Positions 1 through 64,000 of a stretch of 64,000 nucleotides of DNA are shown piece after piece. The stretch is from Thauera sp. K11 (lineage in GTDB: Bacteria; Pseudomonadota; Gammaproteobacteria; Burkholderiales; Rhodocyclaceae), in NCBI RefSeq assembly GCF_002354895.1, contig NZ_CP023439.1, positions 372,001-436,000 on the forward strand. Direction: 5' to 3'. How positions within the stretch are numbered: position 1 is the stretch's first letter; the number at the start of each line of letters is the position of its first letter. The translations under genes were made by a program, and so were the position numbers. The notes beneath the pieces were generated by a model. The model ran no database searches, had not been told where the DNA came from, and saw only the letters and a list, made by a program, of their open reading frames with translations.

Positions 1-2
1 CG

Positions 3-1121
3 CAGGCCAGGCCCGAGCCGATTCCGCGCACCGATCCGGCGGCGCGGCCGGCGCCGATCCCCGCCCGCGACGCCGCGGCCGCGCAGTTGCGCAGCGGCGA
101 CATCAAGCCCGCCGGCGCGGAGCCGCCGCAGGCCGCCATCGCGCCGCCCCTGCCCAGGCTCGACCTGGCGCCGCCGCCCGAGCGCGCGCCGGACACGAAG
201 GCGGACGTCGCGGGCACGGCCAGGCCGGAACCGAAACCGCCGGTGGCCGCGGCCGGCCGGCCGGCCGGCGAGCCGAAGCCGGTGCCGCCCGCCGCGGCCA
301 GGCCCCGCCCGGCGGCCGCGCCGGTGCGCGAACGGCATGCGCTCGACGAGGCCGCCTTCGCCGCGCTGTCGCTGCACCGTACCGCGGCCGCCGCATCCAG
401 GCCGGTGCCCGTCCGGGCGCAGGACGGCACGCGTGCTGCGGGCGCGGCGCAATGGAGCTACCAGGGCGAGACCGGGCCGGACCAATGGGGCCGCCTGCGC
501 CCCGAGTGGCAGGTGTGCACGCTGGGAACGCGGCAGTCGCCGATCGATCTGCGGGACGGCGTGGGCGTCGAACTCGAGCCGGTGAAGTTCGACTATCGTC
601 CGTCGCGCTTTCGCGTCACCGACACCGGCACCATGCTCCGGGTCGATCTGGACGAGACGATGAGCATGGAGGTGCGCGGCCGGCGCTACCTGCTGGAATA
701 CCTGACCCTGCACCGTCCCGCCCAGGACCGCGGCGCCGCGCCGGCGCAGGACATGGTGGCGCATCTGCGGCACCGCGACGCCGACGGCAATCCCGCCATG
801 CTGGCGGTGCCGCTGGCGGCGGGCGAACAGGGCAATGCCGTGCTGCAGATGCTGTTGAACAACCTGCCGCTCGACAAGGGGCGCAGCCATGCACCGGCCG
901 CGCCGATCGATCTTTCCGCGCTGCTGCCGGCCAGCCCGGCGCACTATCTGTACAGCGGCTCGCTGCCGGAGCCGCCCTGCACCGAAGGCGTGCTGTGGGT
1001 GGTGATGAAGCAGCCGGCGCCGATGTCCGCCGATCAGCTCGCGGCCTTCGCCCGCCTGTATCCGCCCAACAGCCGCCCTTTCCAGCCGTCCAACGGCCGG
1101 CTCGTGCTCGAATCCCGCTGA
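3..1121 (+). CDS. Alpha-carbonic-anhydrase-like protein, 5' partial, probably non-catalytic
   Basis: The reading frame is open to the left edge, so the true start lies outside the window; a TTG at 87 is only the first in-window start candidate. The first ~120 visible residues are Pro/Ala/Arg-rich low complexity, followed by an alpha-type carbonic anhydrase fold (WSYQGETGPDQW, RQSPIDL, GSLPEPPCTEGV, LYPPNSRP). In active family members the zinc is held by His-x-His plus a third His. Here the first His is Thr (codon 705-707, in YLTLHRP), the second His remains (711-713), and the third is probably the His of MVAHLRH. The catalytic Thr of the usual SLTTPP motif is Pro (966-968). I infer a carbonic-anhydrase-related binding or envelope protein rather than an enzyme. 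Family assignment is firm; role unknown. Confidence 0.85.
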   Translation, partial: QARPEPIPRTDPAARPAPIPARDAAAAQLRSGDIKPAGAEPPQAAIAPPLPRLDLAPPPERAPDTKADVAGTARPEPKPPVAAAGRPAGEPKPVPPAAARPRPAAAPVRERHALDEAAFAALSLHRTAAAASRPVPVRAQDGTRAAGAAQWSYQGETGPDQWGRLRPEWQVCTLGTRQSPIDLRDGVGVELEPVKFDYRPSRFRVTDTGTMLRVDLDETMSMEVRGRRYLLEYLTLHRPAQDRGAAPAQDMVAHLRHRDADGNPAMLAVPLAAGEQGNAVLQMLLNNLPLDKGRSHAPAAPIDLSALLPASPAHYLYSGSLPEPPCTEGVLWVVMKQPAPMSADQLAAFARLYPPNSRPFQPSNGRLVLESR

Positions 1122-1238
1122 AGGAACATTCCGTCCGCGTGCCCGCCGGCGCCGCGGGCGGGTAAACTCACCCCGTCGCCGCCGAAGCGGCGCAGGGGCG
1201 ACCGGCGTCGCCCCGGTTTCCGATACCGGAGTGGGTGG

Positions 1239-2336
1239 ATGAACATGCGTGGATGGATCATCGTGGTTGCCGCGGGCGCCGCGTTCGGCGGTTGCTCGCG
1301 TCCGCCGGAGGAGGCCGCGCCGCCGCTGGCGGTGCTGGTGCGCAGCATGGACAAGGCGCAGGTCGCGGCGGGTGTGCAGGTCTACACCGGCGAGGTGCGC
1401 GCCCGCATCGAGACGGATCTGGGCTTTCGCATCGGCGGCAAGATCCTGCAGCGCCGGGCAGACGTCGGCGCGCGGGTCAGGGCCGGCGAGGTCCTCGCCC
1501 TGCTGGACCCGCAGGATGCCCGCCTTGCCGCGGGTGCCGCCGCCGCTGCCGAGGCGGCCGCGGCGGCCGACCTCGCGCTGGCCGAGGCCGAGTTCAAGCG
1601 CGCGAGCGAACTTCGCACGCGCAACTTCATCAGCGATTCGGCGCTGGATACGCGCCGCACCGCACTGCAGGCGGCCCAGGCGAGGCTGCGCCAGGCGCGC
1701 GCGCAGGCCGCGACCGCGCTCAACCAGGCGGACTACACCCGCCTGCTGGCCGATGCCGACGGCGTGGTGACGAGCGTGCTCGCCGAGCCCGGCCAGGTCG
1801 TGGCGGCCGGGCAGCCGGTGGTGCGCGTGGCGCAGCCGGGCGAGCGCGAGGTGCTGATCCACGTGCCCGAGAACCGCGTGCGCGGCTTCGCACCCGGCGG
1901 CGCGGCCACCGTGCGGCCGTGGATGGCGGCCGACCGTTCCTATGCCGCGCGCGTGCGCGAGGTCGCGCCGGCGGCCGACAGCGCGACGCGGACCTATGCC
2001 TTGCGCGTCAGCGTGCCGGGCGCCGACGACGCGCTTCCGCTCGGAGCGACCGCCGGCGTGAGCTTCGAAGCCGCGGATCAGGAAGGGGTGCTGCTGCCGC
2101 TGCCGGCGGTGACGCGGGTCGGCGACCGCGCGCAGGCATGGGTGGTCGACGCCGGCGACAAGGCGCGCATGGTGGCGGTGGAGGTCGGCGGCTGGCGCGA
2201 GGACGGCGTGCTCGTGCGCGGCGGCCTGCCGGCAGATGCGCGGGTGGTGGTGGCCGGCGTGCATCGGCTCGTGGAGGGCGCGCCGGTGCGGCCGGTGGAA
2301 GAGGGCGCGCCGGTGGCGCTGGACGTCGAGCGATGA
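1239..2336 (+). CDS. RND efflux periplasmic adaptor lipoprotein (membrane fusion protein)
   Basis: A 365-residue protein of the AcrA/MexA family. The N-terminus is a short hydrophobic signal ending in a lipobox (FGGC, Cys about residue 19), so the mature protein should be lipid-anchored in the inner membrane facing the periplasm. A biotinyl-lipoyl-like half (GFRIGGKILQRRADVGARV), an alpha-helical hairpin rich in Ala/Glu/Arg, and a second lipoyl half (ADGVVTSVLAEPGQVV) follow in the usual order, then beta-barrel and membrane-proximal domains. It links the inner-membrane pump encoded immediately downstream, with which it shares an ATGA overlap (2333-2336), to an outer-membrane channel, possibly the TolC-family protein at 6629. 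The ATG at 1239 has a GT/GG-rich ribosome site just upstream. Substrate cannot be told. Confidence 0.93.
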   Translation: MNMRGWIIVVAAGAAFGGCSRPPEEAAPPLAVLVRSMDKAQVAAGVQVYTGEVRARIETDLGFRIGGKILQRRADVGARVRAGEVLALLDPQDARLAAGAAAAAEAAAAADLALAEAEFKRASELRTRNFISDSALDTRRTALQAAQARLRQARAQAATALNQADYTRLLADADGVVTSVLAEPGQVVAAGQPVVRVAQPGEREVLIHVPENRVRGFAPGGAATVRPWMAADRSYAARVREVAPAADSATRTYALRVSVPGADDALPLGATAGVSFEAADQEGVLLPLPAVTRVGDRAQAWVVDAGDKARMVAVEVGGWREDGVLVRGGLPADARVVVAGVHRLVEGAPVRPVEEGAPVALDVER

Positions 2337-5300
2337 GCGCCGACCAGCAGCCGGGCGGCGGCGGGTTCAACCTGTCCGAATGGGGGCTCGCGCACCGCTC
2401 GCTGGTGCTCTACCTGATGCTCGTGTCCACGCTGATCGGGCTCGTCGCGTACACCCATCTCGGCCAGTCGGAGGACCCGCCCTTCACCTTCAAGATCATG
2501 GTGGTGCGCGCCGAGTGGCCGGGCGCGTCGGCGCGCGAGATCGAACTGCAGGTGACCGACAAGATCGAGAAGAAGCTGCAGGAGATCCCCCAGATCGACG
2601 TGGTGCGCAGCTTCTCGCGGCCGGGTGAATCCATGGTCTTCGTGGTCACCCGCGACTCGACGCCGTCCAAAGAGATGCCCGAGGTGTGGTACCAGGCGCG
2701 CAAGAAGATCGGCGACATCACCTACACGCTGCCCGCCGGCGTGCGCGGTCCCTTCTTCAACGACGAATTCGGCGACACCTACGGCAATATCTTCGCGCTC
2801 GTCGGCGAAGGCGTGTCGCATGCCGAACTCAAGCGCCATGCCGAGGCGATCCGCAGCGAACTGCTGCGGGTGAAGGACGTCGCCAAGGTCAGCTTCTTCG
2901 GCGAGCAGGCGCAGCGGGTGTACATCGAGCTGTCGAACGCCAAGCTTGCCACCTTCGGCCTGCAGCTCACCGACATCGTCGCCGCGCTGTCGGCGCAGAA
3001 CGCCGAGACCGGAGCGGGCTTCTTCGAGACCTCGGCCGAGCGCATCTGGCTGCGTCCGAGCGGCCAGTTCGAGGACCTGGACGCGATCCGCGACACGGTC
3101 GTCCGCGCGCGCGGACGCGAGTTCCGCCTCGGCGACGTCGCGCAGGTGCGCCGCGGCTACGCCGACCCGCCGGCCGAGCGCATGCGCTTCATGGGCGAGG
3201 ATGCCTTCGGCATCGGCGTGTCGATGCGCGCCGGCGGCGACATCGTGGCGCTGGGCGGCAACCTCGATGCGGCGGTGGCGAAGATCGAAAGCCAGTTGCC
3301 GGCGGGCATCCGCTTCGAGCGCGTCGCCGACCAGCCGCATGCGGTTAGCCGTTCGGTGTCGGAGTTCGTGCGCGTGCTGGCCGAGGCGGTGATCATCGTC
3401 ATGGCGGTCAGCCTGATGTCGCTGGGGTTCCGCACCGGCGTGGTGGTGCTGATCGTGATCCCGGTGGTGCTGGCGATCACCTTCCTGTTCATGCATCTGT
3501 TCGGCATCGGCCTGCACAAGATCTCGCTCGGTGCGCTGATCCTGGCGCTGGGCCTGCTCGTGGACGACGCCATCATCGCCGTCGAGATGATGGCGACGAA
3601 GATGGAAGAGAGCTGGAGCCGCGTGCGTGCGGCGAGCCATGCCTGGACGTCGACCGCGATGCCGATGCTCTCCGGCACGCTGGTCACCGCGGCGGGCTTC
3701 CTGCCCATCGCCACCGCCGCCTCGTCCACCGGCGAATACACCCGCTCGATCTTCCAGGTGACGGTGATCGCGCTGCTGGTGTCCTGGGTGGCGGCGGTGC
3801 TGTTCGTGCCCTACCTGGGCTACTACCTGCTGCCCGACTTCCGCGCCAACGCCGGCAAGCCGTCCCTGCTGGCGCGGCTGGTCGGGCGCGTCTTCCCCGG
3901 ACTCGGCCGGCGCATGGCCGAGCGTGCCGTGCATGCGCAGGACCCGCACGACGAATACGCGATCTACCACACGCGGTTCTATACCCGGTTCCGCACGCTG
4001 GTGAACTGGTGCGTGCTCCACCGCTGGATCGTCGTCGGGCTGACGCTGGCGGCCTTTGTCGCATCGCTCGCGGTGTTCGGGCGCTTCGTGCCGCAGCAGT
4101 TCTTTCCGGATTCCACCCGGCCCGAGCTGATCGTCGACCTGCGCCTTGCCGAGGGCACCTCGCACCAGGCCACCGAGGCGTCGGTGCGGCGGCTGGAACG
4201 CTTTCTCGACGGGCAGGACGGCATCGCCAACTACGTCGCCTGGCTGGGGACCGGCAGCCCGCGCTTCTACCTGCCGCTGGACCAGCAACTGGCGCAGGCC
4301 AATTTCGGGCAGTTCGTCATCCTCACCGAAGGCGTGGCCGAGCGCGAGGCGCTGCGCGCGAAGCTGATCCGCCTGTTCGCCGACGAGCCCTGGCCGCTGC
4401 TGGGCACGGTGGTGCGGCTGGAGAACGGCCCGCCGGTCGGCTTCCCGGTGCAGTACCGTGTGAGCGGGCCGGACTTCGCCGAACTGCGCCGCATCGCCCA
4501 CCGGCTGGCCGACGAACTGCGTGCCGACGCGCGGCTGTCGAACGTGCACCTGGATTGGGAAGAGCCCTCCAAGGTGGTGCGCCTGAAGATAGACCAGCAC
4601 AAGGCGCGGCTGCTCGGCGTGTCCAGCCAGGACATCGCCAACCTGCTGGCCACCTCGCTGCAGGGCGTGACGGTGACGCAGTTCCGCGAGGGGACCGAGA
4701 CGATCGCGGTGGTGCTGCGCGGCGCCGAGCCGGAGCGCGTGCATCTGGGCCTGCTGCCGGATCTCGCGCTGCCGGTAGCGGGCGGGCGCAGCGTGCCGCT
4801 GGCCCAGGTCGCCACCGCCGAATACGGCTTCGAAGAGGGCGTGATCTGGCGGCGCAACCGCCTGCCGACGGTCACCGTGCGCGCCACCCTGTACGGCGCG
4901 ACGCAGCCGGCGGAGATCGTCGGCGGGCTCGCGCCGCAGATCGACGCCATCGGCCGGGCGCTGCCGCTCGGCTACCACATCGAGGTGGGCGGCGCGGTGG
5001 AGGAAAGCGGCAAGGGCGGCAGCTCGGTGGCGGCCGGCGTGCCGCTGTTCGTGCTCGTCGTGCTGAGCGTGCTGCTGGTGCAACTGCAAAGTTTCTCGCG
5101 CACGCTGATGGTGGTGTTGACGGCGCCGCTGGGCATGATAGGCGTCACCCTGTTCCTGCTCGCGTTCAACAAGCCCTTCGGCTTCGTGGCGATGCTCGGC
5201 ACCATCGCGCTGTCGGGCATGATCATGCGCAACTCGGTGATCCTGGTGGACCAGATCGAGCAGGACCTGACGGCGGGGCGCACGCCGTGGGACGCCATCG

Positions 5301-5545
5301 TCGAATCCACCGTGCGCCGCTTCCGGCCCATCATGCTGACCGCCGCGGCGGCCATCCTGGCGATGATTCCGCTGTCGCGCAGCGCCTTCTTCGGGCCGAT
5401 GGCGGTGGCGATCATGGGCGGGCTGACGGTGGCCACCGTGCTGACCATGCTCTTCCTGCCCGCGCTCTACGCCGCGTGGTACCGCGTGAAGCCGCCCGGC
5501 GCCGTGCCCGGCGAGGATCGCAGTGCAGCAACTGAGCTAGAATGA
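2333..5545 (+). CDS. RND-family efflux pump permease (AcrB-like)
   Basis: A 1070-residue inner-membrane proton-driven exporter, the normal length for the HAE1/AcrB group. The start is the ATG overlapping the adaptor stop (ATGA); the open frame continues upstream but is shadow there. An N-terminal membrane helix follows a short cytoplasmic tail (HRSLVLYLMLVSTLIGLVAY), then the first porter domain, transmembrane block 2-6, second porter domain and transmembrane block 8-12 in two-fold repeat. The paired acidic residues of the proton relay are visible in transmembrane helix 4 (LGLLVDDAIIAVEMM). It forms a tripartite pump with the adaptor at 1239 and an outer-membrane factor. No local regulator gene is present, so control is not visible here. 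Confidence 0.95.
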   Translation: MSADQQPGGGGFNLSEWGLAHRSLVLYLMLVSTLIGLVAYTHLGQSEDPPFTFKIMVVRAEWPGASAREIELQVTDKIEKKLQEIPQIDVVRSFSRPGESMVFVVTRDSTPSKEMPEVWYQARKKIGDITYTLPAGVRGPFFNDEFGDTYGNIFALVGEGVSHAELKRHAEAIRSELLRVKDVAKVSFFGEQAQRVYIELSNAKLATFGLQLTDIVAALSAQNAETGAGFFETSAERIWLRPSGQFEDLDAIRDTVVRARGREFRLGDVAQVRRGYADPPAERMRFMGEDAFGIGVSMRAGGDIVALGGNLDAAVAKIESQLPAGIRFERVADQPHAVSRSVSEFVRVLAEAVIIVMAVSLMSLGFRTGVVVLIVIPVVLAITFLFMHLFGIGLHKISLGALILALGLLVDDAIIAVEMMATKMEESWSRVRAASHAWTSTAMPMLSGTLVTAAGFLPIATAASSTGEYTRSIFQVTVIALLVSWVAAVLFVPYLGYYLLPDFRANAGKPSLLARLVGRVFPGLGRRMAERAVHAQDPHDEYAIYHTRFYTRFRTLVNWCVLHRWIVVGLTLAAFVASLAVFGRFVPQQFFPDSTRPELIVDLRLAEGTSHQATEASVRRLERFLDGQDGIANYVAWLGTGSPRFYLPLDQQLAQANFGQFVILTEGVAEREALRAKLIRLFADEPWPLLGTVVRLENGPPVGFPVQYRVSGPDFAELRRIAHRLADELRADARLSNVHLDWEEPSKVVRLKIDQHKARLLGVSSQDIANLLATSLQGVTVTQFREGTETIAVVLRGAEPERVHLGLLPDLALPVAGGRSVPLAQVATAEYGFEEGVIWRRNRLPTVTVRATLYGATQPAEIVGGLAPQIDAIGRALPLGYHIEVGGAVEESGKGGSSVAAGVPLFVLVVLSVLLVQLQSFSRTLMVVLTAPLGMIGVTLFLLAFNKPFGFVAMLGTIALSGMIMRNSVILVDQIEQDLTAGRTPWDAIVESTVRRFRPIMLTAAAAILAMIPLSRSAFFGPMAVAIMGGLTVATVLTMLFLPALYAAWYRVKPPGAVPGEDRSAATELE

Positions 5546-5612
5546 CGCGGTTTTGCCGATGGACGACGCTTTGAAAATAAGCGTGTGCTAATATTTCGCC
5601 AGGGAGTGCCCG

Positions 5613-6266
5613 ATGAACTTCGAAAAAGCGCGTTTCAACATGGTCGAGCAGCAGATCCGCACCTGGGAGGTGCTGGACCCGGACGTGCTCGACCTCCTGA
5701 TGACGGTGAAGCGCGAGGAGTTCGTGCCCGAGCATGCGCGTGCCCTGGCCTTTGCCGACGTCGAGATCCCCATCGGCTGTGGCCAGGTGATGCTCAAGCC
5801 GGTGATCGAGGGCAAGGTCCTGCAGGCGCTGCAGCTCAACCGCGCCGATTCGGTGCTCGAGATCGGCACCGGCTCGGGCTTCTTCGCCGCGCTGCTGGCG
5901 GCGCGGACCGAGTGGGTGCGCTCGATCGAGATCGAGCCCGAACTGGTCCGCCTGGCCAGCGCCAACCTGTCGCGCAACAAGGTGGACAACGTGATCGTCG
6001 AGGAAGGCGACGGCGTCCAGGGCTGGGCCAGCCGCGCGCCCTACGACGTGATCGTCGTCTCCGGCGGCCTGCCGTTCCTGCCGCAGGCGCTGCTCGAACA
6101 GCTCAAGGTCGGCGGCCGCCTGTTCGCCTTCGTCGGCGAGGCGCCGGTCATGAAGGCGCGCCTGGTCACCTGCGAGGCCGAAGGGCGCTTCCGCACCGAA
6201 GACATCTTCGAGACCGTCGTGCCCATGCTCAAGCACGCACCGCGGCGCGAGACTTTCCGCTTCTGA
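5613..6266 (+). CDS. pcm: Protein-L-isoaspartate O-methyltransferase family protein
   Basis: A 217-residue SAM-dependent methyltransferase of the PCMT family, which repairs isoaspartyl residues in damaged proteins. The SAM-binding motif I is clear (SVLEIGTGSGFFAALLA, residues ~80-96), with acidic motif II (IEIEPE). The substrate-site segment reads GCGQVMLKP where classical Pcm enzymes have a GQTIS-type sequence, so the exact substrate may differ; related betaproteobacterial proteins encoded before tolC show the same variation. An AGGGAG ribosome site lies about 7 nt before the ATG. It is followed 6 nt later by the rhodanese gene and then by tolC, so the three are likely co-transcribed. Confidence 0.88.
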   Translation: MNFEKARFNMVEQQIRTWEVLDPDVLDLLMTVKREEFVPEHARALAFADVEIPIGCGQVMLKPVIEGKVLQALQLNRADSVLEIGTGSGFFAALLAARTEWVRSIEIEPELVRLASANLSRNKVDNVIVEEGDGVQGWASRAPYDVIVVSGGLPFLPQALLEQLKVGGRLFAFVGEAPVMKARLVTCEAEGRFRTEDIFETVVPMLKHAPRRETFRF

Positions 6267-6272
6267 GGACCC

Positions 6273-6596
6273 ATGCAGCAGATCAGCCCCGCCCAGCTCG
6301 CCGCCCGGCTCGCCGACGACCGGCAGCCCGCGCCGCTGCTGCTCGACGTGCGCGAGCCGTGGGAGTTCGACATCTGCCACATCGAGGGCTCGGTGCCGAT
6401 GCCGATGGCCTCGGTGCCCGCGCGCCTGGGCGAACTCGATCCCGAGCGTGAAACCGTTGTGATCTGCCACCACGGCGGGCGCAGCGCGCAGGTGTGCATG
6501 TTCCTGGCGCGGCAGGGCCACGCCAGGGTGATCAACCTTGCCGGCGGCGTCGCCGGCTGGGCTGCGCAGGTCGATCCGCGCATGCCCCAGTACTGA
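6273..6596 (+). CDS. Rhodanese-like single-domain protein
   Basis: A 107-residue cytoplasmic rhodanese domain with no signal peptide. The active-site loop has the catalytic cysteine and phosphate-cradle-like residues (VVICHHGGRSAQV), so sulfur transfer is possible; the CH motifs LLLDVREPWEF and the closing GGVAGW are standard. Single-domain rhodaneses of this type usually act as sulfur carriers. It sits 6 nt after pcm and 32 nt before the tolC-family gene, an arrangement I associate with Rhodocyclaceae. The physiological sulfur donor and acceptor cannot be told from sequence. Confidence 0.9.
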   Translation: MQQISPAQLAARLADDRQPAPLLLDVREPWEFDICHIEGSVPMPMASVPARLGELDPERETVVICHHGGRSAQVCMFLARQGHARVINLAGGVAGWAAQVDPRMPQY

Positions 6597-6628
6597 GTTC
6601 CCGAAGCGGGTCTTGCGGAGAGCATGCA

Positions 6629-7930
6629 ATGAAGCGAGTGATGGCGATCTGCCTGGCAGGGCTGTTTTCCTCAGGGGCACCGGCCGCCGACCTGATGCAG
6701 ATCTATCGCGACGCGCTCGCCAATGACGCCAGGTTCGCCGCCGCGCGCGCGCAGCGCGAAGCGGGGCAGGAAAAGGTCGTGCAGGGGCTGTCGGGCCTGC
6801 TGCCGCAGATCGGTGCCGCCGCCAGCACCACCTGGAACCAAGCCGAGACGCGCACCGGCCAGGGCCGCATCGACCGCGACTACAACAGTAACGGCTATTC
6901 GGTGCAACTGACCCAGCCGCTGTTCCGCTGGCAGAACTGGGTGGAATACAAGCAGGGCGGATTGCAGACCGCGCTGGCCGACAGCCAGTTCGGCATCGCG
7001 CAGCAGGACCTCGTGCTGAGGGTGGCGGATGCCTACTTCAACGTGCTCAACGCGCAGGACGCGCTCGCGGCGGTCACGCAGTTGCGCGCCGCCGCCGCCG
7101 AGCAGCGCCAGCTCGCCAATGCCAGCTTCGAGGTCGGCACCGTCACCATCACCGACGTCCATGAGGCGCAGTCGCGCTACGACCTGGCGGTGGCGCAGGA
7201 GATCGCGGCGCAGAACCAGCTCGAGGTCGCGCGCCAGACGCTGGCCCAGATCATCGGCAAGCAGCCCGAGCCCCTCGCCACGCTACGCCCCGGCGTCGCG
7301 CTGCAGCGGCCGCAGCCCGACGACATCGCCGACTGGGTGAGCGCGGCCGAAGCCGGCAGCCTGAGCGTGCAGGCGCAGCAGCTCGTGCGCGAGATCGCGG
7401 CGCGCGAAGTCGAGCGCGCGCAGGCGGGCCACCTGCCCACGGTCGACATCGTCGCCACGCATGGCCTCAACAACCGGCCGGCGATCACCACCGACCGCTC
7501 CGAGTCGACCACCATCGGCCTGCAGCTCAACCTGCCGCTGTATTCCGGCGGACGCACGTCGTCGGTCAGCCGCGAGGCGGCCGCGCTGCGCATGAAGGCG
7601 GACTCCGATCTCGAGGATGCACGCCGCAGCGCCGCGCTCGCCGCCCGCCAGTCGTGGCTGGGCGTCACCAGCGGGCTGGCGCAGGTGACGGCGCTCGAGG
7701 CGGCCAGGGTGTCGTCCACCTCGGCGCTGGAAGCCAACAAGCTCGGCTACGAAGTCGGGGTGCGGATCAACATCGACGTGCTGAACGCCCAGAGCCAGCT
7801 TGCCGACACCCTGCAGCGGCTCGCCCGCGCGCGCTACGACACGCTGCTCGCGCAACTGCGCCTGAAGGCCGCCGCCGGCACGCTGGGCGAGGCGGACGTG
7901 CAGGCGATCAATGCCCTGCTGACGCAGTAA
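6629..7930 (+). CDS. tolC: TolC-family outer-membrane efflux/secretion channel
   Basis: A 433-residue outer-membrane channel. The chosen ATG gives a signal peptide with cleavage near GAPAAD; a GGAG lies 8 nt upstream, whereas longer starts would place coding sequence inside the rhodanese gene. Mature sequence begins DLMQIYRDALANDARF, typical of the TolC subgroup used by type I secretion and RND pumps. Two similar halves of about 200 residues each contain long amphipathic helices and strand pairs (NGYSVQLTQPLFRW; TIGLQLNLPLYSGGRTSS). It is a plausible outer-membrane partner for the RND pump at 1239-5545, though two genes intervene. Transcription continues to 7930; the 171 bases after it contain no clear terminator. 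Confidence 0.93.
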   Translation: MKRVMAICLAGLFSSGAPAADLMQIYRDALANDARFAAARAQREAGQEKVVQGLSGLLPQIGAAASTTWNQAETRTGQGRIDRDYNSNGYSVQLTQPLFRWQNWVEYKQGGLQTALADSQFGIAQQDLVLRVADAYFNVLNAQDALAAVTQLRAAAAEQRQLANASFEVGTVTITDVHEAQSRYDLAVAQEIAAQNQLEVARQTLAQIIGKQPEPLATLRPGVALQRPQPDDIADWVSAAEAGSLSVQAQQLVREIAAREVERAQAGHLPTVDIVATHGLNNRPAITTDRSESTTIGLQLNLPLYSGGRTSSVSREAAALRMKADSDLEDARRSAALAARQSWLGVTSGLAQVTALEAARVSSTSALEANKLGYEVGVRINIDVLNAQSQLADTLQRLARARYDTLLAQLRLKAAAGTLGEADVQAINALLTQ

Positions 7931-8101
7931 GGGAGCGGACTGCCTCCCGGCGCGGGCCGGGGACGGGCAGCGCGGCGATCCGCCGGTTCCGCCTGCGGCT
8001 GGTGAGCGCCGGCAAGCGCGAGAACCAACTCAACGCCATCCTGCGCATTCGTCGAACGGCCGTCGCAGCGACTCCGACCGCTGGACGGGTGACACGCTTG
8101 C

Positions 8102-9367
8102 TCAGCCCGCCGGCTTCAAGCGCTCTATGACCTCGATCGACCGCTGCGTGGCGCCGCGGTGCGCCTCGGCGAAGCGCAGGCCCGCGGCGGCCATCGCTGC
8201 GCGCGCGCCGGTGTCGCGCAGCAGTTCCAGCGCCTGTGCCATGCCGTCGCCGATGTCGTGCGCGCGCTGCGCGGCGCCGGCGGCGACCGCCTGTTCCGCC
8301 ACGAGCTGGAAGTTGAACGTGTGCGGGCCGGCGATGACCGGCGTGCCGACCGCGCAGGCTTCTATCAGGTTCTGCCCGCCCAGCGGTAACCAGCTACCGC
8401 CGATCAGCGCGGCGTCGGCGGCCGCGTAGTAGGCGAACATCTCGCCCATCGAATCGCCCAGCCAGACGCGGGTGTCCGCCGCCACCGGCGCCTCGTCCGA
8501 GCGCCGCTGCAGGGCCAGGCCGCGCGCGTGGACCAGCCCGGCGACCGCGTCGAAACGCTGCGGATGGCGCGGCACCAGGGCGAGCAGCACGTCGGGCGGT
8601 GCGAGGCGGGCGAAGGCATCCAGCAGCGGGCCTTCCTCGCCTTCGCGCGTGCTGGCGGCGAGCAGCACCGGGCGCGTGCCGAAGCGCTCGCGGAAGGCGC
8701 GCGCCAGTTCAGGCATGCCGGGCGGCGGCGCGATGTCGAACTTGATGTTGCCGGTGATGGTCACGCGCTCCGCGCCCAGCCCGGACAGCCGCGCGGCGTC
8801 GGCCGCCGTCTGCGCGCCGATCGCCGACAGGGCCTTCATCGTCAGGCCGGTGAGCGCCGGCAGGCGGGCGTAGCGGCGGGCGGAGCGTTCCGACAGGCGG
8901 GCGTTGGCCAGCATCACCGGGATGCGCCGCCTGCGGCAGGCCGCAAGCAGGTTCGGCCACAGTTCGGTCTCCATGATCACGCCGAACACGGGGCGGAAAT
9001 GGCGCAGGAAGCTGTGCACGAAGCAGCCGAGGTCGTATGGCAGATACACCCGCAGCACGCGGGATTCGCCGCCGAACAGCGCCTTCGACGTCTCGCGCCC
9101 GGTGGGCGTCATGTGCGTGAGCACCACCGAATGCTCCGGCCAGCGTTGCAGCAGCGCGCGCACCAGCGGTTCGGCCGCGCGCGTCTCGCCCACCGACACC
9201 GCGTGCACCCAGATCACCCGGCACGGCGCCCGCACGGTGTAGCGCCCGAGACGTTCGCCGACGTGCTTCAGGTAGCCCGGCTGGCGCCGGGCGCGCCACA
9301 CCAGGCGCAGCAGGGCGAGCGGCAGTACGAAGAGCCAGAGCAGCGAATAGGGCAGGCGGGTCAGCAT
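8102..9367 (-). CDS. waaA: 3-deoxy-D-manno-octulosonic acid (Kdo) transferase
   Basis: A 421-residue GT-B glycosyltransferase that adds Kdo from CMP-Kdo to lipid IV-A at the inner membrane, completing the LPS inner core. The N-terminal membrane anchor is visible (LLWLFVLPLALLRLVW), followed by the family landmarks IWVHAVSVGETRAAEPLV (with the active-site Glu) and VIMETELWPNL, and a C-terminal nucleotide-binding half (GGSWLPLGGQNLIEACAVGTPVI). Length is standard. It converges with the tolC gene and diverges from the epimerase gene at 9511, leaving 143 bases between starts. LPS role fits the neighbouring nucleotide-sugar epimerase. Confidence 0.96.
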   Translation of the reverse strand: MLTRLPYSLLWLFVLPLALLRLVWRARRQPGYLKHVGERLGRYTVRAPCRVIWVHAVSVGETRAAEPLVRALLQRWPEHSVVLTHMTPTGRETSKALFGGESRVLRVYLPYDLGCFVHSFLRHFRPVFGVIMETELWPNLLAACRRRRIPVMLANARLSERSARRYARLPALTGLTMKALSAIGAQTAADAARLSGLGAERVTITGNIKFDIAPPPGMPELARAFRERFGTRPVLLAASTREGEEGPLLDAFARLAPPDVLLALVPRHPQRFDAVAGLVHARGLALQRRSDEAPVAADTRVWLGDSMGEMFAYYAAADAALIGGSWLPLGGQNLIEACAVGTPVIAGPHTFNFQLVAEQAVAAGAAQRAHDIGDGMAQALELLRDTGARAAMAAAGLRFAEAHRGATQRSIEVIERLKPAG

Positions 9368-9510
9368 CGGGCGGGGTGGAGTCGGGCAAGCGGATTATAG
9401 GGGCGGCGGCCGGAGAACGTCGTTTACCGATGGCGCGGTGCCCAGCCTTGCACGAAAAGCTGCGGGTACGCATGCGATAATCGCGCAAAGCAACCAACCC
9501 CCGGACTTCC

Positions 9511-10518
9511 ATGAAGATTCTCGTTACCGGCGCTGCCGGCTTCATCGGCATGCACACCTCCGAACGTCTGCTCGCCCGCGGCGACGAAGTGGTCGGACTC
9601 GACAACCTCAACGATTATTACGATCCCACGCTGAAAGAGGCGCGCCTCGCCCGCCTCACGCCGAACGGGGGTTTCCGCTTCGTCAGGATGGACGTCGCCG
9701 ACCGCGCCGGCATGGAGGGCCTGTTCGCCGCGGAGAAGTTCGACCGCGTGATCCACCTCGCCGCCCAGGCCGGCGTGCGCTACTCGCTGCAGAATCCGCA
9801 CGCCTACGTCGACAGCAACCTCGTCGGCTTCACCAATATCCTCGAAGGCTGCCGCCACAACGAGGTGCAGCACCTCGTGTATGCATCGAGTTCCAGCGTG
9901 TATGGCGGCAACACCAGGATGCCGTTCTCGGAGCACGACAGCGTCGACCACCCCGTCAGCCTGTACGCCGCCACCAAGAAGGCCAACGAGCTGATGGCGC
10001 ACACCTACAGCCACCTCTACGGCCTGCCCACCACCGGCCTGCGCTTCTTCACCGTGTATGGCCCGTGGGGCCGGCCGGACATGGCGCTGTTCCTGTTCAC
10101 CAAGGCCATCCTCGAAGGCCGCGCCATCGACGTCTTCAACCACGGCAGGATGAAGCGCGACTTCACCTTCATCGACGACATCGTCGAAGGCGTGATCCGC
10201 ACCATGGACCGCGTCGCCGAACCCGACCCCGGCTTCGACGCCGACCGGCCCGACCCCGGCCGCAGCAACGTGCCCTTCCGCGTCTTCAACATCGGCAACC
10301 ACGACCCGGTGGAACTGATGGCGTTCATCGCCGCCATCGAGAAATCCCTCGGCAAGACCGCCGAGAAGAACTTCCTGCCGCTGCAGGACGGCGACGTGCC
10401 CGCCACCTACGCCGACACGGCCGAACTCAACGCCTGGACCGGCTTCGCCCCGGCGACCAGCGTGGAGGACGGCGTGGGGCGGTTCGTGGCGTGGTACCGG
10501 GGGTATTACGGGGTCTGA
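9511..10518 (+). CDS. NAD-dependent nucleotide-sugar epimerase, UDP-glucuronate 4-epimerase-like
   Basis: A 335-residue short-chain dehydrogenase of the extended class. The Rossmann motif is at the N-terminus ([13 protein letters not shown]), the catalytic YxxxK is present ([10 protein letters not shown]) with its Ser in YASSSSVYG. Features such as [16 protein letters not shown] and [15 protein letters not shown] are typical of the CapI/LpsL group that interconverts UDP-glucuronate and UDP-galacturonate for capsule or LPS. An extended -10-like TGCGATAAT lies at 9473-9481 upstream of the ATG. Galactose epimerase activity is a less likely alternative. It is a single-gene unit; the MFS gene that follows is on the other strand. 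Confidence 0.9.
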
Positions 10519-10626
10519 TGCCGGCCTGCCGTGCCGGTGGCGCGGCGGGATGGCGCAAGGGCGGTTTCGGGGGCAGGCGCGGATCGGGCGCCTCGCCGTG
10601 CGCAGGCAGGGTGATGCACCGGCCGG

Positions 10627-11898
10627 TCATGCCGGCAGCGATTCGCCCTGCTTCCCGCCGTCCTGCCCTGCCGCCGGCTGCAGGTGCGGAAACGCATCCG
10701 TCCGCGCCAGCAGCGGAAACAGCTTCATCCAGATGCCGCCCACGGCCAGCGTCGCCGCGCCGCCGAATATCACCGCCGGCACCAGCCCGAGCAGACGGGC
10801 GGCCACGCCCGACTCGAAGTCGCCGAGCTGGTTCGAGGCGCCGATGAACACCGAATTCACCGCGCTGACCCGCCCCCGGATCTCGTCCGGCGTTTCGTGC
10901 TGCACCAGGATCTGGCGCACATAGACGCTGACCATGTCGCCCGCGCCACCCACGGCGAGCAGCGCGATCGACAGCGGCAGGCTGGCCGACAGGCCGAAGA
11001 GCGCCATCGACGCGCCGAACACCGCCACGCCACCGAACATCCAGCGCCCCACGTGGCGGCGGATCGGCCGCCACACCAGCGCCGCTGCGGCGAATGCCGC
11101 ACCCACGGCCGGCGCCGCGCGCAGCAGGCCCAGCCCGGCGGCGTCCACCTGCAGCACGTCGCGCGCCATCGCCGGCATCAGGGCCACCGCACTGCCGAAC
11201 AGCACCGCGAACAGATCGAGCGAGATCGCCCCCAGCACGATCGGGCGCGAGAACACGAAGCGCAGCCCCTCGAACACCGCGCCGGCATCGCGTCCGTCCG
11301 CCTGCCCGGCGGCATGGCGCCTGCCGCTGCGCACCCGGCTCATCAACAGCACCGCGCTGGCGAACAAGGTCGTCGACGCAACGTAGACCGCATGCGGCCC
11401 GCCCAGATAGACCACGCCGCCAAGCACCGGACCGGCGATCACCGCGACGTGGAAGGACGACGAATGTAGCGCCAGCGCCTGGGCGAACCGCGGCGCCGAC
11501 ACCAGGTTGATCAGCACCGCCTGGCTTGCCGGCATCATGAAGGCCCGGGCACAGCCGAGCAGGACCAGCACGGCGTAGATCAGGCCCACCTCGTGCAGGC
11601 CGGCGAGCGTGATGCCCAGGAGAGCGGCCGAGGCCAGGCCCTGCAGCGCAAAACAGAAGGTGATGATGCGGCTGCGCTCCTTGCGGTCGGCGACCTGCCC
11701 CGCCGGCAGGATCAACACCACGAAGGGCGCGAACTGCGCCAGCCCGACCAGGCCGAGCGCGAGCAGGTCGCCGGTCAGTTCATAAACCTGCATCCCCACC
11801 GCGACGCTGACCATCTCGGCTGCCAGCGTGACCAGGATCTTCGCGCTCAGGAAGAACAGGAAATCCCGCTCCTGCAATACCGCCAGCCGCTCCCGCAT
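10627..11898 (-). CDS. MFS transporter, enterobactin-exporter-like (MFS_3 type)
   Basis: A 423-residue inner-membrane protein with about 12 predicted helices. I start it at the ATG at 11898 (MRERLAVLQERDFLFFLSAK), because the upstream extension to 11997 is Pro/Arg-rich and unlike family N-termini; a GAGAG sequence lies about 12 nt upstream. The inter-helix 2-3 signature is visible in PAGQVADRKERSR, and FMMPASQAVLINLV and ETPDEIRGRVSAVNSVF match the EntS/MFS_3 group of small-molecule exporters. No biosynthetic genes lie next to it, so substrate is unknown. It converges with the epimerase gene. Confidence 0.88.
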   Translation of the reverse strand: MRERLAVLQERDFLFFLSAKILVTLAAEMVSVAVGMQVYELTGDLLALGLVGLAQFAPFVVLILPAGQVADRKERSRIITFCFALQGLASAALLGITLAGLHEVGLIYAVLVLLGCARAFMMPASQAVLINLVSAPRFAQALALHSSSFHVAVIAGPVLGGVVYLGGPHAVYVASTTLFASAVLLMSRVRSGRRHAAGQADGRDAGAVFEGLRFVFSRPIVLGAISLDLFAVLFGSAVALMPAMARDVLQVDAAGLGLLRAAPAVGAAFAAAALVWRPIRRHVGRWMFGGVAVFGASMALFGLSASLPLSIALLAVGGAGDMVSVYVRQILVQHETPDEIRGRVSAVNSVFIGASNQLGDFESGVAARLLGLVPAVIFGGAATLAVGGIWMKLFPLLARTDAFPHLQPAAGQDGGKQGESLPA

Positions 11899-12031
11899 GC
11901 TCAATTCGGTTCTCTCGCAAGTTGTCGCGTCCGCCCGGCCGTATCCGCCGGCCCCTGGCTGACGCCTGGAGGGGGATTCTGCCGGATCGGGCCGCATGCG
12001 TGGGTTCGGGCGTGGGCACGGACCGGATATC

Positions 12032-12075
12032 CAGACATGGATGTCTGCTAGACTTAGTCCATTGATTTAGTCCAT
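12032..12075. promoter_or_regulatory. Inverted and direct repeats before the Phd/PIN pair (probable operator)
   Basis: A perfect 7-bp inverted repeat, CAGACAT-GG-ATGTCTG (12032-12047), is followed by two direct copies of TTAGTCCAT at 12054-12062 and 12067-12075, 13 bp apart. They end 11 bases before the antitoxin ATG. Phd/YefM antitoxins commonly repress their own operon by binding palindromes in this position, so an autoregulatory operator is likely. The A+T content of this patch also stands out from its surroundings. Confidence 0.5.
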
Positions 12076-12086
12076 GAGGCGGTGCG

Positions 12087-12317
12087 ATGACGCTCATCGT
12101 CAATGTCCACGAAGCGAAGACCCAGTTCTCGCGTCTGCTGGAGCAGGCGCACGCTGGGCAGGAGATCATTCTCGCCAAGGCGGGCAAGCCGTATGCGCGC
12201 TTGATGCCGCTTGCCCAGCCTGCTTCGCGAAGACAGCCGGGACGGCTCGCCGGGCGGATCGGCGACGAGTTCTTCGAACCGCTTCCCGACGAAGAGCTGG
12301 ACGCCTGGGAGCGGTGA
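12087..12317 (+). CDS. Type II antitoxin, Phd/YefM family
   Basis: A 76-residue protein whose first 55 residues match the Phd/YefM DNA-binding antitoxin fold: TLIVNVHEAKTQFSRLLEQA, then EIILAKAGKPYARLMPL. The remaining C-terminal tail is acidic (GDEFFEPLPDEELDAWER) and is the kind of segment that wraps around and inhibits the toxin. It overlaps the PIN-domain toxin gene by one base (TGATG), consistent with translational coupling. Repeats directly upstream suggest autoregulation. Family assignment is strong. Confidence 0.92.
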   Translation: MTLIVNVHEAKTQFSRLLEQAHAGQEIILAKAGKPYARLMPLAQPASRRQPGRLAGRIGDEFFEPLPDEELDAWER

Positions 12318-12703
12318 TGCGGCTGCTGCTCGATACCCACGCCCTGCTGTGGTGGTTCACCGACGATCCGCGGCTGCCCGGCTCCGCACGGGACGCGATT
12401 GCCGACGAGCGCAACCTCATCCTGGTCAGCGCAGCCAGCGCCTGGGAAATCGCGACCAAGCACCGGCTCGGGAAGCTCGCCGAGGCCGCCGGGGCAGTCA
12501 GCCGCTTCGGCGAACTCGTTGCCGCCGACGGATTCACCCATCTGCCGATGACGCATTTCCACTGCATCCGGGCGGGCAGCTACGAGGTTGCGCATCGGGA
12601 TCCGTTCGACCGGATGCTGGCGGCGCAAAGCGAACTCGAGTCCGCCACGCTGGTGACCCGGGACCCCGCATTCGCATGCTTCGGAACCCGCACCTTCTGG
12701 TGA
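12317..12703 (+). CDS. PIN-domain ribonuclease toxin (VapC-like)
   Basis: A 128-residue PIN-domain protein, expected to be a Mg-dependent RNase that blocks translation when free of antitoxin. Acidic active-site residues are visible: Asp6 (LLLDTHALLWW), Glu in SAASAWEIATKHRLGK, Asp in HRDPFDRML and Asp in TLVTRDPAF. The arrangement LDTHALLWW with HRDPFDR is typical of the Phd-coupled PIN subgroup. It starts at the ATG overlapping the antitoxin stop. No damage is evident, so the pair appears functional. It marks the start of the accessory region that runs to ~17.5 kb. Confidence 0.93.
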   Translation: MRLLLDTHALLWWFTDDPRLPGSARDAIADERNLILVSAASAWEIATKHRLGKLAEAAGAVSRFGELVAADGFTHLPMTHFHCIRAGSYEVAHRDPFDRMLAAQSELESATLVTRDPAFACFGTRTFW

Positions 12704-12902
12704 GGGATGAGTGGAGTCCGGGGCCCGGTACGGCCCGGGACCGATGCACGGGGACGCATCTGTCGTCGAGGCTGGCAAGGATTGTCAATCGGCTGGATCG
12801 AATGTCAATTGTGGACAGGCGCTTGTCCCGATCTGCCAGAAGTTCGGCGTTCTGCCGCCGCTCAATGTGACATCTGTCACGGATCGGGTGGGTCGAGAGA
12901 CC

Positions 12903-12918
12903 TGGCACGCCTTCTGCT
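12903..12918 (+). promoter_or_regulatory. Sigma-54 (-24/-12) promoter for the pilin cluster
   Basis: The sequence TGGCACGCCTTCTGCT matches the sigma-54 consensus TGGCACG-N4-TTGCW at every conserved position except one (C for T before TGC), with the invariant GG and GC exactly 12 bp apart. It lies 63 bp upstream of the short pilin ATG at 12981, giving a predicted start near 12930. Type IV pilin genes are classically driven by sigma-54 with PilS/PilR, so the position supports the call. No pilS/pilR genes are in the window. Confidence 0.72.
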
Positions 12919-12980
12919 TATTGTTGGTCAAGCGTCGGGATTGATTGCCGGCGCCCGGTCAATCCTGTCGGAGACTTCAA

Positions 12981-13163
12981 ATGATGAAGAAAATGCAGAA
13001 AGGCTTCACCCTGATCGAGCTGATGATCGTCGTGGCGATCATCGGCATCCTGGCGGCGATCGCGATCCCGCAATTCAACGAGTATCGTGCCAAGGCAAAC
13101 GATTCGTCGGCCCAGGCAGATGTCAAGAATGGCCTTACCGTGCTCACCGCTGCGCAGAAATAA
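12981..13163 (+). CDS. Very short type IV pilin (PilA-N-like)
   Basis: A 60-residue prepilin. The leader MMKKMQKG ends in the Gly-Phe cleavage site, and the mature protein begins [20 protein letters not shown] with Glu5, the hallmark of type IVa pilins. The mature chain is only 52 residues: the N-terminal helix is complete but the globular C-terminal head of normal pilins is absent. The stop codon is followed immediately by a good ribosome site (AAGGAG) for the next gene, so this is a natural short form rather than an obvious truncation. Aromatic residues F1, F24 and Y27 coincide with those of the short Geobacter pilin, but no aromatics occur after residue 27. A GTC-GGAG sequence precedes the ATG. 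Driven by the sigma-54 promoter at 12903. Confidence 0.9.
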
Positions 13164-13174
13164 GGAGAACGAAG

Positions 13175-13612
13175 ATGAAGAAGCTTATTCCCTTGTTCAT
13201 GATGATTGCTGGCGTCGGGGCTTCGTTCGGTGCTTCCGCTCAAACGGCTCTCCCGCCTAATGGTGGTCCGGTTACCACCACCGCATGCACGGTCCTGTCG
13301 GAACAGGTTACGCTGAACCTGTCGAAGGGTGTCCATGGCGCCTTCAACTGCGACGAGGCGACCAATGCAATCAAGGTTGCTACTTGTCACGAAGCGGGAA
13401 GTCGCAAGCCGACGACGGTGAACTGCGTTGCGCAAGGTTCTGAGCCGGATATCACCTATACTCCGGCGGGATGCGCGGCAGGTGTGGCGAGCGTCGAGAT
13501 CAGTGATTACCGTGCATTTACCGCCAATAGCCGTGGCGGCGGTGTCGGTACGGCTCAACTCGGTGGGGCGTGCACGGACAGCAGTCTCAGCGGACTTGGC
13601 GGCTTCTGGTAA
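13175..13612 (+). CDS. Secreted six-cysteine protein, likely partner of the short pilin (PilA-C/Spc-like position)
   Basis: A 145-residue exported protein starting 11 bases after the pilin stop, with a strong AAGGAG site. The signal peptide is clear, with cleavage near GASAQT; the mature ~122 residues hold six cysteines (three possible disulfides) and a segment VTLNLSKGVHGAF followed by a His/Gly/Ser-containing stretch. I do not recognise a named domain. In Geobacter the headless pilin PilA-N is followed by a separate secreted partner (PilA-C, also called Spc), and position, size and the LSKxV-type segment fit that idea; this is inference by context. Codon use is less GC-biased than the surrounding genome. 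Confidence 0.72.
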   Translation: MKKLIPLFMMIAGVGASFGASAQTALPPNGGPVTTTACTVLSEQVTLNLSKGVHGAFNCDEATNAIKVATCHEAGSRKPTTVNCVAQGSEPDITYTPAGCAAGVASVEISDYRAFTANSRGGGVGTAQLGGACTDSSLSGLGGFW

Positions 13613-13667
13613 TCCCGGGGCATTCATGAAGCACGCACTATAGAAAGTGCAAGCTTTCATTGAAGTC

Positions 13668-13699
13668 AAAGCGGCAGGAGCGTAATGCTCTGCCGCTTT
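13668..13699 (+). terminator. Stem-loop between pilin pair and ABC genes
   Basis: Arms AAAGCGGCAGGAGC (13668-13681) and GCTCTGCCGCTTT (13687-13699) pair with a single-base bulge around a five-base loop (GTAAT). The 3' arm ends in TTT but is not followed by a long T run, so termination would be partial. Placement 55 bases after the secreted-protein stop suggests attenuation that keeps pilin transcripts abundant and the downstream ABC transporter low. The rest of the 204-base gap (13613-13816) shows nothing else I recognise. Confidence 0.5.
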
Positions 13700-13816
13700 G
13701 AGCATGTGGAAACGTTGAATCGTTCTTTCTGAACTCCATTGACGGGATCGATTCTCGACGCCGATTGCTCGCAACGCAACAGGGAAAGTGTTTGCGAGGC
13801 ATATTTGGAAGATTGA

Positions 13817-14695
13817 GTGATACACCCTCAATCAATTGATGATGTCGATGCTGGCTTTACTCCTTCAATTCGCAGCGACGCGAGAATGATCCTATCCCCG
13901 GATTTCTCTACTGCAGTGCGCCTTGCTCTGCGCACTCGTTTTCTATTTACTTCCTTCTGGCTGGTCATTGCGGTGATCGGAACTGCATGGCTAGGGGCAC
14001 AATTCAGTGCCCGTCAACCTGCGACGGTAGCTCTGGATGTCGGTCTCTCGGTGATCCGCGTGTTGCTTCCATTGATGGGAGTGCTGCTGCTGCAGGAGCT
14101 GATTTCACGGGAGTTCGATCGCCGACTGTTTTTGGTCTCGCTTACCTATCCTCGGCCGCGCTACCGATTCTTGATCGATAGGCTGCTTGCCACGCTTGCC
14201 CTAGTAGGTTTCTTGCTTCTTGTGCTTGCCGTAGCGTTAGGCGGTACCGTTGCTCTCCTTGGCAAGGAATACGTGCAGGCAACTCCTGTGGCGCTCGGAG
14301 TGCCTTATCTCGTCACGCTGTGTTTCATGGCAGTCGATGTATTTGTGGTGTTGGCAATGGGGGTATTGCTGGCCGTCGTCGCGTCTACGCCTAACTTCGT
14401 GCTTATCGGTGCGATGGGTTTCATGATAATAGCGCGGTCTTTCTCGTCGATGGTGACCCTGCTGCAGCGAGAATCGTGGCTGATGGAGAATGCTCACCAA
14501 TATCAGTCATCGCTGGACCTTTTGACCTATGTCGTTCCGGACTTGGCTTCCCTGGATGTCCGAATGATTGCGTTGTACGGGAAGATGGATCTGTTGCCGG
14601 CGAATTGGCCATGGCAATTTTTTACGGCTTTATCGTATGGCGTTGCCTTGGTAGCATTCGCCGTATGGGCGTTGAAGCGTAGGCGTTTTTCATGA
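13817..14695 (+). CDS. ABC-2-type permease of the pilin island (PilI-like)
   Basis: A 292-residue inner-membrane protein with about six hydrophobic helices (for example FLFTSFWLVIAVIGTAWLG, LALVGFLLLVLAVALGGTV, YLVTLCFMAVDVFVVLAMG, and a C-terminal helix before the basic end ALKRRRFS). The architecture suits an ABC-2 exporter subunit. I use the GTG at 13817, which has GGAAG six bases upstream; the ATG at 13886 (MILSPDFSTAV) is a reasonable alternative. It overlaps the next gene by ATGA and its partner ATPase is at 15543. In Myxococcus the ABC-related genes pilGHI lie directly after pilA and are needed for pilus assembly; this gene could be the PilI counterpart, which is inference. Base composition is clearly lower in GC than flanking genes. 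Confidence 0.75.
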   Translation: MIHPQSIDDVDAGFTPSIRSDARMILSPDFSTAVRLALRTRFLFTSFWLVIAVIGTAWLGAQFSARQPATVALDVGLSVIRVLLPLMGVLLLQELISREFDRRLFLVSLTYPRPRYRFLIDRLLATLALVGFLLLVLAVALGGTVALLGKEYVQATPVALGVPYLVTLCFMAVDVFVVLAMGVLLAVVASTPNFVLIGAMGFMIIARSFSSMVTLLQRESWLMENAHQYQSSLDLLTYVVPDLASLDVRMIALYGKMDLLPANWPWQFFTALSYGVALVAFAVWALKRRRFS

Positions 14696-15546
14696 GCAGT
14701 GACGGCCGGGTCAGATCGCTAGCAACTGCACTGGGGGCTGCTTCCCTTTTCTTGTTATTGGTGTTAAACCAGCCGCCGCGTGATAATTCTGCGAAACTGG
14801 TTCTGACAGATCGTGTGGTTGTGTCGGCTCCCATACAGTTGCTGCTTGCGGGGGGTGATCGTTTTCTAGCAGCGAATTTCGAGGCGTTTCGAGCGACGTC
14901 AACATTGAGCGGCGAAACGGCGGCGTTGATGGATGACGTTTCCTTCCGCATCCGCGCGCATCGGGTGGTAGCCCAGCTTAATCCGTGCCACGAAGATAAT
15001 TACTATCTCGCAAACGGAATGCTTTCCTGGGGGGGCGCGCCGGACGATGCCATCTATATTCTACGCCGTGCGACAGAATGTCGCATCTGGGACGAAACCC
15101 CGGCTTTTTTTTATGGATTCAATCTCTGGTTCTTTCGTCGGGATGTGGAGGGCGGACGCAAGGCTCTGGAGTTGGCTGCGGAACGGACAGTAGCCAATGC
15201 GGCGATTTTTCGCCGAATGGCGGTGATGATCGAAGCCGAGACATATCGGGATGAGCGTGCTGCTTTGCGGTTTCTTGAACATGAGCGTGATCAAGCGGCC
15301 GATGAGAAGCTTAAGGAGATGCTGGATCGTCGGGTGCAGCGATTGGCGGGATTGATTGGTTTGCGGGATGCCCAGGCTCGCTATGAAGCTAAAATGGGGC
15401 GCAGGCTTGCTGCTCCGGTTACCTTGGTGGAAGAAGGTTTTCTCTCCGATTTTCCAAAGGACCCCCTTGGTTTGGGCTACGAGTTTGTTGATGGTGAGTT
15501 TCGTTTGCGCAGTCTGAAAATTCCGGGAATGGAAGACGCAAAATGA
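14692..15546 (+). CDS. Membrane-anchored TPR-like protein of the pilin island (PilG-like position)
   Basis: A 284-residue protein of unknown function. It begins with a single membrane-spanning segment (LATALGAASLFLLLVLNQPP), so the bulk is probably periplasmic. The middle contains helical pairs resembling degenerate TPR repeats (NYYLANGMLSWGGAPDDAIYILRRAT; FYGFNLWFFRRDVEGGRKAL; RRMAVMIEAETY). The C-terminal part (ARYEAKMGRRLAAPVTLVEE through PKDPLGLGYEF) is a short module I have seen at the end of TPR proteins linked to pili or secretion. It overlaps both neighbours by four bases and therefore belongs to the permease-ATPase unit. It may be an accessory subunit analogous to Myxococcus PilG. 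Confidence 0.68.
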   Translation: MSSDGRVRSLATALGAASLFLLLVLNQPPRDNSAKLVLTDRVVVSAPIQLLLAGGDRFLAANFEAFRATSTLSGETAALMDDVSFRIRAHRVVAQLNPCHEDNYYLANGMLSWGGAPDDAIYILRRATECRIWDETPAFFYGFNLWFFRRDVEGGRKALELAAERTVANAAIFRRMAVMIEAETYRDERAALRFLEHERDQAADEKLKEMLDRRVQRLAGLIGLRDAQARYEAKMGRRLAAPVTLVEEGFLSDFPKDPLGLGYEFVDGEFRLRSLKIPGMEDAK

Positions 15547-16496
15547 GTTTGGCGCTAGAGTTCAGCGCGGTGAGCAAAGTTTTTCGTTCGCGGGCGCGCT
15601 CCGTGCAGGCGTTGCAGGACGTCAGCTTCGAGGTGGACGAGGGCGAGGTGTTCGGCTTTGTCGGCCCGAACGGTGCCGGCAAGTCCACCACGATCAAGAT
15701 CATGCTGGATGTCATTGACGACTATCAGGGCGAGGTGCGCCTTTACGGGCTTTCGGCACGTGAGGCAGCATCGCGAAAAGGGGTGGCCTACGTTCCGGAG
15801 TCTCCGGCGCTGTATGAACAGTTTACCCCGCTTGAGATTCTGCGCATGGCACTGGACATGTACGGTATCCGTCGCATCGATGCCGATATCTGGTGTCGAC
15901 AATGGTTGGACCGTTTCTCCGTTGGCCATGTCGCGGACCGTCGTATGCGCCTGTTGTCGAAAGGCACGGCGCAGCGGGTCGCGCTGGCCCATGCCCTGGT
16001 CGTCAGTCCGCGCCTGCTCGTGCTCGACGAGCCGCTATCCGGCCTGGACCCGGTTGGGCGCAAGGATGTCGTCGATATCCTTTCCGAGTACAAGCGCGAC
16101 GGGGGGGCGATTTTCTTTACATCCCATGTATTGCACGACGTGGAACGTATCGCCGATCGATTCGGCTTCATCCATCAAGGGCAGCTCATCACGACCCGCT
16201 CGCCGCGCGATCTGGTGGCAGACCGGGCCGATCGGTTCATCGTGCGCTACCAGGCAGGGGAGGGATTCGCGGCGGCGGGCGAGGCCATTCGGACGGGCGA
16301 ATTCGAGCACGAACTGGCACAGACGGAACTGCCTGATTTCATTTCAGGGCTGAACGCCTCGGGCGGGCGCATCGTTACGCTGAAACCGGCAGTCTCGCTC
16401 GAAACGATGTTCTTCAAGATATTGGCCGAGGGCGGGCTGCCACGGCCTGCGGAAACCGCTGGAACCCTGAGGCCGAGCGGCTTGGATTGCGGGTGA
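15543..16496 (+). CDS. ABC transporter ATP-binding protein of the pilin island (PilH-like)
   Basis: A 317-residue ATPase subunit. Walker A (GPNGAGKSTTIKIM, residues ~40-53), a signature of the LSKG form (LLSKGTAQRVALAHAL), Walker B (LLVLDEPLSGLDP) and the switch His (FFTSHVLHDVERI) are all intact. The LSKG variant is common in ABC-2 exporters. About 90 C-terminal residues after the nucleotide-binding domain form an accessory region. It pairs with the permease at 13817; the intervening TPR-like gene overlaps both. GC content rises again along this gene, so the foreign-looking patch fades here. The substrate might be the secreted partner protein or a pilus-assembly component, unproven. Confidence 0.88.
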   Translation: MSLALEFSAVSKVFRSRARSVQALQDVSFEVDEGEVFGFVGPNGAGKSTTIKIMLDVIDDYQGEVRLYGLSAREAASRKGVAYVPESPALYEQFTPLEILRMALDMYGIRRIDADIWCRQWLDRFSVGHVADRRMRLLSKGTAQRVALAHALVVSPRLLVLDEPLSGLDPVGRKDVVDILSEYKRDGGAIFFTSHVLHDVERIADRFGFIHQGQLITTRSPRDLVADRADRFIVRYQAGEGFAAAGEAIRTGEFEHELAQTELPDFISGLNASGGRIVTLKPAVSLETMFFKILAEGGLPRPAETAGTLRPSGLDCG

Positions 16497-16752
16497 TTCG
16501 GCGATCCGGTGGATGTGCCGGGACGTGCATGAAAAATTCCGCGTGCCTTCATGTTCGGACATGGGCACGGGCAAGAAGCTCTTCTCAGGATAGTTCGATT
16601 GCCTGATGCTGCCTCTCTTCTTTTTCCCAACATCGGGATGAAGGGTTGCGATGGCAGGTCCCGCCGCCACGCTTTTCCCGGAACGGGCATGCAGCGCCGT
16701 CCGCGGTCCTGCTTCGTGCTGCTGCATAATCTGCAGGAAGAGAGGGTGCCGC

Positions 16753-17174
16753 GTGACGACACAAGACATCCGCTGGCAGCAACGTTTGGCAAATTACGAT
16801 CGCGCGCTTGGTCGCCTGACGGCGGCCGTCGAACTGTCGCATCAGCGTCCCTTGACGGATCTTGAGAAGCAGGGGTTGATCCAGGCGTTCGAGTTTACGC
16901 ACGAACTCGCATGGAACGTGATGAAAGACTACTTGGACTGGCAGGGCACGGGGTGGACATCACCGGATCGCGGGATGCCACGCGGGAGTCCTTCAGTCGG
17001 GGGCTCGTACAGGATGGCGAAGGCTGGATGGAGATGATCCGCAGCCGCAAGCAGACTTCCCATACCTACAACGAAGAAGTGGCCAACGAGATCGCGGGCC
17101 GCATCATCGGCACTTATCAGCCGCTGTTCGTGGCGTTTGCCGGGCGGATGCGCGCACTCGGTGAGCGCCGATGA
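16753..17174 (+). pseudogene. Frameshifted HI0074-family nucleotidyltransferase partner (HEPN-like)
   Basis: The first half is read from the GTG at 16753 (TTQDIRWQQRLANYDRALG to YLDWQGTG, ending near 16952). The second half continues in another frame (VDITGSRDATRESFSRGL through SHTYNEEVANEIAGRII) to a stop at 17174. The join falls in a run of four Gs at 16950-16953; restoring a single G would give one uninterrupted ~140-residue family protein. Family members partner with a minimal nucleotidyltransferase, which follows here with an ATGA overlap. Either the gene is inactivated or the base is a sequencing error. The 256 bases before it (16497-16752) hold nothing I recognise. Confidence 0.75.
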
Positions 17175-17497
17175 AGGCGCAGGGTGGGCTGCGCCACGGT
17201 TTGCCGGCGCACGCGATTGCGGAGATTCGTCAGGTCTTGGCGCGGCACCCGGGCGTGGTCCGGATCGTGCTCTATGGCTTGCGGGCGTTGGGGAACTACC
17301 GGACCGGGTCCGATATCGATCTGTGCCTCGATGCGCCAGCGTTGAGTCTGGCCGAATTGCTGGCCATCGGGACCGAGATCGACGAACTGCTGTTGCCGTG
17401 GAAGGTCGACCTCACGTTGCTGCAGAAGATCGACAACCCGGCGCTGCTCGAACACATCCGGCGCGTTGGCGTGTCGTTTGGCGACGGCGGGAACTGA
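17171..17497 (+). CDS. Minimal nucleotidyltransferase (MNT) domain protein with altered GS motif
   Basis: A 108-residue MNT-fold protein, partner of the preceding HI0074-like gene. The diagnostic region reads IVLYGLRALGNYRTGSDIDL: the two catalytic Asp of the DID motif are present and a third Asp is seen in KVDLTLL, but the first motif, normally GSRA, is GLRA. Loss of this Ser may weaken nucleotide binding. Together with the frameshift in its partner, the pair looks decayed. Related MNT/HEPN pairs act as toxin-antitoxin modules in which the MNT protein modifies the toxin; whether that applied here is unknown. Confidence 0.82.
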   Translation: MKAQGGLRHGLPAHAIAEIRQVLARHPGVVRIVLYGLRALGNYRTGSDIDLCLDAPALSLAELLAIGTEIDELLLPWKVDLTLLQKIDNPALLEHIRRVGVSFGDGGN

Positions 17498-17635
17498 GGC
17501 TCTCCGCTGCCCGGTCGCAATGGAAGACCGGATCGGACGCTCCGCCAAGCGCGCGTTTTCACGCTGCGCGGATCGTCCTGGTATGGCGTGTGCCGGATCG
17601 TGGCCGAATGGGCGAAGAAGCTACGGTGCGGGTAG

Positions 17636-18055
17636 TCAGGCGATCCGTTCCCACAGACAGCTTTCGTCTTCCAGTTGGTCGAGTTCCAGCCCCTTGAAGT
17701 CGCCGCGTGACACGATGCCGACGATTGCGTCGCCATCGACGATGGGGAGGTGGCGGTAGCCGCAGTCGGACATGCGGCGCAGGGCGTCGATGGCCGTTGC
17801 GTCCGGGGTGATCGTGTCGGGCCTGGCGGTCATGACGGCGGAGAGGGGCGTTGCCGCGGGTATCCGGCCTTCGGCGAGGGCGCGCACCGCGTCGCGGCCG
17901 GTGAAGATGCCGGCGAGCCTGCCGTCTTCGGTCACCAGTACCGCGCCGACGCGGCGTTCCCACATGCATTGGCAGGCGCGCTGGACGGTGGCGTCGGGCG
18001 GCAGCATCAGCGGGTCCTGGTGCTTGACGATGTAGGCGAGGCAGCGGTTGGTCAT
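17636..18055 (-). CDS. Tandem CBS-domain protein
   Basis: A 139-residue soluble protein made of two CBS domains (about residues 10-65 and 75-130), each ending in the usual GI/VxxRGD-like turn (LAGIFTGRDAVRAL and IVGIVSRGDFKG). CBS pairs bind adenine nucleotides and sense energy state. No enzymatic domain is attached, so it is probably a stand-alone regulator or stress protein. It is divergent from apaH across about 210 bases; that both deal with adenine nucleotides may be coincidence. Confidence 0.9.
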   Translation of the reverse strand: MTNRCLAYIVKHQDPLMLPPDATVQRACQCMWERRVGAVLVTEDGRLAGIFTGRDAVRALAEGRIPAATPLSAVMTARPDTITPDATAIDALRRMSDCGYRHLPIVDGDAIVGIVSRGDFKGLELDQLEDESCLWERIA

Positions 18056-18268
18056 GATGGGTGTCTCCCGGACGACGATGAATGGATGAATTCGATTTTC
18101 GCCCTATTTCAATATAGACGACGGCATCAGGGTTTTTCCGCCGCAGGCCCGGGCCGCAAACCCGCCGCGGACTGCGTTCCGGGGCTGCAATCCCTTTAGA
18201 ATGTTGCAGGTTTCCGGCCTCCGGCATCGTTGCCGGGGCCGTTCTTTCATCCTTTTGATGCGGCTTTC

Positions 18269-19066
18269 ATGGCCACTTATGCAATCGGTGACATCCAGGG
18301 CTGCTACCCGGCGCTTCAACGGCTGCTGGAGCGGGTGGCTTTCGACCCGGCGCAGGACCGCCTGTGGGTGGTGGGCGATCTGGTCAATCGTGGTCCGCAG
18401 TCCCTGCAGGTGCTGCGCCTGCTGCGCGGTTTCGGTGCGGCGGCGACGGTGGTGCTGGGCAATCACGACCTCTACCTGCTGATGGTGGCGGCCGGCTACG
18501 AGCGGCGCGAGGACGACGACACGCTCTACCAGGTGATGGAGGCGCCCGACCGCGATGCGCTGCTGCAGTGGCTGGCGCACCGGCCCTTGATGCATGTGGA
18601 TGGCGACTACGTGCTCGTCCATGCGGGTCTGCTGCCGGGCTGGACGGTGGCGCGCGCGCAGGAACTGGCGGGCGAGGTGAGCGCGGCGCTGACCGGTCCG
18701 CAGGCGCAGGAATTCCTGCTGAATCTTGCCGGCAACAAGCCGGATCGCTGGTCGGAGGATCTGGAGGGCTGGGAGCGGCTGCGGGTGGTGGTCAACGCGA
18801 TGACCAGGATGCGTTTCTGCACCGCCGACGGCCGCATGGCATTGCGTGCCAAGGGGCCGCCCGACAACGCGCCGCCGGGGACGATGCCCTGGTTTCTGGT
18901 GCCCGACCGCTTCAACCGCACGCACACCATCGTCTGCGGCCACTGGTCTGCGCTGGGTTTCTATCGCGCGCCCGGCCTCATCGCGCTCGATTCCGGCGTG
19001 GTGTGGGGCGGCAAGCTGACGGCGGTCCGGCTGGAGGACGGCGAGGTGATTCAGGTGCCGGGCTGA
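18269..19066 (+). CDS. apaH: Symmetrical bis(5'-nucleosyl)-tetraphosphatase
   Basis: A 265-residue metallophosphatase that splits Ap4A into two ADP. All calcineurin-type motifs are visible: YAIGDIQGCYPALQ at the N-terminus, VVGDLVNRGPQS, VLGNHDLYLL, LVHAGLLPGW and the C-terminal TIVCGHWSALGF. The start is the ATG at 18269, because the family begins directly with MATYAIGD; the 13 residues upstream lack family similarity. Length matches E. coli ApaH closely. Its last 16 bases overlap the end of the convergent Uma2 gene. Confidence 0.97.
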   Translation: MATYAIGDIQGCYPALQRLLERVAFDPAQDRLWVVGDLVNRGPQSLQVLRLLRGFGAAATVVLGNHDLYLLMVAAGYERREDDDTLYQVMEAPDRDALLQWLAHRPLMHVDGDYVLVHAGLLPGWTVARAQELAGEVSAALTGPQAQEFLLNLAGNKPDRWSEDLEGWERLRVVVNAMTRMRFCTADGRMALRAKGPPDNAPPGTMPWFLVPDRFNRTHTIVCGHWSALGFYRAPGLIALDSGVVWGGKLTAVRLEDGEVIQVPG

Positions 19067-19653
19067 GCCGGGCGTTCGCGCGGCTCGGGTTCGACGCCTT
19101 CGAAGACGTCCGCCGCCAGGCAGCGGAAATCCACGCTTGCCAGCTCGAGTTCGTCGTCGGGGGCGAAAGGGTAGAGCACCCAATGGCCGGTGGCGTCGCG
19201 GCGGAAGACGTCGATGCTGCGCTGTTCGGTCGAGATCAGCGCGTATTCCTGCAGCGAGGGGAGCAAGCGGTAGGCGGCGAACTTGTTGCCGCGGTCATAG
19301 GCTTCGGTGGAAGGCGGCAGCACTTCGATGACGAGCACGGGGTGGTGCTTGACGAGGCTGGCCTCGGGTGCGCGGTCGCGCGGATCGCATGTGACGAGGA
19401 TGTCGGGGTAGAAGAAGCTGTTGGCGGCGGCCACGCCGAGTTTCATGTCCGAGACGAAAGCGCGGCACGGGCTGCCACGTAATGCGATGCGCAGTGATGA
19501 GGCCAGATTGAGGGCTGCGGTCGCGTGCGCATCCGAGGCACCGCTCATGGCGAACACCTCGCCATCGACGTATTCGTTCTTGGACGGCTGGTCGGCCTCC
19601 CAGGCCAGGTAGTCCTCAGGCCCGAACGGGGTCTTGGCTTGCGGCAGGCTCAT
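19051..19653 (-). CDS. Uma2-family protein (PD-(D/E)XK fold)
   Basis: A 200-residue protein of the Uma2/DUF820 family, which has a restriction-endonuclease-like fold and unknown function. The family's core is visible: GEVFAMSGASDAHATAALNL, FYPDILVTCDPRD (Asp of the PD motif) and HHPVLVIEVLPPST (Glu of the ExV motif), followed by YDRGNKFAAYRLLPSLQEY. I start at the ATG at 19653; the ATG at 19695 would add 14 Arg/Lys-rich residues. The gene overlaps the upstream acyltransferase by 38 bases and tail-to-tail with apaH by 16 bases. The family is abundant in cyanobacteria and scattered elsewhere, so transfer is possible. Confidence 0.87.
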   Translation of the reverse strand: MSLPQAKTPFGPEDYLAWEADQPSKNEYVDGEVFAMSGASDAHATAALNLASSLRIALRGSPCRAFVSDMKLGVAAANSFFYPDILVTCDPRDRAPEASLVKHHPVLVIEVLPPSTEAYDRGNKFAAYRLLPSLQEYALISTEQRSIDVFRRDATGHWVLYPFAPDDELELASVDFRCLAADVFEGVEPEPRERPAQPGT

Positions 19654-20482
19654 CGGCTTTCTCGCTGCAGGTCGGCGTTTCGTCCCGTCGAGCATAGCCT
19701 TGGCCGGTCAGCCCGGCAATGATCTCCCGCGCCTGCCTCGCCAGGGTGCGCCGGTCCGTGCCTTCGCCCGTGCCGAGCGGTGCGGCGGCCTGCACCCGCG
19801 CGACGATGCCGCGCTCGGCGATGATATTGGCGATGCACTGCCCGAGGCTGATGTCGCCGTCGTAGGCGGGGGCGCGGCTGCGGCTTCCGCCCGGCGCATG
19901 GTAGGACAGTGCCACCGGCTGCACCGCGTGGCCGGCGGCGATGGCCGGCTGCAGCAGGGCGGCGTGGAAGTCCAGCACGTGGCTGCCGTCGGTGGTGGTG
20001 CCTTCGGGGAAGATCGCGACGTTGCGGCCGGCATCGAGCTGGGCGGCGGTTTCTTCGTTGATGATCCGGGCGTGGCCGCGGCTGCCCCGGCGCAGGAAGA
20101 TGGTGCCGTTCTTCGCGGCGAGCCAGCCGATGACCGGCCAGTTGCGTACCTCGGCCTTCGACACGAAGGAGGAGGGCGCGAGCGCATTGACGACGAAGAT
20201 GTCGACCCAGGAAACGTGGTTCGCGACGAGCATGCAGCCGGGTTCGATCGGCACGCCGTCGGCCTGCAGGCGGATGCCGAGGATGCGCAGCAGCCGGTGC
20301 GACCAGCGCTGGCGCAGGCGGCGATGCACCGGCTCGGCGCTGAGCGGGTAGACCAGCGCGATCGTCAGCGCCCCCTCGGCGACGTGCACGGCCAGGCGGA
20401 AGTAGCGCCAGCCGCGCAGCAGCTTGGGGCTGCCGGCGTCGAGGCTGGCCGTCTGGATGGCCGCGGAGGCGGCGTCGGTCAT
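19616..20482 (-). CDS. olsA: 1-acyl-glycerol-3-phosphate / lyso-ornithine-lipid acyltransferase (PlsC family)
   Basis: A 288-residue membrane-associated acyltransferase. The catalytic HxxxxD box is in ANHVSWVDIFV, the second substrate motif in FPEGTTTDGS, and SKAEVRNWPVIGWLA and GTIFLRRGSR are standard. N-terminal hydrophobic residues suggest membrane association. It lies 5 bases after a COG3176-type N-acyltransferase gene, the arrangement of olsB-olsA, in which OlsA O-acylates lyso-ornithine lipid. A general PlsC role in phosphatidic acid synthesis is the alternative. The C-terminus overlaps the Uma2 gene. Confidence 0.82.
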   Translation of the reverse strand: MTDAASAAIQTASLDAGSPKLLRGWRYFRLAVHVAEGALTIALVYPLSAEPVHRRLRQRWSHRLLRILGIRLQADGVPIEPGCMLVANHVSWVDIFVVNALAPSSFVSKAEVRNWPVIGWLAAKNGTIFLRRGSRGHARIINEETAAQLDAGRNVAIFPEGTTTDGSHVLDFHAALLQPAIAAGHAVQPVALSYHAPGGSRSRAPAYDGDISLGQCIANIIAERGIVARVQAAAPLGTGEGTDRRTLARQAREIIAGLTGQGYARRDETPTCSEKADEPAASQDPVRA

Positions 20483-20487
20483 CGGTT

Positions 20488-21255
20488 TCAGTCCTTGCGG
20501 CCCATGAAGTGCTTGGCGTAGCGGTCGTCCACCTTGTTCATCGGCATCAGGATGGGCAGGTCGGCGGTGTTGAAGTCCGGATCCCAGGCGGGCTCGCCGC
20601 AGATCCAGGCGCCGGCGCGCAGGTAACCCTTGATGAGCGGCGGCGCCTCGGCGGGCAGGTCGCTGCGCAGCGCGTCGAGCGGCAGCGGACAGCGCGGGAA
20701 GACGCGGTACTCCAGCGGCGCCAGGTAGTCTTCGCGCAGGCGGTTGTACAGGTTGGCCGCAGCGTGGCCGCCGTCGGCCATGCTGATCGAGGCGCAGCCG
20801 ACGAGGTAGTCGTAGCCGTTTTCCTGCATGTAGCGCGCCAGGCCCGACCACAGCAGCGCGATCACCGCGCCGCTACGGTATTCGGCATCGATGCACGAGC
20901 GGCCGATTTCCACCAGCCGGCTGCGCAGGTGCTGCAGCCGGGTGAGGTCGAACTCGTTCTCGGAATAGTAGCCGCCGACCTTGCGCGCGGCGGCCGGCGA
21001 CAGGATGCGATAGGTGCCGACGATGCGGCCGGCGTCCTCGTCGCGCACGATCAGGTGCTCGCAGTAGGGATCGTAGATGTCGCGATCGACGCCCGGCGTG
21101 CGGGTGGCGAGGCGGGCCCCGAGTTCATCGGCAAAGACGCGATAACGCAGCTTCTGCGCCTCGAGGATTTCGGTTTCGCAGGTGGCCAGGCCCACATGCA
21201 GATTGCGGCCCTTGGGCTTGGCCGCGGCCTGTTCCGGCCGGGTATCCTTGAGCAT
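20488..21255 (-). CDS. olsB: N-acyltransferase, ornithine-lipid OlsB-like (GNAT fold)
   Basis: A 255-residue protein of the COG3176 putative hemolysin/OlsB family. OlsB transfers a 3-hydroxyacyl chain from acyl-ACP to the alpha-amino group of ornithine, the first step of ornithine lipid synthesis. Family landmarks are LRYRVFADELGA, YDPYCEHLIVRD, VGTYRIL, EIGRSCIDAEYRSGAVIALLW and YLVGCASISM. I choose the ATG at 21255 because CGGGAG lies about 6 bases upstream of it; the ATG at 21273 has no ribosome site. The downstream olsA-like gene supports an ornithine lipid pathway, which would yield phosphate-free membrane lipid. Confidence 0.82.
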   Translation of the reverse strand: MLKDTRPEQAAAKPKGRNLHVGLATCETEILEAQKLRYRVFADELGARLATRTPGVDRDIYDPYCEHLIVRDEDAGRIVGTYRILSPAAARKVGGYYSENEFDLTRLQHLRSRLVEIGRSCIDAEYRSGAVIALLWSGLARYMQENGYDYLVGCASISMADGGHAAANLYNRLREDYLAPLEYRVFPRCPLPLDALRSDLPAEAPPLIKGYLRAGAWICGEPAWDPDFNTADLPILMPMNKVDDRYAKHFMGRKD

Positions 21256-21374
21256 GGTTCGCTCCCGTTTCATTCATGACGATGGGAGCATTCTCGAAAG
21301 ACTGCGTTGCGTCAAGGTGACATGCTGGTTACGATCGAGTGACGACCGGCGCAACGGAAAGGAGAAAGCAAGAC

Positions 21375-21791
21375 ATGGAGAACTGCGTTTTCTGCCGTAT
21401 CGTGAAGGGCGAACTGCCTTCGTCCAAGGTGTATGAGGACGAGCGCACGCTGGCGATCATGGACATCCAGTCGGTGAATCCCGGCCACATGCTGGTGCTG
21501 GTGAAGCCCCACCGCGACAACATCTATGCGCTCGACGACGAACTTGCCGGCGCCGCGTTCCGCACCGCGGCACGCATGGCCCGGGCGGCGAAGCAGGTGA
21601 CCGGCTGCCAGGGCGTGAGCCTGTTCCAGGCCAACGAGCCGGCCGGCGCGCAGACGGTGTTCCACTTCCACATCCATGTGCTGCCCCGCTGGGAGGGCGA
21701 CGGCATGAGCCTGGCCTGGCCGGTGAAGAACCCGGCGCGAGAGGCGCTGGAGGACATGGCGGCGCGGCTGCGGGCGGCCGTCGGCCCCTGA
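21375..21791 (+). CDS. HIT-family nucleotide hydrolase
   Basis: A 138-residue histidine-triad protein. The N-terminal CxxC zinc pair is present (ENCVFCRIVKGELP), as is the catalytic HxHxH triad (FHFHIHVLPRW). HIT proteins of this size hydrolyse adenosine 5'-phosphoramidates or dinucleoside polyphosphates in the cytoplasm. The start at 21375 is preceded by GGAGA nine bases upstream; the longer frame to 21339 lacks family similarity. It is divergent from olsB and followed, after its own promoter, by the PfkB kinase. Confidence 0.93.
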   Translation: MENCVFCRIVKGELPSSKVYEDERTLAIMDIQSVNPGHMLVLVKPHRDNIYALDDELAGAAFRTAARMARAAKQVTGCQGVSLFQANEPAGAQTVFHFHIHVLPRWEGDGMSLAWPVKNPAREALEDMAARLRAAVGP

Positions 21792-21875
21792 CCGCCGGCC
21801 GGCGGGGCGCCGGAGAACCGGGTGCGGCGCCCGCCTTATAATGCGGTTTCCAGACTTTTCCGTATGGGAACCGAC

Positions 21876-22811
21876 ATGTCCATCCTCGTCTGCGGCTCTA
21901 TGGCCTATGACTCGATCATGGTGTTCAACGATCGCTTCAGGAATCACATCCTGCCCGAGCAGATCCACATCCTGAACGTGTCCTTCCTGGTGCCGGATCT
22001 GCGCCGCGAGTTCGGCGGCTGCGCCGGCAACATCGCCTACAACCTGAAGCTGCTCGGCGCCGACCCGCTGATCATGGCGACGGTGGGCGAGGATTCCGAC
22101 CCGTACCGCCGCCGCCTCGACCACCTCGGACTGCGGCAGGATCACGTGCGCGAGGTGCGCGGCAAGTTCACCGCGCAGGCGTTCATCACCACCGACCTCG
22201 ACGACAACCAGATCACCGCCTTCCATCCCGGAGCGATGTTCCATTCGCACCTCAACGACGTGCGCGATGCGGCCGGAGTGAAGCTCGGCATCGTGGCGCC
22301 GGACGGCCGCGACGGCATGCTGCGCCATGCGCAGGGTTTCGCGCAGGCGGGCGTGCCCTTCATCTTCGATCCCGGCCAGGCGCTGCCGATCCTGAGCGGA
22401 GAAGAGTTACGGAATTGCCTGAAACTGGCTACGTGGTGCACGGTCAATGATTACGAAATGCGGCTGATGAGCGAGAAGACCGGCCTTTCGGAGGCGGAGA
22501 TCGTGGCCGGGGTCGATGCGCTGGTCGTGACGCTTGGGGCCGAGGGGTCGCGCATCCACGCCAGGGGCGAATGCATCGAGATCCCGGCGGCGAAGCCGGA
22601 CGAGATCCTGGACCCCACCGGTTGCGGCGACGCCTATCGGGCCGGCCTGCTGTACGGCCTGGCCAACGGCTGGGACTGGTTGCGGAGCGGCCGCCTGGCG
22701 GCAGTGATGGGCGCCATCAAGATTGCCCACCGCGGTGGGCAGAATCACCGCCCGACGCGCGACGAGATTGCGGCGCGTCACGTGGCGGCCTTCGGGGAGA
22801 GCCCGTGGTGA
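21876..22811 (+). CDS. PfkB-family carbohydrate/adenosine kinase
   Basis: A 311-residue ribokinase-fold kinase. The N-terminal GGCAGNIAYNLKLLG motif and the C-terminal active-site signature DPTGCGDAYRAGLLYGL with its catalytic Asp are clear. The sequence most resembles the bacterial adenosine-kinase-like members of PfkB found in betaproteobacteria, but sugar substrates cannot be excluded. A perfect -10-type TATAAT is at 21837-21842 and GGGAA precedes the ATG. It overlaps the following lipoprotein gene by a GTGA. Confidence 0.9.
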   Translation: MSILVCGSMAYDSIMVFNDRFRNHILPEQIHILNVSFLVPDLRREFGGCAGNIAYNLKLLGADPLIMATVGEDSDPYRRRLDHLGLRQDHVREVRGKFTAQAFITTDLDDNQITAFHPGAMFHSHLNDVRDAAGVKLGIVAPDGRDGMLRHAQGFAQAGVPFIFDPGQALPILSGEELRNCLKLATWCTVNDYEMRLMSEKTGLSEAEIVAGVDALVVTLGAEGSRIHARGECIEIPAAKPDEILDPTGCGDAYRAGLLYGLANGWDWLRSGRLAAVMGAIKIAHRGGQNHRPTRDEIAARHVAAFGESPW

Positions 22812-23278
22812 GCAGGCAGATGGTAAGGATGCGGGCGGCGCTGGGCGTGCTGGTGGCGGTGTTGATGCTCGGTGGCTGCGCGGCGGGGATGGGCGGTCGC
22901 GACTATTCCCGCGACGATGCGCGCCGCACGATGGTGGTGCAGTTCGGCACGGTGGCCGGTGTGCGCGGGGTGAACCTCGAAGGCACCAAGACGCCGATCG
23001 GCACCGTCACCGGCGCGGCGGTCGGCGGCATCGCCGGGAGCAGCGTCGGCAGCGGCAAGGGCTCCGCGGTGGGCGCGGTGCTGGGTGCGGTGGTCGGCGG
23101 CCTGGCCGGTGCTGCGGTCGAGGAAGGTGCGACCCGCCAGGTGGGCGTCGAGGTGACGGTACAGCTCGACAACGGCCAGTATCTCGCCGTGGTGCAGGCC
23201 GACGAGGGCGAGAACTTCCGTGTCGGCGAGCGTGTGCGCGTGCTGCGCGATGCGGGCGTGACGCGCGTTGCGCGCTGA
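22808..23278 (+). CDS. Glycine-zipper outer-membrane lipoprotein (SlyB/Pcp type)
   Basis: A 156-residue lipoprotein starting at the GTG that overlaps the kinase stop; GGGGAG lies about 8 bases upstream. The signal sequence ends in the lipobox MLGGC. A Gly/Ala-rich glycine-zipper segment (VTGAAVGGIAGSSVGSGKGS through VGGLAGAAVEEG) is followed by a small beta-rich domain (VEVTVQLDNGQYLAVVQ, FRVGERVRVLR). This is the domain order of SlyB and related proteins, which stabilise the outer membrane under stress. Downstream is a convergent gene. Confidence 0.9.
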   Translation: MSRQMVRMRAALGVLVAVLMLGGCAAGMGGRDYSRDDARRTMVVQFGTVAGVRGVNLEGTKTPIGTVTGAAVGGIAGSSVGSGKGSAVGAVLGAVVGGLAGAAVEEGATRQVGVEVTVQLDNGQYLAVVQADEGENFRVGERVRVLRDAGVTRVAR

Positions 23279-23337
23279 TCCCGCCGGGGTCGGACGCCTC
23301 GGGTGCGCCTGACTCCTGGCGGAAGCTTGGCCCCGGT

Positions 23338-24546
23338 TCAGGGGTAGAATACGTAGACGCGATACCCGGTGGGCGACGCGCCTTCCAGGCGGAAGGGCAG
23401 GCGCACCGGGATCGTGGCGCGGGCGGACATGCCGGCTTTCGGTTCGCTGGCGGGCGCCCAGTCCGCGGGGGCGAGCACCCGGCGCACCACTGGCGTGTCG
23501 GTCGCGTCGGTCAGCGTGAGTTCAAGATGGGGCCAGCCCTGCGGGTAGCCGGCCCGGTTCTTCACCGTGGCGAACAGCACATAGCGCCCCGCATGTCCGG
23601 GGTCCGACTGCAGGTCGGATGTTTCGATGCCGATCAGTGCGACGTCCTGCGGCAACGGAACCTCGCAGCCGAGCGCCGCGCAGCCGGCTTCGAGCAGCGG
23701 CCGCATGCCGGGCAGCGCACGGGTGATCTCGGTCCTGAAAAGATAGGTGGCCTGGGCGGCCAGCATGCCGGCGAGCAGTCCTGCTGCCATGCCGGCGAGC
23801 GTGCGCATCACGGCGCTGCGTCTGCTGCGCGGGCGGCCGTAGGTGGCATCCAGATGCTCGAGATCGACGTGGCGCGCTGCCGGAGGCAGGTCGGGGCCGG
23901 CTTCGGCGGCAGCCGAGCCGTCGCCCGTTGCCGTATCGGGTGACTGTCCGGCGAGGGCCGGCGCGGGTTCGGGCTGTGCCGCATCTTCGGCGGCAGCGGT
24001 GTCGATGGCCGCGGATGTGCTGTCGCCGTCGTCGGCTTCGGGCGTGCTGCGCCGGGCGCTGCGGATCACTTCAGGCAGGGCGGAGCCGGGGGCCGATTCG
24101 TCCGGAGCGGTTTCGCCGGGAACCGCATCGCGGTCGGCCGTCGCCGGGGCAAGCGGGTGGCCTGCTTCGGGCTGGCCGGAAGCCGTCGAGCGGGCGAACC
24201 CGGCTTCGCCCGGCGGCGGGCCGGCATCGGTCGGGGCATCGTCGAAGGGAGGGAACTCCGGCAGCTCGAAGTCCAGTGCGTCGTCCGCAGGGGGCGGGGG
24301 CACCGGCTGATGCGCGGCGGCGACCGGAGTCGGCTCCCTGTCGTCGCCGTTGGCAGAGTCGAAGCCGGTGGGCCGCTGGTCCGCCTCTTTCGCGTCCGCC
24401 GCATCGTCGGGCGGGGCGACCAGATGCTGCAGTGCGTTGAACGGATTGAAGCAATGCCCGCAGCGCACCTCGCCGTTGCGGGCGCGGATCTGCTCCGGAT
24501 GCAGCCGGAAGACCGTCTGGCAGGCGGGGCAGCGGGTCAGCATCAT
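23338..24546 (-). CDS. Zinc-ribbon and DUF3426 membrane protein
   Basis: A 402-residue protein. The N-terminus has an MJ0042-type zinc ribbon (LTRCPACQTVFRL followed by VRCGHCFNPFNAL), then about 190 acidic, Pro/Ala-rich residues of probable disorder. A transmembrane helix follows (MRTLAGMAAGLLAGMLAAQATY). The C-terminal ~130 residues match DUF3426 (IETSDLQSDPGHAGRYVLFA, GWPHLELTLTDATDTPVVRRVL). The role is unknown; the gene commonly follows prmA in betaproteobacteria, as here with a 10-base gap. The two adjacent ATGs (24546, 24543) are equally possible starts. Confidence 0.85.
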   Translation of the reverse strand: MMLTRCPACQTVFRLHPEQIRARNGEVRCGHCFNPFNALQHLVAPPDDAADAKEADQRPTGFDSANGDDREPTPVAAAHQPVPPPPADDALDFELPEFPPFDDAPTDAGPPPGEAGFARSTASGQPEAGHPLAPATADRDAVPGETAPDESAPGSALPEVIRSARRSTPEADDGDSTSAAIDTAAAEDAAQPEPAPALAGQSPDTATGDGSAAAEAGPDLPPAARHVDLEHLDATYGRPRSRRSAVMRTLAGMAAGLLAGMLAAQATYLFRTEITRALPGMRPLLEAGCAALGCEVPLPQDVALIGIETSDLQSDPGHAGRYVLFATVKNRAGYPQGWPHLELTLTDATDTPVVRRVLAPADWAPASEPKAGMSARATIPVRLPFRLEGASPTGYRVYVFYP

Positions 24547-24556
24547 GGCCGGGCGC

Positions 24557-25450
24557 TCAGCGGCGACCCTCCAGCCGGACCCAGCCGTCCAGCGTGGCAC
24601 CGACCTCGAGCGCAAGATAGGGCGCCCAGGCGTCGATGACCTGCTGCGACTGCGTCTCGAGCACGCCCGACAATGCGACCCTGCCGCCGGGGGCGACGCG
24701 TGCCGCGATCGCCGGAGCGAGGACGCACAGCGGATTCGTCAGGATGTTGGCCACCACCAGATCGAAGGTTTCGCCGACGGGGACGCCGGAATGCTGCACG
24801 CGCATCGTCACCCGGTTGCGGGCCGCGTTCTCGTGCGCCGCTTCGACCGCCTTGTCGTCGATATCGATGCCTAGCACCTCGCCGGCGCCCAGCAGCCCTG
24901 CGGCGATGCCGAGGATGCCAGAGCCGCAGCCATAGTCGAGCACGCTGCACCCAGGAGTGACGGCCTCGCACAGCCATTCCAGGCACAAACGGGTGGTGGG
25001 GTGGGAACCGGTGCCGAAGGCCATGCCGGGGTCGAGTTCGATGTTGATCGCCGCAGGGTCGGGCGCCTCGTGCCACGACGGCACGATCCACAGCCGGTCA
25101 GTGATGCGGATGGGGTCGAACTGGCTCTGGGTGAGCTGCACCCAGTTCTGCTCGGCGATTTCTTCCGTGGTGAAGGGCGGCACGGCCGGCAGCCCGGCGT
25201 TGCCGGCGGCTTCGGCCAGCATCGCCGCGAGTTCGCCGCCGGCGGTGCTGCCGTCGAACAGCGCGATGACGCGGCTGTGGTCCCACAGCGAGGTCGGCAG
25301 GTGTCCGGGCTCGCCGAACTGCGGTTTCTCGGCGTCGGTGCCTGCATCCGCATCCTCGATGGAAACCGACAGTGCGCCGGCTTCCATCAGGGCGTCGGAG
25401 AGGTCCTCGGCCTTGGCGGCGTCGGCCTGCAGGGTCACGGAGATCCACAT
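24557..25450 (-). CDS. prmA: Ribosomal protein L11 methyltransferase
   Basis: A 297-residue SAM-dependent enzyme that trimethylates lysines and the N-terminus of ribosomal protein L11. The N-terminal substrate-recognition domain begins MWISVTLQADAAKAEDLSDA; the linker contains the DPGMAFGTGSHPTT signature of PrmA, and the SAM site is SVLDYGCGSGILGIAA followed by the NPPY-like segment VVANILTNPL. Length matches E. coli PrmA. It lies 10 bases after accC in what looks like an accB-accC-prmA-DUF3426 operon. Confidence 0.97.
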   Translation of the reverse strand: MWISVTLQADAAKAEDLSDALMEAGALSVSIEDADAGTDAEKPQFGEPGHLPTSLWDHSRVIALFDGSTAGGELAAMLAEAAGNAGLPAVPPFTTEEIAEQNWVQLTQSQFDPIRITDRLWIVPSWHEAPDPAAINIELDPGMAFGTGSHPTTRLCLEWLCEAVTPGCSVLDYGCGSGILGIAAGLLGAGEVLGIDIDDKAVEAAHENAARNRVTMRVQHSGVPVGETFDLVVANILTNPLCVLAPAIAARVAPGGRVALSGVLETQSQQVIDAWAPYLALEVGATLDGWVRLEGRR

Positions 25451-25460
25451 TGCGGCGTGC

Positions 25461-26819
25461 TCAGGTCTTGACTTCGTTGCGGTTGGCGAGCTTGTGTTCC
25501 AGGTAATGGATGCTGGTGCCGCCCTTGTTGAAGCCGGGGTCCAGCATCAGCGTCTGGTGCAGCGGGATGTTGGTCTTGATGCCTTCGACCATCATCTCCG
25601 ACAGCGCGATGCGCATGCGGCGGATGGCCTGCTCGCGGGTGTCGCCGTAGGTGATGACCTTGCCGATCATCGAATCGTAGTGCGGCGGCACGGTGTAGCC
25701 GTTGTAGACGTGCGAGTCGACACGCACGCCCGGGCCGCCCGGCGTGTGCCAGTTGGTGATGCGGCCGGGAGACGGCGTGAACTTGAAGGGATCTTCGGCG
25801 TTCACCCGGCATTCGATGGCATGCCCGCGGAACTCGATGCTGCGCTGCCGGAACCACAGTTTCTCGCCGGCGGCGATGCGCACCTGGGCCTGCACGATGT
25901 CGATGCCGGTGATCATCTCGGTGACGGGGTGCTCGACCTGCACCCGCGTGTTCATCTCGATGAAGTAGAACTCGCCGTTCTCGTACAGGAACTCGAAGGT
26001 GCCGGCGCCGCGGTAGCCGATGGTGCGGCAGGCTTCGGCGCAGCGCTCGCCGATCTTGGCGATCAGCTTGCGGTCGATGCCGGGGGCGGGCGCTTCCTCG
26101 ATGACCTTCTGGTGGCGGCGCTGCATCGAGCAGTCGCGTTCGCCCAGATACACCGCGTTGCCGTGCTGGTCGGCCAGCACCTGGATTTCCACATGGCGCG
26201 GGTTCTCGAGGAACTTCTCCATGTAGACGGTCGGATTGCCGAACGCCGCCTGGGCTTCCGCCTTCGTGGTGGTCACCGCGTTCAGCAGTGCAGCCTCGGT
26301 ATGCACCACGCGCATGCCGCGACCGCCGCCGCCGCCGGCCGCCTTGATGATGACCGGATAGCCGACGGCGCGCGCGATGCGCACGATTTCCTTCGGATCG
26401 TCGGGCAGCGCGCCGTCCGAACCCGGCACGCAGGGCACGCCAGCGGCTCTCATCGCATCCTTGGCGGACACCTTGTCACCCATCATGCGGATGGTTTCCG
26501 CGCGCGGGCCGATGAAGACGAAGCCGGATTGCTCGACGCGCTCGGCGAAGTCGGCGTTTTCGGACAGGAAGCCGTAGCCGGGGTGGATCGCCTCGGCGTC
26601 GGTGACCTCGGCCGCCGAGATGATGGCGGGCACGTTGAGATAGCTCATGGCCGACGGCGCCGGGCCGATGCATACCGATTCGTCGGCGAGGCGGACGTAC
26701 TTCGCTTCGGTATCGGCTTCGGAATGGACCGCCACGGTCTTGATGCCCAGCTCGCGGCAGGCGCGCAGGACGCGCAGCGCGATCTCGCCGCGGTTTGCGA
26801 TCAGGATCTTCTCGAACAT
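25461..26819 (-). CDS. accC: Acetyl-CoA carboxylase biotin carboxylase subunit
   Basis: A 452-residue ATP-grasp enzyme that carboxylates biotin on AccB in the first step of fatty acid synthesis. Visible are the N-terminal [20 protein letters not shown], the glycine-rich ATP loop ([16 protein letters not shown]), [38 protein letters not shown] and the C-terminal biotin carboxylase domain. It starts 7 bases after the accB stop. Very strong conservation leaves no doubt about function. Confidence 0.98.
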
Positions 26820-26826
26820 GGTGCGA

Positions 26827-27285
26827 TCAGCCGATCACGAACAGCGGCTGGCCGTATTCGACCGGCTGGCCGTTCTCGACCAGGATGGCTTTCACCGTGC
26901 CGCTGAATTCCGATTCGATCTCGTTCATCAGCTTCATCGCTTCGATGATGCACAGACGATCTCCCTCGGCGACCGTCTGGTTCAGTTCGATCAGCGGCTT
27001 GGCGCCCGGCGCCGTGGCGCGGTAGAAGGTGCCGACCATGGGCGACTTGACGATGTTGCCGGCGGGCAGGGCGTCTTCCGCCGGGGCTGCGGGGGCGGCG
27101 GCTGCCGGCGCTGCGGCGGCCACGGGCACGGGCGCGGCGATTGGAATCGGTGCGGCATAGGCGGCGGGTGCGCCGCCGACATGCTTGGCGATGCGGACCT
27201 TTTCCTCGCCTTCGGTGACTTCCAGTTCGGAAATGCCCGATTCTTGGACGAGGTCGATCAGTTTCTTGAGCTTGCGCAGATCCAT
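26827..27285 (-). CDS. accB: Acetyl-CoA carboxylase biotin carboxyl carrier protein
   Basis: A 152-residue carrier. The start is the ATG at 27285 ([18 protein letters not shown]); the open frame upstream is not coding. An N-terminal helix region is followed by an Ala/Pro linker (residues ~55-75) and the biotinyl domain with the modified lysine in the [10 protein letters not shown] motif. AccB shuttles carboxybiotin between AccC, encoded next, and the AccA/AccD transferase. AccB often autoregulates its operon in other bacteria; nothing in the sequence proves that here. Confidence 0.97.
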
Positions 27286-27615
27286 GCTGTTCTCCGTGTC
27301 GGACGGCCGGCCTGTTTGCGGCTGTCCGGGATGAATGGTTGTTCTATGCCTGCCTCGATGCAGGCCGGAATACGGATGCGGAAAGGGGGCGGCGGGCGCG
27401 TGCGTGCGCACCGGGCTCGCGGGTGGTGCATGAGGGGGCGTCCGGGCCTCCCGCGGAGGCCGGGAATGGCCCGCGCGCGGTCGCAAGGACCGCTGGCAGG
27501 CCGGGCGCGGACTGCCCGGCGCCGGACTGCAGGCAGCAATTTGGACGCATCATGCAAACAAGTTTGCCGCAATTCCCGACAACTTGTCTACGCTCGAGGG
27601 TTTGCGGCCTTCGCT
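27286..27615 (-). other. Intergenic region upstream of accB (probable acc promoter and leader)
   Basis: These 330 bases separate tlpA from accB, both on the minus strand, and have no credible gene. They include a 6-2-6 inverted repeat GCAAAC-AA-GTTTGC at 27554-27567 in a locally AT-richer patch, the best candidate for an operator or promoter region. In several related bacteria aroQ sits between tlpA and accB; it is absent here. No riboswitch or terminator was recognised. Confidence 0.4.
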
Positions 27616-28161
27616 TCAGGATGCGAGCAGTGCGCGGATTTTGCCTTCGAGTTCGGCCCGCTTCAAGGTGCCGAGCTTGACGTGGCGGACCTTGCCGTCG
27701 CGATCGAAAATCACGGTGAAGGGCAGGGCCTGCGCCTGGTTGCCGAAGCCGGCGGCCAGTCCGAGCACCTGTGGCGAGGCGATGAGCAGCGGATAGGGAA
27801 CGTCCAGTTCCTTGTCGAATGCGCGCACCTTGTCGGCATCGTCGATGCTGAGGCCGACGAACTGGACGGGATCCCCGGCCAGCGCGCGGCTGGCGTCGGA
27901 GAAATCGGGAATCTCCTTGCGGCAGGGGGGGCACCACGTCGCCCAGAAGTTGACCACGACGACCTTGCCGCGCCACTGCGCCATCGTCTGCTCGTTGCCG
28001 TCGGTGTCGGGCAGTTGCAGGGCGAAGAGGGCATCCACGGTTTCCTGCGCCACGACCTGGGCGGGCGCCGAGGGGGCGAACTGGCGGCTGGCAAGGAAGC
28101 CGGCCGCGCCGGCGACGGCGGCAACGGCGATCAGGAGGGCGATCCGGGCGCCGCGGGTCAT
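27616..28161 (-). CDS. TlpA-family thiol:disulfide oxidoreductase
   Basis: A 181-residue periplasmic thioredoxin-like protein. An N-terminal signal anchor (RIALLIAVAAVAGAAGFLA) is followed by a thioredoxin fold with the active-site WCPPC in VNFWATWCPPCRKEIP and the cis-Pro region ALPFTVIFDRDG. TlpA/ResA-type proteins reduce apocytochrome c or copper-site cysteines. No cytochrome maturation genes are adjacent, so the client is unknown. It overlaps the preceding gene by ATGA. Confidence 0.92.
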   Translation of the reverse strand: MTRGARIALLIAVAAVAGAAGFLASRQFAPSAPAQVVAQETVDALFALQLPDTDGNEQTMAQWRGKVVVVNFWATWCPPCRKEIPDFSDASRALAGDPVQFVGLSIDDADKVRAFDKELDVPYPLLIASPQVLGLAAGFGNQAQALPFTVIFDRDGKVRHVKLGTLKRAELEGKIRALLAS

Positions 28162-28778
28162 CCGTGGGCTTCCTCGCCACCCTGCGTCGCGGGCGCGTTC
28201 TGCAGCAGGACCTCGACCTGGGCGAGGCGCGCGCGATCCTGTCCGCGGCGCCCGCGGCGCTCGGCGCTGGCCGGATAGACCGACAGACGCACCGGCACGT
28301 CGTCCCAGTCGAAGCTCAGGATGGCTTCCGGCAGGTCGGGCGCCGGGCGCCGGGGCTCGCGGTGCTCGTAGGCCACGTCCTGGTTCAGGAAGAAGATCTC
28401 GACCTCCTTGGTGCTCTCGGGGTAGAGGTCGATCTCCAGTTCCGAGTAGCGGCCGGCGGTGCCGTCGAGCGCGCCGCCGGTCAGGTAGGGGCGAAAATCC
28501 TCCAGCAGGCGCATGATCTCCACCGCCGCGCTGCGCATCTCGTGCAGCCGCTGCGGCTGTTCCTCGTCCTGGTACAGCGCTTGCCAGGCGCGCAGTTCGG
28601 CTTCGATCTCGGCGTTGTTGGGGAGGACCTCGGCGTCGACCGCGCCGAGCTGGCGCGCGGCCTTGCGCTTGGCGAAGCCGAAGTCGCTGATGCCGTCTTC
28701 GGCCATCATGCGTGCCGCGAGCGCGGCGATCTCTCGCCGCAGGTTACCGCTTCGGAATGCGTGTGCATGGGAAGGCAT
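28158..28778 (-). CDS. Conserved hypothetical protein, possible nucleotidyltransferase-like fold
   Basis: A 206-residue soluble protein I recognise only as a betaproteobacterial conserved gene next to mpl. The middle part, FRPYLTGGALDGTAGRYSEL followed by EIDLYPESTKEVEIFFLN, resembles the GS-x10-DxD region of minimal nucleotidyltransferases, but the first Ser is Gly and the first Asp is Glu here. The N-terminal ~80 residues look helical; the tail is basic and glutamine-rich. Start is the ATG at 28778, after which the frame matches the conserved part; the frame is open far upstream by chance. It overlaps the tlpA start by four bases, so the two are co-translated. Confidence 0.72.
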   Translation of the reverse strand: MPSHAHAFRSGNLRREIAALAARMMAEDGISDFGFAKRKAARQLGAVDAEVLPNNAEIEAELRAWQALYQDEEQPQRLHEMRSAAVEIMRLLEDFRPYLTGGALDGTAGRYSELEIDLYPESTKEVEIFFLNQDVAYEHREPRRPAPDLPEAILSFDWDDVPVRLSVYPASAERRGRRGQDRARLAQVEVLLQNAPATQGGEEAHG

Positions 28779-28922
28779 GGCTACAGGCTCGAGTGGAAGC
28801 GGGATCGTCCGGCGGCTGGGGCGCTGCGAACAAGCGGGCGCCCGATTGCCGTCGGTTAGAATGCGACCCATTTTACACGGGCCGGTTGCAATCGGATGAC
28901 GGCCTCGCGGAGCACAAAGTTC

Positions 28923-30275
28923 ATGCATATCCACATTCTCGGCATCTGCGGCACCTTCATGGGCGGCGTCGCGCTGCTCGCCCGGGCGGCGGGCCACGAG
29001 GTCACCGGCTGCGATGCGAACGTCTATCCGCCGATGAGTACCCAGCTCGAAGAGCAGGGCATTGCGCTCACCGAGGGCTACGACGCGTCGCAGATCGATC
29101 TCGCGCCGGACATGTTCGTGATCGGCAACGCCGTATCGCGCGGCAACCCGCTGCTCGAGGCCATCCTCGACCGCGGGCTGCCGTATGCATCGGGGCCGCA
29201 GTGGCTGGCCGAGCACGTGCTCGCCGGACGCTGGGTGCTGGCGGTGGCGGGGACCCACGGCAAGACGACCACCACCTCGCTGCTGGCGTGGATGCTGGAG
29301 GACGCCGGCCTGAATCCGGGCTTCCTGGTGGGCGGCGTGCCGCAGAACTTCGGCGTGTCGGCACGGCTGACGGAGTCGCCGTTCTTCGTCATCGAGGCGG
29401 ACGAGTACGACACGGCGTTCTGCGACAAGCGCTCCAAGTTCGTGCATTACCGGCCGCGCACCGCGATCCTGAACAACCTCGAGTTCGACCATGCGGACAT
29501 CTTTGCCGATCTGGCGGCGATCGAGACGCAGTTCCACCATCTCGTACGCACCATCCCCGGCAGCGGGCGCATCGTCGCCAATGCGCACGAAGACAGCCTG
29601 AAGCGGGTGATCGCGCGCGGTTGCTGGTCCGAACTCGAGTGGTTCAACGACGATGAGCAGTGGTCGGCCTCCACGGGCGCGTCCGATGCCGAGGCGGTGT
29701 TCAGGCTGGGCAGCGCCGAACTCGGCCGCGCCGCGATGCCGCTGGCCGGCCGGCACAACCGCGAGAACGCGCTGGCGGCGATCGCGGCGGCGCGCCACGT
29801 GGGCGTGGCGCCGGCGCAGGCGATCGCCAGCTTGGCGCGCTTCCAGGGCATCAAGCGGCGGCTGGAGGTGCGTGGCACGGTGCGCGGCGTCACGGTCTAC
29901 GACGATTTTGCGCACCATCCGACGGCCATCGCGCTCACCGTCGACGGCCTGCGGCGGCGCGAGACCTCGGGGCGCATCCTGGCCGTACTCGAACCGCGCT
30001 CGAACACGATGAAACTGGGCGTGATGAAGGCGCAACTGCCGGCCAGCCTCGAGCAGGCCGATGCGGTCTTCTGCTATGCGGGCGGGCTGGGCTGGGATGC
30101 GGCGGCGGCGCTGTCACCGCTGGGCGCTAGGGCGCGGGCCTATGAAGCGCTCGATGCGCTGGTCGCGGACGTGGTGGCGATGGCGCGGGCGGGTGACCAC
30201 GTCCTGGTGATGAGCAACGGCGGCTTCGGCGGAGTGCACCAGAAACTGCTGGATGCGCTTGCCGCGACGGCCTGA
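28923..30275 (+). CDS. mpl: UDP-N-acetylmuramate:L-alanyl-gamma-D-glutamyl-meso-diaminopimelate ligase
   Basis: A 450-residue Mur-ligase-family enzyme that reattaches recycled murein tripeptide to UDP-MurNAc. It starts MHIHILGICGTFMGGVALLA, the Mpl form of the N-terminal nucleotide-sugar site, has the ATP loop [15 protein letters not shown], the FFVIEADEYDTAFCDKRSKF segment and the C-terminal DDFAHHPTAIALTVDGL. These distinguish it from MurC, which is encoded at 46884. The ATG at 28923 is chosen on family length. It indicates active peptidoglycan recycling with meso-DAP peptides. Confidence 0.96.
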   Translation: MHIHILGICGTFMGGVALLARAAGHEVTGCDANVYPPMSTQLEEQGIALTEGYDASQIDLAPDMFVIGNAVSRGNPLLEAILDRGLPYASGPQWLAEHVLAGRWVLAVAGTHGKTTTTSLLAWMLEDAGLNPGFLVGGVPQNFGVSARLTESPFFVIEADEYDTAFCDKRSKFVHYRPRTAILNNLEFDHADIFADLAAIETQFHHLVRTIPGSGRIVANAHEDSLKRVIARGCWSELEWFNDDEQWSASTGASDAEAVFRLGSAELGRAAMPLAGRHNRENALAAIAAARHVGVAPAQAIASLARFQGIKRRLEVRGTVRGVTVYDDFAHHPTAIALTVDGLRRRETSGRILAVLEPRSNTMKLGVMKAQLPASLEQADAVFCYAGGLGWDAAAALSPLGARARAYEALDALVADVVAMARAGDHVLVMSNGGFGGVHQKLLDALAATA

Positions 30276-30393
30276 CGGCGGCGCGGTGGGCCTTCGGTGT
30301 GCCGCGCGACGCCTGCCATCGGGCATCGGGGCTGTTCCAGGCAGGCCGGGGATGGCCCGCATCACTGCTTGCCGGTGACCGCGCGTCTCCGCG

Positions 30394-31676
<1,283 letters not shown>

Positions 31677-32132
31677 TCAGCCGGCATCGAAGGCACCCGG
31701 TAACCAGGTGATGCCGGTCTCGTCGAGCCCGTCGAGCAGCACGGCGTCGAAGCGGCAGGGCGCGGCGCGGTGGCAGCGCCCGGCGGCGCCAAGCCACCAT
31801 TGCGCGGCAAGGAGGATGCGCCGGCGCTTGGCGGCGGTGATGCTCTCGGCCGCGCCGCCGAAGCGGCTGCCGGTGCGCAGCCGCACCTCGACGAAGACCA
31901 CCGTGCCGCGATCCAGGCAGACGATATCGACCTCGCCGCCGCGGCAGCGCACGTTGCGTTCGATGACGCGCAGCCCGTGGCGGGCGAGATGCCGTGCCGC
32001 GAGATCCTCGGCGAATCGTCCGCGCGCTTGCGCCGGCGTCGGCCGCACGCCGACAATGCGGGGCGTCGCAGTTGCCGCCTCCCGGCCTGCCGAGTCCGTT
32101 TCCGCCGGTGCGCGGGTGTCGCGTTTCGTCAT
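31677..32132 (-). CDS. yraN: YraN family protein (UPF0102, endonuclease-like fold)
   Basis: A 151-residue small protein. The conserved core is [20 protein letters not shown], then [20 protein letters not shown] with R in place of the more usual K after FVEV, giving an E-x-D...E-V-R pattern like Holliday-junction-type nucleases. Function is unproven in the family. The N-terminal ~35 residues are a basic extension of low conservation. It begins the minus-strand yraN-diaA-dolP group, divergent from rsmI by 45 bases, the classical arrangement. Confidence 0.9.
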
Positions 32133-32177
32133 CGCCGCCTTCCTGAGTTTCCTGTCCGCGCCTGGCGCGCCCGTCCC

Positions 32178-33071
32178 ATGAACGATCTTCCGACCGCAGC
32201 CGGCTCTCCGCTTTCCAGTACGCCGTCATTGTATGTGGTGGCCACGCCGCTCGGAAACCTGCAGGACGTCACCCTGCGCGCACTCGCGGTGCTGCGCGCG
32301 GTCGACGTCGTCGCGGCGGAGGACACGCGCCACAGCCAGCGCCTGTTCGATGCCTGCGGCATCCGCACGCGCATGCTGGCGCTGCACGAGCACAACGAGC
32401 AGGTGGCCGCCAGCCAGTTGATCGAGCTGCTGGCGCAGGGGCGGCATGTCGCGCTCATCACCGATGCCGGCACGCCCGCGGTGTCCGATCCGGGCGCGCG
32501 GGCGGTGGCGCGGGTGCGTGCCGCCGGCCATCCGGTGGTGCCGGTGCCGGGCGCGTGCGCCGCGGTCGCGGCCTTGTCGGTGTCGGGCTTTGCGGAGGCG
32601 GGTTTCCGCTTCGTCGGTTTTCTGCCGCCGAAGAGCGCGGCGCGGCGTGCCGCGCTCGAGAAACTGGCCGGCGATCCCGACGTGCTGGTGTTCTACGAGG
32701 CGCCGCACCGGGTGGCCGAATGCGTGGCCGACATGGCTGCGGTGCTGGGCGGGATGCGCGAGGTCCTGATCGCGCGCGAACTGACCAAGCTGCACGAGGA
32801 GATCGCCTGCCTGATGCTCGCCGATACGGCCGCCTGGTTCGCCGCCGATCCGAACCGCAGTCGCGGCGAGTTCGTGCTGGTGGTGCGCGGCGCGCCCGCG
32901 GCGGAAGGGCTGGACGCGGAGGCGGAGAAGGTCCTGTCGTTGTTGCTGGCGGAACTGCCGGTCAAGACGGCGTCGCGCCTTGCCGCCGAGATTTCGGGAG
33001 CGCCCCGCAATGCGCTGTATGCACGCGCGCTGCAGCTCAAGGCCAAGGGCGGCGGGCAGGCTCCGGCGTAG
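32178..33071 (+). CDS. rsmI: 16S rRNA (cytidine1402-2'-O)-methyltransferase
   Basis: A 297-residue tetrapyrrole-methylase-fold enzyme that methylates C1402 of 16S rRNA. The family start [67 protein letters not shown] and [13 protein letters not shown] are all present. The ATG at 32178 adds about 20 residues before the conserved core. Divergent from yraN. The partner methylase for the same base, rsmH, is encoded at 36139. Confidence 0.96.
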
Positions 33072-33150
33072 GCCATCCGCGGAATATTGGCGCGCCGGGG
33101 CAAGTGCCGGGCGCCGTATAATCGGTGCGCTCCGAACCGGGAAAGGCTCC

Positions 33151-34185
33151 ATGCAATCGATCACCCTCATCCGCCCAGACGACTGGCATCTGCACGTGCG
33201 TGACGGCGACGCGCTCGAAGCAGTCGTGCCGCATACCGCTGCGCGCTTCGGCCGTGCGCTGATCATGCCCAACCTGAAACCGCCGGTGACCACCACCGAG
33301 CAGGCACTGGCCTATCGCGAGCGCATTCTCGCCGCGGTGCCGGGCAGTCGTTTCGAGCCGCTGATGAGCCTGTACCTCACCGACAACCTGCCGCCGGACG
33401 AGATCGACCGTGCCAGGGCGAGCGGCAGGATCGTCGCGGTGAAGCTCTATCCGGCGGGCGCGACGACGAATTCCGATGCTGGCGTCACGGCGATCGACAA
33501 GGTCTATCCGGTGCTCGAGCGCATGGAGGCGCTCGGCATGGTGCTGTGCGTGCATGGCGAGGCGACCGGCCACGATGTGGACGTGTTCGACCGCGAGCAC
33601 GTCTTCATCGAGCGCGTGCTGTCGCCGCTGGTGCGCCGCTTCCCCAGGCTGCGCGTCGTCTTCGAGCACATCACCACCGCCGAGGCGGCGCAGTTCGTGC
33701 GCGCGGCCGGCGCCAACGTGGCGGCGACGGTGACCGCGCACCATCTGCTGCTCAACCGCAACGCCATCTTCGCGGGCGGCATCCGGCCGCATCACTATTG
33801 CCTGCCCGTGCTCAAGCGCGAGACGCATCGCCGCGCGCTGGTCGAGGCGGTGACTTCGGGCAATCCGCGCTTCTTCCTCGGCACCGATTCGGCGCCGCAT
33901 GCGCGCAGCACCAAGGAAGCGGCCTGCGGCTGTGCCGGCTGCTACACCGCGCATGCCGGCATCGAGCTGTATGCGGAAGTCTTCGATGCCGCCGGGGCGC
34001 TGGAAAAGCTGGAAGCCTTCGCCAGCCTGAACGGCCCGGCCTTCTACGGCCTAGCGCCGAACGCCGACACGATCACGCTGCGGCGCGAGAGCTGGGAGGT
34101 GCCGGCGTCCTACGGCTACCTTGGCGACGATCCGCTGGTTCCCCTGCGCGCCGGCGAAGCGGTGGCGTGGAAGCTGGTCGCCTGA
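33151..34185 (+). CDS. pyrC: Dihydroorotase (type II, homodimeric)
   Basis: A 344-residue zinc amidohydrolase that converts carbamoyl aspartate to dihydroorotate in pyrimidine synthesis. Metal ligands are visible: [11 protein letters not shown] at the N-terminus, the carboxylated Lys in [32 protein letters not shown] and the catalytic Asp of FLGTDSAPH. Length and motifs match E. coli PyrC. A TATAAT is at 33117-33122 upstream, giving the gene its own promoter between rsmI and pyrC. Confidence 0.97.
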
Positions 34186-34219
34186 CCGTCGGGCCATCGG
34201 CGTGCGGGAGGAGGTGAGG

Positions 34220-34657
34220 ATGTCGATCCGCAATGCTTCGCGCGCGGCGCGGCTGCTGCTTGCCGCCGCCTGCCTGCCGCTGCTCGCCGGCTGCGAGAAC
34301 AGCGCCACCGCGTTTTCGATCGAGGGCAAGGACCATGCACTGATCCTGGTACGCGAGCAGGCATGGGTGTGGAACAGCGAGCTGGCGCAGTACATCGTCG
34401 CGTCGCGCCTGCCGCATTGCCAGCGCCGCGTCGCCATTCATCCGGGTTCGACGACGCTGGTCGAAATGGAGGTCTACGAAGCCGGCGACCGCCTGTGGGC
34501 GCTGCACCAGGGGGATCGCTGGTACCTTGCCGGCACCGAGCGCTGCCTGGTGCAGGACTGGAATCCGTCCGGCGGCCAGGCGCCTGGGCCCCTGGTCGGC
34601 AGCTTCCGCCTCAAGGACGGCGTCGCCGCCTTCGTCAAGGCGGAGCCTGCGCGCTGA
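34220..34657 (+). CDS. Putative lipoprotein, hypothetical
   Basis: A 145-residue protein with a good ribosome site (GAGGTGAGG) before the ATG and a lipobox at PLLAGC. The mature part has several Trp residues and two Cys (PHCQRRV, TERCLVQDW) that could form a disulfide. I recognise no domain. It lies between pyrC and the RNase P RNA gene, 34 bases after pyrC, and may be cotranscribed with it. Confidence 0.75.
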   Translation: MSIRNASRAARLLLAAACLPLLAGCENSATAFSIEGKDHALILVREQAWVWNSELAQYIVASRLPHCQRRVAIHPGSTTLVEMEVYEAGDRLWALHQGDRWYLAGTERCLVQDWNPSGGQAPGPLVGSFRLKDGVAAFVKAEPAR

Positions 34658-34708
34658 ACGCTTCCGCTTTCCGCGGCCGGCCGGCGCCGAAGGTGGCGCC
34701 CGCCAGCG

Positions 34709-34714
34709 TATAAT
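34709..34714 (+). promoter_or_regulatory. -10 element of the RNase P RNA promoter
   Basis: A perfect TATAAT sits 7 bases before the predicted 5' end of rnpB. The -35 region 17 bp upstream has no good match, which is common for GC-rich genomes. The spacing to the P1 helix supports the transcription start near 34721. Confidence 0.6.
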
Positions 34715-34721
34715 CATCGTC

Positions 34722-35265
34722 GGGAAGTTCGCCAGGCAGTCGCTGCGCACCTCGTCGTGCGTGGAGGAAAGTCCGGGCCCCGTAGAGCAGGATGCCGGCT
34801 AACGGCCGGGCGTCGCGAGGCGACGGAAAGTGCAACAGAGAGCAGACCGCCGATGGCTGTCCGGACCCTGCCGCTGAAATGCGGCAGGGTCTCTCTCCTG
34901 AAAAGGAGGGAGTCGTGCTTCGGCACGATCGGGGGCTGCCGCGCAAGCGGCGGCAGCGGGCGCGGCGCATGCCGCGCCCGCCGGATCAGGCAAGGGTGAA
35001 ACGGTGCGGTGTCGCGCGCAGGCGCGATGCCGGTCGGCGCAGCAGCGCCGTCGGGTAAGAGCCCACCGCGGACGTGGCAACACGGACGGCACGGCAAACC
35101 CCATCCGGGGCAAGGCCAAATAGGGGAGCAATGACGTGGCTCGCGTCGCTCCCGGGTAGGCTGCTAGAGCGTCACGGTAACGTGCCGCCCAGAGGAATGA
35201 CTGCCCGATGATGCCGGCTCGCGCCGGTGTCGTTCGACAGAACCCGGCTTATCGGCGAACTTCCC
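34722..35265 (+). ncRNA. rnpB: RNase P RNA (class A), enlarged
   Basis: The catalytic RNA that trims the 5' leader of tRNA precursors. The ends pair as P1 (GGGAAGTTCGCC at 34722-34733 with GGCGAACTTCCC at 35254-35265). The universally conserved blocks are present in order: GGAGGAAAGTCCGGGC (from 34762), AGAGCAGACCGCCGATGG, GATCAGGCAAGGGTGAAA, GTAAGAGCCCACCGCG, GGGGCAAGGCCAAATAGGGG, GGGTAGGCTGCTAGAG, GAATGACTG and ACAGAACCCGGCTTATCGG. At about 544 nt it is far longer than the 377-nt E. coli RNA; the extra length is a multi-hairpin insertion in the P12 region (34864-34979) and another in the P13 region (35012-35050). Boundaries are from base pairing and may be off by a few bases. Confidence 0.95.
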
Positions 35266-35601
35266 CACTCGAATTTCCCCGCCTCTTACCCGCTTCTTCG
35301 CGCGCCCCGGTCGCAGGGCGAGCCGCGGGAGGCAGCGTACGTGCGTGCCGGCTGCCGGCCCCCTCGTTTTTCCCAGACCGCCGCAGCACGAAAGGCTGCG
35401 CTCTCCTCCTCCCGGCGCGGTCCGTCAGGGCCGTTTCGTCGCGCCATTCCCCACTTCCCCCCACTTTTTCCGCGGCACGCCTTCCAGTTCGTGCGCTTTT
35501 TCATGAACGTCTTTCATCAGCCTTGATTTTTCAGGTTTTCTCGGGATACGGCGGGCGGCCATAAGTCATTGTGTATCAAAGAAAAACGCGCGGGTGTGCG
35601 C
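35266..35601. other. Intergenic region between rnpB and the dcw promoter
   Basis: About 340 bases with no credible gene; short open frames here lack ribosome sites and family similarity. The DNA changes from GC-rich to more T-rich towards the right (CTTGATTTTTCAGGTTTTC near 35521-35539), which may help terminate rnpB, but no clear GC hairpin precedes the T-rich stretches. The right end leads into the mraZ promoter. Confidence 0.4.
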
Positions 35602-35630
35602 TTGACCCGCATGGGGTGATGCACTAAAGT
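35602..35630 (+). promoter_or_regulatory. Sigma-70-type promoter of the dcw (mraZ) operon
   Basis: TTGACC (35602-35607) and TAAAGT (35625-35630) are separated by 17 bp, giving good matches to -35 and -10 elements. The predicted start is near 35637, inside the MraZ repeat block and about 60 bases before the mraZ ATG. No other strong promoter was seen before ftsZ, so this probably drives a transcript of up to 16 kb. Confidence 0.6.
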
Positions 35631-35668
35631 GGAGACAAGTGGAAAAAAGTGGGTAGAAGTGTCATTTC
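35629..35668 (+). promoter_or_regulatory. Four MraZ-type operator repeats
   Basis: GTGG-type repeats begin at 35629 (GTGGAGACAA), 35639 (GTGGAAAAAA), 35649 (GTGGGTAGAA) and 35659 (GTGTCATTTC, degenerate), spaced exactly 10 bp. MraZ in other bacteria binds direct TGGGN repeats with 5-bp spacers just upstream of its own gene and represses the dcw operon. The position overlapping the -10 and the start site suits repression. Confidence 0.7.
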
Positions 35669-35698
35669 GATGCTTCGCCAATGCCGCCAGGGGGTTTG

Positions 35699-36142
35699 AT
35701 GTTCCAGGGAGCCGCTGCGCTCAGTCTTGATGCCAAGGGTCGCCTCGCGATCCCCGCGCGGCATCGGGATGCGCTCGCGGTCCAGGATGGCCAGGTGGTG
35801 ATCACGGCGCATCCGCATCGCTGCCTGCTCGTCTATCCCGTTCCGGCCTGGATTCCCATTCGCGATCAGGTGCTGGCCGCGCCCAGCTTCAACGAGCACG
35901 CGGCGATGCTCAAACGCCTGCTCGTGGGTTATGCGCAGGATGAGGCGCTGGATGCGGCCGGCCGCGTGCTGGTCGCGCCTTCGCTGCGCCAGTTCGCCCA
36001 GCTCGAGAAACAGGTGTGGCTGGTGGGGCAGGGCAGCCATTTCGAGCTGTGGTCGGATGCCCGCTGGCAGGAGCAGCAGGAAAAGATGCTGGCGCTGGCC
36101 ACCGAGGGGCTGCCGCCCGGATTCGAGAGCCTCGCCCTGTGA
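35699..36142 (+). CDS. mraZ: Transcriptional regulator MraZ
   Basis: A 147-residue AbrB-fold DNA-binding protein with two MraZ repeats ([20 protein letters not shown] near the N-terminus and [18 protein letters not shown] near residue 85). Start is the ATG at 35699 preceded by a GGGGG ribosome site; an upstream ATG at 35681 lacks one. MraZ heads the dcw operon and represses it through the repeats at 35629. Its stop overlaps the rsmH GTG (GTGA). Confidence 0.95.
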
Positions 36143-37077
36143 GCGGCGCACACGAACATGTCAGCGTGCTGCTCGCGGAGGCGATCGAGGCGCTGGCGAT
36201 CCGGTCCGACGGCATCTATGTGGACGGCACCTTCGGACGCGGCGGCCACAGCCGGGCGGTGCTCGCCCGGCTCGGCGGCGAGGGCCGGCTGATCGCGTTC
36301 GATCGTGATCCGGCGGCGATTGCGGCGGGGCGGGCGATCGACGATCGGCGGCTGACGCTGGTGCACCAGCCGTTCAGCACGCTCGATGCCGAACTGGAGC
36401 GGCTCGGCGTGGGGCAGGTGGATGGTGTCTTGCTGGACCTGGGGGTGTCATCTCCCCAGTTGGACGATGCCGCGCGCGGCATGAGTTTCAGATTCGATGC
36501 GCCTTTGGACATGCGCATGGACACGAGCCGCGGGCAGACCGTGGCGCAATGGCTGGCGGAGGCTTCCGTCGGCCAGATCACGGAGGTGCTCAGGGACTAT
36601 GGGGAAGAACGGTTTGCTCATGCGATTGCAAAGGCGATTGCAACTGCTCGGACAGGGGGGGCTGTTGCAACCACTGGACAACTTGCCGCGATCGTGGAAA
36701 AGGCGGTCCGTACACGCGAGCCGGGGCAGCACCCGGCGACACGCTCCTTCCAGGCTCTACGGATTTTCATCAATCAGGAGCTTGAAGAACTGACGTGCGC
36801 GCTGCCCGCCTGCGTCGCCCGCCTGCGTGCGGGCGGCAGGCTGGTGGTGATCAGCTTCCATTCGCTCGAAGACCGCATCGTGAAGCGCTTCATGCGCGAC
36901 GAGTCCCGCCCCCTGGTGCTGCCGGCCCGCCTGCCCGTGCGTGCGGCCGATCTGCCGCCGCCGAGGCTCGTCCTGGTGGGCAGGGCACGGCGCCCGGGTG
37001 CCGGTGAGGTGGCGGCCAATCCGCGCGCGCGCAGCGCGGTGATGCGCGTCGCCGAACGCAGCGGGGTGGGGGCGTGA
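36139..37077 (+). CDS. rsmH: 16S rRNA (cytosine1402-N4)-methyltransferase
   Basis: A 312-residue SAM-dependent enzyme that N4-methylates C1402 of 16S rRNA. It starts at the GTG overlapping the mraZ stop. Motifs [29 protein letters not shown] (SAM loop), [32 protein letters not shown] and [17 protein letters not shown] are conserved. It works on the same base as RsmI at 32178. The 3' end overlaps ftsL (GTGA). Confidence 0.97.
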
Positions 37078-37340
37078 TCCGGCTCGACGCCATTCTCGTC
37101 GCCCTCGCGGTCGCCAGTGCGCTTGGCGTGGTCGCCTCGCAGCACCAGGCGCGCAAGCTGTTCGCGCAGCTCGAGCGCGAGCAGAACCGGGCGCACGGCC
37201 TCGAAGTGGAATGGGGGCAGTTGCAGCTCGAACAGAGCACCTGGGCATCTCACGCACGGGTCGAGAAGCTCGCGCACGACAAGCTGGGCATGCGTCCGCC
37301 GGTCCCTGCGCAGGTGGTCGTGGTGGAGCCGCAATCATGA
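37074..37340 (+). CDS. ftsL: Cell division protein FtsL
   Basis: An 88-residue bitopic membrane protein. One N-terminal helix ([20 protein letters not shown]) is followed by a periplasmic coiled coil ([20 protein letters not shown]) and a terminal segment with [17 protein letters not shown], typical for betaproteobacterial FtsL. FtsL forms a complex with FtsQ and FtsB that activates FtsWI septal synthesis. GTG start overlaps rsmH; the stop overlaps the ftsI ATG. Confidence 0.93.
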
Positions 37341-39097
37341 AGAACCAGCGTACCGTCACCTTCAATCACAATCCCCTGCTCAAGCGCGACCTGCCGGTGT
37401 GGCGGCCGCGCTTCGTGCTGCTGGCCCTGCTTGCGGGTTCGCTCACGCTGGGCGGGCGGGCCTTCTACCTGCAGGGGGTGAACAACGACTTCCTGCAGGC
37501 AAAGGGCGAATCGCGCTATGCGCGCATCCTCGAGGTGCCGGCGACCCGCGGCCGCATCACCGACCGCAACGGCGACATCCTCGCGGTGAGCACGCCGGTG
37601 CGCTCGATCTGGGCCATTCCTTCCGATGCCAAGCTGGAGCCGGCCGAGGCGCGCAAGCTCGCGGCGCTGCTCGAGATGGACGTGCGCGAACTCAACGACA
37701 AGCTCGCCGGCGCGCGCGACTTCGCCTACCTGAAGCGCCAGGTGGCGCCGGAGGCGGCACAGCGGGTCGTCGATCTCAAGCTGCCGGGCGTCCACCAGCA
37801 GCAGGAATACCGCCGCTACTATCCCGGCGGCGAGGTCATGGCCCACATGCTCGGCTTCACCAACGTCGAGGACAAGGGGCAGGAAGGCATCGAGCTCACC
37901 TTCGAGAGGCAGCTTGCCGGCAGGCCCGGCGCGCGCCGCGTGATCAAGGACCGGCGCGGCCAGGTGGTCGAGGACGTCGAGGCGATCCGTGCGCCGCGGG
38001 ACGGCGAGGACGTCACGCTGGCGATGGACGGCAAGATCCAGTACCTCGCGTGGACGGCGCTGCGCGATGCGATGACCACGCACAAGGCCAAGGCCGGCGC
38101 CGCGGTCGTGCTCGACGTGCGCACCGGCGAGGTGCTCGCCCTGGTGAACGCGCCGACCTACAACCCGAACAACCGCGCCAATCTCACCGGCGCGCAGTTG
38201 CGCAACCGGGTGTTCACCGACACCTACGAGCCGGGCTCGGTGATGAAGCCCTTCATCGTCGGGCTTGCGATCGAACGGGGCAAGGTCAAGCCGAACACCG
38301 CCATCGACACCAGTCCCGGGCGCCTGACCATCGGCTCGGCGACGATCTCGGATTCGCACCGGCACGGCGTGCTGACGGTGGCGGAAGTCATCCAGAAGTC
38401 GTCGAACATCGGCACCGTGAAGATGGCACTGCAGTTCAGCCCCGACGAAATGGGGCACCTGTTCGAGCAGGTCGGCTTCGGCACGCCGCTGAACATGGGA
38501 TTTCCCGGCGAGGCGAGCGGCCGTGTGCGTCCGCCGAGGACCTGGAAGCCGATCGAGCAGGCAACCATGTCCTACGGGCACGGCATCTCGGTGAGCCTCA
38601 TCCAGATGGCACGGGGCTACCTCGCCTTCGCGCGCGACGGCGAACTCGTGCCGCTGTCGCTCACCAGGCTCGATGCGCCGCCCGCCGTGGGGCGCCGCAT
38701 CTTCTCGCCGCAGACGGCGCGCGAGATGCGCGCGATGCTGGAAATGGCTTCCGGCCCGGGCGGCACCGCGCCCAAGGCGCAGGTGGCCGGCTACCGCGTG
38801 GCGGGCAAGACCGGAACGGCGCACAAGCTGGACGGCGGCCGCTACACGAACAAGTACGTGTCGTCCTACGTCGGCTTCGCGCCTGCCTCGAATCCGCGCC
38901 TGGTCGTGGCCGTGATGATCGATGAGCCGTCCGCCGGGCAGTACTTCGGCGGCACCGTCGCGGCGCCGGTCTTTGCGCGCATCGTCGAGGGGTCGCTGCG
39001 TACGATGGGGGTGGCGCCGGATGCACCGCTGACCCCGCTGCAACTCGCACGCAAGCCGGGCGACGCCGGCGCGGCGCCGGTGCGGGAGAGCATGTGA
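37337..39097 (+). CDS. ftsI: Septal peptidoglycan transpeptidase FtsI (PBP3)
   Basis: A 586-residue class B penicillin-binding protein. A single N-terminal anchor (FVLLALLAGSLTLGGRAFYL), the dimerisation domain with RGRITDRNGDILAVS, and a transpeptidase domain follow. The three active-site motifs are visible: SVMK (YEPGSVMKPF), SSN (IQKSSNIGT) and KTGT (AGKTGTAHK). It crosslinks new septal peptidoglycan with FtsW as polymerase partner. Overlaps ftsL (ATGA) and murE (GTGA). Confidence 0.97.
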   Translation: MKNQRTVTFNHNPLLKRDLPVWRPRFVLLALLAGSLTLGGRAFYLQGVNNDFLQAKGESRYARILEVPATRGRITDRNGDILAVSTPVRSIWAIPSDAKLEPAEARKLAALLEMDVRELNDKLAGARDFAYLKRQVAPEAAQRVVDLKLPGVHQQQEYRRYYPGGEVMAHMLGFTNVEDKGQEGIELTFERQLAGRPGARRVIKDRRGQVVEDVEAIRAPRDGEDVTLAMDGKIQYLAWTALRDAMTTHKAKAGAAVVLDVRTGEVLALVNAPTYNPNNRANLTGAQLRNRVFTDTYEPGSVMKPFIVGLAIERGKVKPNTAIDTSPGRLTIGSATISDSHRHGVLTVAEVIQKSSNIGTVKMALQFSPDEMGHLFEQVGFGTPLNMGFPGEASGRVRPPRTWKPIEQATMSYGHGISVSLIQMARGYLAFARDGELVPLSLTRLDAPPAVGRRIFSPQTAREMRAMLEMASGPGGTAPKAQVAGYRVAGKTGTAHKLDGGRYTNKYVSSYVGFAPASNPRLVVAVMIDEPSAGQYFGGTVAAPVFARIVEGSLRTMGVAPDAPLTPLQLARKPGDAGAAPVRESM

Positions 39098-40596
39098 GCG
39101 CGCCGGCCGCCCCCATACTCGAACGGCTGGCTGCCGCGGGCGTCCGTCCGCGCGGTATCGCCGCCGATTCGCGCAAGATCGGCGCGGGTGACGTCTTCGC
39201 CGCCTGGCCTGGCTACCAGACCGACGGCCGGCGTTACATCGGCGCCGCGATCGATCGCGGTGCGGCCGCCGTGCTGTGGGAATGCGGCGACGGTTTCCGC
39301 GCCGAATCCCTGCCCGTGCCGTCCGTGCCGGTGGAAGGTCTGCGCGACGCGGCGGGTTTTCTCGCCCACGAGATCTACGGCCGCCCGTCCGAGGCGCTGT
39401 GGCTCGCCGGCGTCACCGGCACCAACGGCAAGACCACCGTCAGCCAGTGGCTGGCGAGCATGCTGGAGCGGCTCGGCACGCGCTGCGGCGTGATCGGCAC
39501 GCTGGGCTGCGGCTTCCCCGGCCATCTGGCCGCCAGCCTGAACACCACGCCCGATGCCCTCGAACTGCACGGCATGTTGGCTTCCTTCGTGGCCGCCGGT
39601 GCCGGCGCGGCGGCGATGGAGGTCTCGTCCATCGGCCTGGACCAGGGGCGGGTCAACGGCGCGCAGGTGGACGTGGCGATCTTCACCAACCTCAGCCGCG
39701 ACCATCTCGACTACCACGGCACGATGGAGACCTACGCGGCGGCCAAGGCCAGGCTGTTCGACCTGCCGGGCGTACGCCGCGGCGTGATCAATCTCGACGA
39801 CGCCTTCGGCCTGCTGCAGGCGCGGAAGCTGGCCGCGGCCGGCGCGGAGCCGATCGGCTACACGCTGGCGGCCGGCGATGCCCCGGCACTTTCCGGCATC
39901 CGCGTGCTGGCCGCCGACCGCCTGCGCATCACCGCCACCGGCCTGCAGTTCGGCCTGTCGTGGGAGGGCCGGCGGGCCGAGGTGGGCGTGCGCATGGTGG
40001 CACCGTTCAACGTGTCGAACGTGCTCGCGGCGATCGGCGCGCTGCTGGCGCGCGGTGTCGCCCTCGACGACATCCTGCCGCTGGTGCCGCAGCTCACCCC
40101 GCCCGAAGGGCGCATGCAGCTCGTCGGCGGCGTAGGCGAACCGCTCGTCGTCATCGACTATGCGCACACGCCCGACGCCCTGGCCAAGGTGCTGGAGGCG
40201 GCCCGCGGCACGGCGGACACGCGCCGCGGGCGCGTGGTGTGCGTGTTCGGCTGCGGCGGCGACCGCGACCCCGGCAAGCGTCCGATCATGGGCGACGTGG
40301 CCCGCCAGCTCGCCGACCACGTCGTCATCACCAGCGACAACCCGCGCACCGAGGACCCGCTGCGCATCGTCGAGGCCGTCGCCGCCGGTGCCGGGCCCGC
40401 GGCCGACTGCATCGTCGACCGCGCCGAGGCCATCCGCCACGGCGTGACCGGAGCGGGGAGCGACGACGTCGTCGTCATCGCCGGCAAGGGGCACGAACCC
40501 TACCAGGAGATCCTGGGCGTACGCCTGCCGTTTTCCGATTTCGAGCAGGCGCGCGAAGCGCTGAAGCTCTGGCATGCACGGAGGGCCGGCCGATGA
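39094..40596 (+). CDS. murE: UDP-MurNAc-L-Ala-D-Glu:meso-diaminopimelate ligase
   Basis: A 500-residue Mur ligase. The ATP loop is [15 protein letters not shown], the substrate segment is SSIGLDQGRVNGAQVDVAIF followed by TNLSRDHLDYHG, and the DAP-specific recognition motif DNPRTEDP is present, so meso-DAP and not lysine is added. Adds the third amino acid of the peptidoglycan stem in the cytoplasm. GTG start overlaps ftsI; the stop overlaps murF by ATGA. Confidence 0.97.
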   Translation: MSAPAAPILERLAAAGVRPRGIAADSRKIGAGDVFAAWPGYQTDGRRYIGAAIDRGAAAVLWECGDGFRAESLPVPSVPVEGLRDAAGFLAHEIYGRPSEALWLAGVTGTNGKTTVSQWLASMLERLGTRCGVIGTLGCGFPGHLAASLNTTPDALELHGMLASFVAAGAGAAAMEVSSIGLDQGRVNGAQVDVAIFTNLSRDHLDYHGTMETYAAAKARLFDLPGVRRGVINLDDAFGLLQARKLAAAGAEPIGYTLAAGDAPALSGIRVLAADRLRITATGLQFGLSWEGRRAEVGVRMVAPFNVSNVLAAIGALLARGVALDDILPLVPQLTPPEGRMQLVGGVGEPLVVIDYAHTPDALAKVLEAARGTADTRRGRVVCVFGCGGDRDPGKRPIMGDVARQLADHVVITSDNPRTEDPLRIVEAVAAGAGPAADCIVDRAEAIRHGVTGAGSDDVVVIAGKGHEPYQEILGVRLPFSDFEQAREALKLWHARRAGR

Positions 40597-42017
40597 TGAT
40601 GCTCGACGACGCCGTGCGGGTGCTGGGCGCCCATGGCGCGCGCGCGCTCGGTGCCGTGCGCTTCGACACGGTGGGGACCGACAGCCGGTCGCTGGCGCCG
40701 GGACAACTGTTCGTCGCGCTGCGCGGCGAGCGCTTCGACGGTCACGATTTCGTCGCCGCTGCGGCGGCTGGCGGCGCTGCGGCAGCGATGGTCGATGCGC
40801 GCTGGGCGGACGTCCAGGCCGATCTGCCGGTCGCCGCGCCGCTGCCGCTCATCGTCGTGGACGACACGCGCCTCGCGCTCGGTACGCTGGCCGCGGCCTG
40901 GCGGGCGCGCTTCTCCGTCCCGCTGATCGGCGTCACCGGCAGCAACGGCAAGACGACGGTCAAGGAAATGTGCGCCGCCATCCTGCGGGCGCAGGCGCGC
41001 CGCGACGGCTTCGGCGAGGAGGCGGTGCTGGCGACGCAGGGCAACCTGAACAACGACATCGGCCTGCCGCTGACCCTGCTCAAGCTGCGCGATTTCCATC
41101 GCGCCGCCGTGATCGAGATGGGCATGAACCGTCCGGGCGAGATCGCCTACCTGACCGGGCTGTCGCGTCCCACCGTGGCGATCGTGAACAACGCCCAGCG
41201 CGCCCACCTGCAGGGCATGGGTTCGCTCGAGGAAGTCGCGCGCGAGAAGGGTTCGATCTACGAGGGGCTGGGTGCCGGCGGTATCGCCGTCGTCAATGCC
41301 GACGAGGCTTATGCCGACTACTGGCGGGCACTCAATGCCGGCCGCACGATTGTGACATTCGGTATCGACGAGGCCGCCGACGTGCATGCCGCGTGTACCC
41401 TGCGCGGCTTCGGTGCCCGCGTCGAACTCGATACGCCGCAGGGCCGCACCGCGTTCGATCTGCAGGTGCCGGGCATGCACAACGCGCGCAACGCCGTCGG
41501 CGCCGCCGCGGCCTGCCTGGCCGCCGGCGTCACGGTCGATGCGGTGGCCGAAGGGCTGGCCGGCTTCGCCGGCACGCGCGGCCGGCTGCAACGCCGGCCG
41601 GGGCCCAGCGGTGCGGTGGTGCTGGACGACAGCTACAACGCCAACCCCGACTCGGTGCGGGCCGGCATCGACGTACTCGCCGCGATGCCGGGGCGCACCT
41701 ATCTAGTACTCGGCGACATGGGCGAGATCGGCGATGCGAGCGCGCAGCTCCACGACGAGATCGGAGGCTACGCCAAGAGCAAGGGCATCGACGGCCTGTA
41801 CGCGCTGGGCGACATGAGCGCGGTGGCGGCGCGCAACTTCGGCGAGGGCGGCCAGCATTTCCCGTCGGTCGAGGCGCTGGTGGCGGCGCTGTCCGGGCAC
41901 CTGGATGCCGATAGCGTGGTGCTGGTGAAAGGCTCGCGTTTCATGCGGATGGAGAGGGTGGCGGACGCGCTTGCGGCAGTGCACAATTCGCCCCCCGTGA
42001 AGACTACCGGCTCGTAA
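40593..42017 (+). CDS. murF: UDP-MurNAc-tripeptide:D-alanyl-D-alanine ligase
   Basis: A 474-residue Mur ligase adding D-Ala-D-Ala to complete the pentapeptide. ATP loop [55 protein letters not shown] and [16 protein letters not shown] are family motifs. Three consecutive ATG codons begin at 40593; the first overlaps the murE stop. It ends one base before mraY, the only place between rsmH and murC where adjacent genes do not overlap. Confidence 0.96.
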
Positions 42018-42018
42018 A

Positions 42019-43107
42019 ATGCTGCTCGAACTCGCCCTCTGGCTCGGCCAGGACATCCGCGGTTTCAACGTCATCGGCTACATCACGCTGCGCACCGTGC
42101 TCGCCGCGCTCACCGCGCTGGCGATCTCGCTCGTGGCCGGGCCGGGCGTGATCCGCTGGCTCGCCGCCAAGAAGATCGGCCAGGCGGTGCGCGACGACGG
42201 CCCCAAGTCGCACCTGACCAAGGCCGGCACGCCGACGATGGGCGGGGCGCTGATCCTGATCGCGATCGGCATCACCGTGCTGCTGTGGGGCGATCTCAAG
42301 AACAGCTACGTGTGGGTGACGCTGTTCGTGACCCTGGGCTTCGGCGCCGTGGGCTGGGTGGACGACTGGCGCAAGGTCGTGCATCGCGACCCGAAGGGCC
42401 TCGCCAGCCGCTGGAAGTATCTGTGGACCTCGGCGATCGCGCTCGCCGCGGCGATCTTCCTCGGCCTGACCGCCGACACCCCGGCGCAGACCGAACTGAT
42501 CGTGCCCTTCTTCAAGGCGGTGGCCTATCCGCTGGGCGTGATCGGCTTCATCGCGCTGACCTATTTCGTCATCAACGGCACCAGCCACGCGGTCAACCTG
42601 ACCGACGGGCTCGACGGCCTGGCGATCATGCCCACCGTGATGGTCGCCGGTGCGCTGGCCATCTTCGCCTACGTCGCGGGGCATGCCGGCTTCTCGAAAT
42701 ACCTGGGGGTGCCCTACGTCGCCGGGGCCGGCGAACTCGCGGTGTTCTGCGGCGCGATCTGCGGTGCCGGCCTCGGCTTCCTGTGGTTCAACGCCTATCC
42801 GGCCGAGGTCTTCATGGGCGACGTCGGCGCGCTGGCGCTGGGAGCGGCGCTGGGCACGATCGCGGTGGTCGTGCGGCAGGAGATCGTGCTCTTCATCATG
42901 GGTGGCCTGTTCGTCGCCGAGACGCTGTCGGTGATGGTGCAGGTGCTCTATTTCAAGGCCACCGGCGGCAAGCGCATTTTTCGCATGGCGCCGCTGCATC
43001 ACCATTACGAACTGGGCGGCTGGAAGGAAACGCAGGTGGTGGTCCGCTTCTGGATCATCACCATCATGCTCGTGCTGTTCGGTCTGTCGACGCTGAAACT
43101 CAGATGA
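42019..43107 (+). CDS. mraY: Phospho-N-acetylmuramoyl-pentapeptide transferase
   Basis: A 362-residue inner-membrane enzyme with about ten helices that makes lipid I from UDP-MurNAc-pentapeptide and undecaprenyl phosphate. The catalytic and substrate motifs are [40 protein letters not shown] and [13 protein letters not shown]. Length and motifs are standard. ATG follows the murF TAA by one base. Confidence 0.98.
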
Positions 43108-44564
43108 GCCAGGGACCCGCGCACCCGCTTCGACCGCTGCCCGCCGGGGAGGCGGGGCGGGGCATCTGCACGCTCACCGGAAAGCACGTCCTGGTCCTCG
43201 GGCTCGGCGAATCGGGCCTGGCGATGGCGCGCTGGTGCGCGCTGCGCGGCGCGCGCGTGCGCGTGGCGGACAGCCGCGCACGGCCGCCGGGCGGCGACAC
43301 GCTGCGCGACGACGCTCCACTGGCCGAGATCATCGCCGGGGCCTTCGGTTTCGAGGTGCTCGACGGCATCGACCTCGTCGCCGTCAGTCCCGGGCTGGAC
43401 CCGCGCGTCGGCGTCGTCGCCGAGGCGCGCCGCCGCGGGCTGCCGGTCACCGGCGAGATGAGCCTGTTCGCGCAGGCGCTCGACGAGCTGGGCGTGCGCG
43501 GCCAGACGCGCATCCTCGCCATCACCGGCACCAACGGCAAGACCACGACCACCGCGCTCACGGCGGCGCTGGCGGGTGCCGCCGGCCTCGACGCGGTCGC
43601 CGCGGGCAACATCAGCCCGGCGGCGCTGGACGTGCTGATGGAACGGCTCGAACTGGGCCTGCACATGCCGCAATGCTGGGTGCTGGAGCTGTCGAGCTTC
43701 CAGATCGAGACCCTGACCGGGCTCGATGCCGATGCCGCGGCCGTGCTCAACGTCACCGACGACCATCTCGACCGCTACGCCGGCCTCGGCGAGTATGCCG
43801 CGACCAAGGCGGCGATCTTCCAGGGGCGGGGCGTTCAGGTCCTGAATCGCGACGATCCCCGGGTCGAGGCGATGGCGCTGCCCGGGCGGCGCGCGATCCG
43901 CTTCGGCACCGGCCCGGCCGGGGGCGACACCGACTACGGCCTGCTCGAGGCCGACGGGCGCACCTGGCTCGCACGTGGCCGGGAGCGCCTGCTGGCGCTC
44001 GACGAACTGCCGCTCGCCGGCCGCCACAACGCGGCCAACGCGCTCGCGGCGCTGGCGCTGTGCGAGGGCGGACTCGGGATGGGGCCGCAGGCGCTGCTCG
44101 ACGGCCTGCGGGCGTTCCGTGGTCTGCCGCACCGGGTCGAACTGGTCGCCGAGCGTGCCGACGGCGTGCGCTACTACGACGACTCGAAGGGCACCAACGT
44201 CGGCGCGACGGTCGCCGCGCTCGACGGCCTGTCCAGGCCGGTCGTGCTGATCGCGGGCGGGGATGGCAAGGGCCAGGATTTCTCGCCCCTCGCCGCCGTG
44301 CTCGCGCGCCACGCGCGCGCAGTCGTGCTCATCGGCCGCGACGCCGCGCTGATCGAGGCCGCGGTGGGCGGATGCGGCGTGCCGCTGGAGCATGCCGCCG
44401 ATCTCGACCGCGCGGTGGAGCGCGCCGATGCGCTGGCGCAGCCTGGCGACGCGGTGCTGCTGTCGCCCGCCTGCGCCAGCCTCGACATGTTCCGCAACTA
44501 TGCCCATCGCGCCGAGATGTTCGTCGGCGCGGTGCGCCGTCTGCCGGGAGTGAGCCCGCGATGA
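43104..44564 (+). CDS. murD: UDP-MurNAc-L-alanine:D-glutamate ligase
   Basis: A 486-residue Mur ligase adding D-Glu. The conserved start [20 protein letters not shown] begins only at about residue 27. Residues 3-20 are an unusual insertion ([18 protein letters not shown]) resembling a translated short palindromic repeat. ATP loop is [40 protein letters not shown] and [16 protein letters not shown] are typical. The ATG overlapping the mraY stop (ATGA) is the only well-placed start, so the insertion is probably translated. Confidence 0.95.
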
Positions 44565-45820
44565 ATACGCGTGCCTCGACGCGCCCGCCGCTCCGTCCCG
44601 GCTCCCTCCTCGGTGCGCTGAACCCGTTCCGGCGCCGCGCGGGCGGGGAGGCCGCACGCGCGGCCGGACGCCTGGCGCGGCCGATCGGGCCCGCGCATGA
44701 ACTCGATCTGGTCCTCATCTGGTCGGCTGCCGGCCTGCTGCTGCTGGGCCTCGTCATGGTGTATTCGGCATCGATCGCGACGGCCGAGGGCAGCCGCTTC
44801 ACCGGCTATCAGCAGCATTATTTCCTGATGCGCCACGCCGTCTTCCTTGCCATAGGCGTCGGCATCGGCCTTGCCGCCTTCCAGTTGTCGATGGCGCAGT
44901 GGCAGCGGCTGGCGCCGGCCCTGTTCGTATCGGGCGTGGTGCTGCTGGTGGTCGTGCTGATCCCCGGGCTGGGCCGGGAAGTCAATGGCGCGCAGCGCTG
45001 GCTGGGCTTTGGCCCGATCAATCTGCAGCCGTCCGAGCTGATGAAGATCTTCGCCGCCCTCTACGCGGCCGACTACACGGTGCGCAAGCTCGACGTGATG
45101 GGCAGCTTCCGCCGCGGCTTCCTGCCGATGATGGCGGTGATCCTGTTCGTGGGCTTCCTGCTGCTGCGCGAACCCGACTTCGGCGCCTTCGTCGTGATCA
45201 CGACGATCGCCTTCGGCGTGCTGTTCCTCGGCGGCGTGAACGTGCGCGTGTTCGCGCTGCTGGCGGTGGTGGCGGTGATCGGCTTCATCATCCTGATCTG
45301 GACCTCGCCCTACCGCCGCGACCGCCTGTTCGGCTTCATGGACCCGTGGCAGGACGCCTTCGGCAAGGGCTACCAGTTGTCGCATGCGCTGATCGCCTTC
45401 GGCCGCGGCGAGTGGTTCGGCGTCGGCCTCGGTGCCAGCGTGGAGAAGCTCTTCTACCTGCCCGAAGCGCACACCGACTTTCTGCTCGCGGTGATCGCCG
45501 AGGAACTGGGCCTGGCCGGCGTGCTGGTCGTCGTCGCGCTGTTCGCGCTGCTGGTGCAGCGCGCCTTCGTGATCGGGCGCGAGGCGATCAAGCTCGAGCG
45601 CTACTTCTCCGGCCTCGTCGCGCAGGGCATCGGGCTGTGGTTCGGCGTGCAGTCCTTCATCAACATGGGCGTGAACATGGGTCTGCTGCCGACCAAGGGC
45701 CTCACGCTGCCGCTGATGAGCTTCGGCGGTTCGGGCATCGTCGCCAACTGCGTGGCGCTCGCCATCCTGCTGCGCGTCGACTGGGAAGTGCGCCAGCTCA
45801 AGCGGGGTGCGACGCCATGA
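44561..45820 (+). CDS. ftsW: Septal peptidoglycan glycosyltransferase FtsW (SEDS family)
   Basis: A 419-residue inner-membrane protein. An Arg/Pro-rich cytoplasmic N-terminus of about 45 residues precedes ten helices. SEDS motifs: [44 protein letters not shown] and [23 protein letters not shown]. Polymerises lipid II at the septum together with FtsI. ATGA overlaps at both ends place it tightly in the operon. Confidence 0.97.
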
Positions 45821-46887
45821 AGACGCTGATGGTCATGGCCGGCGGCACCGGCGGCCACATCTTCCCGGGCGTCGCGGTGGCCGACACGTTGCGCGCCAAG
45901 GGCTGGCGCATCGTCTGGATGGGCAATCCGGACGGCATGGAGGCGCGCATCGTGCCTCAGCGCGGCTACGACGCCGCCTGGGTACGCTTCGGCGCGCTGC
46001 GCGGCAAGGGCCTGCTGCGCAAGCTGATGCTGCCGCTCAACCTGCTGTCGGGCTTCGTCCAGGCGCTGCGCGAACTGCGTCGCGCCCGCCCCGACGTGGT
46101 GCTGGGCATGGGCGGCTACATCACCTTTCCCGGCGGCATGATGGCGGCCCTGCTGGGGCAGCCGCTGGTGCTGCACGAGCAGAACTCGGTGGCGGGCCTC
46201 GCCAACCGCGTTCTCGCCAGCGTGGCCGATTGCGTGCTGTCCGGTTTCCCCGACGTGCTGAAGGGGGCGAGCTGGGTCGGCAATCCGGTACGCGACGAGA
46301 TCACCGAGGTGGCGCCGCCGGCCGAACGCTTCTCGGTGCGCAGCGGCCCGCTGCGCCTGCTGGTGGTGGGCGGGAGCCTGGGAGCGGCCGTGCTCAACGA
46401 AACCGTGCCGCAGGCGCTCGCGCGCCTGCCGGCGCAGTCCCGGCCCACGGTGGTGCATCAGGCCGGGGAGAAGCAGCTCGAGGCCCTGCGCGCGGCGTAT
46501 GCCGCGGCTGGCGTCGAGGGCGACCTGCGTCCGTTCATCGACGACATGGCGCGCGCCTACGCCGAGGCCGACCTCGTGGTCTGCCGCGCCGGCGCGCTCA
46601 CCGTGGCCGAACTGGCGGCGGTCGGTGCGGCCAGCCTGCTGGTGCCCTTCCCGCACGCGGTGGACGACCACCAGACCGGCAACGCGCGCTTCCTCGCCGA
46701 CAAGGATGCCGCCTGGCTGTTGCCGCAGAACGAACTCACAGCCGAACGACTGGCCGGCATCCTCGCCAGCGCGGACCGTCAGCGCCTGCTGCGGATGGCC
46801 GAGAACGCCCGCGCGCAGGCCAGGCCGCGCGCCACCGAGGCGGTCGCGCGCGTCTGCGAGGAGCTTGCCGGCGGAGGCAATCCATGA
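45817..46887 (+). CDS. murG: UDP-GlcNAc:lipid I N-acetylglucosaminyltransferase
   Basis: A 356-residue GT-B enzyme of the inner-membrane inner face that makes lipid II. The glycine-rich start [20 protein letters not shown], the lipid-binding [31 protein letters not shown], and the UDP-GlcNAc-binding [16 protein letters not shown] with [14 protein letters not shown] are all clear. Length is normal. Confidence 0.98.
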
Positions 46888-48299
46888 AACACAAGGTCAA
46901 GCACATCCACTTCGTCGGCATCGGCGGCTCGGGCATGAGCGGCATCGCCGAGGTGCTGGGGAACCAGGGCTATACCATCAGCGGCTCCGATCTCGGCGAC
47001 AGTGCCACCATCCGCCGGCTGCGGGCGATGGGCGCGCGCGTGACGCAGGGCCACGACGCGGCCAACATCGCCGGCGCCGATGCGCTGGTGGTGTCCACTG
47101 CGGTGAAGAACGACAACCCCGAGGTGGTCGCCGCGCGCGCCCGGCACATCCCGGTGGTACCGCGTGCGCAGATGCTCGCCGAGCTGATGCGGCTCAAGAG
47201 CGGCGTCGCGATCGCCGGTACCCACGGCAAGACCACCACCACCTCGCTGGTCGCCAGCATCCTCGCCGAGAGCGGCATCGACCCGACCTTCGTGATCGGC
47301 GGACGGCTCAACGCCGCGGGGGCGAATGCGCGCCTGGGCAAGGGCGACTTCCTCGTCGCCGAGGCGGACGAGTCGGATGCCTCCTTCCTGATGCTGAGCC
47401 CGGTGATCTCGGTCGTCACCAACATCGACGCCGACCACATGGACACCTACGGCCACGACTTCGCGCGGCTGAAGCAGGCATTCGTCGATTTCCTGCAGCG
47501 CCTGCCCTTCTATGGCGTTGCCGTGCTGTGCGAGGACGATCCGCACGTGCGCTCGATCATGCCCCTGGTGTCCAAGCAGATCGTGCGCTACGGCCTGTCG
47601 GAGACGGCCAGCATCCGCGCCGAGAACGTTCGCGCCGAAGGCGGACGCATGCTGTTCGACGCGGTGCGGGTCAACGGCACGACCACGCGCCTGCCGATCG
47701 AACTCAACCTGCCGGGCATGCACAACGTGCTCAATGCGCTGGCGGCGATCGCGGTGGCCACCGAGGTGCAGGTGCCCGATGCGGCGATCGTCAAGGCGCT
47801 GGCGGAATTCCGCGGCGTCGGCCGGCGCTTCCAGCGCTATGGCGAAGTGCCGCTGACCGACGGCGAGGGGCGGCCCGCGGGCAGCTTCACGCTGATCGAC
47901 GACTACGGCCACCACCCGGTCGAGATGGCGGCGACGCTGGCGGCCGCGTGCGGCGCGTTTCCCGGCCGGCGGCTGGTGCTGGCCTTCCAGCCGCATCGCT
48001 ATACGCGCACGCGCGACTGCTTCGACGACTTCGTGAAGGTGCTGTCGACGGTCGATGCCTTGCTGCTGGCCGAAGTCTATGCCGCCGGCGAATCGCCCAT
48101 CGTCGCCGCCGACGGCCGCGCCCTGGCGCGGGCGCTGCGGGTGGCCGGCAAGATCGAGCCGGTGTTCGTCGAGGATATCGCCGAGATGCCGGCGGCCATC
48201 GTGTCGGCGGCGCGCGACGGCGATGTGGTGATAACGATGGGTGCGGGCAGCATCGGCGCGGTGCCGGGCAAGCTCGCCAGCCACGAGGAGCAGGTGTGA
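46884..48299 (+). CDS. murC: UDP-N-acetylmuramate:L-alanine ligase
   Basis: A 471-residue Mur ligase adding the first amino acid of the stem peptide. N-terminal [23 protein letters not shown] loop [27 protein letters not shown] and the C-terminal [14 protein letters not shown] identify it. No murB gene follows; in many relatives murB is elsewhere. Stop overlaps the ddl GTG. Confidence 0.97.
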
Positions 48300-49207
48300 A
48301 GCAGTTCGGCAAGGTTGCGGTTCTGTTCGGCGGCAGCTCCGCCGAGCGCGAGGTTTCGCTGATGTCCGGGCGCGCGGTGCTGGCCGCGCTGCAGGAGGCG
48401 GGCGTCGATGCGCACGCCTTCGATCCGGCCGAGCGCGATCTGTACGCCCTCAAGGAAGAAGGCTACGACCGCGTGTTCATCGCCCTGCATGGCCGCGGCG
48501 GCGAAGACGGTACGGTGCAGGGCGCGCTCGAACTGATGGGCATTCCCTACACCGGCAGCGGCGTGATGGCGTCGGCGCTGGCGATGGACAAGTGGCGCAC
48601 CAAGATGGTGTGGCTCGCCGCCGGGCTGCCGACGCCGCGCTACGCCATCCTCGATGCCGGCAGCGACTGGGGCGCGGTGGTGCGCGATCTCGGCCTGCCG
48701 ATCTTCGTCAAGCCGGCGCACGAAGGCTCGAGCATGGGTGCGACCAAGGTGACCGAGGCCGGCGGGCTCAGGGCCGCCTGGGAACTGGCGGCGCGCTACG
48801 ACAGCCTGGTGATCGCCGAGGAGTTCATCACCGGCGAGGAGCTGACGGCGCCGTTCCTGGAAGACCGGCCGCTGCCGCTGGTGCGCATCGTTGCCCCCGA
48901 CGGCAACTACGACTACCAGAACAAGTATTTCACCGACGACACCCGCTACGACTGCCCCTGCGGCCTGCCGGCGGCGCAGGAGGCGATGCTGCAGGCGCTG
49001 GCCATGCAGAGCGCGCGCGTGCTGGGCTGCCGCGGCTGGGGCCGTGCCGATCTGATCCTCACCGACGACGGCCGCCCCTACCTGCTGGAGATGAACACCG
49101 CGCCGGGCATGACCGCGCATTCGCTGGTGCCGATGTCGGCCAGGGTCGCCGGCCTCGGTTTCGGGGAGCTGTGCCTGAAGATCCTGGAGGGCGCCCGCCT
49201 TGGCTGA
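48296..49207 (+). CDS. ddlB: D-alanine:D-alanine ligase
   Basis: A 303-residue ATP-grasp ligase that joins two D-Ala for MurF. The start is the GTG overlapping the murC stop. Visible are [54 protein letters not shown], and the Mg-binding [20 protein letters not shown] with [11 protein letters not shown]. Short dcw-type Ddl (DdlB length). Confidence 0.97.
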
Positions 49208-49333
49208 ATTCCGCGCCCGCGCCGCAGGTCCCGCCGTCGCCCGCACCCGGGCGGGGGGAACGCGCGTGCGCAGGCCGCGGAGACCGGGCTGTGGCACCGG
49301 CCGGCACTGCTCAACCTGATTTCCGATCTGCTG

Positions 49334-50053
49334 ATGCTGTTCGCGGCCATCGGCCTGGGCTGGGCGCTGGTCATCTGGTTCGTGTCGCGCCCGCTGTTCC
49401 CGGTGCGCGAACTCATCGTGCAGACGCCGCCGGCGCAGGTCACCGAGGCGCAGCTCGAATACGTCGCGCGCACGGCGATCCGCGGCAACTTCTTCACGAT
49501 GGACCTGGAAGAGATCCGCACCGCGTTCGAGAAGCTGCCCTGGGTGCGGCGCGCCCAGGTGCGCCGGCGCTGGCCCGACGCGGTGGAACTGCGGCTGGAG
49601 GAACATCAGGCCGTGGCCTACTGGACGGTGTCCGAAAGCGGGGACGCCCGGCTGGTGAATCGCTTCGGCGAAGTATTCACCGCGGCGAGCAATGCGACGA
49701 TGCCGCAGTTCGACGGTCCGCAGGGCTCGTCCGGCTGGCTGCTGGCGCGGCACGAGGAGTTCTCCGCGATGCTGAAGCCGCTCGGCGTGAAGCTGGCGGG
49801 CCTGGCCCTGTCGGCGCGCGAGGCGTGGCGGTTGACGCTGGACGACGGGCTGGTGATCGTGCTCGGGCGCGAGCAGGAGCGGGCGCCGGTGAAGGAGCGT
49901 CTGGCGCGCTTCGTCGCGGCGTGGCCGAAGGTGCGGGAGCAGGTCGGGGTACAGGTTGCGGTGGCGGATCTCCGCTACCCGAGCGGTTTTGCGCTGACGC
50001 CGGTCGCGGGAGCGGTGCCCGCGGCCGGCGCGGCAGTCAAGGGTAAGAAATGA
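49334..50053 (+). CDS. ftsQ: Cell division protein FtsQ (5' end uncertain)
   Basis: The 239 residues from the ATG at 49334 contain most of the membrane helix (LFAAIGLGWALVIWFVS), the POTRA domain (LFPVRELIVQTPPAQVTEAQ, LPWVRRAQVRRRWPDAVELR) and the FtsQ beta domain. The same frame upstream encodes the expected cytoplasmic N-terminus (GLWHRPALLNLISDLL), but has no ATG, GTG or TTG between the ddl stop and 49334. A TTG at 49200 with GGAGGG 8 bases upstream begins [17 protein letters not shown] in another frame; adding one G to the six-G run at 49253-49258 would fuse it to the FtsQ frame. The true protein may therefore start at 49200, with a base lost or missed in the homopolymer. Overlaps ftsA by ATGA. 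Confidence 0.88.
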   Translation: MLFAAIGLGWALVIWFVSRPLFPVRELIVQTPPAQVTEAQLEYVARTAIRGNFFTMDLEEIRTAFEKLPWVRRAQVRRRWPDAVELRLEEHQAVAYWTVSESGDARLVNRFGEVFTAASNATMPQFDGPQGSSGWLLARHEEFSAMLKPLGVKLAGLALSAREAWRLTLDDGLVIVLGREQERAPVKERLARFVAAWPKVREQVGVQVAVADLRYPSGFALTPVAGAVPAAGAAVKGKK

Positions 50054-51279
50054 GCAAGGACTACAAGGATCTGATCGTCGGACTGGATATCGGGACATCC
50101 AAGGTCACCTGCATGGTGGCCGAGGCCCGCCCCGACGGCCGCCTGAACGTGATCGGCCTCGGCACGCAGCCGACCAGCGGCCTCAAGCGCGGCGTGGTGG
50201 TGAACATCGAGGCCACCGTCGATGCGATCTCGCGCGTCATCCAGGAAGTCGAGCTGATGGCCGACTGCAAGATCCACGACGTCTATACCGGCATCGCCGG
50301 CAGCCACATCAAGAGCTTCAACTCCAGCGGCACGGTCGCGATCAAGGAAAAGGAAGTCTCGCCGCTGGACGTCGAGCGCGTGATCGAGGTCGCGCGCGCG
50401 ATGCCCATCCCGGCCGAACAGCAGATCCTGCACATCCTGACCCAGGAATTCATCATCGACGGCCAGGGCGGCGTGCGCGAGCCGATCGGCATGAGCGGCG
50501 TGCGCCTGGAAGTGAAGGTGCATATCGTCACCGGCGCGGTGTCGGCGGCGCAGAACGTCATCAAGTGCGTGCGCCGCTGCGGGCTCGAGGTCATGGACCT
50601 GATCCTGCAGCCGCTCGCCTCCAGCTACGCGGTGCTCACCGAGGATGAAAAGGAACTCGGCGTGTGCCTGGTCGACGTCGGCGGCGGCACCACCGACATC
50701 GCGGTGTTCACCCAGGGCGCGATCCGCCACACGGCGGTGATACCGGTCGCCGGCGACCAGATCACCAACGACATCGCGATGGCGCTGCGCACGCCGACGG
50801 CCGAGGCGGAGGAAATAAAGATCCACCAGGGCGTGGCCATGCACCAGCTCGCCGAGCCCGACGACATGATCGAGGTGCCCGGCGTCGGCGATCGTCCGCC
50901 GCGCAAGCTGTCGCGCCAGGCGCTGGCCGACGTGATCGAGCCCCGGGTGTCGGAACTGTTCGAACTGGTGCAGGCGGAACTGCGCCGCAGCGGCTACGAG
51001 GAACTGCTGTCGTCGGGCATCGTGCTGACCGGCGGCTCGTCGGTGATGCGCGGCATGGTCGAGCTGGGCGAGGACGTGTTCCACATGCCGGTGCGGGTGG
51101 GGGCGCCGCAGTACGACGGCGGGCTGGCCGATGTCGTGTGCCAGCCCCGCTACGCGACGGCGATGGGCCTGGTGATGGAAGGGGTCGCCCAGCGGCGGAG
51201 GGGCATTCAGGCGAGGGAGACGCGCAGCATGCGGCAGGTCTTCGGCCGCATGAAGTCGTGGTTCGAAAAGAATTTCTGA
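50050..51279 (+). CDS. ftsA: Cell division protein FtsA
   Basis: A 409-residue actin-fold protein that tethers FtsZ to the membrane. The nucleotide-binding phosphate 1 motif is IVGLDIGTSKVTCMVAE, phosphate 2 is VCLVDVGGGTTDIAVF, and the adenosine motif is IVLTGGSSVMRGMVEL. The C-terminal amphipathic membrane-targeting helix is present (GRMKSWFEKNF). ATG overlaps the ftsQ stop. The transcript then passes through two hairpins before ftsZ. Confidence 0.98.
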   Translation: MSKDYKDLIVGLDIGTSKVTCMVAEARPDGRLNVIGLGTQPTSGLKRGVVVNIEATVDAISRVIQEVELMADCKIHDVYTGIAGSHIKSFNSSGTVAIKEKEVSPLDVERVIEVARAMPIPAEQQILHILTQEFIIDGQGGVREPIGMSGVRLEVKVHIVTGAVSAAQNVIKCVRRCGLEVMDLILQPLASSYAVLTEDEKELGVCLVDVGGGTTDIAVFTQGAIRHTAVIPVAGDQITNDIAMALRTPTAEAEEIKIHQGVAMHQLAEPDDMIEVPGVGDRPPRKLSRQALADVIEPRVSELFELVQAELRRSGYEELLSSGIVLTGGSSVMRGMVELGEDVFHMPVRVGAPQYDGGLADVVCQPRYATAMGLVMEGVAQRRRGIQARETRSMRQVFGRMKSWFEKNF

Positions 51280-51282
51280 GCG

Positions 51283-51300
51283 GGCCGGAAAGTTCCGGCC
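51283..51300. terminator. Perfect hairpin directly after ftsA
   Basis: GGCCGGAA-AG-TTCCGGCC is an 8-bp perfect stem with a two-base apex, starting 4 bases after the ftsA stop and followed by ATTTTG. It has the shape of a weak intrinsic terminator or processing site, which would reduce read-through from the long upstream operon into ftsZ. Confidence 0.5.
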
Positions 51301-51321
51301 ATTTTGAGTATGGGCTTACGT

Positions 51322-51373
51322 CCGGGCCAAGATTTAGTAGTAGACTCACCAGCCAATACTAAATAGGGCCCGG
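51322..51373. promoter_or_regulatory. Large imperfect stem-loop in the ftsZ leader
   Basis: CCGGGCC (51322-51328) pairs with GGCCCGG (51367-51373) and, inside, ATTTAGTA (51332-51339) pairs with TACTAAAT (51357-51364), separated by small bulges (AAG and AG) and a 17-base loop. The AT-rich inner arms are striking in this GC-rich genome. The structure ends 47 bases before the ftsZ ATG and may be an operator palindrome, an RNA element controlling ftsZ, or part of an ftsZ promoter. Confidence 0.55.
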
Positions 51374-51420
51374 TCGACGTTCGGCGGATAGCAGGATCGT
51401 TATTCTTGGAGGCGAGGCAA

Positions 51421-52563
51421 ATGTTTGAAATCATCGAGAAGGAACCGACAGGAACGATCATCAAGGTGGTCGGCGTCGGTGGCGCGGGCGGCAATGCGGT
51501 GGATCACATGATCCGCGAGGGCGTCCAGGGCGTGCAGTTCATCACCGCCAATACCGACGCGCAGGCGCTCAACCGCTGCCTCGCGTCGTACAAGGTACAG
51601 CTCGGCACCACGGGCCTGGGCGCCGGTTCCAAGCCGGAGGCGGGGCGCGCGGCGGCGCAGGAGTCGCGCGACGTGATCGCCGCGGCGCTCGAGGGTGCGC
51701 ACATGGTGTTCATCACCGGCGGCATGGGCGGCGGCACCGGCACCGGTGCCGCGCCGGTCGTGGCCGAGATCGCCAAGGAGATGGGCATCCTCACCGTCGC
51801 CGTGGTCACCAAGCCGTTCGACTTCGAGAACCGCATCCGCGTCGCCGAGAGCGGCGTCGAAGAACTGACGCGCCACGTCGACTCGCTCATCGTCGTCCTC
51901 AACGACAAGCTGCTCGACGTGTTCGGCGACGACGCCGGCTTCGAGGAATGCTTCCGCTCGGCCGACAACGTGCTGCGCTCCGCGGTGGGCGGCATCGCCG
52001 AGATCATCAACGTGCCCGGCCTGGTCAACGTCGACTTCCAGGACGTGCGCACCGCGATGGCCGAGATGGGCCGCGCGATGATGGGCTCGGCCGAAGCGGC
52101 CGGCATGGACCGCGCGCGCATCGCCGCCGAGCAGGCGGCCGTGTCGCCGCTGCTCGAGGGCACCGAGCTGTCGGGCGCGCGCTGCGTGCTGATCAACATC
52201 ACTGCCAGCAAGTCGCTGAAGATGTCCGAAGTGCGCGACGCGGTGAAGACCGTGCAGGCTTTCGCGGCGGCGGAAGCCTTCGTCAAGTACGGCACCGTGT
52301 TCGACGAGACGATGGAAGACCGCATCCGCATCACCGTCGTCGCCACCGGCCTGGGTACGCCGCGCGCGGTGCGCCAGCCGGTGATGCAGGTGGTGGCCGG
52401 CACCGGTACCTATGGCCCGATGAGCGGCGGCGCGGTCGACATGAACAACCTCGACGTACCCGCGGTCATCCGCAGCGGGCGCCGCACCACGGTCGAGGCG
52501 ATGAGCACCAACGGCGTCGGCACCTACGACATCCCGGCCTTCCTGCGCCGCCAGGCCGACTGA
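51421..52563 (+). CDS. ftsZ: Cell division protein FtsZ
   Basis: A 380-residue tubulin-like GTPase that forms the division ring. The N-terminal GVGGAGGNAVDHMI, the tubulin signature loop ITGGMGGGTGTGAAPVVAE, and the synergy-loop region are intact. The conserved C-terminal tail DIPAFLRRQ, which binds FtsA and other partners, is present. The ATG at 51421 is preceded by GGAGGCGAGG. Unlike all earlier dcw genes it is separated from its neighbour, by 141 bases containing two hairpins, which implies independent control of FtsZ level. Confidence 0.99.
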   Translation: MFEIIEKEPTGTIIKVVGVGGAGGNAVDHMIREGVQGVQFITANTDAQALNRCLASYKVQLGTTGLGAGSKPEAGRAAAQESRDVIAAALEGAHMVFITGGMGGGTGTGAAPVVAEIAKEMGILTVAVVTKPFDFENRIRVAESGVEELTRHVDSLIVVLNDKLLDVFGDDAGFEECFRSADNVLRSAVGGIAEIINVPGLVNVDFQDVRTAMAEMGRAMMGSAEAAGMDRARIAAEQAAVSPLLEGTELSGARCVLINITASKSLKMSEVRDAVKTVQAFAAAEAFVKYGTVFDETMEDRIRITVVATGLGTPRAVRQPVMQVVAGTGTYGPMSGGAVDMNNLDVPAVIRSGRRTTVEAMSTNGVGTYDIPAFLRRQAD

Positions 52564-52582
52564 CGCGAGCTTCGCGGCGCGA

Positions 52583-52637
52583 GGGCGCCTCATCGGGATC
52601 GTCGCCTCCGGTCCCGATGAGGCGCCCTTCGCTTTTT
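52583..52637 (+). terminator. Strong intrinsic terminator after ftsZ
   Basis: A perfect 16-bp stem, GGGCGCCTCATCGGGA (52583-52598) with TCCCGATGAGGCGCCC (52612-52627), encloses a 13-base loop and is followed by TTCGCTTTTT. This is a textbook Rho-independent terminator and ends the dcw transcript before lpxC. Confidence 0.9.
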
Positions 52638-52760
52638 CGCGCGGTTCATCGTTGCCGCCTTGCAACATCTGCTTGCGCATCGATCCGCGCCGGGCGGCGT
52701 CATCCCGCGGCCCGCCGGAGAGCGCATGATAAAATGCTGGCCTGAAAGGGGATTTTTCGG

Positions 52761-53684
52761 ATGATCAGGCAGCGTACCCTCAAGTCCATCGTCAAGGCGA
52801 CAGGCGTCGGCCTGCATGGCGGCCGCAAGGTCACGCTGGTGCTGCGTCCGGCCGCGCCCGACACCGGCGTCGTCTTCCATCGCATCGACCTCGATCCGCC
52901 GCTGGACCTGCCGGCCGATCCCTATGCGGTGTGCGACACCCGCATGTGCTCGGGTCTCGAGAAGGGCGGCGAGAAGGTCGGCACCGTCGAGCATCTGATG
53001 TCGGCACTCGCCGGCCTGGGCATCGACAACCTGCATGTCGACGTCGATGCGCCAGAGATCCCCATCCTCGACGGCAGTTCCGGGCCCTTCGTGTTCCTGC
53101 TGCAGTCGGCCGGCATCGAGGAGCAGAACGCGCCGAAGAAGTTCATGCGCGTGAAAAAGCCCGTCGAATACCGCGAGGGCGACAAGTGGGTGCGCCTAGA
53201 ACCCTACGACGGCTTCCGCCTGACCTTTTCCATCGTCTTCAACCACCCGGCGATCGACAGCACGTCGACCTCGGTGACCGTCGATTTCGCCGAGCAGTCC
53301 TACGTGCGCGACGTCGCCCGCGCGCGCACCTTCGGCTTCATGCAGGACGTCGAGTCGATGCGGGCGGTGGGGCTCGCGCTGGGCGGCAGCCTGGACAACG
53401 CGATCGTGATGGACGAATACCGCGTGCTGAACGCCGACGGCCTGCGCTATGCGGACGAGTTCGTCAAGCACAAGGTGCTCGACGCGATCGGTGATCTCTA
53501 CCTGTGCGGTTATCCGCTGCTGGCGGCATATTCGGCGCACAAGGCCGGCCACGCGCTGAACAACCAGATCCTGCGCGTGCTGCTGGAAGACCGGCAAGCC
53601 TGGGAGGTCGTTACCTTCGAACACGATGCGAGTACGCCGGCCGCGGTGGCGCGCCAGTTCGCGCCGGCGCTCGCCGGTGTCTGA
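52761..53684 (+). CDS. lpxC: UDP-3-O-acyl-N-acetylglucosamine deacetylase
   Basis: A 307-residue zinc enzyme that commits UDP-acyl-GlcNAc to lipid A synthesis. The first zinc His is in [15 protein letters not shown], the catalytic acid region is [18 protein letters not shown], and the second zinc cluster is [16 protein letters not shown]. The gene has its own AT-rich promoter element (TGATAAAAT at 52727-52735) after the ftsZ terminator. A GGGG sequence precedes the ATG. Confidence 0.98.
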
Positions 53685-53750
53685 TTCCATGTTCATGCCC
53701 GCGCGGGCGCCGGCCCTGGCGGGGTCCCCCTCTGCGGCGGCGGGCGCGTC

Positions 53751-53939
53751 ATGCTGATCATGCGCCTGATGGTGTTGCTCGCAGTGCTCGGCATCGGCGG
53801 TTCGGTGCTGTTGTGGCTGCTGACCGGCAATCCGCGCTATCGGGCCTGGGCGTGGAGGGCCTTGCGCATCGCGCTCATCGCGCTGTTCCTGCTGCTTGCG
53901 CTGTTCGCGCTCGAGCGGGTGCTGGTGCCGGTGGCCTGA
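53751..53939 (+). CDS. Small two-helix membrane protein, hypothetical
   Basis: A 62-residue protein with two hydrophobic helices (MRLMVLLAVLGIGGSVLLWL and ALIALFLLLALFALERVLV) separated by a basic loop NPRYRAWAWRALR. The charge pattern and the hydrophobic composition across the whole frame support a real gene although the ribosome site is weak. Function unknown. It lies between lpxC and the convergent DUF721 gene; the rest of the gap (53940-54046) is empty. Confidence 0.6.
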   Translation: MLIMRLMVLLAVLGIGGSVLLWLLTGNPRYRAWAWRALRIALIALFLLLALFALERVLVPVA

Positions 53940-54046
53940 AGCCGCCGGCGCGCACGCGCCCCGGGCGGGCCGCGGCGGGCGTGCCGGTATCGCGCTCCGG
54001 CCCCGCACGGACGATTCCTGCGGCGCCCGTTCCGGGGCGCGGCCCC

Positions 54047-54517
54047 TTACTCCCGGCTTCGCTGCGCGAGCCGTTCCAGCGAGGCGCGCAGCGGTGAATC
54101 CGCCGGCAGCGTGGCGGCGAACTGCGTCAGGCCGGCCCTCGCATCGGCCGAGATGTGGCGCTCGGGCGGCGGCCGCCGCCAACTCGCGGTCTCGGGCGCC
54201 GCCACCTTGACCTTGATCGCCTGCACCGCATGCCCGGCCTGCACGAAGTGCCCGACCAGGCTGGGGGTCAGTTGCCGCAGGCGGGCGGCGGCCGCGCCGC
54301 CGCTGGCGCTCAGCACCAGCGTTCCCTCCTTGAAGTTGGCGACCCGGCACAGGCCGCCGAGCAGCGGAGGCAGGCCGCGTTCGAGCACGACCTGCAGCCT
54401 GCGCAGGCGCGCGGCGTGATCCTGCAGGCGGGCGAGCGCCTCGCCGCTGCCGAGAAAGCGGTTGAGAAGCTGTGACATGGAAGTGCGTACCGGTTGCGGT
54501 GGCCGGGGATCGGTCAT
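54047..54517 (-). CDS. DUF721 protein (DciA-like)
   Basis: A 156-residue protein. The central ~90 residues (LARLQDHAARLRRLQVVLER, FKEGTLVLSASGGAAAARLR) match the DUF721 domain found in DciA, the bacterial replicative-helicase operator in species lacking DnaC; other family members have unknown roles. The conserved part begins near the second Met (54478), so the first 13 residues are uncertain. Divergent from secA, a common arrangement in betaproteobacteria. Confidence 0.78.
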   Translation of the reverse strand: MTDPRPPQPVRTSMSQLLNRFLGSGEALARLQDHAARLRRLQVVLERGLPPLLGGLCRVANFKEGTLVLSASGGAAAARLRQLTPSLVGHFVQAGHAVQAIKVKVAAPETASWRRPPPERHISADARAGLTQFAATLPADSPLRASLERLAQRSRE

Positions 54518-54579
54518 GAGTCGGTCTTGCCCGACATGATAAACTCGGCGCTTTGCCGTATCGACATCACCCCAAAAAC

Positions 54580-57318
<2,739 letters not shown>

Positions 57319-57519
57319 CGCGGCACCCGGCCGCGCCTTCGCCGCGCAGGCAGCGAGGAGGGCATTCCGCAAGGTGCCCGTGGCGCCGCCGCGGCGGCGG
57401 TGTGCTTTCCGCGACGCCCCAGGATGGGCGCCCGCGGATGTCGGCAATTCTTACATTCGCTCTCGCGGATGGTCGGACTGAAGAAAACAAGTTGCTGATT
57501 TAAAAAAAGAAAGAGGATC
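57319..57519. other. Intergenic region after secA
   Basis: About 200 bases without a credible gene. The left part is GC-rich with small inverted repeats but no T-tailed hairpin. The right end becomes AT-rich, with a run of purines (TTTAAAAAAAGAAAGAGG near 57500-57517) directly upstream of a sigma-54 promoter; this may bend DNA or bind IHF. Confidence 0.4.
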
Positions 57520-57535
57520 TGGCAGGGTAAATGCT
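57520..57535 (+). promoter_or_regulatory. Sigma-54 (-24/-12) promoter of the amyloid-type locus
   Basis: TGGCAGGGTAAATGCT has the -24 GG and -12 GC exactly 12 bp apart and otherwise fits TGGCACG-N4-TTGCW with two mismatches. It lies 296 bases upstream of the sigma-54 activator gene, giving a leader of about 200 bases before the small ORF at 57746. Because the first full gene it serves is itself a sigma-54 activator, autoactivation is possible. Confidence 0.6.
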
Positions 57536-57745
57536 TGTCCGCTGTCAGAGCTGGTCGGGCAGGCTTCGCAGAAGGCCGTCCTCCGGTTCGTTGCGATTCG
57601 CCGCTCCTGAGCTGGCGATTCAAGTCGCAGCGGGGGCGGGTCGGATGCGGGCAGGGAGGCCGGCATGGCCGGCGCGGGTCGCACCGACATCGCCCCGGAG
57701 TCCGGTGGTGAAACGGGCGCTTGCGACCGGAGAACAGGAGGAGTC

Positions 57746-57823
57746 ATGAGTCACGCTCGTGAGGCATCTCGTTTGCGCCTCTCCACCGCAATGGCCTACC
57801 CGGATCGCCGTGCCCATGTCTAG
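57746..57823 (+). CDS. 25-codon upstream ORF with strong ribosome site
   Basis: The ATG at 57746 is preceded by AGGAGGAG, the strongest ribosome site in this region, and encodes 25 mainly polar, Arg/Ala-rich residues ending at a TAG (57821-57823). The last 8 bases overlap the start of the sigma-54 activator (57816) in another frame, so translation of the activator may depend on termination of this ORF. It could be a leader peptide; no conserved motif is visible. Confidence 0.45.
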   Translation: MSHAREASRLRLSTAMAYPDRRAHV

Positions 57824-59147
57824 CCGGAAAGGTCTGGTCGTGGACAGAGGGGGAGCGCTGTGCGCCGAACTGCACGCGCTCGAACTGCAGGATTGGGATT
57901 TTCAGGTGGTGCCGTCGCTCGATGCGGCTCGCCGCACGCTGGCCGCAGGTTCGGCTTCGGTGGGGCTGGTCGTGTTCGATTCGGTGTCGTCATGGCTGGA
58001 GCGCGAGATCGAAGCCCTCATCGCCCACCATGACATCGAGTGGATTGCGCTGCTCGGCCAGGGGCTGCTGCGCAGCGGCGCCGTTCCGGCATCCACGCTG
58101 CGCCTGTTCCACGACTTCCACTCCATGCCGCTCGATCGCGAGCGGCTGCAGTTCTCCCTCGGACACGCCTACGGCAAGGTGCAGTTCTGCAGCCGCGAAA
58201 GCGAGCCGCCGCAGGTGGGCGGGCGCTATGGCATGACGGGCACGAGCCCGAAGATGCTGCAGCTCTATCGGCAACTGGACAAGGTCGTCGCCGTCGACGC
58301 GCCGGTGCTGATCGGCGGCGAGTCGGGGTCGGGGAAGGAACTGGTCGCGCACGCCATCCACCAGCACTCGGCACGGGCGCACGGCCCTTTCATCGCGATG
58401 AACTGCGGCGCGATCGCCCCCAGCCTGATCCACTCCGAGCTGTTCGGCTACGAGCGCGGGGCCTTCACCGGCGCGACGCAGCGCAAGGTGGGCAACATCG
58501 AGGCGGCCAGCGGGGGCGTCCTGTTCCTCGACGAGATCGGCGATCTGCCGCTCGACCTGCAGGCGAGCCTCTTGCGCTTCCTGCAGGAGAAGATGATCAC
58601 GCGGGTGGGCTCCACCGAACGCGTGAAGGTGAATGTGCGCGTGATCGCGGCGACCCATGTCGACCTCGCGCGCGCCGTCGCCGACGGCAGGTTCCGCCAG
58701 GATCTCTATTACCGCCTGAACGTCCTGCACCTGCACGTTCCGCCGCTTCGCGAGCGAAGGGAGGACATCCCCCGGCTGGCCGAGGCCGTCTTCGCCGACA
58801 ACCGGCATCAGAAGAGTTCGCAGGTGAAGGGCTTCAGTTCGGAGGCGGTGAGGACGATGGTCGATTACCCGTGGCCCGGCAACGTGCGCGAATTGGTCAA
58901 CCGCGTCCAGCAGGCGATGATCATGAGCGAGCACAAGTTCATCACCGCCGCCGACCTCGGGCTGCCGTCCGCCGAGGGCGAGGTCGTCGCGCCCACGCTG
59001 GAAGAATTGCGCGCGTCGGTGGAGCGGGAGGTCATCGAGACGAGCCTGCGCAAGTATCGCAACAACGTTTCCGAGACCGCCCGGCAGCTCGGCATTTCCC
59101 GCGTCACGCTGTACCGCATGATCGATCGCTTGAAAATCATTCTCTAG
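57816..59147 (+). CDS. Sigma-54-dependent transcriptional activator, VpsR-like
   Basis: A 443-residue enhancer-binding protein. Residues ~1-125 form a receiver-like domain without a phosphorylatable Asp pocket that I can identify, similar to VpsR, the exopolysaccharide regulator. The AAA+ domain has Walker A GGESGSGKELVAH, the sigma-54 loop GYERGAFTGATQ, Walker B GGVLFLDEIGDLPLD, and the C-terminal Fis-type helix-turn-helix NNVSETARQLGISRVTLYRM. I start at 57816; the GTG at 57759 has poor spacing to the ribosome site. It probably controls the adjacent outer-membrane and amyloid-type genes. Confidence 0.9.
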   Translation: MSSRKGLVVDRGGALCAELHALELQDWDFQVVPSLDAARRTLAAGSASVGLVVFDSVSSWLEREIEALIAHHDIEWIALLGQGLLRSGAVPASTLRLFHDFHSMPLDRERLQFSLGHAYGKVQFCSRESEPPQVGGRYGMTGTSPKMLQLYRQLDKVVAVDAPVLIGGESGSGKELVAHAIHQHSARAHGPFIAMNCGAIAPSLIHSELFGYERGAFTGATQRKVGNIEAASGGVLFLDEIGDLPLDLQASLLRFLQEKMITRVGSTERVKVNVRVIAATHVDLARAVADGRFRQDLYYRLNVLHLHVPPLRERREDIPRLAEAVFADNRHQKSSQVKGFSSEAVRTMVDYPWPGNVRELVNRVQQAMIMSEHKFITAADLGLPSAEGEVVAPTLEELRASVEREVIETSLRKYRNNVSETARQLGISRVTLYRMIDRLKIIL

Positions 59148-59185
59148 CCGCAGCGACGGCGCGACTATCCATTGGGGGGATTGTC

Positions 59186-60478
59186 ATGGTGAGCTTGTTT
59201 TCGACGCGCAGGCTGGGGCCACCCGTCGCCGGCCTGCTGCTGGCTGCTTCCGGCAGCGGCGCGATGGCGGCCGATGAGCCGGCGCCGGGCGTGGACGGCG
59301 TGCAGCAGCGGCTCGACGCCCAGAGCCGGCAGATCGAACTGATGAAGCGCGAACTGGCGCGCCAGGAAGCGGCGCTGGCCGAACTGCGCCGGGAACTCGA
59401 CCTGAACCGCCGCGGCCGCGGCGACGCCCCGCCGCCGGCGGGGGCGCCGGCAGTGGTCGCGCAGGCACCCGCTGCCGAGTCTCCGCAGCCCGTCGGCCAG
59501 GCGCCGGCGGCGCGCGACCGCCCGCCCGAGGTGGCGCCGATCTTCGAGCAGCCCGGCGTGCTCACCCCGCCCGGCAAATGGATCGTCGAGCCTTCGCTGC
59601 AGTATTCCTACTCGTCGTCGGACCGGATCGCGCTCGTCGGCTACACGGTGATCCCGGCGATCCTGATCGGCCTCATCGACGTGCGCAACGTCAAGTCGAA
59701 CAGCTTCACCGCGACGCTCGCGCTGCGGCGCGGCATCACCAACCGCTTCGAACTCGAGGCGCGCATCCCCTACGTCTATCGGTTCGACAACACCCGCGGC
59801 CGGGAGGTATTCACCGGCCAGCCCAGTGACGAGTTCTTCGTGGACAGTTCCGGCCGGGGCCTGGGCGACATCGAACTCATCGGACGCTACCAGCTCAACG
59901 ATGGCGGCGGCGACTCGCCCTACTACATCGCCTCGCTGCGCCTCAAGACGCGGACCGGCAAGGACCCGTTCGAGGTGAGGACGAGCTTCCAGGCGGACGG
60001 GGCCAGAACGTCCGGCATCCAGGAAGAGCTGCCCACCGGCTCCGGCTTCTATTCGCTCACCCCCGGCCTGACGGTGCTGATCCCGTCCGATCCGGCGGTT
60101 TTCTTCGGCGGCATCAGCTACCAGTACAGCTTCAAGCGCAGCAACGTCACGCCCAACGTCGTGCCGGCGACTGCACGTGCCAACTACGACGAGATCCAGC
60201 CCGGCGGCGTGCTCGGCTTCAACTTCGGCATGGGGCTGGCGCTGAACGAGCGCTCCTCGTTCAGCATCGGCTACGACCACCTGTCGGTGGGGAAGACGGA
60301 TGCGACGTTCGCCAACGGCTCCAAGTCGGAAGGGGTGCGGGTGCAACTGGGTTCCCTGCTGCTGGGCTATTCGTACAAGCTGAATTCGCAGCGAACGCTG
60401 AACCTGTCGCTCGGGGTCGGCGTCACGCGCGATACGCCCGATGTCCAACTGACGTTGAGAACGCCGATCTCGTTCTGA
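59186..60478 (+). CDS. Coiled-coil plus beta-barrel outer-membrane protein (FapF-like)
   Basis: A 430-residue exported protein. A signal peptide ends near GAMAAD, then a coiled coil (residues ~35-75, QQRLDAQSRQIELMKRELAR), a Pro/Ala linker, and about 290 residues of alternating beta strands rich in Tyr, Ser and Gly that finish with a terminal aromatic strand (VQLTLRTPISF), consistent with an outer-membrane barrel. FapF, the amyloid export pore of Pseudomonas, has the same coiled-coil/barrel order. Two other readings are possible: a generic transporter of the phenol-degradation MetA group, or an unrelated barrel. The neighbouring C39 peptidase and repeat proteins favour a Fap-type role. GGGGGGA precedes the ATG. 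Confidence 0.72.
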   Translation: MVSLFSTRRLGPPVAGLLLAASGSGAMAADEPAPGVDGVQQRLDAQSRQIELMKRELARQEAALAELRRELDLNRRGRGDAPPPAGAPAVVAQAPAAESPQPVGQAPAARDRPPEVAPIFEQPGVLTPPGKWIVEPSLQYSYSSSDRIALVGYTVIPAILIGLIDVRNVKSNSFTATLALRRGITNRFELEARIPYVYRFDNTRGREVFTGQPSDEFFVDSSGRGLGDIELIGRYQLNDGGGDSPYYIASLRLKTRTGKDPFEVRTSFQADGARTSGIQEELPTGSGFYSLTPGLTVLIPSDPAVFFGGISYQYSFKRSNVTPNVVPATARANYDEIQPGGVLGFNFGMGLALNERSSFSIGYDHLSVGKTDATFANGSKSEGVRVQLGSLLLGYSYKLNSQRTLNLSLGVGVTRDTPDVQLTLRTPISF

Positions 60479-60512
60479 CCGCTTCGCGTTCGCCGCCCCG
60501 CAGGGGCGCGCA

Positions 60513-60565
60513 GATGGACGAAAGCCTCGGCGCCCCTGGCAGGGGCTCCGAGGCTTTCGTCCATC
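60513..60565. repeat. Long perfect inverted repeat between convergent genes
   Basis: An 18-bp arm GATGGACGAAAGCCTCGG (60513-60530) is exactly mirrored at 60548-60565, and the 17-base centre itself contains a six-pair hairpin (GCCCCT/AGGGGC). The structure has no T tract on either side, so it is not a classical terminator, but it sits between convergent genes (ends at 60478 and 60591) where a bidirectional terminator is expected. Confidence 0.75.
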
Positions 60566-60590
60566 CGGGGCAGCCCGGAAAGCCGGCGCA

Positions 60591-61514
60591 TCAGCGCATC
60601 AGCGTGGCCCGGTTCAGTGCTTCCTGCAGCGAGTGCTGCATGCGCATCCCCTGCAACGCCTGGATGCTGTTGACGTTCGCATTGATCGTCGTGACCGTCT
60701 GGATCTTCTGGTTGTCGAGCGAGTTCTGGATGATCGTGCCCAGGGCGGAACCGGACAGCGCGTTGGTTGCGGCCGTGTTGCCGCTGCCGTTCTGGACCAG
60801 CGCCACGGTCGCGCCGGGTGGCAGCACCACGGCCGGGCCGGCGCCGCCGCCCTGCAACTGGCCGAGATCCTCCACGCGAAGGGCGGTAGTGCTCTGCAGC
60901 ACGCCATTCACATACACCACGCGTTCGATGCCGAAGCTCACGCTCAGGCCGTCCGGGGTCTGGAAGCCGCCGCGCAGATCGTCGAGCCGGCCGTCGTCCA
61001 CCCCCGCGCGCGCGAGCAGTTCCACAGCCTTCGATGCCTTGTGCCGATGCGCCGCGGCGGCCTTCTCCAGTTGCGACGACAGGGCTTCCGCTTCGCCGTA
61101 CGCCGTTTCGTCGTTGTGCGCAGAAGGTTGTCCGTGCTGCGGCTCCACGGCGGCGACATGGTCCGGGGCATCGTGGCTCACGGCCTGCGCGTCGCCGGCC
61201 GGCTGTTCCCCGAGGCCGGCGACCAGGATCTCGCGCACCGGCCGGACGCGCGCTTCCACGACCTCCGCGAGCGTGGCGGCCGCCGTGCCGGCGTCGGCCA
61301 CGTTGCTGCCGCCCAGACAGCGATTGCGGCTGTCCAGCGGCCAGTCGGCCAGCGCAAGGAGTTCGGCCGGCGGTTCGATCTCGCACACCCCCGGTGCATA
61401 GCCGTTGCCCGACAGGCTGCTGCCGTTCCGTCCGTCGGAGGTCGCGTCGCCGATCAGGAACAGGCCGGCGAGAAGCAGCGGCAGCGCGCACATCAGCGGT
61501 TTGCGGATTTCCAT
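60591..61514 (-). CDS. Secreted protein of the amyloid-type locus with Q/N-rich C-terminus
   Basis: A 307-residue exported protein; the signal peptide is MEIRKPLMCALPLLLAGLFL and the cleaved chain begins near GDATSDG. The first 190 residues are polar and Ala/Glu/His-rich (possible helices, one near QLEKAAAAHRHKASKAVELL). The last ~70 residues carry VALVQNGSGNTAATNALSGS followed by GTIIQNSLDNQKIQTVTTIN, a Q/N-rich beta-type motif also found in the two other secreted proteins of the locus. No named domain. Its position beside a C39 peptidase suggests an amyloid subunit or chaperone such as FapE or FapA, which is inference. Confidence 0.62.
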   Translation of the reverse strand: MEIRKPLMCALPLLLAGLFLIGDATSDGRNGSSLSGNGYAPGVCEIEPPAELLALADWPLDSRNRCLGGSNVADAGTAAATLAEVVEARVRPVREILVAGLGEQPAGDAQAVSHDAPDHVAAVEPQHGQPSAHNDETAYGEAEALSSQLEKAAAAHRHKASKAVELLARAGVDDGRLDDLRGGFQTPDGLSVSFGIERVVYVNGVLQSTTALRVEDLGQLQGGGAGPAVVLPPGATVALVQNGSGNTAATNALSGSALGTIIQNSLDNQKIQTVTTINANVNSIQALQGMRMQHSLQEALNRATLMR

Positions 61515-61526
61515 GGGCGTCTCCCC

Positions 61527-62231
61527 TCAGAAGTCCACCAGGCTGCGCTGCTGCAGCAACTGCATGTCGAAGCCGCCGTCGTCCACGCCGCTGCGCAGCG
61601 GCGCCTTGGGCCGGACGCGCCAGTCGGTCTCCTGGTTGAAGCGCGCGAGTTCGATGCGGTTGCTGACCACCAGCAGGATGTTGTTCATCCAGTAGCGTTC
61701 GAAATCCTTGCGCGGAACCACGCGCGTGCCCGCCGCGGGGTCGCCGATCAGCACCTCGCCCTGGCGCAGTCCCTTGATGACGACGAAGTGGGCGTAGCCG
61801 CTCTCGTTGATCAGCGCGATGGCCGGTACGTTGGCCTTGCCCAGTTCGTCCAGGGAGGCTTCGACGCCGGTCGCGTTGAAGCCCCTGCCGTCGAGATAGA
61901 GCTTCATGTCCAGCATCGAGAAGCCCTCGCGGCGGATCTTGTCGCGATTGCCCCGTTCGAACATCGCCTGGAACACCGTGGCCTCGTCGACCTTCTGGCC
62001 GTAATGGTGGCTCAGCAGCGTCGCCACCGCCGCCGAGCCGCAACTGAAGTCGTATTGCTGGCGCAGCGTGGAGATGAAGCGCGCCTGCTTCATGCTCACC
62101 GTCGGCACGTTCATGTTGCCGCCCAGGGGCGCCACCAGGCTGAGGTTGTCGGCAAGACTCGCCGTGGCGGCGCTGCCGAGAGCAACCGCCACGACGCAGG
62201 CAAACGGAACTCGCAGGCTGGGCGTTCTCAT
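61527..62231 (-). CDS. Exported C39-type cysteine peptidase (FapD-like)
   Basis: A 234-residue protein with a signal peptide (cleavage near ASLADN) and a C39 papain-like fold. The catalytic Cys is in QYDFSCGSAAVATLL, the His in GYAHFVVIKGL, and the Asp in VLIGDPAAGTRVV, so all active residues are retained. FapD of Pseudomonas is a C39 protease needed for amyloid formation; here too the gene sits next to repeat-rich secreted substrates. Bacteriocin-processing C39 domains are normally fused to ABC transporters, which is not the case here. About 12 bases separate it from the gene downstream. Confidence 0.85.
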   Translation of the reverse strand: MRTPSLRVPFACVVAVALGSAATASLADNLSLVAPLGGNMNVPTVSMKQARFISTLRQQYDFSCGSAAVATLLSHHYGQKVDEATVFQAMFERGNRDKIRREGFSMLDMKLYLDGRGFNATGVEASLDELGKANVPAIALINESGYAHFVVIKGLRQGEVLIGDPAAGTRVVPRKDFERYWMNNILLVVSNRIELARFNQETDWRVRPKAPLRSGVDDGGFDMQLLQQRSLVDF

Positions 62232-62244
62232 GCTCGTCCCCGCG

Positions 62245-62610
62245 CTAGCGTACCTCGACGTTGACGATGACCGCGTTCTGGATGAGCACGCCGTTGCCGG
62301 AATTCTGGATCAGCATCGGGATGCCCGACGTGCCGGCCAGTGCGCCATCGGTCACCGAGTTGTGTCCCGTCGACAGGTCGTAGGCTTGAACCTCGCTGAC
62401 CGAGCCGACGGCGTGAATGTCGCTGAGATGCGTGTCGGCCCCGCCGCGCTGCTCGGCGAGCGTTTCGGTATCGATCACCCTGCGCCCCAGGACGAAAGGG
62501 GCCGGGTCCGGGGCCAGCGTGTTCGCGTCTTCGGCATGCACTGGCGCCGGTGTCGTGCAGGTCACGGCCAATCCAATCCCCAATGCGATCATCGATGCGG
62601 CGGATCTCAT
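62245..62610 (-). CDS. Small secreted protein with amyloid-type C-terminal motif
   Basis: A 121-residue exported protein with signal peptide (cleavage near PVHAED) and a strong ribosome site (GGAGGAGG). The middle is polar and acidic; the C-terminal ~35 residues read GIPMLIQNSGNGVLIQNAVI followed by VNVEVR, which parallels the C-termini of the proteins at 60591 and 62687. It may be a minor amyloid subunit or a nucleator. It lies 13 bases upstream of the C39 peptidase gene in the same direction. Confidence 0.65.
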   Translation of the reverse strand: MRSAASMIALGIGLAVTCTTPAPVHAEDANTLAPDPAPFVLGRRVIDTETLAEQRGGADTHLSDIHAVGSVSEVQAYDLSTGHNSVTDGALAGTSGIPMLIQNSGNGVLIQNAVIVNVEVR

Positions 62611-62640
62611 GGTTTGCCTCCTCCTTGGATGCTCGTGCCC

Positions 62641-62673
62641 GGGCGCCGGCCACGGAGATGACGGCCGGCGCCC
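62641..62673. repeat. 11-bp stem-loop between repeat protein and small subunit genes
   Basis: GGGCGCCGGCC (62641-62651) and GGCCGGCGCCC (62663-62673) form a perfect 11-bp stem around an 11-base loop, directly after the stop of the repeat-rich gene on the minus strand. There is no T run, so it is more likely an mRNA-processing or stability element that sets different levels of the two products. Confidence 0.6.
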
Positions 62674-62686
62674 GCGAGGGGCCTCT

Positions 62687-64000
62687 TTACCTGTTGAAGT
62701 TCAGGTTGGCCTGCACGTTGGCGCTTTGCTGCACGAGGGAGCCGATCCCGGTGTTCTGGGCATTGATGATGATGCCCGCACCGTTCGTGAAGCTGCCGCT
62801 GATCGTGTTCGACATGTCGAACGTACCGGCATTCACGCTGACCTGCCCGCCGCCGCCGCCGGTACCGCCCTGGCCGCCGTTGCCGGCACCGCCGGTCGCA
62901 TCGCCCGCCGCCAGCGTGCCGCCGTTGCCGCCGGCGCCGCCCTGGCCGCCGTTGCCCGCGCCACCGGCACCGCCTGCGCCGCCCTCGGCCGCGCCGCCCC
63001 CGGCCGCGCCGCTCGCTGCGCTGGCGGTCGTCGTGCCGCCGCTGGCCGCACCGCCGCTGGCCGCGCCGCTGTTGGCGGTGCCGCCGGCGCCCGCGGTAGC
63101 CGTGCCGCTGTTGGCCGCGCCGCTCTGGGCCGTGCCGCCGCTGCCGCCGCTACCGGCGTTGTTGCTCGCCACGCCGCCGTTGCCGCCGGTCGAGGTCGCG
63201 CCGCCCGAGCTTGCGGTGGCTGCACCCGAGGTGCCGGCGCCCGCGGTTGCGCTGCCCTGGCCGCCGGTGGCAGTCGCCGCACCGCCGGTCGCAGTGCCGC
63301 TCGAATCCGCCGTGCCGCCCGTGCCCGAGCCCGCGCCGCCGGTCGCAGTCGCGGTCTGCGTGTTGCTGCCGCCGGTGGAGGTGGCCGCACCGCCCGTGCC
63401 GCCGGCGGAAGTGGCCGTGCCGCTCGTGCCGCCCGTACCCGCGGTGGATGTGGCCGCGTTGCCGGCACTCGCCGTGTCGTCGCCCCTGCCGCGCGCCCGC
63501 GCGGTGGCATCGATCGACTTCGCTGCCGCATTGCCGCCGTCCGCGCTGCCCGTGTCGGCACCGCTGCCGCCGGCCTTGCTGCTGGAATACGCGCCACCGA
63601 CACCCGCGCGCGCCGAGGCGTCGCCGTCGCCGCCGTAGCCCTTGGCATTGCCGCCCGAGGCGCTGCTCCTGGCCGTCGCGTCCCCCGCGCCGGCCTTCGT
63701 GCCGCCGACCACGCTGCCGGCATTGCCGCCGCCGGCATAGCCGCTGTCCGCCGAAGAGCCGACCTTGGCATCCGCATCGCCGCCGCCGCCGGCCCTGGCG
63801 TTGCGCGCATTGCCGCCGTCGCCGCCGGTGGCACCCCAGGCGTTGCCGGAATCGGCCGAGCCGGTGCGGGCGTCGCCGCCGCCGCCGGCACGCACGCTGC
63901 CGGAGTCGCCGTCGCCGCCGGACACCTTGTCGCTGGATGCCGCACTGCCGGCGAAGCCGCTCCTGGCGTTGCCGCCTTCGGCACGGCCGCCGCTGGCGCC
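62687..64000 (-). CDS. Gly/Ala/Ser/Thr-rich repeat protein, partial (amyloid- or adhesin-like)
   Basis: The frame is open to the right edge, so the start lies outside; at least 437 residues are present. The visible N-terminal part alternates GGNA, GGDGDA and SADSG-type units with Lys and Asp; the middle changes to short TGGxxTATGG/SGTAT units; then GGAGGAGNGGQGGAGGNGG, and finally a distinct C-terminus (VSVNAGTFDMSNTISGSF through IGSLVQQSANVQANLNFNR) without repeats. The last module matches the C-terminal motif of the two smaller secreted proteins. The Gly-rich body resembles mycobacterial PE_PGRS or large biofilm proteins in composition only. I infer the main structural or adhesive component of the locus. 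Confidence 0.7.
   Translation of the reverse strand, partial: GASGGRAEGGNARSGFAGSAASSDKVSGGDGDSGSVRAGGGGDARTGSADSGNAWGATGGDGGNARNARAGGGGDADAKVGSSADSGYAGGGNAGSVVGGTKAGAGDATARSSASGGNAKGYGGDGDASARAGVGGAYSSSKAGGSGADTGSADGGNAAAKSIDATARARGRGDDTASAGNAATSTAGTGGTSGTATSAGGTGGAATSTGGSNTQTATATGGAGSGTGGTADSSGTATGGAATATGGQGSATAGAGTSGAATASSGGATSTGGNGGVASNNAGSGGSGGTAQSGAANSGTATAGAGGTANSGAASGGAASGGTTTASAASGAAGGGAAEGGAGGAGGAGNGGQGGAGGNGGTLAAGDATGGAGNGGQGGTGGGGGQVSVNAGTFDMSNTISGSFTNGAGIIINAQNTGIGSLVQQSANVQANLNFNR

What the first reader, a model, noticed from the sequence alone, without database searches (positions are those of the whole stretch)
12903..16496. Split-pilin plus ABC-transporter island under a sigma-54 promoter
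Seen: a sigma-54 consensus promoter, a headless 52-residue mature pilin, a secreted six-Cys protein 11 bases later, then permease, anchored TPR-like protein and ABC ATPase with ATGA overlaps, all in DNA visibly less GC-rich than the flanks. Known: Geobacter splits its pilin into PilA-N and a secreted partner; Myxococcus places the ABC-related pilGHI genes directly after pilA and needs them for pilus assembly. Inference: this combines both ideas in one compact, probably transferred cassette, in which the ABC complex may export or position the pilin partner. I do not know a described betaproteobacterial example.
Basis: partly seen in the sequence, partly recalled or inferred. Interest (0 to 1): 0.85.

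Follow-up and report, generated by a model that had tools for sequence, protein, structure and literature searches.

The report
Two-piece pilin with its own transporter
A small, probably transferred gene cassette encodes a pilus fibre protein split into two separate pieces plus a dedicated three-part membrane machine, and the same set recurs in many unrelated bacteria, which suggests that the machine serves the pilus rather than some other cargo.

Summary
A near-consensus sigma-54 site, a 52-residue headless pilin, a secreted six-Cys protein (SEC), an ABC-2 permease (PERM), a membrane-anchored TPR protein and an ABC ATPase (ATP) lie in order at 12903-16496, in the AT-rich part of an extra 7.7-kb block absent from the same site in a relative. 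The linkage is not chance: of 92 distinct loci inspected around homologues of the TPR gene, 91 have a pilin beside the ABC genes and one is cut off by a contig end. SEC is very probably the detached head of a type IV pilin: the two best fold matches are Geobacter PilA-C, and profiles connect it to heads of full-length pilins encoded beside the same ABC trio elsewhere. So the cassette and split-pilin readings hold. Export of SEC by the ABC complex is unlikely, because SEC carries its own apparent signal peptide. A betaproteobacterial short-pilin operon (Azoarcus pilAB) is already published. Best mechanism (inferred): the ABC trio drives a periplasmic TPR chaperone that pairs or loads the pilin pieces, as PilGHI may do in Myxococcus; a glycan-export role is the main rival. 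In this strain pilB is interrupted by an insertion sequence, so pili may not be made.

The parts
12903..12917 (+). sigma-54 (-24/-12) promoter-like site, one mismatch
   Evidence: conserved at the same place in 34 of 40 loci with at most one mismatch
12981..13163 (+). headless type IV pilin, PilA-N type, 52 residues mature (start may also be 12984)
   Evidence: (best solved relatives: Geobacter geopilin domain 1, E 4e-17)
13175..13612 (+). SEC: secreted six-Cys partner, detached pilin head of PilA-C type
13666..13701 (+). strong RNA hairpin without a T run between SEC and the permease; possible attenuator or mRNA stabiliser
   Evidence: -29.7 kcal/mol, z -5.45
13817..14695 (+). PERM: ABC-2 type permease (homologue-supported start 13886)
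14692..15546 (+). TPR: protein with an N-terminal anchor helix and a TPR domain, motif LNPCHEDNYY; PilG-like
15543..16496 (+). ATP: ABC ATPase; PilH-like by position
10519..18229 (.). extra block between the epimerase and apaH-like genes, absent from that site in genome G1007; holds an MFS gene, Phd/PIN pair, the cassette, nucleotidyltransferase pair and CBS gene

Best explanation
The locus is a horizontally mobile major-pilin cassette. Under a sigma-54 promoter it makes a two-piece type IV pilin: a PilA-N-like helix (pilin) and a separately secreted, disulfide-bonded head (SEC, PilA-C-like). It also makes a dedicated PilGHI-like ABC complex: ATPase, ABC-2 permease and an anchored TPR protein that probably faces the periplasm. 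SHOWN here by computation: identity and fold of the parts, conservation of the set, its tie to pilins, the promoter, the extra block. INFERRED: SEC enters the periplasm by the Sec route and folds with disulfides; ATP hydrolysis by the ATPase changes the permease, which works the TPR domain as a periplasmic chaperone (mechanotransmission, not transport) that holds SEC and mates it with the membrane-held PilA-N helix before the pilus machine takes it up. The hairpin after SEC may let the pilin pieces be made in excess over the ABC genes.
Confidence: 0.6

Rival explanations
1. The ABC trio exports a glycan or lipid-linked sugar that decorates the pilin or makes a pilus-associated matrix, as proposed for Geobacter XapD; the pilin link is functional but the cargo is sugar.
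For: xapD (GSU1501) lies close to pilA-N/pilA-C and is described as an ATP-dependent EPS exporter (PMC5585712, PMC4974642, PMC10599522 passages). Relatives carry Wzy_C O-antigen ligase homologues (L114, L087) or TPR plus Glyco_transf_9-like proteins (L111, L125, L118, L114) inside the cassette, and a ligase-like gene occurs at L089 and 8 of the 16 other full-length-pilin loci.
Against: The window cassette itself has no glycan gene, and none showed up among the cassette genes of the 39 close loci, though their other ORFs were not family-scanned. In Myxococcus pilGHI deletion also abolishes EPS (PMC5544727), as loss of pili does, so an EPS phenotype need not mean EPS cargo.
Confidence: 0.22
2. 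The ABC complex exports SEC itself.
For: Adjacency of SEC and PERM in the 39 close loci.
Against: SEC and its homologues begin with an apparent Sec signal peptide (read from the sequence, no predictor run); full-length pilins, inserted by their own leader, sit beside the same trio at 17 loci, so the trio is not tied to a free secreted head.
Confidence: 0.05
3. In this strain the cassette is a cargo relict: acquired with toxin-antitoxin-like genes but without working pili.
For: pilB is split by an IS5-family transposase gene; the cassette sits between toxin-antitoxin-like modules; the same-genus genome G972 lacks it.
Against: All five ORFs are intact with conserved motifs; pilC, pilQ, pilT-type and minor pilin genes and a second assembly ATPase gene, TfpB, are present.
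Confidence: 0.3
4. Chance neighbourhood of a pilin and an unrelated ABC transporter.
For: ABC ATPase genes are common: 106 matches in this genome.
Against: 91 of 92 distinct loci keep the pilin, with one order (PERM-TPR-ATP) at all split-pilin loci where the three genes were found.
Confidence: 0.01

Closest known systems
Geobacter PilA-N / PilA-C (geopilin domains 1 and 2) type IV pilin, with xapD nearby
   Same: Helix-only pilin followed by a secreted head; pilin best matches PilA-N structures, SEC model best matches PilA-C structures; an ABC ATPase gene lies four locus tags on.
   Different: SEC has six Cys where the fetched G. metallireducens partners show none in the mature part; mature pilin 52 rather than 61 residues; xapD is described as an EPS exporter and its homology to ATP was not tested.
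Myxococcus xanthus pilA-pilG-pilH-pilI operon
   Same: Pilin gene plus ATPase, permease and accessory factor under the pilA promoter (PMC3546991 passages); bridge loci such as L089 have this order with TPR, ATP and PERM homologues.
   Different: Full-length pilin and order G-H-I there; split pilin and order PERM-TPR-ATP here.
Azoarcus sp. BH72 pilAB
   Same: Betaproteobacterial short prepilin, co-transcribed second gene, mapped sigma-54 promoter, needed for type IV pili (PMC3262810 passages).
   Different: The passages seen mention no ABC genes; homology of that PilB to SEC not tested.
ABC mechanotransmission systems such as NosDFY (recalled, not tested)
   Same: ATPase plus ABC-2 permease serving a periplasmic protein without an obvious cargo.
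   Different: Accessory protein is a TPR protein here; likeness is of working principle only.

Membership tests
Split type IV pilin (PilA-N/PilA-C) | Short pilin: type IV leader and N-terminal helix, about 50-61 residues mature, no head | tested here: met
Split type IV pilin (PilA-N/PilA-C) | Partner gene directly downstream encodes a secreted protein homologous to a pilin head | tested here: met
   against: mature-only PDB profile search empty and low pairwise hhalign probabilities
Split type IV pilin (PilA-N/PilA-C) | The two chains polymerise together into a pilus | not testable with these tools
   needs purified pili or cryo-EM
PilGHI-type pilin ABC complex | ABC ATPase, ABC-2 permease and accessory protein encoded next to pilA | tested here: met
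PilGHI-type pilin ABC complex | Sequence homology to Myxococcus PilG, PilH and PilI | not tested
   no Myxococcus sequences could be fetched; only an indirect bridge through L089-type loci
PilGHI-type pilin ABC complex | Needed for pilus assembly | not testable with these tools
   needs deletion mutants
XapD-type exopolysaccharide exporter | Encoded with polysaccharide or glycan synthesis genes | tested here: inconclusive
   none in the window cassette; present inside many distant relatives
Sigma-54/PilR-type pilin promoter | -24/-12 element upstream of the pilin | tested here: met
   the activator gene was not sought
Canonical T4aP major pilin locus | Pilin beside pilB and pilC | tested here: inconclusive
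   met at many relatives (pilC in 21 of 39 loci), not in this genome, where pilB-pilC are about 0.24 Mb away

The most novel reading that the evidence does not exclude
The ABC trio is not a transporter but an ATP-driven periplasmic pilin-assembly chaperone that is inherited with, and matched to, one pilin architecture: order PERM-TPR-ATP with split pilins, TPR-ATP-PERM or ATP-PERM-TPR with full-length pilins. Geobacter XapD would then be the PilH of its split pilin, its EPS and cytochrome-anchoring defects would be secondary to pilus loss, and PilGHI would be a widespread but overlooked subunit-loading module of type IV pili that moves between genomes with its pilin.
Probability: 0.35. Interest if true: 0.78.

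Novelty: new variant of a known kind. Interest (0 to 1): 0.62.

Why it matters
If right, Geobacter-style two-piece pilins are not a deltaproteobacterial oddity linked to electron transfer: the sampled loci put them in Thauera, Pseudomonas and Stutzerimonas, Deefgea, Lampropedia and Zetaproteobacteria, often beside pilB and pilC. It gives the poorly understood PilGHI/XapD-type ABC genes a common setting, offers easily grown strains in which to ask what an ABC complex does for a pilus, and provides natural split and full-length versions of the same pilin head for studying subunit assembly.

Tried and rejected
Rejected: chance linkage (linkage counts); export of SEC by the ABC complex (signal peptide). 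Plasmid transfer: no match to the TPR protein in the plasmid collection. Direct link to Myxococcus or Geobacter ABC proteins: the L089 TPR protein search (49 proteins) and the A1 profile search (411 proteins of 8,000 scored, 120 listed) gave no listed name from either; the named rows are all hypothetical proteins. A mature-only SEC profile against the PDB found nothing at E <= 10. The A1 profile gave nothing useful in the PDB by sequence. Paper searches for an earlier description (listings of an open-licence library, passages read in 13 papers) showed none for this ABC-bearing cassette in beta- or gammaproteobacteria; subscription papers are not held, so this is weak. A search for mechanotransmission papers gave listings only, so that analogy is recalled.

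Rows dropped or chosen: A1 used 26 of the 39 fetched TPR homologues plus the window; A5 used 36 of 40 mature SEC rows (four with a misplaced anchor Cys column dropped); A7 used 23 of 31 full-length heads; A9 used 29 of 31 partners. Neighbourhoods were fetched for all 7 non-own matching genomes, all 18, 20 of 56 (chosen by me, not at random) and 12 of 20 new ones. Four loci were counted once as duplicates because contig lengths agree (L083/L022, L174/L036, L206/L024, L208/L034). The control used 60 shuffles per pair after a larger run timed out. The Foldseek 'pdb' search itself was never accepted; only the VIA second look ran.
Full report
OBSERVATION. The five ORFs, the spacing, both ATGA overlaps, the sigma-54-like site and the low GC are in the sequence as described. 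The permease start is better placed at the ATG at 13886, where the homologues begin.

IS IT A UNIT? A scan of named genomes with the TPR protein gave 39 loci. In all 39 the same strand carries a short pilin, the permease and the TPR gene; the ATPase gene follows in 37 (not in the fetched stretch of L001, where a transposase-like ORF follows, nor L004). A SEC homologue was detected by blastp in 35; in the other four (L011, L024, L034, L035) an ORF beginning like a secreted protein sits at the same place. Titles name Thauera, Pseudomonas, Stutzerimonas, Deefgea, Lampropedia, Propionivibrio, Mariprofundus/Zetaproteobacteria and others. The first pilin is 52 residues mature in 39 of 39, and 7 of 39 loci carry a second short pilin.

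With the TPR profile, 8 of 274 genomes of the class, 19 of 300 of the order and 22 of 101 of the family match, the window's own genome included each time; with a divergent TPR protein (L089) 57 of 398 of the phylum match. Neighbourhoods were read for 7, 18, 12 and 20 of these. TPR and ATPase genes lie together in all 57 loci, and the permease was detected in 55 (not L173, L175). A pilin is in the fetched stretch of 55 of 57; the two misses are L113 (contig end) and L117, whose pilins appear when the stretch is extended (L222). Over all 96 loci, 92 after removing four duplicates, 91 have a pilin. At two of these the pilin is farther off (about 4 kb, L088 and L161).

TWO ARCHITECTURES. Loci with headless pilins have the order PERM-TPR-ATP wherever the three genes were found. 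Seventeen loci (L089 and 16 of the 20) have full-length pilins instead, with order TPR-ATP-PERM at 7, ATP-PERM-TPR at 8, and no permease detected at 2. L089 reads: two full-length pilins, a 542-aa membrane protein like O-antigen ligases by eye, TPR, ATP, PERM, the gene order published for Myxococcus pilA-pilG-pilH-pilI (PMC3546991, passages) apart from the extra gene. The TPR proteins of the two architectures are homologous (hhalign 98.9%, E 1.7e-17).

PROMOTER AND PLACE. The -24/-12 site is conserved: 7 loci exact, 27 with one mismatch, 5 with two and 1 with four, of 40, against 0.7% with at most one mismatch in 1,922 random windows. In Pseudomonas/Stutzerimonas-type loci the cassette often lies beside pilB and pilC (pilC in 21 of 39, pilB-like in 24 of 39), so there it is probably the main pilin locus. 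In the window's genome it is elsewhere: between an epimerase gene and an apaH-like gene that are 43 bases apart in family member G1007, whose own cassette lies at 4.45 Mb. The intervening 7.7 kb of the window also holds an MFS gene, a Phd/PIN pair, a nucleotidyltransferase pair and a CBS gene. The same-genus genome G972 has no TPR homologue. Low GC is strong here but not universal: PERM+TPR are below their flanks in 26 of 37 loci, by more than 5 points in 12.

MECHANISM. The TPR protein is modelled with confidence as one N-terminal helix plus a TPR domain (structural matches dominated by TPR proteins). SEC has its own apparent signal peptide, and pilins have their own leader, so a Sec-independent exporter is not needed. 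I therefore favour a non-transporting ABC machine whose TPR domain handles pilin pieces in the periplasm. [quoted passage not shown] The rival is a glycan exporter: Geobacter xapD (GSU1501) near pilA-N/C is described as an EPS exporter, and many distant cassettes contain glycan-transfer genes between PERM and TPR. Of eight such ORFs scanned, two have Wzy_C, four have TPR plus Glyco_transf_9-like domains and two match nothing; six further ORFs of about 1,150-1,230 aa look alike by eye only.

THIS STRAIN. The genome has pilC, pilQ, pilT-type genes, a minor-pilin cluster and TfpB, but pilB is interrupted by an IS5-family transposase gene. I saw no other obvious major pilin among its ten N_methyl hits, but did not exclude one. 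The strain may therefore be non-piliated, or rely on TfpB; I only describe this.

NOVELTY. The pieces are known separately (Geobacter split pilin, Myxococcus PilGHI, Azoarcus short pilin). What appears new is that a split pilin with its own ABC trio is a conserved, patchily distributed cassette across beta-, gamma- and zetaproteobacteria, and that the trio goes with both split and full-length versions of one pilin-head family. My paper searches found no description of that, within the limits stated.

Noticed in passing
L068:2952-6056 (G000:C1, about 629.9-633.1 kb): pilB of the window's genome is split by an IS5-family transposase gene (L068:3451-4536); the two pieces match TIGR02538 positions 1-430 and 432-563. 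A second assembly ATPase gene, TfpB, is present at C1:4775313.
   Followed up: partly
window 12087-12703: Phd/YefM antitoxin and PIN-domain toxin pair directly upstream of the promoter. By eye, similar small toxin-antitoxin-like genes sit inside or beside the cassette in L002, L003 and L086.
   Followed up: partly
window 16651-17497: Nucleotidyltransferase pair downstream: the NTase_sub_bind gene lies in two overlapping frames, each matching a different half of PF08780, so it looks frameshifted; an intact-looking nucleotidyltransferase follows.
   Followed up: partly
L108-L118, L124, L125, L087: Distant relatives carry an extra gene inside the cassette: TPR plus Glyco_transf_9-like proteins, Wzy_C ligase homologues, or 629-662-aa membrane proteins with no Pfam match.
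   Followed up: partly
L005, L013, L018, L019, L027, L028, L038: A second headless pilin follows SEC; two SEC genes in tandem occur in L001 and L022.
   Followed up: no
L001:6940-9205: Transposase-like ORFs directly after the TPR gene, with no ATPase gene in the fetched stretch.
   Followed up: no
L123:7671-9432: Near-duplicate tandem pilin-partner units in one cassette, one partner partly masked by N.
   Followed up: no
window 13666-13701: Strong hairpin without a T run between SEC and PERM (z -5.45), possibly setting the pilin to ABC expression ratio.
   Followed up: partly
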